Virus record (IMG/VR): IMGVR_UViG_3300043409_000077
Location: 1 to 33,886 of that record
Strand: one strand, 5' to 3'
DNA length: 33,886 bases
Source: a virus
Shown here one piece after another: positions 1 through 33,886 of this stretch. Each line of letters begins with the position of its first letter. The first letter of the stretch is position 1. Under the pieces are notes generated by a model that saw only the letters and a list, made by a program, of their open reading frames with translations, ran no database searches and had not been told where the DNA came from. Position numbers and translations under genes: made by a program.

Positions 1-152
1 GGCGGGTTAAATGCTAAGGGCAGAGCCTCAGCAAAGGCAGAGGGCATGGATTTAAAGCCGCCTGTCAAGTCAGGGGATAACCCACGCCGAGCATCATTCC
101 TTGCGCGGATGGGCAATATGCCTGGTCCAATGGAAAAGAACGGCGAGCCGAC
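1..152. repeat. Terminal direct overlap, left copy (circular assembly)
   Basis: Bases 1-152 are repeated at 33735-33886 in the same orientation with one difference: C at 127 is T at 33861. The reading frame that enters at base 1 is the same as the one leaving at the window end, so the sequence is a circle of 33,734 bp opened inside a gene. The mismatch changes a proline codon (CCA) to serine (TCA). The repeat is more likely an assembly overlap of a circularly permuted genome than a fixed biological terminal repeat, because it lies within a coding gene and not at a module boundary. Confidence 0.93.
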
Positions 153-246
153 CCGACTAGCGTTGTCCCTCAAGGCTTGGGGGGCTGGCTCAAAAGAAGA
201 AGCTAAGGCTACGGCTAAGGCCATATCACGACGAAACAAAGCCTAA
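1..246 (+). CDS. DUF6321-like small basic protein, 3' part of a gene split by the window ends
   Basis: The frame is open from base 1. When joined to 33693-33734 it gives a protein of about 95 residues beginning MTAAWQRKEG. It contains a glycine/lysine-rich N-terminus, a central GDNPRRASFLARMGNMPG motif and a basic C-terminus ending SRRNKA. From memory this matches the DUF6321 family of small phage proteins next to tail genes; the role is unknown. The internal ATG at 46 is not the true start. The stop overlaps the ATG of the next gene (TAATG), which indicates translational coupling. The basic composition is compatible with nucleic-acid or virion association, but that is inference. Confidence 0.85.
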   Translation, partial: GGLNAKGRASAKAEGMDLKPPVKSGDNPRRASFLARMGNMPGPMEKNGEPTRLALSLKAWGAGSKEEAKATAKAISRRNKA

Positions 247-1793
247 TGTTAAATTCATTTGCCAAGATACCGCGCCAACAGTCTGCCCAGACCGTGACGG
301 TTGCCGCCCCAATCGGGGGTTGGAATGCTCGGGATGCGCTGGGGGCAATGGATCCCTTGGATGCGGTAACTTTGCAGAACTTTTGGCCTGGCACTAATTC
401 GGTTATCTTGCGAAACGGCTACACCAAACACGCAACAGGATTTCCCGCTGAAGTGCAAACACTGATGGCGTACAGCTCGGGGACTTCAAACAAATTGTTT
501 GCCATATCTGATGGCAAAATTTACGATGCCACCAGCGCGGGTGCGGTGGGTGCTGCGGCAGTAAGCAGTCTCACAAACTCAAAATTCCAGTACACAAACA
601 TCACCACACCGGCGGCATCCTATTTGATGGCGGTCAACGGCGCAGACAAGCTCCAAATCTTTGATGGCACAAATTGGCATAAGGATGGAGATGGCTCGCC
701 TTATGATATTACTGGCGTAAATACGGCTAATTGTTCAAACATTTTGCTGTTTAAAAACCGTATTTGGTTGATTGAAACCGGCAGTTTAAAGGTTTGGTAT
801 TTGCCAATAAATGCAATTGGTGGGGCGGCTGTGGCGCTGGATATGACCAGCTTGGTACAGCAAGGCGGCTACATCATGGCTGGCATGACATGGACGTTAG
901 ACGCTGGCTATGGTGTTGACGACAATTTGGCGTTTATCACCAACAAGGGCGAATTGATCCTCTGGCGACTGACCGACCCTACCACGCCAACAGGCATTTC
1001 AATGGTGGGCTTGTGGAAGCTGGGCGCTCCAATTGGCAGGCGCTGCTACACAAAGTTTGGCGGTGACTTGCTGATCATTACGCAAGATGGCATTGTTCCC
1101 ATGTCGGGGGCATTGCAAAGCTCAAGGCTTGATCCAAGGGTATCAATTACCAACAAAATCCAGTATGCGGTCAGCCAGGCGGTCAGTTTGTATGGTGATA
1201 ATTTTGGGTGGTGTTTGTTGTATTACCCAAAAGAAAACCAATTAATTATGAATGTGCCTATAAGCACCGGCGATGAGCAGCAATATGTGATGAACAACAT
1301 TACCAAGAGCTGGTGCAACTTTACTGGCTGGGCGGCGACTTGTTGGGAATTGTTTAACGACAACCCTTATTTTGGTGGTAGTAACTATGTGGCGGCGGCT
1401 TGGAATGGCAACACAGACGACACCTCTAATATTGAGGGCTTTGGGTTACAGAGCTTTCAATCCTATGGCACTGCCCTGCAAAAGCAATGCAAGATGATTC
1501 GCTACCACCTCCAATCAAATGGCTCGCCATCTGTTTTTGGTAATGTAAATGTGGATTACAACCTTGCCGATGAATCAGCGCAGCTTAACTTTTCCACAAG
1601 TGTTTATGGCTTGTGGGACACAGGATTGTGGGATTCTGCTATTTGGGGCGCTGGGTTAGTGCCATTGGCTGATTGGCAGGGCGCAACAAATATTGGATAT
1701 ACGTTTGCCCCGCTGATCAAAACAGCCACGCAGGGCATACAATTACAGTGGGTCGCAACCGATCTGGTGTTCGAGGGTGGCGGTGTCCTTTGA
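246..1793 (+). CDS. Tail nozzle / packaged-DNA stabilisation protein (P22 gp10-like)
   Basis: This 515-residue protein is rich in beta-strand, aromatic and glycine residues, with repeated segments such as LFAISDGKIYD, LMAVNGADKLQIFDG and LLIITQDGIVPMSG that look like propeller blades. This organisation is typical of the podovirus tail hub or nozzle proteins (P22 gp10 family) that plug the portal-adaptor channel after packaging. The N-terminal PIGGWNARDALGAMDPLDAV segment (residues 22-41) is the recognisable family signature. Its position after the adaptor gene at 32611-33528 and before the ejection-type proteins fits P22-like order. The start ATG overlaps the previous stop, and no strong ribosome binding site is visible, so coupling is likely. 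Confidence 0.8.
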   Translation: MLNSFAKIPRQQSAQTVTVAAPIGGWNARDALGAMDPLDAVTLQNFWPGTNSVILRNGYTKHATGFPAEVQTLMAYSSGTSNKLFAISDGKIYDATSAGAVGAAAVSSLTNSKFQYTNITTPAASYLMAVNGADKLQIFDGTNWHKDGDGSPYDITGVNTANCSNILLFKNRIWLIETGSLKVWYLPINAIGGAAVALDMTSLVQQGGYIMAGMTWTLDAGYGVDDNLAFITNKGELILWRLTDPTTPTGISMVGLWKLGAPIGRRCYTKFGGDLLIITQDGIVPMSGALQSSRLDPRVSITNKIQYAVSQAVSLYGDNFGWCLLYYPKENQLIMNVPISTGDEQQYVMNNITKSWCNFTGWAATCWELFNDNPYFGGSNYVAAAWNGNTDDTSNIEGFGLQSFQSYGTALQKQCKMIRYHLQSNGSPSVFGNVNVDYNLADESAQLNFSTSVYGLWDTGLWDSAIWGAGLVPLADWQGATNIGYTFAPLIKTATQGIQLQWVATDLVFEGGGVL

Positions 1794-2223
1794 GTTAATT
1801 ACCAATCATTCAGCAGGTCATTGGACGGCTGAACAGACAAAAGGTAAGTATTTTGAGGCTAACAGCCAATCAATCGGATTGAAACAAAACGGCGAGTTTG
1901 TTGCCGGTGTGATTTACGAGAATTGGAATAGGCGAACAATCACTTGCCATATTGCCATTTCTGGTCGGTTGACACCACGCTACTTGGCGGTAATTTTTGA
2001 CTATCCATTCAATGTTTGCGATGTCAAAAAGATTATTGTCCCAGTAGATTCAACAAATTCTAAAAGTGTCAACTTGGTTGAAAAGATGGGCTTTATTGAA
2101 GAAGCTCGAATCAAGGACGGCATGGCTGATGGGGACATGATTTTGTACACATTGGCAAAGAATGATTGCAAATATTTAGGGGAACGATATGAAAAGCGCA
2201 CCAGCCGCACCGCCAGCACCTGA
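1783..2223 (+). CDS. GNAT-family N-acetyltransferase-like protein
   Basis: The product has about 146 residues. The C-terminal half carries a GNAT-like pattern: IIVPVDSTNSKSVNLVEKMG followed by FIEEAR, resembling the acetyl-CoA-binding region and beta4/alpha4 turn of ribosomal-protein-type acetyltransferases. Similar proteins sit among internal virion genes in other podoviruses. GTG 1783 was chosen because GAGGG (1773-1777) lies about 5 nt upstream; GTG 1777 is an alternative in the same frame. The start overlaps the end of the tail nozzle gene, and the 3' end overlaps the next gene by 35 nt. Substrate is unknown. Confidence 0.72.
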   Translation: MSFELITNHSAGHWTAEQTKGKYFEANSQSIGLKQNGEFVAGVIYENWNRRTITCHIAISGRLTPRYLAVIFDYPFNVCDVKKIIVPVDSTNSKSVNLVEKMGFIEEARIKDGMADGDMILYTLAKNDCKYLGERYEKRTSRTAST

Positions 2224-3262
2224 CTATATTGGCGCAGCCAAAGAGCAGGGCGTGGCAAACATTGAGTCCGCAAGGGCTACGGCAAAGCTCAACAATCCCA
2301 ATATGTACACGCCCTATGGCACACAGTTAGTTAGCTATGACGGTGATGTTCCAACAGTACGGCAAACCCTTACTCCTACCTCACAAAAGGCTTTAGAAGC
2401 GCAGCAAAACGTGGGATTGTCATTGTCAGACCTTGCCCAAAAGGGGACAGGTATTGCAAGCACCGTGCTTGACAAGCCGTTTAGTTTTGGTGGGCCTGAC
2501 GTTCAGACATCGCTGGACACAAGCGGCATAGCCAAGATGCCTGTCAATGCAGGGATGACAGGGCAAGAGGCAATCATGGCTCGACTTGAGCCATCACTGG
2601 CAAAGCAGCGGGTTAGCACTGAGACCCAGTTAATTAATCAGGGATTGCGACCAGGCACAGAAGCGTATGACAACGCCATTCAATTACTTGGACAACAAGA
2701 GACCGATGCTCGAACACAAGCCGTTGTACAAGGTCTTAACCTTGATATTGGCGCAAATGCTCAGGGATATAACCAAGCATTACAAAGCGGTCAGTTTGGC
2801 AATACAGCACAACAACAGATGTTGGCACAAGCAATCCAACAACGTCAGATGCCGCTGAATGAGATTAACGCATTGACCAGCAGCTCACAAATTCAAAATC
2901 CGCAATTTGCAGCTTACACAGGTGCAAATGTTGCGCCTCCACCAATTTCACAGGCAACAGCTCAACGAGGCCAATATGATCAAAACGCCTACAACGCACA
3001 AGTGGCTTCACAAAATGCTAATACAGCAGGTTTGTACAGCTTAGGCGGCGCTGGCATGATGGCGTATGCAATGTCTGACCGCCGCTTAAAATCAAATATT
3101 GTAAGGCTTGGCACTCACCCAATAGGCGTTGGAATTTACGAATACGATATTTTTGGCGGTCGCCAAATTGGTGTGATGGCGCAAGAGTTGATGGAAGTAA
3201 TGCCAGAAGCAGTGATCCAGCACCCAAGCGGTTATCTAATGGTTAATTACGGGAGACTTTGA
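2189..3262 (+). CDS. Internal virion-type protein with C-terminal Peptidase_S74 chaperone domain
   Basis: The product has 357 residues. Residues 1-290 are Gln/Ala/Asn-rich and largely helical with low complexity, as in ejection or internal virion proteins. From residue 296 the sequence SDRRLKSNI starts a short intramolecular-chaperone (S74) domain with downstream GVMAQELMEVMPEAV. In endosialidase-type S74 domains the Ser and the Lys five residues later form the self-cleavage dyad; here they are S296 and K301, so auto-cleavage just before S296 is plausible. The AGGGGA ribosome binding site lies 5 nt before ATG 2189. S74 is better known at the ends of trimeric fibres, so its place here is notable. 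The virion role is inferred from neighbours. Confidence 0.75.
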   Translation: MKSAPAAPPAPDYIGAAKEQGVANIESARATAKLNNPNMYTPYGTQLVSYDGDVPTVRQTLTPTSQKALEAQQNVGLSLSDLAQKGTGIASTVLDKPFSFGGPDVQTSLDTSGIAKMPVNAGMTGQEAIMARLEPSLAKQRVSTETQLINQGLRPGTEAYDNAIQLLGQQETDARTQAVVQGLNLDIGANAQGYNQALQSGQFGNTAQQQMLAQAIQQRQMPLNEINALTSSSQIQNPQFAAYTGANVAPPPISQATAQRGQYDQNAYNAQVASQNANTAGLYSLGGAGMMAYAMSDRRLKSNIVRLGTHPIGVGIYEYDIFGGRQIGVMAQELMEVMPEAVIQHPSGYLMVNYGRL

Positions 3263-4230
3263 TGGCAGATATAAACTTATCCCCATATACCGCCGATCAG
3301 CAGGCAATGAATCGCCGCCGTAGGATGGCTGAGGCAATGCAACAGGAATCTATTGCTCCAATTCAAATGCCTACCATGCCGGGAGTGGCAATCAGCCCCT
3401 ACGCAGGTCTTGCAAAGATATTGCAAGGCTACATTGCTGGCAAAAATCTCAGCAAAGCAGATAAAGAAGAAAAAGATTACGAAAATCAAGTGTCAGAAGA
3501 TACGGCAAGACTTTTAAGAAATGTCGGCAAAACAGAAACTATACCTGGCGACATAATCACGCCTGGAAAAGAAGCGATATATGAACCGTCTGTGCCTATC
3601 CAAGAAAACTTGGATCGTAAACAAGAATTAATAGATTTATATGCACCTGATCCAACAAATGCGGCAAGGGCAGCAATTGGCTACAACTTGGTGCGCCCAG
3701 AAGATAGGGAAAGAATCACAAACTTGCCAGGCATGACTGAGGGAAGAGAAATCCCTGCTGTCCCCGAGGTAAGAGGCGCAAGCCGACAAGTGCCTTACTT
3801 GTCAGCAGACTTGTTAGACCCCAACAATCCTCTTGCCATGAAAACTGGGCAGGGTAGACAAATGCTGGCTCAATACTTGATGCAACAGCAAGCCCAACAG
3901 CAGGCTGCGGCGCAAGCTGAATTGGCGGCTTCACGTCAACTACAAGCATTTAATCCAGAACAAAACGTAGGCACATTTAGTGGTGGTAAATTTAATACCA
4001 TTATTCAAGGTCAACCTAAGCCAATGACAGATACACAACGGTTGGATGCTGAATTAAAACAATTTGCGGCTGAAGTTGAAGCAGACAAAGCTCTAGATGT
4101 AGGTCGTCCAGCAAGAACATTTGAACGATTGCCAAAAGGCGTTCCAATAGGCGCTAAAAAAGTTGGCAAAGATAAAGCAACAGGAAAAGATGTTTATAAA
4201 TTAAACAATGAACTATTTGTGGGGGAATAA
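3262..4230 (+). CDS. Putative internal/ejection virion protein, helical
   Basis: The product has 322 residues from ATG 3262 (MADINLSPYTADQQ). The ATG overlaps the previous stop (TGATG) and has GGGAG 6 nt upstream, which decides it over the in-frame TTG 3259. Composition is hydrophilic, with a long Gln/Ala helix (QYLMQQQAQQQAAAQAELAA, about residues 205-224) and a lysine-rich C-terminus. No enzymatic motif was seen. Position between the S74 protein and two further helical proteins, in a chain of one-base TAATG/TGATG overlaps, suggests the set of proteins packaged in the podovirus head and ejected with DNA. The function is inferred only from synteny. Confidence 0.7.
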   Translation: MADINLSPYTADQQAMNRRRRMAEAMQQESIAPIQMPTMPGVAISPYAGLAKILQGYIAGKNLSKADKEEKDYENQVSEDTARLLRNVGKTETIPGDIITPGKEAIYEPSVPIQENLDRKQELIDLYAPDPTNAARAAIGYNLVRPEDRERITNLPGMTEGREIPAVPEVRGASRQVPYLSADLLDPNNPLAMKTGQGRQMLAQYLMQQQAQQQAAAQAELAASRQLQAFNPEQNVGTFSGGKFNTIIQGQPKPMTDTQRLDAELKQFAAEVEADKALDVGRPARTFERLPKGVPIGAKKVGKDKATGKDVYKLNNELFVGE

Positions 4231-4898
4231 TGGGTAAATTCACAGGTGAAGTAATTTATGATGACCCGCAAGTACAAGCTAAAACTGCGGTCAATCCTGC
4301 GTTGGTGCAAGCATTAGTGCCGCCTGCAAAATCAGCGCCCTCTTTGTCTCCACAAGATCAAAGAGCATTTGATTTATCAGAGGCTAAAAGAAAATCCGAT
4401 GAACAAGCAAAAATTCGTGAAGAAAATAGAGCCGCAGCAAAAAAAGTAGACGAAGAACAAAGAGCAATAAAAGCAAAGTCCGCAGAAATAGATTTAAAGA
4501 AAGCCAAAAATCTTGAAAACTTACCGACTTTAATTACAAGAGCAAAATCGGTTTTAAAAGGTGAAAACGTTGATGAAACAGGCGTTGTAACAAAAGCGCC
4601 ATTGCCAACTCAAAGTTTTGGCGGTTCAATTATTGATGCTGTTGGTGGATTTGTTGGAAAAACTCCACAAGGTGCGGCACAAGCAGACCGATTAAAAGTA
4701 ATTGGCGGTGCTATGGTTTTGGCAATGCCCAGAATGGAAGGCCCGCAATCTGATACCGACACCAAGCTATATAGAGAAATGGCTGGCAAAGTTGGCGATG
4801 ACACTGTTTCAATTGAGAGAAGACTTGCTGCTTTGGATGAAGTTGAAAAAATATATTCCAAATACAACAAAACTTCTGGATGGAAAGTGGTTAAGTAA
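4230..4898 (+). CDS. Putative internal virion protein with central coiled coil
   Basis: The product has 222 residues. Residues about 45-95 are a highly charged Lys/Glu/Ala segment predicted by eye to be a long helix or coiled coil. The C-terminal third has a conserved-looking region (LAMPRMEGPQSDTDTKLYRE, then RRLAALDEVEKIYSKY) that I recognise from other phage internal proteins but cannot name. The start ATG overlaps the preceding TAA and follows a GGGGG tract about 6 nt upstream. Codon use is AT-richer than in the capsid genes, as in its two neighbours. It probably works together with 3262-4230 and 4898-6904 in DNA ejection. Confidence 0.7.
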   Translation: MGKFTGEVIYDDPQVQAKTAVNPALVQALVPPAKSAPSLSPQDQRAFDLSEAKRKSDEQAKIREENRAAAKKVDEEQRAIKAKSAEIDLKKAKNLENLPTLITRAKSVLKGENVDETGVVTKAPLPTQSFGGSIIDAVGGFVGKTPQGAAQADRLKVIGGAMVLAMPRMEGPQSDTDTKLYREMAGKVGDDTVSIERRLAALDEVEKIYSKYNKTSGWKVVK

Positions 4899-6904
4899 TG
4901 ACTGACCAAATCTACAAAGTCCAAGACCCGCAAGGGAACATTCGCCAGATTAGCGGCCCTGCCGGTGCGTCTGAGGATGAAATCATTGCACGAGCGCAAG
5001 AATTATTTGCTGACATCGTATTTGCTGATCCAGCTGCAAAACCTGTGCCGCCACCAGTTTCTGCGCCAAAAAGTAAATATGTAAATTTAATGTCTTTGTT
5101 GCCGCCAAAAGAAGAAAGCCCAATGCCAGGCATATTGATGGGTGCGGGCGATCCTTTCTTGGCGGGTACACGTTTGCTAATGGAAACAGGATTAGGTGAC
5201 AAATTAGACAAACGCGCAATGGATGCCGTTATTGCTGAACGTGAAACAAAATACCAAGCGCAACGACAAAACAAAGGCTTTGACACAAGCCGTTTAGCTG
5301 GCAACATTCTTAGCCCTCCCAATGTTGCATTGACGATGGCTTTGCCAAGCTCACTGGTTTCTACTGTGCCAAGATTGTTGGCAACTGGCAGCGTTATGGG
5401 TGCAGGCACAAGCCTGATGAATCCCGTGACTGAGCCTGCCCAGCAAAAAGATTATGGCAGTACGCTGAAATCAAACATGATGATGGCCGGTATTCTTGGG
5501 CCTGTATTCCAAGGTGGCTCTAAAGCTGCTGGCGCTTTGGGTAGCAATATTGCTCAAAGGGTTAGTGAAAGTTCTGCGGGGGAAGCGGCAAAACTCAAAC
5601 TTGCCGAAGTATTGTCAAAAAGCGGCATAGGCTCATTGTTTGAGCCTGGCGGTGCTGGTAATGCTTTAACTCAAATTGAAGCTAAATTAGCCAAACTTGG
5701 GCCAGAGGCGACTTTATTTGATGCGGCGGGGCAACCCACCAAAGTTTTACTTGACACGTTGGCAACCCTGCCAGGGCAGGCTAAAACTTATGTAGAACAG
5801 CTTATTCGCAATAGGCAAGCCACACGCCCACAAAGAATAATGACTGCTGCTGATGAATCTTTAAAAACTGGTGGCGCTGGTTACAAAACAACATTGGATG
5901 CGTTGGTTAAACAAAAACAAACCGAATCTGCGCCTTTTTATAAACAAATTGAAAATATGTCTGTTCGGGTTGATGACAACCTACACAAGCTAATTCAACG
6001 TGCTCCTGATGCGTGGAAAGCCGCAGAAGATTTGGCAATAAGAGAGGGCAAAGTTCCAATAGATTTGTCAAAAATTAACGCTGGCGATGATTTGTCATTT
6101 GAAGCGTTGGACACGTTAAAAAAGGCATTATTTACAATAGCCGAAAAAGAAAAAGTAAACTTTTTGCCCACAGCAGAAAGCCGAGCAACTAATGAACTTC
6201 GCAAACAATTAACTCGCAAACTTGATGATTTGTCGCCTAAAGACAAAAATGGTAAGTCAATTTATAAGATGGCTCGGGAGGCGTTTGGAGGGCCAGCTGA
6301 ACTTGAAACCGCAGTTATAGCGGGACGCACCGCAATGAAAAACGATCAAATTGGCGTTTCTGAGTTAATGAAAGACATGAGCGCTAGTGAGCTGGAGGCG
6401 TTCAGAATTGGCGCTTTACAGGCTTTGCGAGACAAGGTTGGGACAAAAGCAGGTCAAACTTCATTGCTTGATTTTTGGCGAGAAACAAAAACTAGCGGCC
6501 CATTAAAAGAAATCTTTGGCAATGATTATCGAAAATTTACTGCGGCGCTTTTTAGAGAAGAAAGTTTAAAAAAGATTGAATCAGTAGGCCGAGGATCGCA
6601 AACAGCGCAGCGTTTATTGTCAGCGGGTGAATTGGATGCCCAAGACGCAATGCAAGCTGGTCAAGCGGTTGCAAGCGCCAGCCAGGGTAATGTTGGGCCA
6701 TTGACAAGCACAGTTCTAAATCTTGGTAAAAAGATTTCTACACCAGAACAAACACGCAATGAAATGGCAAAATTGCTATTAGAAAAAGGCCCATTTGCTA
6801 TGCGTACATTGAGAGACTTGCCTGAGACTGTAAGAAAGTTTAATGAAGCTCAAGCTAGGCAAGCGGCTTTGGCAAATGTTTTAGCACAACAACCTAATAG
6901 GTGA
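4898..6904 (+). CDS. Large internal/ejection protein
   Basis: The product has 668 residues. The N-terminal 40 residues (IYKVQDPQGNIRQISGPAGA, then SEDEIIARAQELF) are a small domain often found at the start of large phage internal proteins. Alanine/glycine-rich stretches around residues 140-200 could be membrane-active, and the remainder is helical. No lytic transglycosylase motif was found, so a peptidoglycan-degrading role is not supported. Length, position just before the tail fibre gene and overlap with the previous stop (TAATG) agree with a podovirus ejection protein analogous to P22 gp16/gp20 or T7 gp16. The assignment rests on position and composition. Confidence 0.7.
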   Translation: MTDQIYKVQDPQGNIRQISGPAGASEDEIIARAQELFADIVFADPAAKPVPPPVSAPKSKYVNLMSLLPPKEESPMPGILMGAGDPFLAGTRLLMETGLGDKLDKRAMDAVIAERETKYQAQRQNKGFDTSRLAGNILSPPNVALTMALPSSLVSTVPRLLATGSVMGAGTSLMNPVTEPAQQKDYGSTLKSNMMMAGILGPVFQGGSKAAGALGSNIAQRVSESSAGEAAKLKLAEVLSKSGIGSLFEPGGAGNALTQIEAKLAKLGPEATLFDAAGQPTKVLLDTLATLPGQAKTYVEQLIRNRQATRPQRIMTAADESLKTGGAGYKTTLDALVKQKQTESAPFYKQIENMSVRVDDNLHKLIQRAPDAWKAAEDLAIREGKVPIDLSKINAGDDLSFEALDTLKKALFTIAEKEKVNFLPTAESRATNELRKQLTRKLDDLSPKDKNGKSIYKMAREAFGGPAELETAVIAGRTAMKNDQIGVSELMKDMSASELEAFRIGALQALRDKVGTKAGQTSLLDFWRETKTSGPLKEIFGNDYRKFTAALFREESLKKIESVGRGSQTAQRLLSAGELDAQDAMQAGQAVASASQGNVGPLTSTVLNLGKKISTPEQTRNEMAKLLLEKGPFAMRTLRDLPETVRKFNEAQARQAALANVLAQQPNR

Positions 6905-6908
6905 TCGA

Positions 6909-8657
6909 ATGAGTTACAACGGCAGCGGAACATTCCAAATAAACACTTCTGGGCAACCAGTAGTCGCAGGCACGGTCATATCCTCGACCGCCTTTAACGC
7001 CCTCACAGCGGATTTGGCAACAGGTCTGTCCACGGCTATCACTAAGGACGGTCAGACGGCTACAACGGCTCGCATACCGTTTGCAGCGGGTATCAGCTCC
7101 ACACTGGTCACAGACTCCTCTAGCGTCTCCACAGGGTCGATCATTACGGCTGGTGGTATTGGTGTGGCTAAGGCGGCTTATGTTGGCACAACTTTAACCG
7201 TTACAGGATCAAGCACATTTACTGGCGCAATTGCTGTTGACAGCGTCACCGATTCAAGCAGCACCACCACAGGATCAATTCAGACTGATGGCGGTGTGGG
7301 TGTGGCTAAGTCGCTGTATGTAGGTACAAACGCCAATGTAGCGGGTACTCTTGCGGTTACTGGCGTTGCAACATTTAGCGCTACGCCCATTTACTCTAGC
7401 TTGACTGCTTCAAGCGCAGTGGCAACAGATGCGTCTAAAAATCTTGTCAGCGTTACAAACACAGGCACAGGCAACAACGTGCTGGCGACTAGCCCAACCT
7501 TGGTAACGCCTATTCTTGGAACGCCACAAAGCGGCATATTGACCAATGCAACAGGACTGCCATTGTCCACAGGGGTTACAGGCGTGTTGCCTGAAGCTAA
7601 TGGCGGCACAGGCACAACTGTTGGCTACTACGGTTTCAAGAACCGCATCATCAATGGTGCAATGGTGATAAGTCAAAGAGGAACTTCTGCTGTTACTCAA
7701 ACGACCACTCCTGCATACACAGTTGATAGATGGAACATCTATGGCACAGTTACATCAAAGTACACGGCGCAACAAAATTCTGGAGCAGTTACTCCTCCTG
7801 CGGGGTATATAAATTATTTGGGGATAGTGTCGTCTAGCGCATATACGGTTGGCACATCCGAAAGATATGAAATCAGACAGGCAATAGAAGGTTTAAATGT
7901 TGCAGACTTAGCATGGGGTACAGCGTCTGCCGCAACAGTTACATTGTCTTTTTGGGTTCGCAGTTCTTTAACTGGAACATTTGGTGGCATTATTCAAAAT
8001 AATGCAAATGATAGAACATACCCTTACACATACACAATTTCTACTGCAAATACTTGGGAACAAAAAACTGTAACCATTGCGGGGGACACATCAGGAACTT
8101 GGCTGACTACAAATAGCGTTGGAATATATGTTCAATTCAGCATGGGCGCTGGTGCTACATATAGCGGAACAGCGGGGGCTTGGACTGGAACTGCAAATAT
8201 TTTTAGTGCTACTGGAGCAGTTCAAATTGTAGCTACAAACGGCGCAACATGGTATGTCACAGGCGTACAACTAGAAAAAGGCTCAACAGCAACAAGCTTT
8301 GATTACAGACCTTATGGGACTGAGTTCCAGCTTTGTCAAAGGTATTATGAGCAATCTAATTTGGCAAATGGAAATTATCTTGGTATTGGTATGGTTTGGA
8401 CTGCTACTGACTGCCGAATAGTATTGCAGTTTCAAGTTCCAAAACGAACATCGCCAACATCAACTTTTAGTGGAACTTTAACTTGGGGAACTTCTACAAT
8501 AACTAAAACCATTACAAGTCATCTATTTGATACTCCATCAACAAATTCTGTTCTTATGTATAACCAAAGTCAAACTGGTATGACAATAGGTCAGGCTTTT
8601 CAAGTGCAAACACCCGGTGCTAGTAGTGCAACTATTACTTTTTCTGCGGAGTTATAA
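6909..8657 (+). CDS. Tail fibre / receptor-binding protein
   Basis: The product has 582 residues. It is rich in Ser, Thr, Gly and Ala with beta-repeat character. Two copies of an approximately 40-residue unit begin TDSSS at residues 68 and 114 and share TGSI..(A/D)GG(I/V)GVAK..YVGT. After a GVLPEANGGTGTT hinge (near residue 226) comes a globular C-terminal part starting KNRIINGAMVISQRG, a motif found in the receptor-binding ends of many phage fibres, and it closes with FDYRPYGTEFQLCQRYY. The ribosome binding site AGGTGA lies 5 nt upstream. The small gene that follows is commonly linked to fibres. Host receptor cannot be inferred. Confidence 0.85.
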   Translation: MSYNGSGTFQINTSGQPVVAGTVISSTAFNALTADLATGLSTAITKDGQTATTARIPFAAGISSTLVTDSSSVSTGSIITAGGIGVAKAAYVGTTLTVTGSSTFTGAIAVDSVTDSSSTTTGSIQTDGGVGVAKSLYVGTNANVAGTLAVTGVATFSATPIYSSLTASSAVATDASKNLVSVTNTGTGNNVLATSPTLVTPILGTPQSGILTNATGLPLSTGVTGVLPEANGGTGTTVGYYGFKNRIINGAMVISQRGTSAVTQTTTPAYTVDRWNIYGTVTSKYTAQQNSGAVTPPAGYINYLGIVSSSAYTVGTSERYEIRQAIEGLNVADLAWGTASAATVTLSFWVRSSLTGTFGGIIQNNANDRTYPYTYTISTANTWEQKTVTIAGDTSGTWLTTNSVGIYVQFSMGAGATYSGTAGAWTGTANIFSATGAVQIVATNGATWYVTGVQLEKGSTATSFDYRPYGTEFQLCQRYYEQSNLANGNYLGIGMVWTATDCRIVLQFQVPKRTSPTSTFSGTLTWGTSTITKTITSHLFDTPSTNSVLMYNQSQTGMTIGQAFQVQTPGASSATITFSAEL

Positions 8658-8816
8658 ATGTATAAACTTTTAAACAATTTTTATGGCGGTGAGGCAAGCA
8701 TGGTTCAGCGCTTGTCTGATGGCGCTTGCATCCCCTTTGACCCTGCCAACACCGACTACCAAGCCTACCTAAAGTGGCTTGCAGAGGGCAACACACCAGA
8801 ACCAGCGGATGAGTGA
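8658..8816 (+). CDS. Small tail-associated protein (52 aa)
   Basis: This short gene follows the fibre stop without a gap (TAA then ATG). The product is 52 residues: [18 protein letters not shown], then a segment reading [18 protein letters not shown] and an acidic tail NTPEPADE. The FDP..NTDYQ.YL.WLAEGN pattern is familiar from short proteins or C-terminal domains next to phage tail fibres. A fibre chaperone or tip component is possible. Its end overlaps the start of the next membrane gene by 8 nt, linking tail and lysis modules. Confidence 0.75.
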
Positions 8817-9003
8817 AATAGAAAAAGATCACGCCGTCCACGTTGCGGTTTGCAGTGAGAGATACGCGGCTATTGAGAAAGCCTTTGTCGATGGAGACAA
8901 GCGCATGACGCGCATAGAGTATTTGCTTTATGTCGTGATCGGCGCGGTGTTGCTCGGCCCTGGCTTTGTTGGCGTGATTGTCAACAAATTGATAGGCGCG
9001 TGA
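8809..9003 (+). CDS. Small single-pass membrane protein, holin-like
   Basis: The product has 64 residues from ATG 8809. It has a polar N-terminal half ([20 protein letters not shown]) with a short amphipathic helix, then one hydrophobic segment about residues 42-62 ([20 protein letters not shown]). The layout, a helix followed by one membrane pass and a very short tail, is that of small phage holins or accessory lysis proteins. It starts 8 nt inside the preceding gene. An in-frame TTG at 8779 is less likely because it would extend deep into that gene. The membrane topology is clear, while the lysis role comes from location. Confidence 0.72.
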
Positions 9004-9055
9004 AATTGAACCTATCACACTGGCACTGGCTGCAATTGCTGGAATTAAGCAATCT

Positions 9056-9535
9056 GTGGCTCTGTACAAGGAGGCGAAAGCTGCGGGGACAGACCTTTAC
9101 AAGATAACCAAGGAAATATCTGGATTCATTGGACAATTCTTTGATTCGCATGAAGAGATAAAAAAAGAAGTTAAGCGCCAAGAGCTTGACCCACCAAAAA
9201 CCAAGTCAATGAAAGCACAGGCGCTTGAGAATGTGTTTCACCAGATTGAATTAGAACGAGAGTCAGTAGAATTGCGTGAGTTTTTGATCTACCACACAGA
9301 CCCCGCGCTTGGTGCAGTCTGGTCACGGTTTGAAGAAGAATATAAAAAACTGAACGAGGAAAACGAAAAACAGATTGAATTGGAACGTCAAGCGGAGTTA
9401 CAACTCAAATGGCAACGCAAAAGAACAATAAGCAATCTACAAGACAAGGCGTTAATAATCGCAGCAGTTCTGACAGTTACTATATACCTCCACCTAATGC
9501 TGTGGTCGATAAAACAAATGAGCATGGACAAGTAG
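9056..9535 (+). CDS. Membrane-anchored protein with C-terminal transmembrane segment; true start probably upstream
   Basis: From GTG 9056 the product is 159 residues: a long charged helical region (FFDSHEEIKKEVKRQELDP and EEYKKLNEENEKQIELERQ) and a membrane segment near residues 137-153 (ALIIAAVLTVTIYLHLML). The frame is open upstream to 8996 and encodes a hydrophobic stretch reading IEPITLALAAIAGIKQS. I recall this kind of N-terminus (MIEPI.LALAA) in related phage proteins. There is no ATG, GTG or TTG in that part; ATT at 9005 is the candidate non-canonical start. GTG 9056 has no good ribosome binding site. Its 3' end overlaps the next gene by 127 nt. It is probably part of the lysis cassette. 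Confidence 0.7.
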   Translation: MALYKEAKAAGTDLYKITKEISGFIGQFFDSHEEIKKEVKRQELDPPKTKSMKAQALENVFHQIELERESVELREFLIYHTDPALGAVWSRFEEEYKKLNEENEKQIELERQAELQLKWQRKRTISNLQDKALIIAAVLTVTIYLHLMLWSIKQMSMDK

Positions 9536-9693
9536 TTTTTTTAATTTGTTTGGTTGTGATAATGTTAATTTTGCCGCTGTTTTTGTATTTGATGGCATCA
9601 ATGTATTTTGATATGCTTGTTGTTCAGCAAGAAAACAAACAACAGCAGGCAATTATTCGCCGCCTTATCATTGAATTGGAGAAAAAGAAATGA
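9409..9693 (+). CDS. Small single-pass membrane protein in overlapping frame
   Basis: The product has 94 residues: a polar Asn/Ser/Gln-rich N-terminus, one strong transmembrane segment about residues 42-63 (VVFLICLVVIMLILPLFLYL) and a charged C-terminal helix (QQENKQQQAIIRRLIIELEK). It overlaps the previous gene by 127 nt in another frame, so the same DNA encodes that protein's membrane anchor and this protein's polar N-terminus. GGAG at 9394-9397 lies 11 nt before ATG 9409. The 3' end overlaps the next start as ATGA. The nested arrangement recalls overlapping spanin genes, but there is no lipobox, so spanin identity is not claimed. Confidence 0.72.
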   Translation: MATQKNNKQSTRQGVNNRSSSDSYYIPPPNAVVDKTNEHGQVVFLICLVVIMLILPLFLYLMASMYFDMLVVQQENKQQQAIIRRLIIELEKKK

Positions 9694-10037
9694 GTGACGA
9701 AAAAATCCAAGCAATGGAAACTAAAAGCGCATTGTTTGAAAAAATCACATTTGCCTTGTTACCCTTATTGTTTTCTTGCGTTGTCTACCTCATGTCTGCG
9801 CTGTCTAATTTGTCCCATGAAGTCACCATCCTCAACAGCAAAATAAGTTTGGTGGTTACCTCAGACAACAAGCAAGCCAGCAACACGGGCGCTGAGTTGG
9901 CAAGGGAGAAGTTGCGTCAGGACTTGGAAAAAGAAATCCAAAAGAACCGTGACGACATTCAAGTCAATCGTTTGCACATAGCCATATTGGAAGACAGGGC
10001 TGGAATGAAGACCACATTTAAGAAGGAAGATAAATGA
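9690..10037 (+). CDS. Membrane protein with N-terminal anchor and coiled coil, spanin-like topology
   Basis: The product has 115 residues. A transmembrane segment at about 20-41 (ITFALLPLLFSCVVYLMSAL) is followed by a coiled-coil-like region (LREKL-type heptads around residues 70-105: AREKLRQDLEKEIQKNRDD). This is the topology of inner-membrane spanins (Rz), which span the periplasm. No outer-membrane lipoprotein partner is encoded next to it; the only small lipoprotein in the window is on the opposite strand at 14190-14423. GGAG lies 8 nt upstream, with ATGA overlaps on both sides. It could alternatively be a holin regulator. Confidence 0.72.
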   Translation: MSDEKIQAMETKSALFEKITFALLPLLFSCVVYLMSALSNLSHEVTILNSKISLVVTSDNKQASNTGAELAREKLRQDLEKEIQKNRDDIQVNRLHIAILEDRAGMKTTFKKEDK

Positions 10038-10546
10038 TCCCAATAGTTGCATCCCTACTTGGTAGCCTTGCCCAAAACGGGTTAGGGCTTCTGTCCTCTG
10101 CTATCCAAGCCAAAGGCAAAGAGGTAGTCGAGAACACGCTTGGCGTAAAGATTCCTGATAACCCTTCCCCCGAAGACGTTAGCAAGCTACGCCAGCTTCA
10201 GTTTGAACACGAAGAGCGTTTGTTGGAGTTGGGCATTGAGAAGGCCAAGATGGAGTTGGCCGAGCTTGACCTGTTGGCCAAGGCCGCGCAAAACGATGCA
10301 GACAACATCACAGACCGCTGGAATGCGGATATGGCATCTGACTCTTGGCTGTCCAAGAACATACGCCCTATATGCCTTATGGCAATTTTGTTGGCTTATT
10401 TTATTTTTACAACCATGTCGGCTTTTGGGTACAACGCTAACGAGGGGTACGTTAATTTGCTGGCTGGCTGGGGTCAGTTAGTGATGGGCGCATATTTCGC
10501 TGGCAGAACGGCTGAGAAGATTATGGAAATGAGGGGCAAGAAATGA
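10034..10546 (+). CDS. GTA-type 3TM holin
   Basis: The product has 170 residues. The C-terminal half matches the GTA_holin_3TM family as I know it: WNADMASDSWLSKNIRP leading into a membrane segment (ICLMAILLAYFIFTTMSAFG), then a second hydrophobic region (YVNLLAGWGQLVMGAYFAG) and a basic end (MRGKK). The N-terminal 30 residues are also weakly hydrophobic (IVASLLGSLAQNGLGLLSSA) and precede an amphipathic helix. Such holins form membrane lesions that let the endolysin reach the wall. AAGGAAG lies just upstream of ATG 10034. The overlap with the endolysin gene (ATGA) supports the functional pairing. Confidence 0.85.
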   Translation: MIPIVASLLGSLAQNGLGLLSSAIQAKGKEVVENTLGVKIPDNPSPEDVSKLRQLQFEHEERLLELGIEKAKMELAELDLLAKAAQNDADNITDRWNADMASDSWLSKNIRPICLMAILLAYFIFTTMSAFGYNANEGYVNLLAGWGQLVMGAYFAGRTAEKIMEMRGKK

Positions 10547-10881
10547 GCCTAAGCACCGAACAAGCCGCATTCCTATTGGATGCCTGCAAACTGATCCAGT
10601 ACGCCACTGAGCAGGGTTTTATGGTTACTGGTGGTGAGCTAACCCGCACACCCGAACAACAGGCCATTTACGTCAAAACAGGGCGTTCTAAGACAATGAA
10701 CAGCATTCACCTAAAACGCTGCGCCATTGATCTAAACTTTTTTAAGGATGGCAAGATTGTCTGGAATAGAAAGATTATTGAGCCGTTGGGCATTTATTGG
10801 GAATCATTACACCCAAAAAATCGGTGGGGCGGTTATTTTTCCAACCTGGTGGACTGCCCACACTTTGAGCGCAACGTCTAA
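10543..10881 (+). CDS. M15-family peptidase endolysin (T5 endolysin / VanY-like)
   Basis: This 112-residue protein carries the Zn-binding pattern of M15 peptidoglycan peptidases: SIHLKRCAIDLN gives H56 and D63 as ligands, and DCPHFE gives H107. GGELTRTPEQQ (residues 30-40) matches the usual conserved segment before the first histidine. It probably cleaves the peptide stem of peptidoglycan (L-Ala-D-Glu or similar bond). Length is somewhat shorter than T5 endolysin (about 137 residues). No signal peptide is present, so release depends on the holin encoded upstream. The GAGGGG ribosome binding site is 5-6 nt before ATG. Its stop overlaps the convergent stop of the minus-strand gene at 10878. Confidence 0.88.
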   Translation: MSLSTEQAAFLLDACKLIQYATEQGFMVTGGELTRTPEQQAIYVKTGRSKTMNSIHLKRCAIDLNFFKDGKIVWNRKIIEPLGIYWESLHPKNRWGGYFSNLVDCPHFERNV

Positions 10882-10973
10882 TCTGCAAAGATGTAAAGCA
10901 GCAGGACAACCCCGCCAATGCCAATAAATGCGCCGACCGCCATGACCAAAATGGTAATGATTACTTCTCCCAT
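10878..10973 (-). CDS. Tiny membrane protein (31 aa)
   Basis: On the minus strand the frame reads MGEVIITILVMAVGAFIG and continues to a stop at 10878. Nearly the whole 31-residue product is one hydrophobic helix ending YIFAD. It starts 13 nt inside the end of the preceding minus-strand gene, and that gene's 3' end does not supply a strong ribosome binding site. Its stop (TAG) overlaps the stop of the plus-strand endolysin. Such peptides are common at the end of phage early operons, but short hydrophobic frames also occur by chance. Confidence 0.5.
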   Translation of the reverse strand: MGEVIITILVMAVGAFIGIGGVVLLLYIFAD

Positions 10974-11140
10974 CGTTTGCACAGCTCCTTTACGGCTTTG
11001 GTCTTGCGGGGCTTTTTACAGACTTTGCTGACAGACTTGTATTTGGCTTTATACATCAAATCAGCCACGGTCGGCGGCTTTGGCGGTGTTAAGCAGACCG
11101 CCATTGCCACAAACAAAACAATCCAGCTAATCATTTTCAT
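10961..11140 (-). CDS. Small secreted or membrane-anchored basic protein
   Basis: The product has 59 residues from ATG 11140 (MKMISWIVLFVAMAVCLTPP). It has an N-terminal hydrophobic segment that could be a signal peptide or anchor, then a lysine-rich tail with two further cysteines (VSKVCKKPRK and KELCKRWEK). The MAVC sequence does not fit a lipobox well. The start lies 14 nt inside the upstream gene and has no clear ribosome binding site, so reinitiation is likely. The longer in-frame start at 11191 would add residues without signal character. Function is unknown. Confidence 0.6.
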   Translation of the reverse strand: MKMISWIVLFVAMAVCLTPPKPPTVADLMYKAKYKSVSKVCKKPRKTKAVKELCKRWEK

Positions 11141-11753
11141 TGATTGAATAAAACCAATCGTCCCCTGCTGTCCACTTGCGTGTCCCATCAACTGAGTAAA
11201 TGGTTTGCGCTGCTTGGAAATCAGGAAATTTGACCTGCTGGATCAGGCTTTGGTCATACCACAAACATCGATTGTTGGGCTGGGCGGCAAACTGACCATT
11301 GTCTAGGCGTATGAAATTAAAAGACTTGTGTTCCTCGGCGGTCTCAGTAAAGCCGGTGTCAAGGTCTTGCCCATCAGCACAAAAGTCCACGGTGAACATA
11401 TAAGTCCCAAAGTGCCACTGCTTGTCCTTGCCAAGAAACTTAACGCCCAGATTACGCAGGCCAATCTTTTCAACGATGGTAAACCTGTAACCCATGCAGT
11501 CCCACAATTGCAAAATGTCCACAGGCAGGTCACTAGCGCCCTCTTTCCACACATAAGCGTGAATGGGCAGCTTGTCGTATAAAGCACCGTATTCGGTCAG
11601 TAGCGACTCAATCCTAAACACTTGGCCTCTGATAGCTTTAAGACTGACCCACACGCAAGGCACAAGCTCGCCATGCCCTTTGGTGTGGTTGTATAGAAAC
11701 TCGGCCTTAATAAAGCACTGTAAGGGCGGCAATGATGCAACAAGGTAGCTCAT
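11127..11753 (-). CDS. Conserved-looking phage protein of unknown function (208 aa)
   Basis: The product is a mixed alpha/beta protein beginning MSYLVASLPPLQCFIKAEFL, rich in aromatic residues (LQLWDCMGYRF, KDKQWHFGTYMFTVDF, WTAGDDWFYSINEND). No transmembrane segment, metal cluster or known catalytic motif could be identified. It is translationally coupled with the upstream zinc-ribbon gene, overlapping its stop by 4 nt. I have an impression that similar proteins occur in freshwater phage early operons but cannot name a family. A DNA-metabolism or host-takeover role is possible from context only. Confidence 0.75.
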   Translation of the reverse strand: MSYLVASLPPLQCFIKAEFLYNHTKGHGELVPCVWVSLKAIRGQVFRIESLLTEYGALYDKLPIHAYVWKEGASDLPVDILQLWDCMGYRFTIVEKIGLRNLGVKFLGKDKQWHFGTYMFTVDFCADGQDLDTGFTETAEEHKSFNFIRLDNGQFAAQPNNRCLWYDQSLIQQVKFPDFQAAQTIYSVDGTRKWTAGDDWFYSINEND

Positions 11754-12022
11754 GCTTGCTTCTCCTCGGCGTAGCCGTTCTTTTGCTTGAGTTTGGCTTC
11801 AATGGCTTGGTAAAGTTCATACGACATTCCGTATGGCAAAACTCCGCATTTAATAAGTTCGATTCGTGTCAGCCCTACCCATGTGCGCTGTGGTGTGGTG
11901 TAGTTCTGCCCACAGTTGTGGCATTGCACAACGCCGTTAAGTGGATTCCATTTGACTGCACTTGCATCCGTGTAACCACAACAAGGCAACGCCACAGGCT
12001 CTTGTTTCAATACTTCAATCAT
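11750..12022 (-). CDS. Small zinc-ribbon protein
   Basis: The product has 90 residues from ATG 12022 (MIEVLKQEPVALPCCGYTDA). Paired cysteines near residues 14-15 and CHNCG near 34-37 form a likely four-cysteine zinc ribbon, followed by a helical C-terminal half. GGAG at 12029-12032 is 6 nt upstream and decides this start over the longer frame from 12055, whose N-terminus would run into the previous gene. A nucleic-acid or protein-binding role is likely; nothing more specific is visible. It overlaps both neighbours by 4 nt. Confidence 0.72.
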   Translation of the reverse strand: MIEVLKQEPVALPCCGYTDASAVKWNPLNGVVQCHNCGQNYTTPQRTWVGLTRIELIKCGVLPYGMSYELYQAIEAKLKQKNGYAEEKQA

Positions 12023-12321
12023 ATTAACTCCCGCTGAACAGGCACAAACCGCCATTCACGCTCTGCCCTGCCTGACTTAGACTTGGTGTTATTGCCGGTT
12101 AATTCCACAATGCCTAGTTTGGCAAGCTCAGGTAACCGCCTGGCTACCTGATTACCATCCAATCCGGTCAGCTCTGCAATACCGTCTTTGCCCCGAGCGC
12201 CAAAGCGCTGAAGACAATCCACGATCTGGTCAAAGTGTTGACTAACAAAGCTAACTTGGTCGGCTGCGGCATGGCTAGTCACTGGGTCAAGTGACCGTGC
12301 GCGTTTAAAAAGGTATGTCAT
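12019..12321 (-). CDS. Winged-helix DNA-binding protein
   Basis: The product has 100 residues from ATG 12321 (MTYLFKRARSLDPVTSHAAA). Residues about 30-80 read as a winged helix: IVDCLQRFGARGKDGIAELT, then GLDGNQVARRLPELAKLG as the recognition region and IVELTGNNT..SGRAEREWRF as the wing. The pattern resembles MarR-like regulators and phage replication-region wHTH proteins. AAGGA lies about 9 nt upstream. The longer frame from 12384 would overlap the upstream gene substantially and is not preferred. It may regulate the early operon or act in replication. Confidence 0.72.
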   Translation of the reverse strand: MTYLFKRARSLDPVTSHAAADQVSFVSQHFDQIVDCLQRFGARGKDGIAELTGLDGNQVARRLPELAKLGIVELTGNNTKSKSGRAEREWRFVPVQRELI

Positions 12322-12532
12322 CTCGGCTTTCCTTATTTGTCTTTTCCTCCAAGTCATAGCAATTTGCCCATCCTGTCCAGCCACCGTCTGCCAAAGGTAT
12401 GGTGTCTAACTTAATTTTAAAATTTTCACCATCTTCAAACAAACTGCCAATGGTCTGATAGCGTTTCTTTTCTACGCCCTCGCGGTTGGTGTATGTGCCG
12501 GTAACGACAACGATGTTTTTAATTTTCTTCAT
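12305..12532 (-). CDS. Small beta-rich protein of unknown function
   Basis: The product has 75 residues: KNIVVVTGTYTNREGVEKKR, then YQTIGSLFEDGENFKIKLD and ADGGWTGWANCYD, with an acidic end. The strand pattern (GTY.N.EG..K.RY..IG) resembles small proteins encoded next to single-strand annealing genes in phages; an OB-like ssDNA-binding role is conceivable but not shown. The ATG overlaps the upstream stop (ATGA), and no Shine-Dalgarno sequence precedes it, so translation is probably coupled to the exonuclease gene. Confidence 0.68.
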   Translation of the reverse strand: MKKIKNIVVVTGTYTNREGVEKKRYQTIGSLFEDGENFKIKLDTIPLADGGWTGWANCYDLEEKTNKESRDDIPF

Positions 12533-13143
12533 GGGAGGCTTTCAAGTTGTTGGATTTTTAGGTCTACGTCACCCAAGAATTGGATAACTGAATTCTCAAG
12601 CAGATTAACCATTTCGGGGTCATAGTTGATGCGCTTAATGAATAGCTGATGTCTTTCTGGAAGACGTGGATCAAATGAAACAAAGTCTGCCCAAGGGCGG
12701 TCGGCACAAGCCATTTGCCACATCATTTGCGTTATGTATTTGGCTGGCACAGTCCGACTTAAAAGCGTGTCAATGTGGGTTGCGGTGTTTGGGCATTTGA
12801 TCTCCACCATCCCCTCATTAGCCAAACCGTCTGGGGACGCGCCAGACATGGAAATCCAAGGGTGGTCAATAAACCCCACCTCTGTTACCAAGATGTCCAT
12901 TCTGCTTTCATAAGCCGCCCGTGCGTAAGGCTCAGTCTCCGTCCCGTGAAGCATGGCTGAATTGCTGTAGGACTCGGCAGGTTTGCCGGTCATGCGCTCA
13001 CAGACAAGCTGGGCAAGGTAGTTCTCGCGGCTAGCACTTGCACCTGATTTGGTCTTGGCAATGATGTCTGCCACACGGCTGGCGGTGACCTTGCCGACCC
13101 TTAATTGATGCCAAGCCTCGCTACGCTGGATTATTTCAGTCAT
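12529..13143 (-). CDS. YqaJ-type / lambda exonuclease-like recombination nuclease
   Basis: The product has 204 residues. Start SEAWHQLRVGKVTASRV and NYLAQLVCERMTG match the YqaJ viral recombinase family. The PD-(D/E)XK core is visible: HGTETEPYAR (E71), GASPDGL (D105) and GMVEIKCP (E114, K116). It is expected to degrade one strand of dsDNA 5' to 3', making ssDNA for the ERF annealing protein encoded at 13578-14180. Length is normal for the family. The GGAG ribosome binding site lies about 7 nt upstream. It overlaps neighbours at both ends, as expected for a single polycistronic early operon. Confidence 0.9.
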   Translation of the reverse strand: MTEIIQRSEAWHQLRVGKVTASRVADIIAKTKSGASASRENYLAQLVCERMTGKPAESYSNSAMLHGTETEPYARAAYESRMDILVTEVGFIDHPWISMSGASPDGLANEGMVEIKCPNTATHIDTLLSRTVPAKYITQMMWQMACADRPWADFVSFDPRLPERHQLFIKRINYDPEMVNLLENSVIQFLGDVDLKIQQLESLP

Positions 13144-13345
13144 TTGTAATCTCCAAGTTTTGTTTTAAAAGAATAAATGTTGCCAAGTCAATCTGGCTGG
13201 CGGCTTTATAGGCACGTTTACGCATATCAACGGTATTTCTGAAAACAGCCTCATCTGTGGTTGAAGAATTCAAATGAAACTGCAATAACTCATCAATTGC
13301 TTGTTTTGCCAGCAATAGCGTGTCAAGGGATATTTCGTGTTTCAT
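13136..13345 (-). CDS. Unknown small helical protein
   Basis: The product has 69 residues, all helical in appearance (TLLLAKQAIDELLQFHLN and MRKRAYKAASQIDLATFILL). No motif or membrane segment is recognised. GAGGG lies a few bases upstream of the ATG, and the gene overlaps the preceding one by 4 nt and the exonuclease gene by 8 nt. Its position between the annealing protein and the exonuclease suggests a role in recombination or its control, but this is only context. Confidence 0.65.
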   Translation of the reverse strand: MKHEISLDTLLLAKQAIDELLQFHLNSSTTDEAVFRNTVDMRKRAYKAASQIDLATFILLKQNLEITND

Positions 13346-13581
13346 TCTTCCCTCGCTTTTAACATTGCGTCTGCCAACGCGTAGGCTTGCTCTGCCACCA
13401 ATTCCGGTGTGTTTCCATCTGACATACTTTTAAATATGTGGCCTGATTTCACAAAAGATGCCGCAAAATAATCACGCAGACTGATGTCCTTGCTGTACTC
13501 AGTAACCGTAGGAGGTTGAATGCCTTGATATCTTTTTGTTGAAAATGGTGATTGGTTGGTTGGTTTGTTAAATTCATTCAC
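13342..13581 (-). CDS. Small phage protein with RDYFAA / ADAMLKARE pattern
   Basis: The product has 79 residues. The core ISLRDYFAASFVKSG and C-terminal AEQAYALADAMLKAREE match a pattern I know from many small prophage and phage proteins of unknown function encoded in recombination or early regions. The N-terminal 30 residues are polar and probably disordered. The start ATG overlaps the end of the ERF gene by 4 nt. No Shine-Dalgarno sequence is found at ideal distance, so coupling is likely. Confidence 0.72.
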   Translation of the reverse strand: MNEFNKPTNQSPFSTKRYQGIQPPTVTEYSKDISLRDYFAASFVKSGHIFKSMSDGNTPELVAEQAYALADAMLKAREE

Positions 13582-14180
13582 TTAGTTAACTCCTTAGACA
13601 ATGAGGCTTCTAATTGCGCCTTTTTAGCGTCTTTTTTTGTGATGACCTTAGCTTGCCATGCCTGCTCGCCGTTTGTGGCCTTGTACGCCGCCTTATAGGT
13701 TTCTTGAAGCTCTTTAACCGTAGTGACTTCATCCATTGCCGCCATCAGGTCAGCAATTTGGTTTTCATTGACCGTGGACTTGATTTCGGTCTTGCGGCTG
13801 GCGTGGTTGCCATCGTCATCCTCTGGCGCAAGGCCAGTGGCGGCAAGCAAACTGTACCGTCTGGCGTAAGTCAAAGCAGAACCGTAACCCTGTGGGTCTT
13901 GTTTACCGGCTGGGACGTGCAGCATTCCGCATTCCATGACCTCGCCACTTTCGTGGACAAATACGGTCTCCACCATTACGCCATCTTTGCATTCAAAGGT
14001 ACGTTGCATCAAAGCTATGCCATTGGCGTTTAAAGCGTCTACAACAGCCTCAACGCAATTAGCCAGGTCAGCATACTTAGACTTGAAATGCGGGTTTGTG
14101 GACGTTTTAAGCGCAGGGCCAAAGGCACGTTGAGCTTTGACAAATGCCGCGGCGATATTCTTTCCAATTGGTGTTTCCAT
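13578..14180 (-). CDS. erf: ERF-family single-strand DNA annealing protein
   Basis: The product has 200 residues. The N-terminal domain shows the ERF signature: IAAAFVKAQRAFGPALKTST, NPHFKSKYADLANCVEAV, then PQGYGSALTYARRYSLLAAT and GLAPEDDDGNHAS. The C-terminal 60 residues are a charged helical tail. ERF proteins form rings that anneal complementary ssDNA, promoting recombination and circularisation of phage DNA. The partner exonuclease is encoded three genes downstream. GAGGAAA lies just upstream of ATG 14180. The terminally redundant or permuted genome implied by the circular assembly fits a need for such a system. Confidence 0.92.
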   Translation of the reverse strand: METPIGKNIAAAFVKAQRAFGPALKTSTNPHFKSKYADLANCVEAVVDALNANGIALMQRTFECKDGVMVETVFVHESGEVMECGMLHVPAGKQDPQGYGSALTYARRYSLLAATGLAPEDDDGNHASRKTEIKSTVNENQIADLMAAMDEVTTVKELQETYKAAYKATNGEQAWQAKVITKKDAKKAQLEASLSKELTK

Positions 14181-14189
14181 GATTTCCTC

Positions 14190-14423
14190 TTAATAAAATT
14201 TTGGGCCACAGGTTACGTCCACCAGTGTTTCGGCGGTGTAACCATTGATCTTGCGTTTACCGTAAATCGTTATGGCTCTGAGGCCATTCTTTTCGCACTG
14301 CTTGATTGCGTCTATTACCTCATTCCTGCCCATCGGCTGAATGTTTTTGTCCATGATCAGCGTCTGGGCTGTCTCTGGGTCGCTGGCGCAAGCTGCCAGC
14401 AAAAGCAAAAGGATGTAACGCAT
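14190..14423 (-). CDS. Small lipoprotein
   Basis: The product has 77 residues from ATG 14423. The N-terminus MRYILLLLLAAC is a very short signal sequence with a clear lipobox (LAAC, Cys12), so the mature protein should be lipid-anchored. The mature part contains two further cysteines (KQCEKNG and VTCGPKFY). GGAG 6 nt upstream supports ATG 14423 over the in-frame TTG 14435. It lies in an early recombination operon, directly after a 38-residue membrane protein and overlapping its stop. An exclusion, spanin-like or envelope-modifying role can be imagined; none is demonstrated. Confidence 0.75.
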   Translation of the reverse strand: MRYILLLLLAACASDPETAQTLIMDKNIQPMGRNEVIDAIKQCEKNGLRAITIYGKRKINGYTAETLVDVTCGPKFY

Positions 14424-14539
14424 TAGGGTCTCCAAACAAAAAGGTCAAGCAAAACCACCACAATGGCGGCGATTGAAACAATCCACAGGGCAACCTGCGC
14501 CCAATCGGTGGGTTTGATGTATTTTTCTATGTCAAACAT
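14423..14539 (-). CDS. Small membrane protein (38 aa)
   Basis: The minus-strand frame encodes MFDIEKYIKPTDWAQVALW followed by a hydrophobic segment (IVSIAAIVVVLLDLFVW) and ends RP. It has a perfect AAGGAG ribosome binding site 6 nt before the ATG, and its TAA overlaps the ATG of the lipoprotein gene (TAATG). The strong ribosome binding site and tight coupling make it a real gene despite its size. The two may form a membrane-associated pair. Confidence 0.72.
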   Translation of the reverse strand: MFDIEKYIKPTDWAQVALWIVSIAAIVVVLLDLFVWRP

Positions 14540-14548
14540 GGTTACTCC

Positions 14549-14779
14549 TTATACGCACAAAGGTGCAAATTCACGTTCTAGGGCGGCAATAACGGTGGCT
14601 GACAATACGTTGTACAGCTCTGTCGTGCCAAGGTAGGCGTGCCACAGGTTGCCAGTAAAAGGGCAAAAGTAGCAGTCCAGTTCTACGGTTAAATCATCAT
14701 GTTGGATAACAAGGTGCTCTAAGCCTTGGTCAATCATGATGCGAGCGTCTACGGCGGGAAGTGTTGCAATGTGTTTCAT
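14549..14779 (-). CDS. Unknown small protein (76 aa)
   Basis: The product has 76 residues: MKHIATLPAVDARIMIDQG, EHLVIQHDDLTVELDCYFCP and a helical C-terminus (LSATVIAALEREFAPLCV). A CYFCP motif and a C-terminal Cys are the only unusual features; there are too few cysteines for a clear zinc site. AAGGAA lies a few bases upstream of the ATG. No family is recognised. It is the second gene of the minus-strand early operon. Confidence 0.68.
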   Translation of the reverse strand: MKHIATLPAVDARIMIDQGLEHLVIQHDDLTVELDCYFCPFTGNLWHAYLGTTELYNVLSATVIAALEREFAPLCV

Positions 14780-14793
14780 GGATGTTCCTTTAT

Positions 14794-14807
14794 GGGGCTT
14801 GCGCCCC
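14794..14807 (-). other. Intergenic hairpin in the early operon
   Basis: A perfect 5-bp GC stem (GGGGC/GCCCC) with a 4-base loop lies in the 34-nt gap between two minus-strand genes, about 15 nt before the start of the downstream one. It lacks a T-run on either strand, so it is not a terminator. It may be an mRNA processing or stability element or may influence access to the next ribosome binding site. Confidence 0.4.
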
Positions 14808-14813
14808 TGTTAA

Positions 14814-15083
14814 TTAACGATTAACTGTGCCGACCAGCTTGCCGTCCATAATCAAAAATAAAATATGTTTGGCAATGTTTAATGTTTGACGACTGTAGTT
14901 TTGTGCGCCACCAGCAATCAATTCTTGTGCGTCTGACATAAGGCCAGCGACAACCATGTTTGCGCCAGTAAATTTGTAGGTAATAGATTCTTTGACCGAT
15001 TCCACATAAGCATCAATATCAGCGACTCCATACATATTGATATTGCGTTCTTCTTGGGCGGTTGTTTGTGTTGCGTGTGTCAT
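14814..15083 (-). CDS. First gene of the minus-strand early operon, unknown function
   Basis: The product has 89 residues. A polar N-terminus (MTHATQTTAQEERNINMYG) is followed by a helical body (DIDAYVESVKESITYKF, MVVAGLMSDAQELIAGG, RQTLNIAKHILFLIMDG). AAGGAAAC lies upstream of ATG 15083. It is the promoter-proximal gene after the divergent control region, a position often held by regulators or antitermination and anti-host proteins. No DNA-binding motif was recognised, so no function is assigned. Confidence 0.7.
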   Translation of the reverse strand: MTHATQTTAQEERNINMYGVADIDAYVESVKESITYKFTGANMVVAGLMSDAQELIAGGAQNYSRQTLNIAKHILFLIMDGKLVGTVNR

Positions 15084-15129
15084 TTTGTTTCCTTAAAGAC
15101 CCTATGCGAAATTGCTGGGGCATGAATGT

Positions 15130-15151
15130 ATTGTTAAGCTAACTAAACAAT
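15130..15151. promoter_or_regulatory. Palindromic operator-like site O1
   Basis: This 22-bp element has perfect outer half-sites ATTGTT and AACAAT with a 10-bp spacer. It matches the site at 15184-15205 at 18 of 22 positions, and each is close to self-complementary. It lies just downstream of a candidate minus-strand -10 element, where a bound repressor would block initiation of the 15083-to-10878 operon. The obvious candidate ligand is the small HTH protein encoded at 15212. Confidence 0.6.
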
Positions 15152-15152
15152 A

Positions 15153-15160
15153 ATTGTATA
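15153..15160 (-). promoter_or_regulatory. Candidate -10 element of the minus-strand early promoter
   Basis: On the minus strand these bases read TATACAAT, a good -10 box. Transcription would start near 15147, inside operator O1, leaving a leader of about 60 nt before ATG 15083. No convincing -35 hexamer is visible at 16-18 bp, so the promoter may be weak or activated, or the assignment may be slightly off. Confidence 0.45.
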
Positions 15161-15183
15161 GGTGTTTTCCCTAATCTATTTAA

Positions 15184-15205
15184 ATTGTTAATCTAGCTTT
15201 ACAAT
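15184..15205. promoter_or_regulatory. Palindromic operator-like site O2
   Basis: This is the second copy of the 22-bp palindrome, with outer arms ATTGT and ACAAT. It shares 18 of 22 bases with O1, 54 bp away centre to centre. It includes the TACAAT that is the candidate -10 box for the downstream HTH gene, so binding here would autoregulate that gene. Spacing of about five helical turns would allow cooperative binding of two dimers on the same DNA face. Confidence 0.6.
15200..15205 (+). promoter_or_regulatory. Candidate -10 box for a leaderless HTH transcript
   Basis: TACAAT ends six bases before ATG 15212. A start point at the usual distance would fall on or within a base or two of the A of the ATG, and no ribosome binding site precedes that ATG. 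A leaderless mRNA, as for lambda cI from PRM, is therefore likely. The -35 region (near 15177-15182) is poor. Confidence 0.45.
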
Positions 15206-15211
15206 GCCCGC

Positions 15212-15367
15212 ATGACCAAACAGCAATTAACCCAGTTGGCAGGATCACAGAGTGAGCTTGCAAAATTACTTAACGTGAGCCGATCAGCGGTTTGCCAGTG
15301 GAAAGCTGTGCCAGAGCTGCGAATGCGGCAATTAAAAGATTTAAGACCCCAGTGGTTTACAACTTAA
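15212..15367 (+). CDS. Cro/YdaS-like helix-turn-helix repressor (51 aa)
   Basis: The product is 51 residues: MTKQQLTQLAGSQSELAKLL, then NVSRSAVCQWKAVPELRMRQ and LKDLRPQWFTT. This is a compact HTH domain: SQSELAKLLNVSRSAVCQWK is helix 2-turn-helix 3, and VPELR..QL..LRPQW is the typical tail of Cro-like (YdaS-type) phage repressors. It sits between two palindromic operators and a strong promoter, reads opposite to the early recombination operon and probably represses one or both divergent promoters. No larger CI-type repressor is found in the window, so this small protein may be the only dedicated switch. Confidence 0.85.
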   Translation: MTKQQLTQLAGSQSELAKLLNVSRSAVCQWKAVPELRMRQLKDLRPQWFTT

Positions 15368-15383
15368 CAGAACTATGTATAAT
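15356..15383 (+). promoter_or_regulatory. Strong sigma70-type promoter for the structured RNA / rightward early operon
   Basis: TTTACA at 15356-15361 (5 of 6 consensus) and a perfect TATAAT at 15378-15383 are separated by 16 bp. The -35 box overlaps the last codons of the HTH gene. Transcription should start near 15390, immediately before the first hairpin of the RNA region. This is the best promoter seen by eye in the window. Confidence 0.75.
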
Positions 15384-15389
15384 CCAAAC

Positions 15390-15570
15390 CGTCAGATGTG
15401 GCAATCTGATAGTAAGCCAAGAGCAGTTAACCCCATGGTTTTTTGGTGGGGCATGAAAGAAGTGTCTAGGGTGGGTAACCACGGCAGAGGAAACTCTGAA
15501 GACTCTTGGCGAACTAACACTTTGCCCATGCCAACGGGACTTGCCCCACCAAAACATCATGGGGTTTTTC
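15390..15570 (+). ncRNA. Unannotated structured RNA, about 180 nt, multi-branched, ending in a T-run
   Basis: Directly after a near-consensus promoter, several mutually compatible helices can be drawn. Hairpin A pairs 15392-15397 with 15404-15409 (TCAGAT/ATCTGA). A 24-nt arm at 15429-15452 pairs with 15543-15566 (22 of 24 Watson-Crick plus one G-U). Inside it, 15450-15455 can pair with 15527-15532 (GGCATG/CATGCC, sharing 3 nt with the outer stem), and 15460-15465 pairs with 15517-15522, extended by TAG/CTA. At the apex are two hairpins with GNRA tetraloops: GTGG-GTAA-CCAC (15471-15482) and CAGAG-GAAA-CTCTG (15485-15498). Each long arm can also fold alone (CCCCA/TGGGG at 15431-15451 and 15544-15564), the latter directly followed by five Ts as a terminator. 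No known RNA family was recognised. A phage regulatory RNA or a cis-acting antitermination element (compare HK022 put) is possible. Confidence 0.6.
15544..15569 (+). terminator. Possible intrinsic terminator or attenuator at the end of the structured RNA
   Basis: CCCCA (15544-15548) and TGGGG (15560-15564) form a 5-bp GC-rich stem with an 11-nt loop followed by TTTTT (15565-15569). The same left half can instead pair with 15429-15452 in the long stem. The two folds use the same bases, so the element could end a short RNA or act as a switch controlling read-through into the rightward operon. Confidence 0.5.
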
Positions 15571-15806
15571 CTTTTGGACAACGCAATGCGGTACGTCGAT
15601 GGTTGCGTTTGAGATACCCCGATACACGAGCAGGCCAGATCGGGGAGCGTGGGCTTAGTCCTAGAGCGCGGTGGTTGAAACAGTCTGGGACAGTGCGAGG
15701 CGATGACATGGCTCCGAAAGGCAAGCATCGAGGCACAGGCGAACTTTGGTTTTGACCACGGTAAGGCTGTGCTTTGCTCCAACAATCACCAAAAGGCAAT
15801 AAGGAA
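15571..15806 (+). other. 236-nt leader without a convincing gene; further hairpins
   Basis: Between the T-run and the next gene no frame with a ribosome binding site was found. Hairpin potential continues: AACGCAA/TTGCGTT (15580-15586 with 15603-15609), CCCCGAT/ATCGGGG (15617-15623 with 15639-15645), CGATG/CATCG (15701-15705 with 15726-15730) and CACGG/CTGTG (15757-15761 with 15767-15771). A plus-strand frame is open through the whole block (15375-15755), but its start has no ribosome binding site and it runs through the paired arms. The segment may be a long 5' leader, part of a larger RNA or the replication origin; I cannot tell which. Confidence 0.45.
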
Positions 15807-16025
15807 ATGACTGCAATCAACAAAGACATACCCATACAAGGGATTGCTTATTCTTATATTAACCACAGAGGTCAAGAAAGAATTTTGATGGCTACGTTCG
15901 CTAAATCAAAAACGCTTGCCAAGCAACGGTTAAGAGATTACAAACATTTTCATCCTGAATGGAAAGAACACAAACTTTACGAAATTTCAATAAATGTAAA
16001 AAATGAGATGGAGGTGGCTGCATGA
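15807..16025 (+). CDS. Small basic protein of unknown function
   Basis: The product has 72 residues from ATG 15807 (MTAINKDIPIQGIAYSYIN). The core MATFAKSKTLAKQRLRDYKH is strongly basic, and the whole reads as a small alpha/beta domain. AAGG occurs 10 nt upstream and again just before the ATG. The in-frame TTG at 15774 is rejected for lack of a ribosome binding site. It is the first gene of the rightward early operon, overlapping the following replication-type gene by 4 nt. A nucleic-acid-binding role is possible from charge alone. Confidence 0.7.
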   Translation: MTAINKDIPIQGIAYSYINHRGQERILMATFAKSKTLAKQRLRDYKHFHPEWKEHKLYEISINVKNEMEVAA

Positions 16026-16369
16026 CCAACTTTGAACAATTCTGGGCTGCATGGCCTGTCAGTACTCGCAAGGGCGGTAAGTCTGATTGCCTTAAGCGGT
16101 GGGAAAAGTATTATTGTGATAGCTGTTGCGACCAAATTATTAAGCACATCGAATGGATGAAAACCACCGACCAGTGGCGCAAAGATGGCGGTGCATATAT
16201 ACCCTCACCCGCTGTTTACCTAAATCAACGGCGTTGGGATGGCGCTGAGATACCTGAGATTAAAAAAACCATCAACATTTTGGACAAATTGGCAGAAGAC
16301 CGAGCCAGAGCTGTGCCGATGCCTGCTGATGTAAAAGCTAGGCTTGATGCGTTGCGGGGTCGTAGATGA
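16022..16369 (+). CDS. Replication-protein-like (phage O / replisome organiser C-terminal type)
   Basis: The product has 115 residues. It begins FEQFWAAWPVSTRKGGKSDC and contains AYIPSPAVYLNQRRWDGAEI, the FW..WP...KGGK and P.P..YLNQRRWDGA pattern of the C-terminal domain of phage replication initiation or helicase-loader proteins. The N-terminal DNA-binding domain usual in such proteins is missing, so it may be a stand-alone loader-interaction module. A GGAGG ribosome binding site lies 7 nt upstream. In the absence of any phage polymerase or helicase in the window, recruitment of the host replisome is the likely job. Confidence 0.72.
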   Translation: MTNFEQFWAAWPVSTRKGGKSDCLKRWEKYYCDSCCDQIIKHIEWMKTTDQWRKDGGAYIPSPAVYLNQRRWDGAEIPEIKKTINILDKLAEDRARAVPMPADVKARLDALRGRR

Positions 16370-16372
16370 CGC

Positions 16373-16648
16373 ATGAAAGACTTGTTGCAAACTCAATCCT
16401 CTCCAGACTTAAAGACGGCGAAGAATTTAGCCAATCTGTCATCAGAACAGCGCTTAGAGATGCAGGAGACCTTGCGCCAGACCGAGGCGAAAGATTGGAT
16501 CAGGCGCTACAGGAAAAAGACTCGGGAAGCGGGCAAAGCCGTGGCATTAGCCTGGTGGCATCAAACCTTGTCAGACATAGCCAAGCGGCGTGGTCAGAAA
16601 GCAGTAGACGACTTGCGGAGACGCATGAATGAGGGCGGCAAAAATTGA
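16373..16648 (+). CDS. Small helical protein, unknown function
   Basis: The product has 91 residues, almost entirely helical and charged (EAKDWIRRYRKKTREAGKAV and WWHQTLSDIAKRRGQKAVDD, ending LRRRMNEGGKN). This frame is preferred over an overlapping one from ATG 16366 because it has the amphipathic, Trp/Arg-patterned composition typical of small phage early proteins; the other gives an unpatterned sequence. Both start within 10 nt of the previous stop. The ribosome binding site is weak (GGGG about 14 nt upstream). Position between replication and nuclease genes suggests a DNA-related role. Confidence 0.65.
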   Translation: MKDLLQTQSSPDLKTAKNLANLSSEQRLEMQETLRQTEAKDWIRRYRKKTREAGKAVALAWWHQTLSDIAKRRGQKAVDDLRRRMNEGGKN

Positions 16649-16916
16649 CGCAAATCATGAAGCGGTTGTATTGGCGTTACGGGCGGCTGGCGCTACGGTG
16701 CAGTCTTTGGCTGGTGTTGGTAAGGGTGTACCTGATTTGTTGGTGGGCTATAAAGGCCAGACCCTCCTTATGGAAATTAAAAACGGCTTTAAACCGCCGT
16801 CTAAGAGGTCTTTAAATGAAGACCAGCTAAGGTGGCATGGAAGTTGGAAAGGCGGCGCATTGGCGGTCGTAGACAGCCCTGATGGGGCTTTACGCATGAT
16901 TGGGGTGATTAAGTGA
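16629..16916 (+). CDS. VRR-NUC-like PD-(D/E)XK nuclease
   Basis: The product has 95 residues. It matches the VRR-NUC type: NHEAVVLALRAAGATVQSL, then GVPDLLVGYKGQTLLMEIK gives P35-D36 and E49-x-K51, and LNEDQLRWHGSW follows with the conserved Gln/Trp region. Such small nucleases resemble Holliday-junction or flap-type enzymes and are frequent in phage replication modules. GGAG about 8 nt upstream supports ATG 16629. It overlaps the previous gene by 20 nt and the NinB gene by 4 nt, so its action in recombination together with NinB is likely. Confidence 0.85.
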   Translation: MRAAKIDANHEAVVLALRAAGATVQSLAGVGKGVPDLLVGYKGQTLLMEIKNGFKPPSKRSLNEDQLRWHGSWKGGALAVVDSPDGALRMIGVIK

Positions 16917-17191
16917 GAAGCCTTGAGCAAAACCGCCTAATGTGGGCAAACCTTGAGGACATTGCTCAGCAAGTGGTTTGGTACGGTCAAAAGCTACCCA
17001 AGGAAGAATGGAAAGATGTGTTAACTGCCGCACTGAAAAAACAAAAGATCGTGCCAGGCATTGAGGGCGGGTTTGTGGTCATTGGAGCAAGGACAAGCAA
17101 AATGAGCATTGCAGAAATGAACGAGCTGATTGAACTGGCAACCATGTTTGGCGCACAGCAAGGCGTTAAGTTCAGAGCACTCGAGGAATGA
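16913..17191 (+). CDS. ninB: NinB-family recombination protein
   Basis: The product has 92 residues from GTG 16913. It matches NinB: RSLEQNRLMWANLEDIAQQV, EEWKDVLTAALKKQKIVPGI and GGFVVIGARTSKMSIAEMNE, in the right order and near the usual spacing; the family is often around 140 residues, so this is a short version lacking the extended C-terminus. NinB (lambda Orf) binds ssDNA and SSB and helps load recombinases. The GTG start overlaps the upstream stop, and the gene overlaps the next by ATGA. Confidence 0.85.
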   Translation: MRSLEQNRLMWANLEDIAQQVVWYGQKLPKEEWKDVLTAALKKQKIVPGIEGGFVVIGARTSKMSIAEMNELIELATMFGAQQGVKFRALEE

Positions 17192-17373
17192 GATGCCCAG
17201 TGTGCGGCACGTGGACGATAGTCAAAGAAACCCGAACAAGCACCGGCAACACGCGCAGGCGGCGGCTGGAATGCGCCAACGAGCACCGATTCACTACACT
17301 GGAGACAATAATTGTTTCAAAAACACGAGTACGTCAGATCAAAAAAACTGTTGAAACTGGTGGCGGGGCTTGA
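17188..17373 (+). CDS. NrdR-like zinc-ribbon protein (61 aa)
   Basis: The product has 61 residues. MRCPVCGTWTIVKETRTS and RRRRLECANEHRFTTLETI form a zinc ribbon with C3, C6, C29 and probably H33 as ligands. The pattern is like the N-terminal ribbon of NrdR and small phage regulators, with a basic stretch after it. The ATP-cone domain of NrdR is absent. ATG 17188 overlaps the previous stop (ATGA) with GAGG only a few bases upstream. The 3' end overlaps the next gene by 62 nt. It is probably nucleic-acid binding. Confidence 0.78.
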   Translation: MRCPVCGTWTIVKETRTSTGNTRRRRLECANEHRFTTLETIIVSKTRVRQIKKTVETGGGA

Positions 17374-17653
17374 CTGCCAAGCCTGCGGGTCGGGCAACAT
17401 GGTGCAGGCAGCGCACACAAACTGGGGCGGCGGCAAGGGTCGGGGCGTAAAGGCTGACGACAATCTGGTGGCGGCACTGTGCCTCAAATGCCATTATGAG
17501 ATTGATCAGGGCAAAGAGTTAAGCAAAGAGGAACGGCAAGACAAATGGCAGCAAGCCCATTTAGCTACGGTTGAAAAACTTTTTAATCAAGGCGCTTGGC
17601 CTGTTGACGTACCGATTCCAGCGTTTACAATTGATGTGCAGTTGTCTCCTTAG
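17312..17653 (+). CDS. HNH-type zinc-binding protein (DUF1364/Ref-like)
   Basis: The product has 113 residues from TTG 17312, chosen for its GGAG at 17301-17304, 7 nt upstream. The core LDCQACGSGNMVQAAHTNWG, GRGVKADDNLVAAL and CLKCHYEIDQG gives Cys pairs C22/C25 and C57/C60 with H35 and H61, as in treble-clef HNH proteins of the DUF1364/NinG-like group found in lambdoid phages. A nuclease acting on recombination intermediates is plausible. It overlaps the zinc-ribbon gene by 62 nt in another frame. It is the last gene of the rightward early operon: its stop is the first base of the terminator. Confidence 0.78.
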   Translation: MFQKHEYVRSKKLLKLVAGLDCQACGSGNMVQAAHTNWGGGKGRGVKADDNLVAALCLKCHYEIDQGKELSKEERQDKWQQAHLATVEKLFNQGAWPVDVPIPAFTIDVQLSP

Positions 17654-17679
17654 CAGGGGCATTGACCCCTGCCTTTTTT
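17653..17679 (+). terminator. Rho-independent terminator of the rightward early operon
   Basis: GCAGGGG (17653-17659) pairs perfectly with CCCCTGC (17666-17672) around a 6-nt loop, followed by CTTTTTT (17673-17679). It ends the early operon and separates it from the late head module that begins at 17689. Confidence 0.9.
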
Positions 17680-17688
17680 AGGATAACC

Positions 17689-18045
17689 ATGAAAAAAGAC
17701 GTTGCCGACTTTATTTCCACGCTGTTTCACAGCTCAACGGTGGCGCATTTCATGCACCTAAGCACCGATTCATACGCCACACACAAGGCTTTGGGGAAAT
17801 ACTACCCTGCCATTGTTGATCTGGCTGACACCTACGCAGAGGCGTATTCTGGCTGTTACGAAAAGATCAAGGACTTTCCTGAGAACTTTCACAACGCCAA
17901 AGACCCGCAAAAATATCTTGCCAGCATCAAAACTTACGTTGAAAAGAATCGTGATGCGTTGCCGGACGACACCCAGCTCCAGAATATTGTGGATGAGATT
18001 GCCGCATTGGTTGACAGCACAATCTATCTACTGTCATTCAAATGA
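17689..18045 (+). CDS. DUF5856 Dps/ferritin-like four-helix protein
   Basis: The product has 118 residues from ATG 17689 with AGGA 5 nt upstream. The sequence MKKDVADFISTLFHSSTVAH, STDSYATHKALGKYY, AIVDLADTYAEAYSGCYEKI and QLQNIVDEIAALVDSTIYLL is the DUF5856 pattern, a predicted Dps-like helical bundle. Residues H27/D45-type acids and histidines typical of ferritin-like centres are partly present, but metal binding is not proven. These proteins recur in phages, where they might protect DNA or store iron. The longer frame from 17662 would begin inside the terminator and is rejected. Confidence 0.82.
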   Translation: MKKDVADFISTLFHSSTVAHFMHLSTDSYATHKALGKYYPAIVDLADTYAEAYSGCYEKIKDFPENFHNAKDPQKYLASIKTYVEKNRDALPDDTQLQNIVDEIAALVDSTIYLLSFK

Positions 18046-18722
18046 TCAGGATATTTGCTGGCTATGACCCTCGGGAGGCTGTTGGCTACCATGTGTTCTG
18101 CCAGAGCCTGATTGAGCGCACCAGCGAGCCGGTTGCCATAACACCTTTGTACGGTACGCAGCGGGACGGCACAAACGCATTTACTTACCAGCGGTTTCTT
18201 GTACCCTACTTCACCAAGTTTAGCGGCAGGGCAATATTCTTAGACGCAAGTGATATGCTGATGCTGGCAAACATTGACGACCTGAGCAAGCTATTTGACC
18301 CAACCAAGGCGGTGCAGGTAGTTAAGCACGAATATCAGACAAAGCACCCAAGGAAATATATCGGTACACCGATGGAAGCGGCAAATCGGGACTATCCCCG
18401 AAAGAACTGGTCAAGTTTAATACTTTGGAATTGTGACCACCCAAGGAATAAGGTGCTGACACCTGACTTTGTGGACGACCATAGCGGCTCAGACTTGCAT
18501 CGTTTCGGTTGGTTGCCTGATTCACTTATCGGTGAGCTACCGAAAGAATGGAACGTGTTAATTGGCGAACAAACAAACAAAAACGCAAAGATTGCCCACT
18601 ACACGTTGGGTATACCTGAGTTTGAGCACTATCAGGATTGCGACTTCAGCAAGCAATGGCATAACACCAAAAGCAGGATGCTTAACGGCTTGATCAAAAT
18701 GCGGGAGACGGTTGATGGCTGA
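18042..18722 (+). CDS. GT8-like (GT-A) glycosyltransferase
   Basis: The product has 226 residues. It starts MIRIFAGYDPREAVGYHVF, has TYQRFLVPYFTKFSGRAIFL followed by DASDMLM (D68, D71; the metal/sugar-nucleotide site of GT8-type enzymes, here DxxD rather than DxD), then NWSSLILWNCDHPRN and IAHYTLGIPEFEH with the usual late histidine. It is expected to transfer a sugar from a nucleotide sugar; the acceptor is unknown. ATG overlaps the previous stop (ATGA). Location just upstream of structural genes, far from the other sugar genes at 29238-32034, is a feature of this phage type. Confidence 0.78.
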   Translation: MIRIFAGYDPREAVGYHVFCQSLIERTSEPVAITPLYGTQRDGTNAFTYQRFLVPYFTKFSGRAIFLDASDMLMLANIDDLSKLFDPTKAVQVVKHEYQTKHPRKYIGTPMEAANRDYPRKNWSSLILWNCDHPRNKVLTPDFVDDHSGSDLHRFGWLPDSLIGELPKEWNVLIGEQTNKNAKIAHYTLGIPEFEHYQDCDFSKQWHNTKSRMLNGLIKMRETVDG

Positions 18723-20271
18723 TTACCGTGACATGGCTGCGGCGCTAAGTGCTGGGTATGGACAAGATACCGGCCCGATCACGGCTGACACGTTAATCAC
18801 GCTAAAGAACGGCAAAACGGCTACTGCCGCAGACTTGCTGGGAATGCTTAAGGGCTTAGGGCAATCGGTTGGTAGTAATCTGGAATCATTGGGGCGGGGT
18901 GGTCTATCGCAGTTTTTGGGTTCGCCTGTGGATACCGCAAACACCATCAGAACACCTTACCCAATGGAAGTGTTTGGGGATGTAAACTACACGCCTGACA
19001 AACAATTGCCTGGTGGGTCTCGAGACATTTTGGGCATGATGCCAAGGGCGACCGCGGCTAGGCCAGAGACCGCGGGCATGGAGGAGCTGGGCGGGTTTAT
19101 GGCGCCAGCGACCGCTAAGGTACTAAAACCCGCGGTAACAGGATATGCAAGATTGGCAGGGCAAGAAATCAGCAACAAGCTATCAGGCCAGCCCACACGG
19201 TCATTGCTTGGGACAATCACGCCTGAATCCAAGTTTGTCTATATGCCGACCAGACCCAAAATGCCGCCAGAAGTTGGCACAAGGTATCAAAGAACTGATT
19301 TAGGCGGTTTAGTAGCACCACAAGCATTTGATGTACAAAAATACAAGGGCGCAAGCATAGGCACAATACCTTGGGACAATTCCAGCCGAAACGTCCGAAT
19401 TGAGTCTGTGTCAGATGAAGCATTGCTTAACCCGCTAATAACTACTGGTGGGCAAGGCCATCTGATGGATATTTTGCATCAACAAAAGAATATTGGCGGC
19501 GCATCTGCCAAAAGCATTGTTGATAGAATTGCAGACCGTGTGGATGTTGCAAGAAAAGAAAATTTAGACGCTGGTGGCTCAGGCATCATTTTGCAAACAC
19601 CCAACACAATGGGAGCGTTTTCAGAAAATTACTCAGTACAACCAACAACTATATTATTAGATTTATTTGATCAAAGAAAAGCTGCAAAATCAAAGGCCAG
19701 CGAAATAAATAAATTTGTTCAGGAAGATTTTCCGCAGTTTGCGGGTATTAACACGCCGGAGGGTAGAGCGCAATTGCTTGATGTGAATGGTGGGCAATTA
19801 CGCAAAAAGTTTGTGCGGTCAATGTACACCGAAGACAACGAAAAATATTTTAAATTTAACCGACAAGACATAAGCAACGCAATTACTGCTGAAGATTTGC
19901 TAGGTGTACCGCGGGGATATGGATTAAATGTGGTCATGTCTCATGGCAAAAAACCCATAATAATGTCGCCATCAGGCAATCCCAGCTACTCAACAGACTT
20001 TAGCGGCAAGTATGTAGGCGGGGTAGGAAATGTACCTGCTGAAGTTTTTATGCGCGACAGATACAACACAATTCGCAAAGAATACGAAAACGCCGTAGAC
20101 AAAAACGGTAAGCGCTTTAATGAGGGTCAAATACACGATGCGGTTATAAGCGCATTAGAAAAGCGCAAAGCTGGCGTGTTCCAGATCATTGACCAACAAT
20201 TGATTGACCAAATCAAAGCCTACGAAGAAAAAATCAAACAACGTGGCTGGCGCGATGCCTCAAGAAAATGA
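18715..20271 (+). CDS. Large protein of unknown function upstream of terminase
   Basis: The product has 518 residues from ATG 18715 (MADYRDMAAALSAGYGQDTG); the in-frame TTG 18712 is less likely. The N-terminal 150 residues are Gly/Ala/Pro-rich, with MLKGLGQSVGSNLESLGRGG and FMAPATAKVLKPAVTGYARL recalling internal virion proteins. The middle and C-terminal parts are a globular alpha/beta region (ITTGGQGHLMDILHQQK, GIILQTPNTMGAFSENYS) ending in a charged helix. It resembles large polyvalent or ejected phage proteins but no catalytic motif can be named. It starts inside the end of the glycosyltransferase gene, and its end overlaps a minus-strand gene by 12 nt. Confidence 0.7.
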   Translation: MADYRDMAAALSAGYGQDTGPITADTLITLKNGKTATAADLLGMLKGLGQSVGSNLESLGRGGLSQFLGSPVDTANTIRTPYPMEVFGDVNYTPDKQLPGGSRDILGMMPRATAARPETAGMEELGGFMAPATAKVLKPAVTGYARLAGQEISNKLSGQPTRSLLGTITPESKFVYMPTRPKMPPEVGTRYQRTDLGGLVAPQAFDVQKYKGASIGTIPWDNSSRNVRIESVSDEALLNPLITTGGQGHLMDILHQQKNIGGASAKSIVDRIADRVDVARKENLDAGGSGIILQTPNTMGAFSENYSVQPTTILLDLFDQRKAAKSKASEINKFVQEDFPQFAGINTPEGRAQLLDVNGGQLRKKFVRSMYTEDNEKYFKFNRQDISNAITAEDLLGVPRGYGLNVVMSHGKKPIIMSPSGNPSYSTDFSGKYVGGVGNVPAEVFMRDRYNTIRKEYENAVDKNGKRFNEGQIHDAVISALEKRKAGVFQIIDQQLIDQIKAYEEKIKQRGWRDASRK

Positions 20272-20421
20272 GTCATACCTCAACGACATCAGCTTATCCT
20301 CAAGGGCAGCTATGGCATCAGCAACAAAAGCGTCTTGATCATCTTCTGGCGAATCGGTCAGCTCTTGGTCAAATTCAACGGTGTAGCCAGATTCGGACTT
20401 CTTAACTATAATCAGTTTCAT
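20260..20421 (-). CDS. Small acidic protein on the opposite strand (53 aa)
   Basis: A minus-strand gene fills the gap between the large plus-strand gene and terminase. The product is 53 residues: MKLIIVKKSESGYTVEFDQE, then LTDSPEDDQDAFVADAIAAL and EDKLMSLRYDSFS. It has an excellent GGAGG ribosome binding site 8 nt before ATG 20421. The acidic character could suit a DNA mimic or protein inhibitor, but this is speculation. It is the only minus-strand gene in the late region and must have its own promoter in 20422-20462. Confidence 0.72.
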   Translation of the reverse strand: MKLIIVKKSESGYTVEFDQELTDSPEDDQDAFVADAIAALEDKLMSLRYDSFS

Positions 20422-20462
20422 TGCAATTCCTCCAAAACCATATTGTAAAGCAACCTTAACAT

Positions 20463-20774
20463 ATGCCGTTTAAAAAAGGTGAAAAAACAACAGCAGGCCC
20501 TGGGCGACCAGCGGGACTGCCAAACAAGCGCACAGTCGAGGCTAGGCAGGCCATAGCCATGTTTGTTGACAACAACACATACCGTCTAGAGCACTGGCTG
20601 GATCAGGTCGCTAACGGCGTTCCTGACCACGATATAAAGCCAAACCCTGCCAAAGCCTTTGAGCTATTCCAATCGGTGGTTGAATACCATGTACCCAAGT
20701 TGGCAAGGACTGAGATCACTGGCAAGGACGAAGGCCCAGTAGAAATGGTGGTGACATGGGGCGGCGTGAAGTAA
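20463..20774 (+). CDS. terS: Probable small terminase subunit
   Basis: The product has 103 residues. The N-terminus MPFKKGEKTTAGPGRPAGLP, then NKRTVEARQAIAMFVDNN, has the basic GRP..G.PNKRT motif of DUF5681-like and small terminase proteins, followed by a helical part ending in an acidic, strand-forming tail (KDEGPVEMVVTWGGVK). It lies directly before the large terminase and overlaps it by 19 nt. Length is at the short end for small terminases, which usually have a DNA-binding domain plus oligomerisation core. No Shine-Dalgarno sequence is obvious. Confidence 0.75.
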   Translation: MPFKKGEKTTAGPGRPAGLPNKRTVEARQAIAMFVDNNTYRLEHWLDQVANGVPDHDIKPNPAKAFELFQSVVEYHVPKLARTEITGKDEGPVEMVVTWGGVK

Positions 20775-22075
20775 TCCTGCCCTACAGCCCAAGGGCGGCT
20801 TTCATGCCGTTTCACTTGAGGACAGAGAGATGGTCATGCCTACTTGCCCACCGCAGGGCTGGTAAGACCGTAGCCGCAATCAACGACTTGATCAAACGAG
20901 CCATTACCGAAAGCGGTCGGGGCGCACAGTACGCCTATATAGCCCCATTCAGAAGCCAAGCCAAGCGGGTGGCATGGGATTACCTCAAGCATTACGCTGC
21001 GCCAATAACCAAAGCCACAAACGAAGCCGACTTAGCGGTGGAGCTGGTGAACGGCGCAAAGATCATGCTGTTCGGCGCAGACAACGCAGATTCAATGCGG
21101 GGCATGGGCTTTAACGGCGTTTACATGGACGAGTACGGCGACTTCAGACCAAGCGTCTGGGGAAACATTATTCGACCTTGCCTAAGCGACAGACTAGGCT
21201 GGGCTGTTTTTGGGGGAACGCCAAAGGGCAAAAACCAGTTCCACGACATCTACAAGGTCAGCCAAGTCGTGCCAGATTGGTTTCTGTTACGCCTACCGGC
21301 CTCAGTGTCCAAGCTGTTGCCAGACTCAGAATTGCAAGCGGCTCGGTCTCAGTTAAGCCAAGATCAGTACGATCAAGAGTACGAGTGCAGTTTTGATGCA
21401 AGTCTCTTAGGGGCCTACTATGGACAAGAGATGCGCCAAGCTGATGACGAGGGCAGAATATGCGAGCTACCCTTTGAGCCAGAAGCGCCGGTCTACACCG
21501 CATGGGACTTAGGCTATCGAGATGACACCGCAATCTGGTGGTATCAAGTAGTGCGCGGTGAAATCAGGGTTATGGACTACTACGCTGTCAGCGGCGCAAG
21601 CATTGAGGAAATAGCCGATGTGGTCATATCCAAGGGCTACCGATACACCCGCCATTTCCTGCCGCATGATGCCAGAGCCAAGACCCTTGCAAGCGGTGGT
21701 AAGTCCATTGTCGAGCAGTTGGCGGCACATCTGGGCGGCATCAGCAAACTCGCCATCGTGCCTGAGATTGGTGTTCAGGACGGCATCCAAGCCGTGCGGA
21801 TGATCTTGCCCATCTGTTATTTCGACTCTAGATGCGATGAGGGCTTGGAAGCGTTAAGGCAATATCAGCGTGAATATGATGAAGATAAGAAAACTTTTCG
21901 TCAAACTCCGCGCCACGATTGGTGCTCACACCCAGCAGATGCGTTTAGAATGCTTGCAGTAGCTTATAGACAAGAAGCAAAAGATCAGACACCGCCCAAG
22001 GGCAAGACCCTGCAAACCATCACACTCGATGAGCTGTGGGAATATGAGATGCAACATAAAGAGGAGCGAATATGA
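20756..22075 (+). CDS. terL: Terminase large subunit
   Basis: The product has 439 residues. The ATPase domain shows Walker A AHRRAGKT (residues 31-38) and Walker B GVYMDEYGD (D125, E126), with the coupling region WAVFGGTPKGKNQFHDI. The nuclease domain (Terminase_6C type) has AWDLGYRDDTAIW (D251, D256/D257), FLPHDARAKT (D305) and CSHPADAFRML (D395). It is the motor and endonuclease for DNA packaging into the prohead. Length is typical. A headful (pac) mechanism would agree with the circular assembly but cannot be read from motifs alone. It overlaps both neighbours. Confidence 0.95.
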   Translation: MGRREVILPYSPRAAFMPFHLRTERWSCLLAHRRAGKTVAAINDLIKRAITESGRGAQYAYIAPFRSQAKRVAWDYLKHYAAPITKATNEADLAVELVNGAKIMLFGADNADSMRGMGFNGVYMDEYGDFRPSVWGNIIRPCLSDRLGWAVFGGTPKGKNQFHDIYKVSQVVPDWFLLRLPASVSKLLPDSELQAARSQLSQDQYDQEYECSFDASLLGAYYGQEMRQADDEGRICELPFEPEAPVYTAWDLGYRDDTAIWWYQVVRGEIRVMDYYAVSGASIEEIADVVISKGYRYTRHFLPHDARAKTLASGGKSIVEQLAAHLGGISKLAIVPEIGVQDGIQAVRMILPICYFDSRCDEGLEALRQYQREYDEDKKTFRQTPRHDWCSHPADAFRMLAVAYRQEAKDQTPPKGKTLQTITLDELWEYEMQHKEERI

Positions 22076-22347
22076 GCCAGCCAGTAGCAGAAGTCGGTGG
22101 ATATAAAAACATCACGGCAACAGGAGATGTCACAACAGGCCCATGTCAATTGCTTGGGTTTTACGTTAACAGCACCAGCTCGGGAACTTTGGTGCTTAAA
22201 GACGGTGGCGCAAGCGGCACAGTCATGTCAGGCACGATTACTCCTGCCATTGGGTTTCACCGATTCCCTGCCAATGTGGGAAGTAGCCTACACGCAACCG
22301 AGGGCGGTACGCTGGATGTGACATTCTTCTTTGCCAGCGGTAACTGA
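22072..22347 (+). CDS. Small beta-sandwich-like virion protein
   Basis: The product has 91 residues, nearly all beta-strand and glycine/serine/threonine (YKNITATGDVTTGPCQLLGF, SSGTLVLKDGGASGTVMSG, GTLDVTFFFASGN). There is no signal peptide or membrane segment. Such proteins often sit next to the portal gene in this type of phage and may decorate the head or fibres. AGGAGCG lies just before ATG 22072, and the start overlaps the terminase stop (ATGA). Role inferred from location and fold impression. Confidence 0.65.
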   Translation: MSQPVAEVGGYKNITATGDVTTGPCQLLGFYVNSTSSGTLVLKDGGASGTVMSGTITPAIGFHRFPANVGSSLHATEGGTLDVTFFFASGN

Positions 22348-22349
22348 TC

Positions 22350-24644
22350 ATGTACGATGAAACAGGGGCTTATGAGGGCGAGGATGTTGGCCCTTACTGG
22401 CACGACCAGATCGAGACCGCCATCAAGATATTTGACAAGTGGGAGAAGCGCGGCTTAAAGGTTGTCAAGCGGTATCGGGATGAGCGTGATGCCATTGAGA
22501 TGCCAAGGATGAAGTTCAACATCCTGTGGTCAAACATCCAAGTCCTGTTCCCCGCCCTGTACGGTCGCCAAGCCAAGCCCGAAGTCTCACGCCGTTACAT
22601 GGATCAAGACCCTGTGGGTCGATTGGCATCCACAATGCTTGAGCGCGTCATGGAGTACGAGACCACCCAATTTGGTGACTTTGACTCAGCAATGAGTGGC
22701 GCGGTGCAAGACAGACTGCTGCCTGGTCGCGGTACGGCATGGATTCGCTACGAGCCTGTGATCGTCAATGACCGACCTGATGATGACGGCGTATTAGATG
22801 AGACCGAAGAATCTCAGGTTTATAACACGGTGGAAGACCCGACAGAGCGCATTGATGCAGCTCACAGCCCAATTGATTACGTGTACTGGTCAGACTTCTT
22901 GCATTCACCAGCTCGCACATGGGATGAAGTGTGGTGGGTGGCTCGCGCCGTCTACATGACCAAGGAAGAGGGCGTAGAGCGTTTTGGTGACGTGTTTAAG
23001 AATGTCGGCCTAACCAGTACAAACACCGACATGGACGGCAAGAATCCATTGACCGCCAAAATGACCTACGACAAAAAGGCTATGGTCTATGAGATTTGGA
23101 ACAAGCGCACGGCAAAGGTTTGCTGGATTGCCAAAGGTTATCCACAGGCGCTAGATGAGCGTGATGACCCGCTAGAGCTTGATGAGTTCTTCCCATGCCC
23201 CAAGCCGCTGATGGCAACCACCACCACCGGCACAATGATCCCTGTACCTGATTACTGTGAGTACGAGGATCAGGCGCAAGAGCTGGACAACCTGACCCAG
23301 CGCATCTACCTGCTGACCAAGGCTTGTAAAGCGGTCGGCGTGTTTAATGCCGAGTTCAAAGAGTTGGCGCGGATGTTTAGCGAGGGCGTGGACAACAAGC
23401 TATTCCCAGTGACCGGCTGGGCGGCAATGTCGGAAAAGGGCGGCCTAAAGGGCGCTATCGACATGATGGACACCTCGCAGATCATTGTGACCTTGCGGGA
23501 GCTGTACGCCGCCAGAGAACAGGTCAAGCAGAGCATCTATGAAATAATGGGCATATCGGACATTCTGCGTGGATCGTCCAAAGCTCAGGAAACCCTCGGT
23601 GCTCAACAGCTTAAGGCCAACTTTGGTAGCCTGCGGTTAAAGAGCAGTCAGGGCGATGTGGCGCGGTTTGCAACCGACATCTTTAAGCTCAAGGCGCAGG
23701 TCATTTGTAAGTTTTACCCGCCCGAGCTGATTGTGGAAATGTCTGGGGTGATGAACACACCGGACGGTCAAGACCCGCAAAGATTGCAGGCAGCGTTGCA
23801 GATGTTGTCCGACAGCACCATACGCGACTTCCATATTGCGGTTGAGGCTGACAGTCTGGCGCAGATTGATGAACAGGCCGAGAAGCAAGGCGCACAAGAA
23901 GCCATCCAAGCAATCGGTCTATTCTTGCGTGAGGCAATCCCAATGATTGCCCAAGCGCCTGAGACCTTGCCTATGGCCTCTGAGATGCTGTTATTCCTTG
24001 TGCGCCGGTTTAGAGCTGGTCGCGGGTTGGAAAGCGCGGTCGAGAGGGCAATGAAAGCCCTGCAAGACAAGGCAGACGCTGCCAAGCAGCAACAGCCTGG
24101 CCCACCGCCTGAGATGATGCAAATGCAAGCAGAGCAACAGGCCGAGCAGATGCGGATGCAGGCGCAGGCGCAGACTGAACAAATGAAAATGCAAGCACAA
24201 GCCCAGATTGAGCAGGGCAAGGCGCAGCTTGAGATGCAAATGCACCAGGCCAAGACTCAGGCAGAGATGCAATTAGCGCAGATGAAAGCCGAGTTTGAGG
24301 TTGCAAGGCAAAACAACGAGATGCAAATCAAAGCCAGAGAGATGGCAGGAAGGGAAGAATATGACCGATGGAAAGCAGAACTTGATGCAGCGACTAAAGT
24401 CTTGGTGGCTCAAATTGGCGCAAAAGCTGGGCTTGATCAAGCCGCAATGAGCGCACAGATGGCGGCATCCGAGGAGCTTGACGCAACTTTGGGTGACGGC
24501 ATGAGCGAGGCAATCAACCGCCTGGCTGATATGCACGGTCAGACGCTGGGACAGATTACCGGCGTAATGCAGGCAATCAGCGCACCCAAGCGCATTATTC
24601 GTGGGCCTGATGGTCGGGCGGCGGGTGTAGAGATTGTTTCATGA
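22350..24644 (+). CDS. Portal protein (podovirus, P22-like)
   Basis: The product has 764 residues. The body has portal features (MKFNILWSNIQVLFPALYGR, QSIYEIMGISDILRGSSKAQ, ETLGAQQLKANFGSLRLKSS), the latter two marking the conserved wing and stem part of podovirus portals. Residues about 588-690 form a striking Gln/Met/Ala/Lys repeat region (EQMRMQAQAQTEQMKMQAQA) expected to be a long helical barrel or coiled coil like the P22 portal barrel, involved in genome spooling. It forms the dodecameric ring for DNA passage and the platform for the tail adaptor encoded at 32611. No clear ribosome binding site exists, and the gene begins 3 nt after the previous stop. Confidence 0.88.
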   Translation: MYDETGAYEGEDVGPYWHDQIETAIKIFDKWEKRGLKVVKRYRDERDAIEMPRMKFNILWSNIQVLFPALYGRQAKPEVSRRYMDQDPVGRLASTMLERVMEYETTQFGDFDSAMSGAVQDRLLPGRGTAWIRYEPVIVNDRPDDDGVLDETEESQVYNTVEDPTERIDAAHSPIDYVYWSDFLHSPARTWDEVWWVARAVYMTKEEGVERFGDVFKNVGLTSTNTDMDGKNPLTAKMTYDKKAMVYEIWNKRTAKVCWIAKGYPQALDERDDPLELDEFFPCPKPLMATTTTGTMIPVPDYCEYEDQAQELDNLTQRIYLLTKACKAVGVFNAEFKELARMFSEGVDNKLFPVTGWAAMSEKGGLKGAIDMMDTSQIIVTLRELYAAREQVKQSIYEIMGISDILRGSSKAQETLGAQQLKANFGSLRLKSSQGDVARFATDIFKLKAQVICKFYPPELIVEMSGVMNTPDGQDPQRLQAALQMLSDSTIRDFHIAVEADSLAQIDEQAEKQGAQEAIQAIGLFLREAIPMIAQAPETLPMASEMLLFLVRRFRAGRGLESAVERAMKALQDKADAAKQQQPGPPPEMMQMQAEQQAEQMRMQAQAQTEQMKMQAQAQIEQGKAQLEMQMHQAKTQAEMQLAQMKAEFEVARQNNEMQIKAREMAGREEYDRWKAELDAATKVLVAQIGAKAGLDQAAMSAQMAASEELDATLGDGMSEAINRLADMHGQTLGQITGVMQAISAPKRIIRGPDGRAAGVEIVS

Positions 24645-25828
24645 GCTTGGTTTTAGCTGACAGGGTACAGGAGACCACGACCACTGTTGGAACTGGGACG
24701 CTGGCGCTTGATGGGGCAACACAAGGATTTCAGAGCTTTGCCGCCATTGGTAATGGGAACACCACCTACTACACCATCCAAGGCACGACCCAGTGGGAAG
24801 TGGGGATTGGCACATACTCAGCCAACACGCTGACCAGAGACACGGTGATCAGCTCATCTTTGGGCGGTTCAAAACTATTTTTGACGGCTGGCACAAAGCA
24901 AGTATTTGTAACCCTGCCTGCTGAAAAAACAGTCATTGTTCCGACCGCATCAACCAATGATGCAATAGTCAGGTATGACGGCACAACCGGAACGGTAATC
25001 CAAAACAGTGTTACGACCATTGATGACACCGGCAATGCAAGCGGCATTTTGTCGCAACAATTTAGCGATGGCTCTGCGGTAACTTTAACGGCAGGAAAAA
25101 TTTGGTACAACGGCGCAACAGGCTCGTGGAATCTTGGAATGGGTGGAGGCAACATCACCCAGCAAGTGGGCGAAGAGCTATTCATCTATGGTAAAGCGTC
25201 TGCGGCAATTACAGATTCTCCACTACAGATTATTTACCATACCGGCACGGTGGGAGCTAGCGGGGTTGTTACCTTTGCGCCCACAATTGCGGGAATCACA
25301 AACCCAAACGACATCATTGGCGTAGCTACTGAAAATTTGGCTCATAATGATTTTGGGCGAATTACAACGTATGGCGTAGTGCGGGGCATCACAACCAATG
25401 GCACTGCTTTTGGTGAGACTTGGGCTGACGATGATGTAATTTGGTACAACCCATTAACCGGTAAGCCTACCAAAGTTGAGCCAGTTGCGCCTAATATCAA
25501 AATGCAAATTGGCATTGTCATTACGGCGGGGTCAGGCGGTTCTGGTTCGTTCCAAGTTGGTCTTGCTCGCGGCTCAACGCTTGGCGGTACAGATTCCAAC
25601 GTTCAATTTGGTACTTTGGCTAACAACAATTTAATTGCGTATGACAGCACGGCGGGCTATTGGAAAAATGTCACATCATCTGCTTTAGGTCTTGCCGCAA
25701 GCGGCGCAAACACCGATATAACGTCAGTGGCATTGACCACCGGCACAATCAGCACAGCGCCAGCCGCCGCCACAGACATTGTGAACAAGACCTATGCGGA
25801 TGGATTAGCGGCTAAGTGGGGCGCATAA
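24641..25828 (+). CDS. Fibre-like beta-repeat protein within the head module
   Basis: The product has 395 residues. The N-terminal domain, MSLVLADRVQETTTTVGTGT, and GNGNTTYYTIQGTTQWEVGI are a recurring domain of phage fibre or appendage proteins; a linker RYDGTTGTVIQNSVTTIDD and a beta-rich body follow, ending DIVNKTYADGLAAKWGA. It resembles a shorter tail or head fibre. It is encoded between the portal and scaffold genes, far from the main fibre gene at 6909, so it may be a head fibre or a second receptor-binding protein. ATG overlaps the portal stop (ATGA). Confidence 0.75.
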   Translation: MSLVLADRVQETTTTVGTGTLALDGATQGFQSFAAIGNGNTTYYTIQGTTQWEVGIGTYSANTLTRDTVISSSLGGSKLFLTAGTKQVFVTLPAEKTVIVPTASTNDAIVRYDGTTGTVIQNSVTTIDDTGNASGILSQQFSDGSAVTLTAGKIWYNGATGSWNLGMGGGNITQQVGEELFIYGKASAAITDSPLQIIYHTGTVGASGVVTFAPTIAGITNPNDIIGVATENLAHNDFGRITTYGVVRGITTNGTAFGETWADDDVIWYNPLTGKPTKVEPVAPNIKMQIGIVITAGSGGSGSFQVGLARGSTLGGTDSNVQFGTLANNNLIAYDSTAGYWKNVTSSALGLAASGANTDITSVALTTGTISTAPAAATDIVNKTYADGLAAKWGA

Positions 25829-26185
25829 GTGTTTGGCTACGCCTCGTTTGCCGAGCTACCGTTTGCCACCATTGGCACAACAGTCATACCGCCACCACCA
25901 CCGGCAGAGGTCTTTTTAGGTGGTCACTTTGGCTTTGATGAGCGCGACAAGGCTTGGGAGCAGGACAAGAAACAACAGGCCAAGCGCAGGGAAAGAATCA
26001 AGACCGCATTGTTTGGCTTGCCGCCTGACCAGCGCGAGCAGATTGCACCCACCGAAACAATAAATATTGCGGCACAAACAGTAATCACTTATGATGCGGT
26101 CATGGTTCAGATTGAAACGCTAAAAAAGCGGATTGAATTTGAGCAAGACGAAGAAGATTTAGAAACACTTTTGGAGTTCCTTTGA
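25829..26185 (+). CDS. Unknown small head-module protein, GTG start
   Basis: The product has 118 residues. GTG 25829 directly follows the previous TAA, with GGGG about 8 nt upstream. The N-terminus FGYASFAELPFATIGTTVIP then PPPPAEVF is a hydrophobic/proline segment, followed by a charged helical region (DERDKAWEQDKKQQAKRRER) and an acidic end. No motif is known to me. It is between the fibre-like and scaffold-like genes and overlaps the next gene by 4 nt. An assembly or accessory role is likely. Confidence 0.68.
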   Translation: MFGYASFAELPFATIGTTVIPPPPPAEVFLGGHFGFDERDKAWEQDKKQQAKRRERIKTALFGLPPDQREQIAPTETINIAAQTVITYDAVMVQIETLKKRIEFEQDEEDLETLLEFL

Positions 26186-26604
26186 AAACAACTTGGGTTT
26201 TTCCATCTGACGGCAGCGAGCCTTACGAAAAGACCACAGGGCGGTCTGGTGACTACACCACCGTAATGGGCGACATTACCCCATTCATGTCACCAGATGG
26301 CAAGATGATTGAGGGTAGAAAGCAGTGGCGCGACCACCTTAAGCGCACCGATTCAATTGAGATGGGGCATTCGGACGTTAAGTATGCACAGCAAGAGTGG
26401 AACAAGAAGAAAGAAGTCCACCGAGACAGGCTGCGCGGACAGTTGGCGACCGTGCAAGAGTTTGACCGACCAGGCGCACCGATTTCCCCTGTTAAGATGT
26501 CTAACCTAAACGTAGAGATGGCAAACCGCCTACACAACCGTCCCATGCCCGAGCGCAAGGAGATGATCAAAATGACTTTGGAACAAATGAAAAGGATGAA
26601 GTGA
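26182..26604 (+). CDS. Unknown head-module protein, TTG start
   Basis: The product has 140 residues. TTG 26182 (KTTWVFPSDGSEPYEKTTG) has GGAG at 26173-26176 5 nt upstream and overlaps the previous stop (TTGA), so it is well supported as a non-ATG start. The protein is hydrophilic and helical (MEMGHSD-type charged region, KKKEVHRDRLRGQLATVQEF, PERKEMIKMTLEQMKRMK). No family could be named. The stop overlaps the ATG of the scaffold-like gene (TGATG). It is probably an assembly protein. Confidence 0.7.
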   Translation: MKTTWVFPSDGSEPYEKTTGRSGDYTTVMGDITPFMSPDGKMIEGRKQWRDHLKRTDSIEMGHSDVKYAQQEWNKKKEVHRDRLRGQLATVQEFDRPGAPISPVKMSNLNVEMANRLHNRPMPERKEMIKMTLEQMKRMK

Positions 26605-27656
26605 TGGAAAACGAAGTTGTCGCACCCGACACGATAGAAACACCAGCACCCGAAACCCCAGCTCCTGCGCCAGTTGAAGCGCCAGCCGAGCCGCAAAGCA
26701 GAGCCGATACGATTCGTGAGGCGCTGACCAAGACACCGACAAACCGTGGCAAACACGCTGCCACACAAAACCGCGAGGGCGGTAAGTTTGCTCCCAAGTT
26801 CCCAACCGACCAGACACAAGCACCGCAGATGGCTGAAAAGCCAAGGGCTGAGATGCCCAAAAGCCTGCGCCTTGAGCTGAAAGAACATTGGGAAAAAGCG
26901 CCGGCTGAACTACAGCAAGCCTTTGCCCAGCGGGATGCTGACTACGAAAAAGGCATAACCTCATACAAGCAAAGGGACGCAGAGGCTCGGGCAATCACCG
27001 AGCAATTTGCACCGTATGAGTGGATATTGCGAAATGAGGGCAGTACGCCATCGCAGGCCATTGGCCCATTGCTCCAGACGGCGGCATTGCTAAGAACTGG
27101 CACACCGCAGCAAAAGTCGCAAGCGGTCGCGCAAATGATCCAGCAATTCCAGATTCCACTAGAGCAAGTGGCGGCTTACTTTGGCGGCGAAGCACCACCA
27201 CAGCAAGATTCGCACTACAATCAATTGGCGCAACAAGTACAGCAGCTCACGGCACACATCACGCAGAGCCAGTACGAGTCGCAGAAACAGAATGAAAACC
27301 GAGCACTCTCGGTAATCCAGCAGTTTGCAGGCGACCCCGCAAACGCACACTTTGAGGCAGTCCAAGACCGGATGCTGTCGCTTCTACAGGCGCCGCAGGT
27401 ACTAGGGGACATCAGTCATATGTCAGAACGCGAGAAATTGCAAGTGGCATACGACACCGCCGTAAGACTTGATCCACAGTTGGCACAAAGTTTATTTGCT
27501 CAACAGCAACAAAGCTACGCCGCACAGAATCAGGTACAGAAAGCAAAACAAGCGGCTGTACAGGTTAGGGGAGCGCCAGGCGCTGCCATCTCAGGTGCAG
27601 TCAATCAAATGGATCGCCGAGCCGTCATTGCCAATGCGCTGCGGCAGGTGAATTAA
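26604..27656 (+). CDS. Scaffolding-like head assembly protein
   Basis: The product has 350 residues from ATG 26604 with AGGA 7 nt upstream; the GTG three bases earlier is not needed. The N-terminus is acidic and Pro/Ala-rich (APDTIETPAPETPAPAPVEA), then comes a long helical, Gln-rich body (RLELKEHWEKAPAELQQAFA, AQQVQQLTAHITQSQYESQK) and a basic, alanine-rich end (DRRAVIANALRQVN). Such composition directly before the major capsid gene is typical of scaffolding proteins, which are expelled before or during packaging. There is no protease motif and no maturation protease gene nearby. Confidence 0.78.
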   Translation: MENEVVAPDTIETPAPETPAPAPVEAPAEPQSRADTIREALTKTPTNRGKHAATQNREGGKFAPKFPTDQTQAPQMAEKPRAEMPKSLRLELKEHWEKAPAELQQAFAQRDADYEKGITSYKQRDAEARAITEQFAPYEWILRNEGSTPSQAIGPLLQTAALLRTGTPQQKSQAVAQMIQQFQIPLEQVAAYFGGEAPPQQDSHYNQLAQQVQQLTAHITQSQYESQKQNENRALSVIQQFAGDPANAHFEAVQDRMLSLLQAPQVLGDISHMSEREKLQVAYDTAVRLDPQLAQSLFAQQQQSYAAQNQVQKAKQAAVQVRGAPGAAISGAVNQMDRRAVIANALRQVN

Positions 27657-27669
27657 AAAGGAGTAAATC

Positions 27670-28650
27670 ATGGCATACGCCAATAGTAATTACTCAGACG
27701 TTTTAGCAACCACCATTGAGTCTCGTTCCGGTATCGTTGCCGATAACGTGACCAAAAACAATGCGTTGCTTACTCGTTTGCGTGAGAAAGGCCGTTACAA
27801 GCCATTCACAGGTGGTTCGACCATTCTGCAAGAATTGTCATTCCAAGCAAACTCGACCGCGATGTACTACTCAGGCGCTGAAGTCTTAGACATCAGCCCT
27901 GCGGACGTAATCTCTGCGGCTCAATTCCCCATCAAACAAGCAGCGGTGGCAGTTACCATCAATGGCTTGGAAATGCTCCAAAACAGCGGTGAAGAACAGA
28001 TCATTGATTTGTTTGACGCACGTTTGGACGTTGCCGAGGCATCGATTGAGAACTTGATCAGCACTGGTATTTACTCGGACGGTACAGCTAACAACGGCAA
28101 GCAGATCACTGGTCTGCAAGCTATGGTGGTTGCATCCCCAAGCACCGGCGTGGTTGGCGGCATCGACCGTTCAACATGGTCATTCTGGCGCAATCAGACG
28201 TTTGACTTCTCTACTGACTTGGGCGCATCAGCATCCAGCTCAAACATCCAGACCGGCTTCAACCGCCTGTATGCAAAGACAAGTCGCGGCTCTGACGTGG
28301 TCGATTTGATCCTGTTGGACAACAATTTGTGGGGCTTCTTCATGTCGTCTTTGCAAAACATTCAGCGTTTCCCAGGATCGAGCAAGATGGCTGAATTAGG
28401 CTTTGTTGCTTCCAAATACATGAATGCAGACGTTGTTCTTGACGGTGGTATCGGCGGTAATATTCCGACATCTACTGGTTACTTCTTGAACACAAAGTAC
28501 ATTTTCTTCCGTCCTCACACCAATCGGAATTTCGTTCCTATCGGTGACGAGCGTATGTCCACCAACCAAGATGCCATCGTGCGCTTGATCGGCTGGGCTG
28601 GCAATATGACTGCCTCGGGACTCCAGTTCCAAGGCGTGATGACTGAATAA
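27670..28650 (+). CDS. Major capsid protein
   Basis: The product has 326 residues. An AAAAAGGAGT ribosome binding site, the strongest in the head module, precedes ATG 27670 and indicates high expression. Segments such as ALLTRLREKGRYKPFTGGST, AAQFPIKQAAVAVTINGLEM and IFFRPHTNRNFVPIGDERMS fit an HK97-fold coat protein of the type found in small podoviruses. It follows the scaffold-like gene and precedes a probable decoration protein, the usual order. No N-terminal delta domain or cleavage site is evident. Confidence 0.88.
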   Translation: MAYANSNYSDVLATTIESRSGIVADNVTKNNALLTRLREKGRYKPFTGGSTILQELSFQANSTAMYYSGAEVLDISPADVISAAQFPIKQAAVAVTINGLEMLQNSGEEQIIDLFDARLDVAEASIENLISTGIYSDGTANNGKQITGLQAMVVASPSTGVVGGIDRSTWSFWRNQTFDFSTDLGASASSSNIQTGFNRLYAKTSRGSDVVDLILLDNNLWGFFMSSLQNIQRFPGSSKMAELGFVASKYMNADVVLDGGIGGNIPTSTGYFLNTKYIFFRPHTNRNFVPIGDERMSTNQDAIVRLIGWAGNMTASGLQFQGVMTE

Positions 28651-28662
28651 GGAGCAAATATC

Positions 28663-29196
28663 ATGGCAGATTACGTCACAGACGGCAAAATCGGCATTGA
28701 CTTGACGGCTACTTATGCGTCAACCAGTGCAGGCTCTACAACACTGTTCCCTGTTACCCCTGGTACTCGGGTGAACACCTCCAACAACGGCGTTTATATG
28801 TTTGTACGCGCCGAATCCACCATTGCTGCATTTGATGCGGTGATCATGAGCACTTATGCAAACTCAGCGAGTTCCACTCCTGTTATGCGCGCTGTGCCTG
28901 TGACCACCACAAACGCTGCGGCTTTGGGTTTCAACATGGTTGGATTTGCACAAACCGCGATTGCCTCTAGCTACTACGGCTGGGTTGGCTTGAACGGTAT
29001 GTTGCAGGTTAACTTGCTGGTTGGATGCAATCCCAAAGTACCTTTGTACACTACAGCTACTGCGGGTTCGCTGGACGACACAACCGTGTCTGCCGGTTTT
29101 ATCCAAGGTATCGTAGCTAACACCTCAGCAACCTCTGCTAGCGCACCATTCTGTATGGTGAACAATGCAGGCTTAATCATGGTTGGCGCAGGCTAA
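28663..29196 (+). CDS. Probable capsid decoration / accessory head protein
   Basis: The product has 177 residues, rich in Thr, Ser, Ala and Gly with beta character (YVTDGKIGIDLTATYASTSA, LGFNMVGFAQTAIASSYYGW, ASAPFCMVNNAGLIMVGAG). Small beta proteins coded immediately after the major capsid gene with an equally strong ribosome binding site (AAGGAGC) often trimerise on the capsid surface. The gene ends 11 nt before a terminator, so it closes the high-expression head transcript. Confidence 0.68.
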   Translation: MADYVTDGKIGIDLTATYASTSAGSTTLFPVTPGTRVNTSNNGVYMFVRAESTIAAFDAVIMSTYANSASSTPVMRAVPVTTTNAAALGFNMVGFAQTAIASSYYGWVGLNGMLQVNLLVGCNPKVPLYTTATAGSLDDTTVSAGFIQGIVANTSATSASAPFCMVNNAGLIMVGAG

Positions 29197-29207
29197 ACCA
29201 GACTGAT

Positions 29208-29236
29208 GCCCCGCCCACAAAGCGGGGTGTCTTTTT
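29208..29236 (+). terminator. Rho-independent terminator after the capsid genes
   Basis: CCCCGC (29209-29214) pairs with GCGGGG (29222-29227) around a 7-nt loop, and a T-rich stretch (TGTCTTTTT, 29228-29236) follows. It separates the abundant capsid transcripts from the glycosylation genes, whose first ATG is two bases beyond the T-run. Confidence 0.85.
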
Positions 29237-29237
29237 A

Positions 29238-30869
29238 ATGAGTTCTGTCCCTTTAAAAATAGTTGGTAAATGTGTCGCAGAAGACGAGACATTGTTTGGT
29301 TACATGGATGCGGCAATTGCCAGAGGCTATCCACAGGTCAAACAAGCCGAGCCAGCAAAAACTGGGTCTGTCCTGTTGGTGGCAAGCGCACCTAGTGTCA
29401 AGGGTCAGTTAGAGGTCATTAAAAAGATGCAAGCAGCGGGGTCGCCCATTGTGGCGATCAAGGGCGCACACGATTGGCTTATTGCTCACGGCGTGATCCC
29501 TGACTACGCCTTAGCCATCGACCCGCAAGAACACCGAATAGCGTTTTACAAGCCGCATAAGGCTGTGCATTACATGATTGCAAGCCAGTGCCATCCTGCG
29601 ATGTTTGACAACCTGACGGGGCATCAGGTCACGATATGGCATCCATACGTTAAAAAGGGGCAGGATCGCCCCAAAAACTCAATGCTGATAGGTGGCGGCA
29701 CAACCTCGGGATTGAGGGCTATATCGCTGTTCTACGTCCTTGGCTACCGCCAGTTTGAGTTGTTTGGGTTTGATTCCTGCAACACCGGCGAGATGCTCAG
29801 GGTAAACGGCGAAAGACTAAAAGACGGCGACAATCTAATCGAGGTCAAGATTGAGCAAGATGGCGAGACCTTTTACTGCAACACTGCAATGGCATTGCAG
29901 GCCGAGCATTTTCAGACCTACTACGATTACCTGCCAGACGCTGTATTTCACGGTCATGGGCGCGGACTGATCCAAGCAATTATCAACAAGCGCCAGCAAA
30001 ACATGATGGAGCTGGGCGGCATCATTGACGTTAAGGCAGACCTAAACAACCGCACATCGTTTATTCACTGGGGCAATAAAGATGCGGCAAGCTGGCGCTA
30101 TCGAGCAAAGATACCGGCGGGGGATTGGGCAAGTCAAAATGATTTGACCGCCGACACACTGGTGTTTGCCAAGCCGCAGGCCAATGAGCTGATGGTGATG
30201 GCGCGGGCAAAGGCTCGCGGCGCATGGGTGGTGGTGGACTTTTGTGACGATCATTTTGATTGGATGCACTACCAAGAAGCGCTACGCCTAGCTGATGCGG
30301 TGACTTGTTCGACCGCTGAGATGGCAAAAAGAATTAAAGAGCTGGGGCGGGATGCTACGGTGATCCCAGACCCTTATGAGTTTCCCGAGATGCCACCGCA
30401 CTGTAATGGGGTCAATTTGCTTTGGTATGGGCATCATGTCAACCGTGAAAGCCTAAAACGCATACTGCCTGATTTAAAGGGTTATCCTTTTGCGGTGGTG
30501 TCAAACTTTGATGGGGCAATCCCTTGGTCGCATGAGACCATGCTGAGGGAATTTGCCCGAGCCGATATAGTGGTGATCCCTGCCACAGCTCCTTACAAGA
30601 GCGCAAACAGGGCAATTGAGGCAATTCGCCAAGGCTGTTATGTGGTTGCAGAGCCGCATCCAGCTTTGGAAGGTTTCCCCATTTACATTGGCAACATCAA
30701 AGAGGGCATCGAATGGACAACACAACAGGACATGAACGAACTAATTACCAAGGCGCAGAAGTTCGTGACGGCAGAATTCTCGCCAGCAACACTGATCGAC
30801 AGGTGGAAGACAGCTACGAAACGGCCTATAACCTTGGATGCGGCTCAAAGAAATGGGACGGCTGGATAA
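29238..30869 (+). CDS. DUF115/MptE-like domain fused to a GT-B-like glycosyltransferase
   Basis: The product has 543 residues. Residues about 45-250 match the DUF115 (MptE-like, flagellin-glycosylation Maf-type) family: LLVASAPSVKGQLEVIKKM, VAIKGAHDWLIAHGVIPDYA, IDPQEHR, MIASQCHPAMFDNL and IGGGTTSGLRAISLFYVLGY. Residues about 255-530 look like a GT-B glycosyltransferase (NEL.V.ARAKARGAWVVVDF, AEMAKRIKELGRDATVIPDP, LLWYGHHVNRESLKRILPDL, PYKSANRAIEAIRQGCYVVA). It is paralogous to the protein at 31297. There is almost no room for a ribosome binding site after the terminator. The last 157 nt also encode the methyltransferase N-terminus. Confidence 0.8.
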   Translation: MSSVPLKIVGKCVAEDETLFGYMDAAIARGYPQVKQAEPAKTGSVLLVASAPSVKGQLEVIKKMQAAGSPIVAIKGAHDWLIAHGVIPDYALAIDPQEHRIAFYKPHKAVHYMIASQCHPAMFDNLTGHQVTIWHPYVKKGQDRPKNSMLIGGGTTSGLRAISLFYVLGYRQFELFGFDSCNTGEMLRVNGERLKDGDNLIEVKIEQDGETFYCNTAMALQAEHFQTYYDYLPDAVFHGHGRGLIQAIINKRQQNMMELGGIIDVKADLNNRTSFIHWGNKDAASWRYRAKIPAGDWASQNDLTADTLVFAKPQANELMVMARAKARGAWVVVDFCDDHFDWMHYQEALRLADAVTCSTAEMAKRIKELGRDATVIPDPYEFPEMPPHCNGVNLLWYGHHVNRESLKRILPDLKGYPFAVVSNFDGAIPWSHETMLREFARADIVVIPATAPYKSANRAIEAIRQGCYVVAEPHPALEGFPIYIGNIKEGIEWTTQQDMNELITKAQKFVTAEFSPATLIDRWKTATKRPITLDAAQRNGTAG

Positions 30870-31315
30870 ACGTTGACCTGCATTCTGATATTTCAGACAT
30901 CAAATGCGACCTTAGAAAACTCGAGTTGGCGACCGATTCAGCCGATGCGGTTGCCGCAATCCACGTTTTAGAGCACTTTTACGAGTGGGAGGTCTATGAC
31001 CTGCTGAGTGAGTGGAAGCGGGTTATAAAGCCAGGCGGCAAGATGATCCTAGAGCTGCCTTGCATGGATAAGGTGTTTGCCTATGTGTCCAATTGCGTGA
31101 TTAACAAAGAGCCGCTACAGCCATTCATGACCTTAAATGCGTTATATGGTGATCCCAAGTACAAGTCTGAAGCAATGTGCCACCATTGGGGTTGGTTTCA
31201 AAATCCTTTGAGGGATATGCTGGAAACCGTAGGAATGCAGAACATTGAGTTCCACGAGCCTCGCTACCATTTTCCATTTCGTGACATGAGGGTGGAATGC
31301 TTAAAGGGGTCTTGA
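30713..31315 (+). CDS. SAM-dependent methyltransferase, overlapping upstream gene by 157 nt
   Basis: The product has 200 residues. Motif I is YNLGCGSKKWDGWINVDLHS (residues 39-58) and motif IV-like AAIHVLEHFYEWEVYDLLSE follows, then RVIKPGGKMILELPC; this is the class I small methyltransferase type often found with glycan genes. ATG 30713 has AGAGGG 6 nt upstream. Motif I (about 30830-30859) lies inside the reading frame overlap with the GT-B gene, so both proteins depend on the same DNA. A later start (GTG 30803) is possible but would still overlap. It may methylate a sugar. Confidence 0.82.
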   Translation: MDNTTGHERTNYQGAEVRDGRILASNTDRQVEDSYETAYNLGCGSKKWDGWINVDLHSDISDIKCDLRKLELATDSADAVAAIHVLEHFYEWEVYDLLSEWKRVIKPGGKMILELPCMDKVFAYVSNCVINKEPLQPFMTLNALYGDPKYKSEAMCHHWGWFQNPLRDMLETVGMQNIEFHEPRYHFPFRDMRVECLKGS

Positions 31316-32034
31316 CCAACACCGAGCGCCATGAGCAAATGGCAAAGTCAATGCACCTGCCCATGCTCAAGAAAAAGGGCAAGTTCAACGACCGGCGCAT
31401 GACCATTGCGTGTTATGGCCCGAGCCTTGAGGACACTTGGCGCCAGCTTAGGCATCCGATCATGACGGTCTCGGGGGCGCATGACTATCTGGTGGAGAGG
31501 GGCGTTATTCCTGATTTCCATGTGGACTGTGACCCCAGACCGCATAAGGCGCAGATGTTAAGGAAACCGCAGAAAAATACTAAGTACCTGATGGCATCAG
31601 TTTGTCACCCAGACTTTTGGGAGACCCTCAAAGGAAAGAATGTTAAGGTATGGCATCTAGTGAATGGAAATGATTTAGAGACGGTGGCATGGGTTGCCCA
31701 GCACCATCCAGAGGGGATGGAAAGCCTGATTGGTGGCGGTTCGAGCGTAGGAATGCGGGCTATGAATGTTTCGGCGGCTTTAGGGTTTCGCCGGTTTGAC
31801 ATTCATGGCATGGATTGCTCGTTTGTAAAAAATCGTCACGCAGGCGCTCACACTGGCAAGGATCAAGTTAAAATCATGGTCAGAGTTGGTTTGAGAACTT
31901 TCCAAACGACACAGCAAATGCTCCAAGCGGCGATTGAAATGGAAAATTTCATAGAAACGCAGGATGCTGAAGTTGTGTTTTTCGGTGATGGACTTATGCA
32001 GGAAACTGCTTTAAAACTCAAGGAATTAGCATGA
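31297..32034 (+). CDS. DUF115/MptE-like protein, paralogue of the upstream fusion
   Basis: The product has 245 residues. The conserved DUF115 series is repeated: IACYGPSLEDTWRQLRHPI, VSGAHDYLVERGVIPDFHVD, CDPRPHKAQML, MASVCHPDFWETLKGKNVKV and IGGGSSVGMRAMNVSAALGF with GMDCS. These align in order with the N-terminal half of the 29238 gene, so one arose from the other by duplication. Here the GT-B half is absent. GAGGGTGG upstream of ATG 31297 is a good ribosome binding site, inside the end of the methyltransferase gene. Family members act in sialic-acid-like or pterin transfer; the substrate here is unknown. Confidence 0.8.
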   Translation: MLKGVLTNTERHEQMAKSMHLPMLKKKGKFNDRRMTIACYGPSLEDTWRQLRHPIMTVSGAHDYLVERGVIPDFHVDCDPRPHKAQMLRKPQKNTKYLMASVCHPDFWETLKGKNVKVWHLVNGNDLETVAWVAQHHPEGMESLIGGGSSVGMRAMNVSAALGFRRFDIHGMDCSFVKNRHAGAHTGKDQVKIMVRVGLRTFQTTQQMLQAAIEMENFIETQDAEVVFFGDGLMQETALKLKELA

Positions 32035-32609
32035 AAAACGAAGTGGCTGGCTGGACAAACGATAACTTCATGGAAGACAACCGTGGCAAGATGGCGGTGT
32101 TTTTCCATGCGGTGCAGGTGCGAAACAACTTTAAATCAGATGCAGAGAAACGCCCAATCTTTGAAGAGCGCATCTTTATTAAGAAGCTAGTGCCAGGCGA
32201 TTCGACCTTAATTGTTGACCGTCCTATGCGCGAGCAAGACATGGAAGATTTCCCAATTGAGTGGGCGCGGTTTGAGCAAAAGAAAGAACAAAAAGTCGCC
32301 GGTACACCAATTGATGCTTGGACGGCTGTGTCAGATACACAAAAGGCAGAGTTCAAAGCCCTTAATATTTTTACCATTGATCAGTTTGCAAACCTGCCAG
32401 ATGTGGCTGGCGACAAGATTATGGGCTTTAACGACTTGAGATCAAAGGCTCGGACTTTTATCATGGCGGCGCAAGATTCGCAGATGATGGACAAACTCCG
32501 CGCAGAGATGGATAAAAAGTTAGAAGCCCAAGAAGCTGAGTTGGCTGAACTTCGTGCGATGATCAATAAAAGAGCCGGACGACCTAAAAAAGAAACCGTA
32601 GAGGAGTGA
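32031..32609 (+). CDS. Unknown conserved-type phage protein with C-terminal coiled coil
   Basis: The product has 192 residues: MKNEVAGWTNDNFMEDNRGK, a beta-rich half (VFFHAVQVRNNFKSD, FEERIFIKKLVPGDST), a helical HhH-like region (FKALNIFTIDQFANLPDVAG) and a charged coiled coil (AEMDKKLEAQEAELAELRAM) with a basic end. The helical part resembles helix-hairpin-helix protein-protein modules in phage structural proteins. AAGGAA lies 6 nt upstream of the ATG, which overlaps the preceding stop. It is between sugar genes and the tail adaptor, so it could be structural. Confidence 0.7.
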   Translation: MKNEVAGWTNDNFMEDNRGKMAVFFHAVQVRNNFKSDAEKRPIFEERIFIKKLVPGDSTLIVDRPMREQDMEDFPIEWARFEQKKEQKVAGTPIDAWTAVSDTQKAEFKALNIFTIDQFANLPDVAGDKIMGFNDLRSKARTFIMAAQDSQMMDKLRAEMDKKLEAQEAELAELRAMINKRAGRPKKETVEE

Positions 32610-32610
32610 C

Positions 32611-33528
32611 ATGAGTTACACATTACTGCAACTGGTTGACCAAATGTCCGCAGAGCTGGGCTTAACTCAGCCAGCGGCGGTAATCGGCTCATCTAATAAT
32701 CAGACCGTCCAGATTCTTGCTTTGGCTCAACGGTTGGGCAAGGATTTGGTCAGGGATTACGAATGGCAGCGTTTGGTGCAAGCGTACATCTGGCAAACAC
32801 AGGTTGCGGTGAGCACCACAGGAAACATCACCGCAGGCTCAAAGGTCATCACAAACATTCCAACTACTGCGGCTTTGCAGGTTGGCAATGTGATCACAGG
32901 CGCAGGGCAAGCGCCGTATGCTGAGATTTTGACGATTGACAGCGGTACACAGGTGACGCTAAACACACCGGTGGCTACCTCTACGTCATCAGTATCAATG
33001 ACGTTTGCCAAACAGGACTATGACCTGCCTGATGGCTATGACCGCATGATTTCCGACACCAATTGGGACAGGACTGACCACTGGCGCAACCTCGGGCCAA
33101 AGTCATCACAAGATTGGCAATTCTTGCAGGGCGGCATTATCTCGATTGGCCCCAGAGAGCGCTACCGGATATACAACAACAAGTTTAGGATTTTCCAAGC
33201 CCTGACCACGGTTTACAACTTCTCTTTTGAGTATGTGTCGAACTACTGGGTTTGCGCTACAGGCTCGGATCAGGGGTCAAAATCGGCTTACACGGCAGAC
33301 ACAGACACCTCAATATTCCCTGATGACCTGATGTTGGCTGGATTGAAGTTTTACTTCTTGAAAGCCAAAAAGCTCGATTACGCAATTGAACTGGGCGAGT
33401 TCATGCGGGCGCTTTCATACTGCAAAGCTCAGGATCAACCAGTTTCTGCCATGTCCCTTGCGCCGGTTGGAATGAACCAACTAGTTGGGCCGTGGAGTGT
33501 GCAAGATGGCAATTGGCCTAGTGTTTAA
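32611..33528 (+). CDS. Head-tail adaptor protein (podovirus gp4-like)
   Basis: The product has 305 residues. The N-terminal helical part (TLLQLVDQMSAELGLTQPAA, QILALAQRLGKDLVRDYEW) and a beta insertion (TTGNITAGSKVITNIPTTAA, VTLNTPVATST) precede a helical C-terminus (KFYFLKAKKLDYAIELGEFM). This organisation matches adaptor proteins that bind the portal ring in P22-like podoviruses. It lies two genes before the nozzle-type gene that continues across the join. GAGGAG 4 nt upstream of ATG 32611 is a strong ribosome binding site. Confidence 0.8.
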   Translation: MSYTLLQLVDQMSAELGLTQPAAVIGSSNNQTVQILALAQRLGKDLVRDYEWQRLVQAYIWQTQVAVSTTGNITAGSKVITNIPTTAALQVGNVITGAGQAPYAEILTIDSGTQVTLNTPVATSTSSVSMTFAKQDYDLPDGYDRMISDTNWDRTDHWRNLGPKSSQDWQFLQGGIISIGPRERYRIYNNKFRIFQALTTVYNFSFEYVSNYWVCATGSDQGSKSAYTADTDTSIFPDDLMLAGLKFYFLKAKKLDYAIELGEFMRALSYCKAQDQPVSAMSLAPVGMNQLVGPWSVQDGNWPSV

Positions 33529-33537
33529 GGAAACGAT

Positions 33538-33696
33538 ATGAAACTCGATGGTTTGTATGCAAATATTCAAGCAAAAAGGGCAAGAATCGCCGCCGGTTCG
33601 GGCGAAAAGATGAGAAAGCCAGGCACTGAGGGCGCACCGTCTGCCAAGGATTTCAAACAAGCTGCCAAGACTGCAAAGCCTGAGAAGAAGAAATGA
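33538..33696 (+). CDS. Small basic protein (52 aa)
   Basis: The product is MKLDGLYANIQAKRARIAAG, then SGEKMRKPGTEGAPSAKDF and KQAAKTAKPEKKK: 52 residues, highly basic. Proteins of this type (a K.DGLYANI..KR.RI..GSGE.MR.PG pattern) recur between the adaptor and nozzle genes of similar phages. AAGGAA lies 5 nt upstream; the stop overlaps the next start (ATGA). It might bind DNA or an acidic protein in the virion, though no evidence beyond composition exists. Confidence 0.75.
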   Translation: MKLDGLYANIQAKRARIAAGSGEKMRKPGTEGAPSAKDFKQAAKTAKPEKKK

Positions 33697-33886
33697 CGGC
33701 GGCTTGGCAACGCAAGGAGGGCAAGAATCCCGAGGGCGGGTTAAATGCTAAGGGCAGAGCCTCAGCAAAGGCAGAGGGCATGGATTTAAAGCCGCCTGTC
33801 AAGTCAGGGGATAACCCACGCCGAGCATCATTCCTTGCGCGGATGGGCAATATGCCTGGTTCAATGGAAAAGAACGGCGAGCCGAC
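33693..33886 (+). CDS. DUF6321-like protein, 5' part; continues at base 1
   Basis: ATG 33693 overlaps the previous stop and begins MTAAWQRKEGKNPEGGLNAK. The frame runs to the window end and then continues seamlessly in the frame of 1-246 because 33735-33886 repeats 1-152. This copy carries the T at 33861, giving serine where the left copy has proline. Confidence 0.85.
   Translation, partial: MTAAWQRKEGKNPEGGLNAKGRASAKAEGMDLKPPVKSGDNPRRASFLARMGNMPGSMEKNGEP
33735..33886. repeat. Terminal direct overlap, right copy
   Basis: This is the right-hand copy of the 152-bp overlap; 151 of 152 bases equal bases 1-152. Confidence 0.93.

What the first reader, a model, noticed from the sequence alone, without database searches (positions are those of the whole stretch)
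15390..15570. Candidate new structured RNA behind a near-consensus promoter in the phage switch region
Seen: a strong promoter (TTTACA, 16 bp, TATAAT), then hairpin A, a 24-nt long-range stem (15429-15452 with 15543-15566), an inner stem (15460-15465 with 15517-15522, plus TAG/CTA) and two apical hairpins with GTAA and GAAA tetraloops, all compatible in one fold, and a T-run at the end. GNRA loops on perfect stems plus a long helix with only one mismatch and one G-U are unlikely by chance. I do not recognise the family. It could be a trans-acting phage RNA or a cis antitermination element comparable in concept to HK022 put.
Basis: partly seen in the sequence, partly recalled or inferred. Interest (0 to 1): 0.9.

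Follow-up and report, generated by a model that had tools for sequence, protein, structure and literature searches.

The report
Phage RNA repeating its end-word internally
Uncultured phages, mostly from water samples, carry a previously undescribed, intricately folded RNA of about 420 bases; one of its loops copies a short word found at the RNA's own 3' end, and the two copies change together, which suggests that the RNA recognises the phage's own DNA, most likely to start DNA copying.

Summary
The 126-codon ORF over it is not a gene: substitutions ignore codon position and indels break the frame. Relatives are widespread in IMG/VR viruses and absent from Rfam 15. Compensatory changes support 7 helices in the 3' domain (one a pseudoknot) and the hairpin, outer stem and a pseudoknot in the 5' domain. 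The same 5' domain also precedes three other 3' domains (X, Y, Z). The striking feature is a same-sense repeat: 6-9 nt after GGCTCC, near an internal loop, equal 6-9 nt after TCACCA at the 3' end. Both copies change together (53 words; 65 of 70 distinct pairs match at 6 nt or more, against 9% when swapped). An unrelated 3' domain (Z) obeys the rule with 11 words. No complementary partner was found elsewhere in the RNA. Best reading: the loop pairs with the template DNA strand at the RNA's own 3' end, seeding an R-loop that serves as the phage replication origin, as ColE1 RNAII does in concept. In the main clade the RNA precedes a replisome-organiser gene reduced to its C-terminal domain. The RNA family is well supported; the mechanism is inferred.

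The parts
15356..15383 (+). sigma70-like promoter TTTACA-16-TATAAT; the -10 box also holds the ATG of the spurious 126-aa ORF
   Evidence: the -10 region is kept in most homologues with 5' domain A, B or C
15393..15408 (+). 5' hairpin CAGAT[GTGGCA]ATCTG; loop GTGGCA invariant in types A and B, stem covaries
15416..15423 (+). 5' strand of the 5'-domain pseudoknot, GCCAAGAG (partner CTCTTGGC 15503-15510)
   Evidence: the B-type counterpart covaries, 41 distinct strands
15503..15510 (+). 3' strand of the 5'-domain pseudoknot, CTCTTGGC
15429..15452 (+). outer long-range stem, 5' strand (partner 15543-15566)
   Evidence: the B-type outer stem covaries (CCCCGCA/TGCGGGG, CCCCATA/TATGGGG, CCCCTCA/TGAGGGG, CCCTACA/TGTAGGG)
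15543..15566 (+). outer long-range stem, 3' strand
15473..15498 (+). two GNRA hairpins (GGGTAACC and CAGAGGAAACTCTG) with compensatory stem changes
15565..15577 (+). U-rich linker TTTTTCCTTTTGG between the domains; a terminator role is possible but untested
15580..15609 (+). P1 of the 3' domain, AACGCAAT with GTTGCGTT
   Evidence: 7 of 8 pairs with double changes, 93% of cells paired
15617..15645 (+). P2, CCCCGAT with ATCGGGG
   Evidence: 5 of 7 pairs with double changes
15647..15690 (+). P3 (GCG/CGC) and the pseudoknot of its loop GTCC (15658-15661) with GGGA (15687-15690)
   Evidence: helices 3 and 4: 2 of 3 and 3 of 4 pairs with double changes; helix 4 is the weaker (75% of cells paired)
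15701..15730 (+). hairpin that carries the first word: CGATG-ACATGGCTCCG-AAAGGCAA-G-CATCG
   Evidence: stem variable, helix 5 (70% of cells paired)
15717..15724 (+). word copy 1 (W1), AAAGGCAA, after GGCTCCG
15733..15772 (+). P7 GCACAG/CTGTGC enclosing P8 TGGT/ACCA
   Evidence: helices 6 and 7
15786..15799 (+). conserved TCACCA (15786-15791) followed by word copy 2 (W3), AAAGGCAA (15792-15799), the 3' edge of the conserved element
16022..16369 (+). c1: 115-aa C-terminal-only replisome-organiser / replication-initiation protein
15213..15368 (+). P22 Cro-like repressor gene upstream of the element
   Evidence: Pfam PF14549, E 1.9e-9

Best explanation
The locus makes one structured non-coding RNA of about 420 nt from the promoter at 15356-15383, with a modular 5' domain and a modular 3' domain. 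[Shown by comparison: structure, modularity, non-coding nature and the paired words. The transcript itself is not shown.] The word in the internal loop (W1) is the same sense as the RNA's 3' end (W3), so it can pair only with the strand complementary to W3, that is the DNA template strand. [Inferred from same-sense covariation and the lack of a complementary partner in the RNA.] As the RNA is made, the folded loop seizes the template strand behind the polymerase and seeds an R-loop. The R-loop opens the DNA and provides a primer or entry site, so the element acts as the phage's replication origin. [Inferred.] Host primosome and helicase are then recruited, in the main clade probably with the adjacent C-terminal-only replisome-organiser protein c1. 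[Inferred.] It works like ColE1 RNAII in concept, without a claim of homology.
For: Word rule: 65 of 70 distinct pairs match over 6 nt or more, against 9% swapped; 53 words; 17 six-mers at one column pair, next distinct site three; concerted changes within cores over 95% identical; rule repeated in the unrelated Z domain with 11 words and in MW202426 and MW202545. No complementary third segment and no excess of the word elsewhere. Words are purine-rich, 79% vs 57%, as suits an RNA-DNA hybrid. Not read by c1: near-identical c1 with different words. RNAII precedent: rG in RNA with dC in template is essential for the R-loop (PMC4412123; PMC5043065). Context: between Cro and c1 in the main clade; c1 is 115-134 aa in 59 of 59 RNA loci that have it against 183-332 aa in 11 relatives where no such RNA was seen; profile match limited to residues about 175-250. 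No DnaB or IstB/DnaC-type loader found in the window, whose ends overlap by 152 bp. Other loci sit by a Toprim/DnaB-type gene or primase-like genes. PriA-PriB-DnaT starts replication from R-loops in E. coli (PMC6160223).
Against: No transcript, hybrid or origin activity is demonstrated. A third of the contexts lie beside terminase genes instead of replication genes. Type X shows no clear word rule. Core relatives such as L067/L086/L096 and L073/L090/L178 lack the GGCTCC loop and show no TCACCA-word end in the stretch read. GC skew does not mark an origin. The short-c1 correlation may reflect a single clade. The second copy lies 0-50 nt before the next gene, so a role in expression of that gene is possible.
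Confidence: 0.42

Rival explanations
1. RNA-guided DNA-recognition system: the RNA sits in a ribonucleoprotein with a host or unidentified phage protein, and the loop word is a short guide that recognises TCACCA-plus-word DNA (PAM-like plus target) at its own locus, for recombination, nicking or copy control.
For: Same-sense covariation next to an invariant TCACCA; the element is found in several genome contexts.
Against: No nuclease, recombinase or reverse-transcriptase gene recurs next to the RNA; IS110, RT and TnpB-type domains are absent from the window; the word is not enriched elsewhere in the loci.
Confidence: 0.2
2. The two copies are DNA binding sites (iterons) for a protein whose specificity drifts; the RNA structure serves another purpose.
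For: Direct repeats near replication genes are typical of iterons; a covarying pair could track a changing protein.
Against: Words differ at several positions between phages with near-identical c1 and inside nearly identical cores; the first copy always sits in the same structural setting of the RNA; the same design recurs in unrelated 3' domains.
Confidence: 0.12
3. A cis-acting leader that controls the downstream early genes (antitermination in the manner of HK022 put, attenuation at the T-run, or translation control at the second copy).
For: Position behind Cro at the head of the early operon; outer stem plus T-run resembles a terminator; the second copy lies 0-50 nt before the next start codon.
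Against: Does not explain why two same-sense words must stay equal; the genes downstream differ between loci and include terminase and portal genes; the terminator scan finds no ordinary terminator in 15150-15900.
Confidence: 0.15
4. A protein-coding gene (the 126-aa ORF).
For: Open over the element; 33 of 57 loci keep a frame of at least 110 codons from the -10 ATG; a protein search finds many relatives.
Against: Substitutions 286/307/330 at codon positions 1/2/3; 311 of 332 core indels are not multiples of 3; hits split across frames; the start codon lies in the -10 box.
Confidence: 0.02

Closest known systems
ColE1 RNAII (replication pre-primer)
   Same: Non-coding structured RNA from its own promoter; an internal RNA stretch must pair with the template strand near the RNA's 3' part, so RNA loop and 3' part are same-sense (rG/dC; PMC4412123, PMC5043065).
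   Different: ColE1 RNAII is about 550 nt on a plasmid with an antisense RNAI and, in the account read, a G stretch; here about 420 nt, phage-borne, modular 5' and 3' domains, freely changing word, conserved TCACCA, different helices. No sequence comparison with RNAII was run beyond Rfam.
GOLLD and ROOL RNAs (PMC12286853)
   Same: Large ornate RNAs from metagenomes, with phage links according to general knowledge of these families.
   Different: No Rfam match in the window or the loci scanned; shorter; the word rule is not part of any description that I know.
IS110 bridge RNA (PMC11208160, PMC11208158)
   Same: A non-coding RNA whose loops specify DNA sequences.
   Different: No IS110 recombinase in the window; one word with a same-sense copy in the same RNA instead of separate target and donor loops.
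HK022 put RNA
   Same: Early-operon phage RNA downstream of a promoter (from general knowledge).
   Different: put is short and acts in cis on RNA polymerase; here two large domains and a covarying repeat.
Bacteriophage T4 R-loop origins
   Same: R-loop-mediated DNA synthesis in a phage (mentioned in PMC4412123).
   Different: Resemblance is in the proposed mechanism only; no sequence comparison with T4 origins was made.

Membership tests
Structured non-coding RNA (general) | Compensatory changes beyond shuffle and slide controls | tested here: met
   26 of 37 pairs, 299 double-change cells, 0/500 shuffles; slid controls 37-82 cells; 5' domain B
Structured non-coding RNA (general) | No codon-level conservation | tested here: met
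Any Rfam 15 family (including GOLLD, ROOL, OLE, HEARO, RNase P, tmRNA) | Covariance-model match at the gathering score | tested here: not met
   gathering; E up to 10: only a chance match
ColE1 RNAII | RNA stretch same-sense with the RNA's 3' part (pairs with template strand) | tested here: met
   word rule; the pairing itself was not tested
ColE1 RNAII | Sequence or structure homology to RNAII | not tested
   no RNAII sequence was compared; plasmid search was run only with a type-Z sequence (no match)
ColE1 RNAII | R-loop formation, RNase H processing, origin activity | not testable with these tools
   needs experiment
ColE1 RNAII | Antisense RNAI from the opposite strand | tested here: inconclusive
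   no minus-strand sigma70-like site in 15150-15900; other promoters not excluded
IS110 bridge RNA | Adjacent DEDD recombinase | tested here: not met
   for the window; no such cluster recurs near the RNA
TnpB/IscB omega RNA | Adjacent TnpB/IscB nuclease | tested here: not met
   PF07282 absent from the window; IscB was not searched for by its own model
Retron or DGR RNA | Reverse transcriptase in the genome | tested here: not met
   PF00078 absent from the window
HK022 put | Antitermination in cis | not testable with these tools
   needs transcription assays

The most novel reading that the evidence does not exclude
A large superfamily of phage RNAs (several 5' domain types and several unrelated 3' domains) carries a freely re-writable word that identifies its own DNA by RNA-DNA pairing: an RNA-coded origin-recognition system that, in the main clade, replaces the DNA-binding domain of the replication initiator protein.
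Probability: 0.38. Interest if true: 0.95.

Novelty: categorically new. Interest (0 to 1): 0.86.

Why it matters
I know of no conserved same-sense covarying repeat used as an evolutionary signature of RNA-DNA recognition, and the papers I could search did not show one; most compensatory change in RNA is antisense. If correct, many uncultured phages start replication from a programmable RNA instead of a protein-bound origin, which makes the origin question in these phages directly testable by swapping 7-nt words. Even if the mechanism is wrong, a widespread RNA family with swappable domains is missing from Rfam and is partly annotated as small ORFs in deposited phage records.

Tried and rejected
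Coding interpretation (tblastn first suggested a conserved protein; rejected by frame-breaking indels and flat codon positions). A third complementary segment explaining the repeat as competing helices (no signal in five regions). The word as a multi-site target in the loci (no excess). Reading of the word by c1 (c1 nearly identical with different words). GC skew as origin mark (inconclusive). Covariance search of 399 genomes of the order of a Polaromonas MAG (one hit, inside leuC, a false positive). 5' B-domain pattern in 301 genomes of the same family (none). Isolate phages with related portal genes (no core). Fold search of c1 against PDB (nothing). A 23-nt match of the L060 query in Aeromonas phages covers only a terminator-like end. 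Type Z in plasmids (no match).

Full report
WHAT IS THERE. A near-consensus promoter (15356-15383) is followed by a segment that folds far better than shuffles (z = -5.8). Homologues keep it with compensatory stem changes and GNRA-to-GNRA loop changes. It is not the whole object. A protein search with the 126-codon ORF that covers the region returned 60 viral loci, but hits split over frames. Nucleotide alignment shows conserved DNA from the -10 box to about 15800-15806 with frame-breaking indels. In the core, substitutions fall evenly over codon positions (286/307/330) and 311 of 332 indels are not multiples of three. The ORF is an accident, although a frame of at least 110 codons stays open in 33 of 57 loci.

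THE RNA. The 3' domain (15577-15806) was aligned over 57 diverse sequences. For a named structure of 37 pairs in 7 helices, one of them a pseudoknot, 26 pairs show changes on both sides and 299 cells are double changes. No shuffle of 500 reaches the observed covariation score, and slid controls give 37-82 double-change cells. The structure was drawn by eye from the same alignment, which favours it in the slid control. The window's own 3' domain does not fold better than chance (z = -0.5), so only comparison reveals it. The 5' domain comes in at least three types: A (window), B (most) and C. In types A and B a hairpin with invariant loop GTGGCA is followed by one strand of a pseudoknot and by an outer stem ending in a T-run. 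In type B the pseudoknot strands match their own partner over 10.2 nt on average against 6.5 nt when swapped, with 41 distinct strands, and the hairpin and outer stems covary. Type C was read only by eye (promoter, long stem, T-run, an apparent covarying loop pairing); it was not counted formally.

MODULARITY. Of 116 distinct loci with 5' domain A or B, 82 carry the type-1 3' domain of the window. The others carry type X (22), Y (5) or Z (3), or are too short to be classed. No Rfam family matches any of the types scanned, and the type-1 covariance model does not match X, Y or Z loci. I found no description in the literature searched; the library holds only open-licence papers.

THE WORD RULE. 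In the type-1 domain, 6-9 nt following GGCTCC(G or ATA) in or near an internal hairpin loop equal 6-9 nt following TCACCA(or TCACCAC) at the 3' end (window: AAAGGCAA at 15717-15724 and 15792-15799). The word itself varies freely: 53 words in 70 distinct pairs. Sixty-five pairs match over 6 nt or more, against 9% when copies are swapped among loci. At one pair of alignment columns 17 different 6-mers are each repeated; the next distinct site shows three. Inside clusters of cores more than 95% identical outside the words, both copies have changed together several times, for example AAAGGCAA/AAGAGCAA/CAAAAG, AAGGGGAA/AAGAGGAA, AAAGCAC/AAGAGGAA and AAAGCAC/AGAACAC. The unrelated Z domain shows the same rule with 11 words in 79 of 100 sequences. 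MW202426 has a 9-nt word and MW202545 a 7-nt word in other 3' domains. The type-Y sequences share one word. Because the copies are same-sense they cannot pair with each other, and no complementary segment that follows the word was found in five regions of the RNA. The word is not enriched elsewhere in the loci and is purine-rich (79% vs 57%).

HOW IT MOST LIKELY WORKS. A same-sense pair is kept equal if the loop pairs with the DNA strand complementary to the 3' end. ColE1 RNAII is the known precedent: contact between an rG stretch in the RNA and a dC stretch in the template strand is essential for the R-loop that opens and primes the origin (PMC4412123; PMC5043065). Context agrees. In the main clade the RNA sits between a P22 Cro-like gene and c1, which matches only the C-terminal part of phage replication initiators (profile residues about 175-250; fold matches to replisome organisers, weak beyond the top three). 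c1 is 115-134 aa in all 59 RNA loci that have it. Eleven relatives in phages where I saw no such RNA are 183-332 aa; their lack of the RNA was judged from gene order and failed searches and was not shown for each. The window, whose ends overlap by 152 bp, lacks a DnaB helicase and an IstB/DnaC-type loader. Other loci lie beside a Toprim/DnaB-type gene or primase-like genes. R-loop replication in E. coli runs through PriA-PriB-DnaT (PMC6160223). I therefore propose that the RNA seeds an R-loop at its own 3' end and acts as an RNA-coded origin. Structure, non-coding nature, modularity and the word rule are shown by comparison. DNA pairing, R-loop formation and the origin function are inferred.

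WHAT DOES NOT FIT. A sizeable share of the contexts, roughly a quarter to a third, lies beside terminase genes. Type X has no clear word rule. Two divergent core groups lack the GGCTCC loop and show no TCACCA-word end in the stretch read. GC skew is uninformative. The c1 correlation may rest on one clade. Protein-read repeats or an RNA-protein guide system remain possible.

NOVELTY. The RNA belongs to no Rfam family and fails the tested membership features for bridge RNA, omega RNA and reverse-transcriptase-linked RNAs; homology to RNAII was not tested directly. It works, in my reading, like RNAII but is not claimed to be a member of that family.

Noticed in passing
window 1-152 and 33735-33886: The two ends of the window share 152 bp at 151/152 identity, so the record is probably a complete circular or circularly permuted genome of about 33.7 kb.
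   Followed up: partly
L309:4281-4640, L321:3005-3350, L345:750-1130, L352:4982-5200: Three further 3' RNA domains (X, Y, Z) follow the same 5' domain; none matches Rfam.
   Followed up: partly
L384 (MW202426 6167-9215): Deposited phage genome with a Y-like 3' domain beside a primase-like gene, with the repeat AAGGAAACA / AAGGAAACA at spacing 74 after GGCTCCG and TCTCACCA.
   Followed up: partly
L382 (MW202545 3464-8551): Deposited phage genome with a type-C 5' domain after a cluster of tRNA-like sequences and a 3' domain with the repeat GGGTATC at spacing 53; the region is annotated as small hypothetical proteins.
   Followed up: partly
L303:3512-3780 (MW202484): Type-X 3' domain just downstream of a short c1 homologue (384-bp CDS) in a deposited phage genome.
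   Followed up: partly
L520 (Stenotrophomonas phage SOVA965, record 37140-38063): About 0.9 kb without annotated genes before a tRNA cluster in an isolated phage, with a short match to a type-Z locus; the word rule could not be confirmed there.
   Followed up: partly
L075, L094, L103, L107, L150, L161, L167: The type-1 domain lies between or beside terminase and portal genes in these loci instead of in the early region.
   Followed up: no
first 35 nt after the second word, type-1 loci: AATACA occurs in 17 of 95 loci against 1 of 95 further downstream, and the first 30 nt are richer in A+T (61-65% against about 55%).
   Followed up: no
window 15570-15577 and the type-B linker GCTTTTGG: The conserved linker could pair with CCAAGAG(C) of the 5' domain, a possible alternative fold; in the window RNAfold prefers it to the pseudoknot. 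Not tested across loci.
   Followed up: no
window 11130-11753 (-): 208-aa protein with a strong match to PHROG 3704, labelled ferredoxin / host takeover.
   Followed up: no
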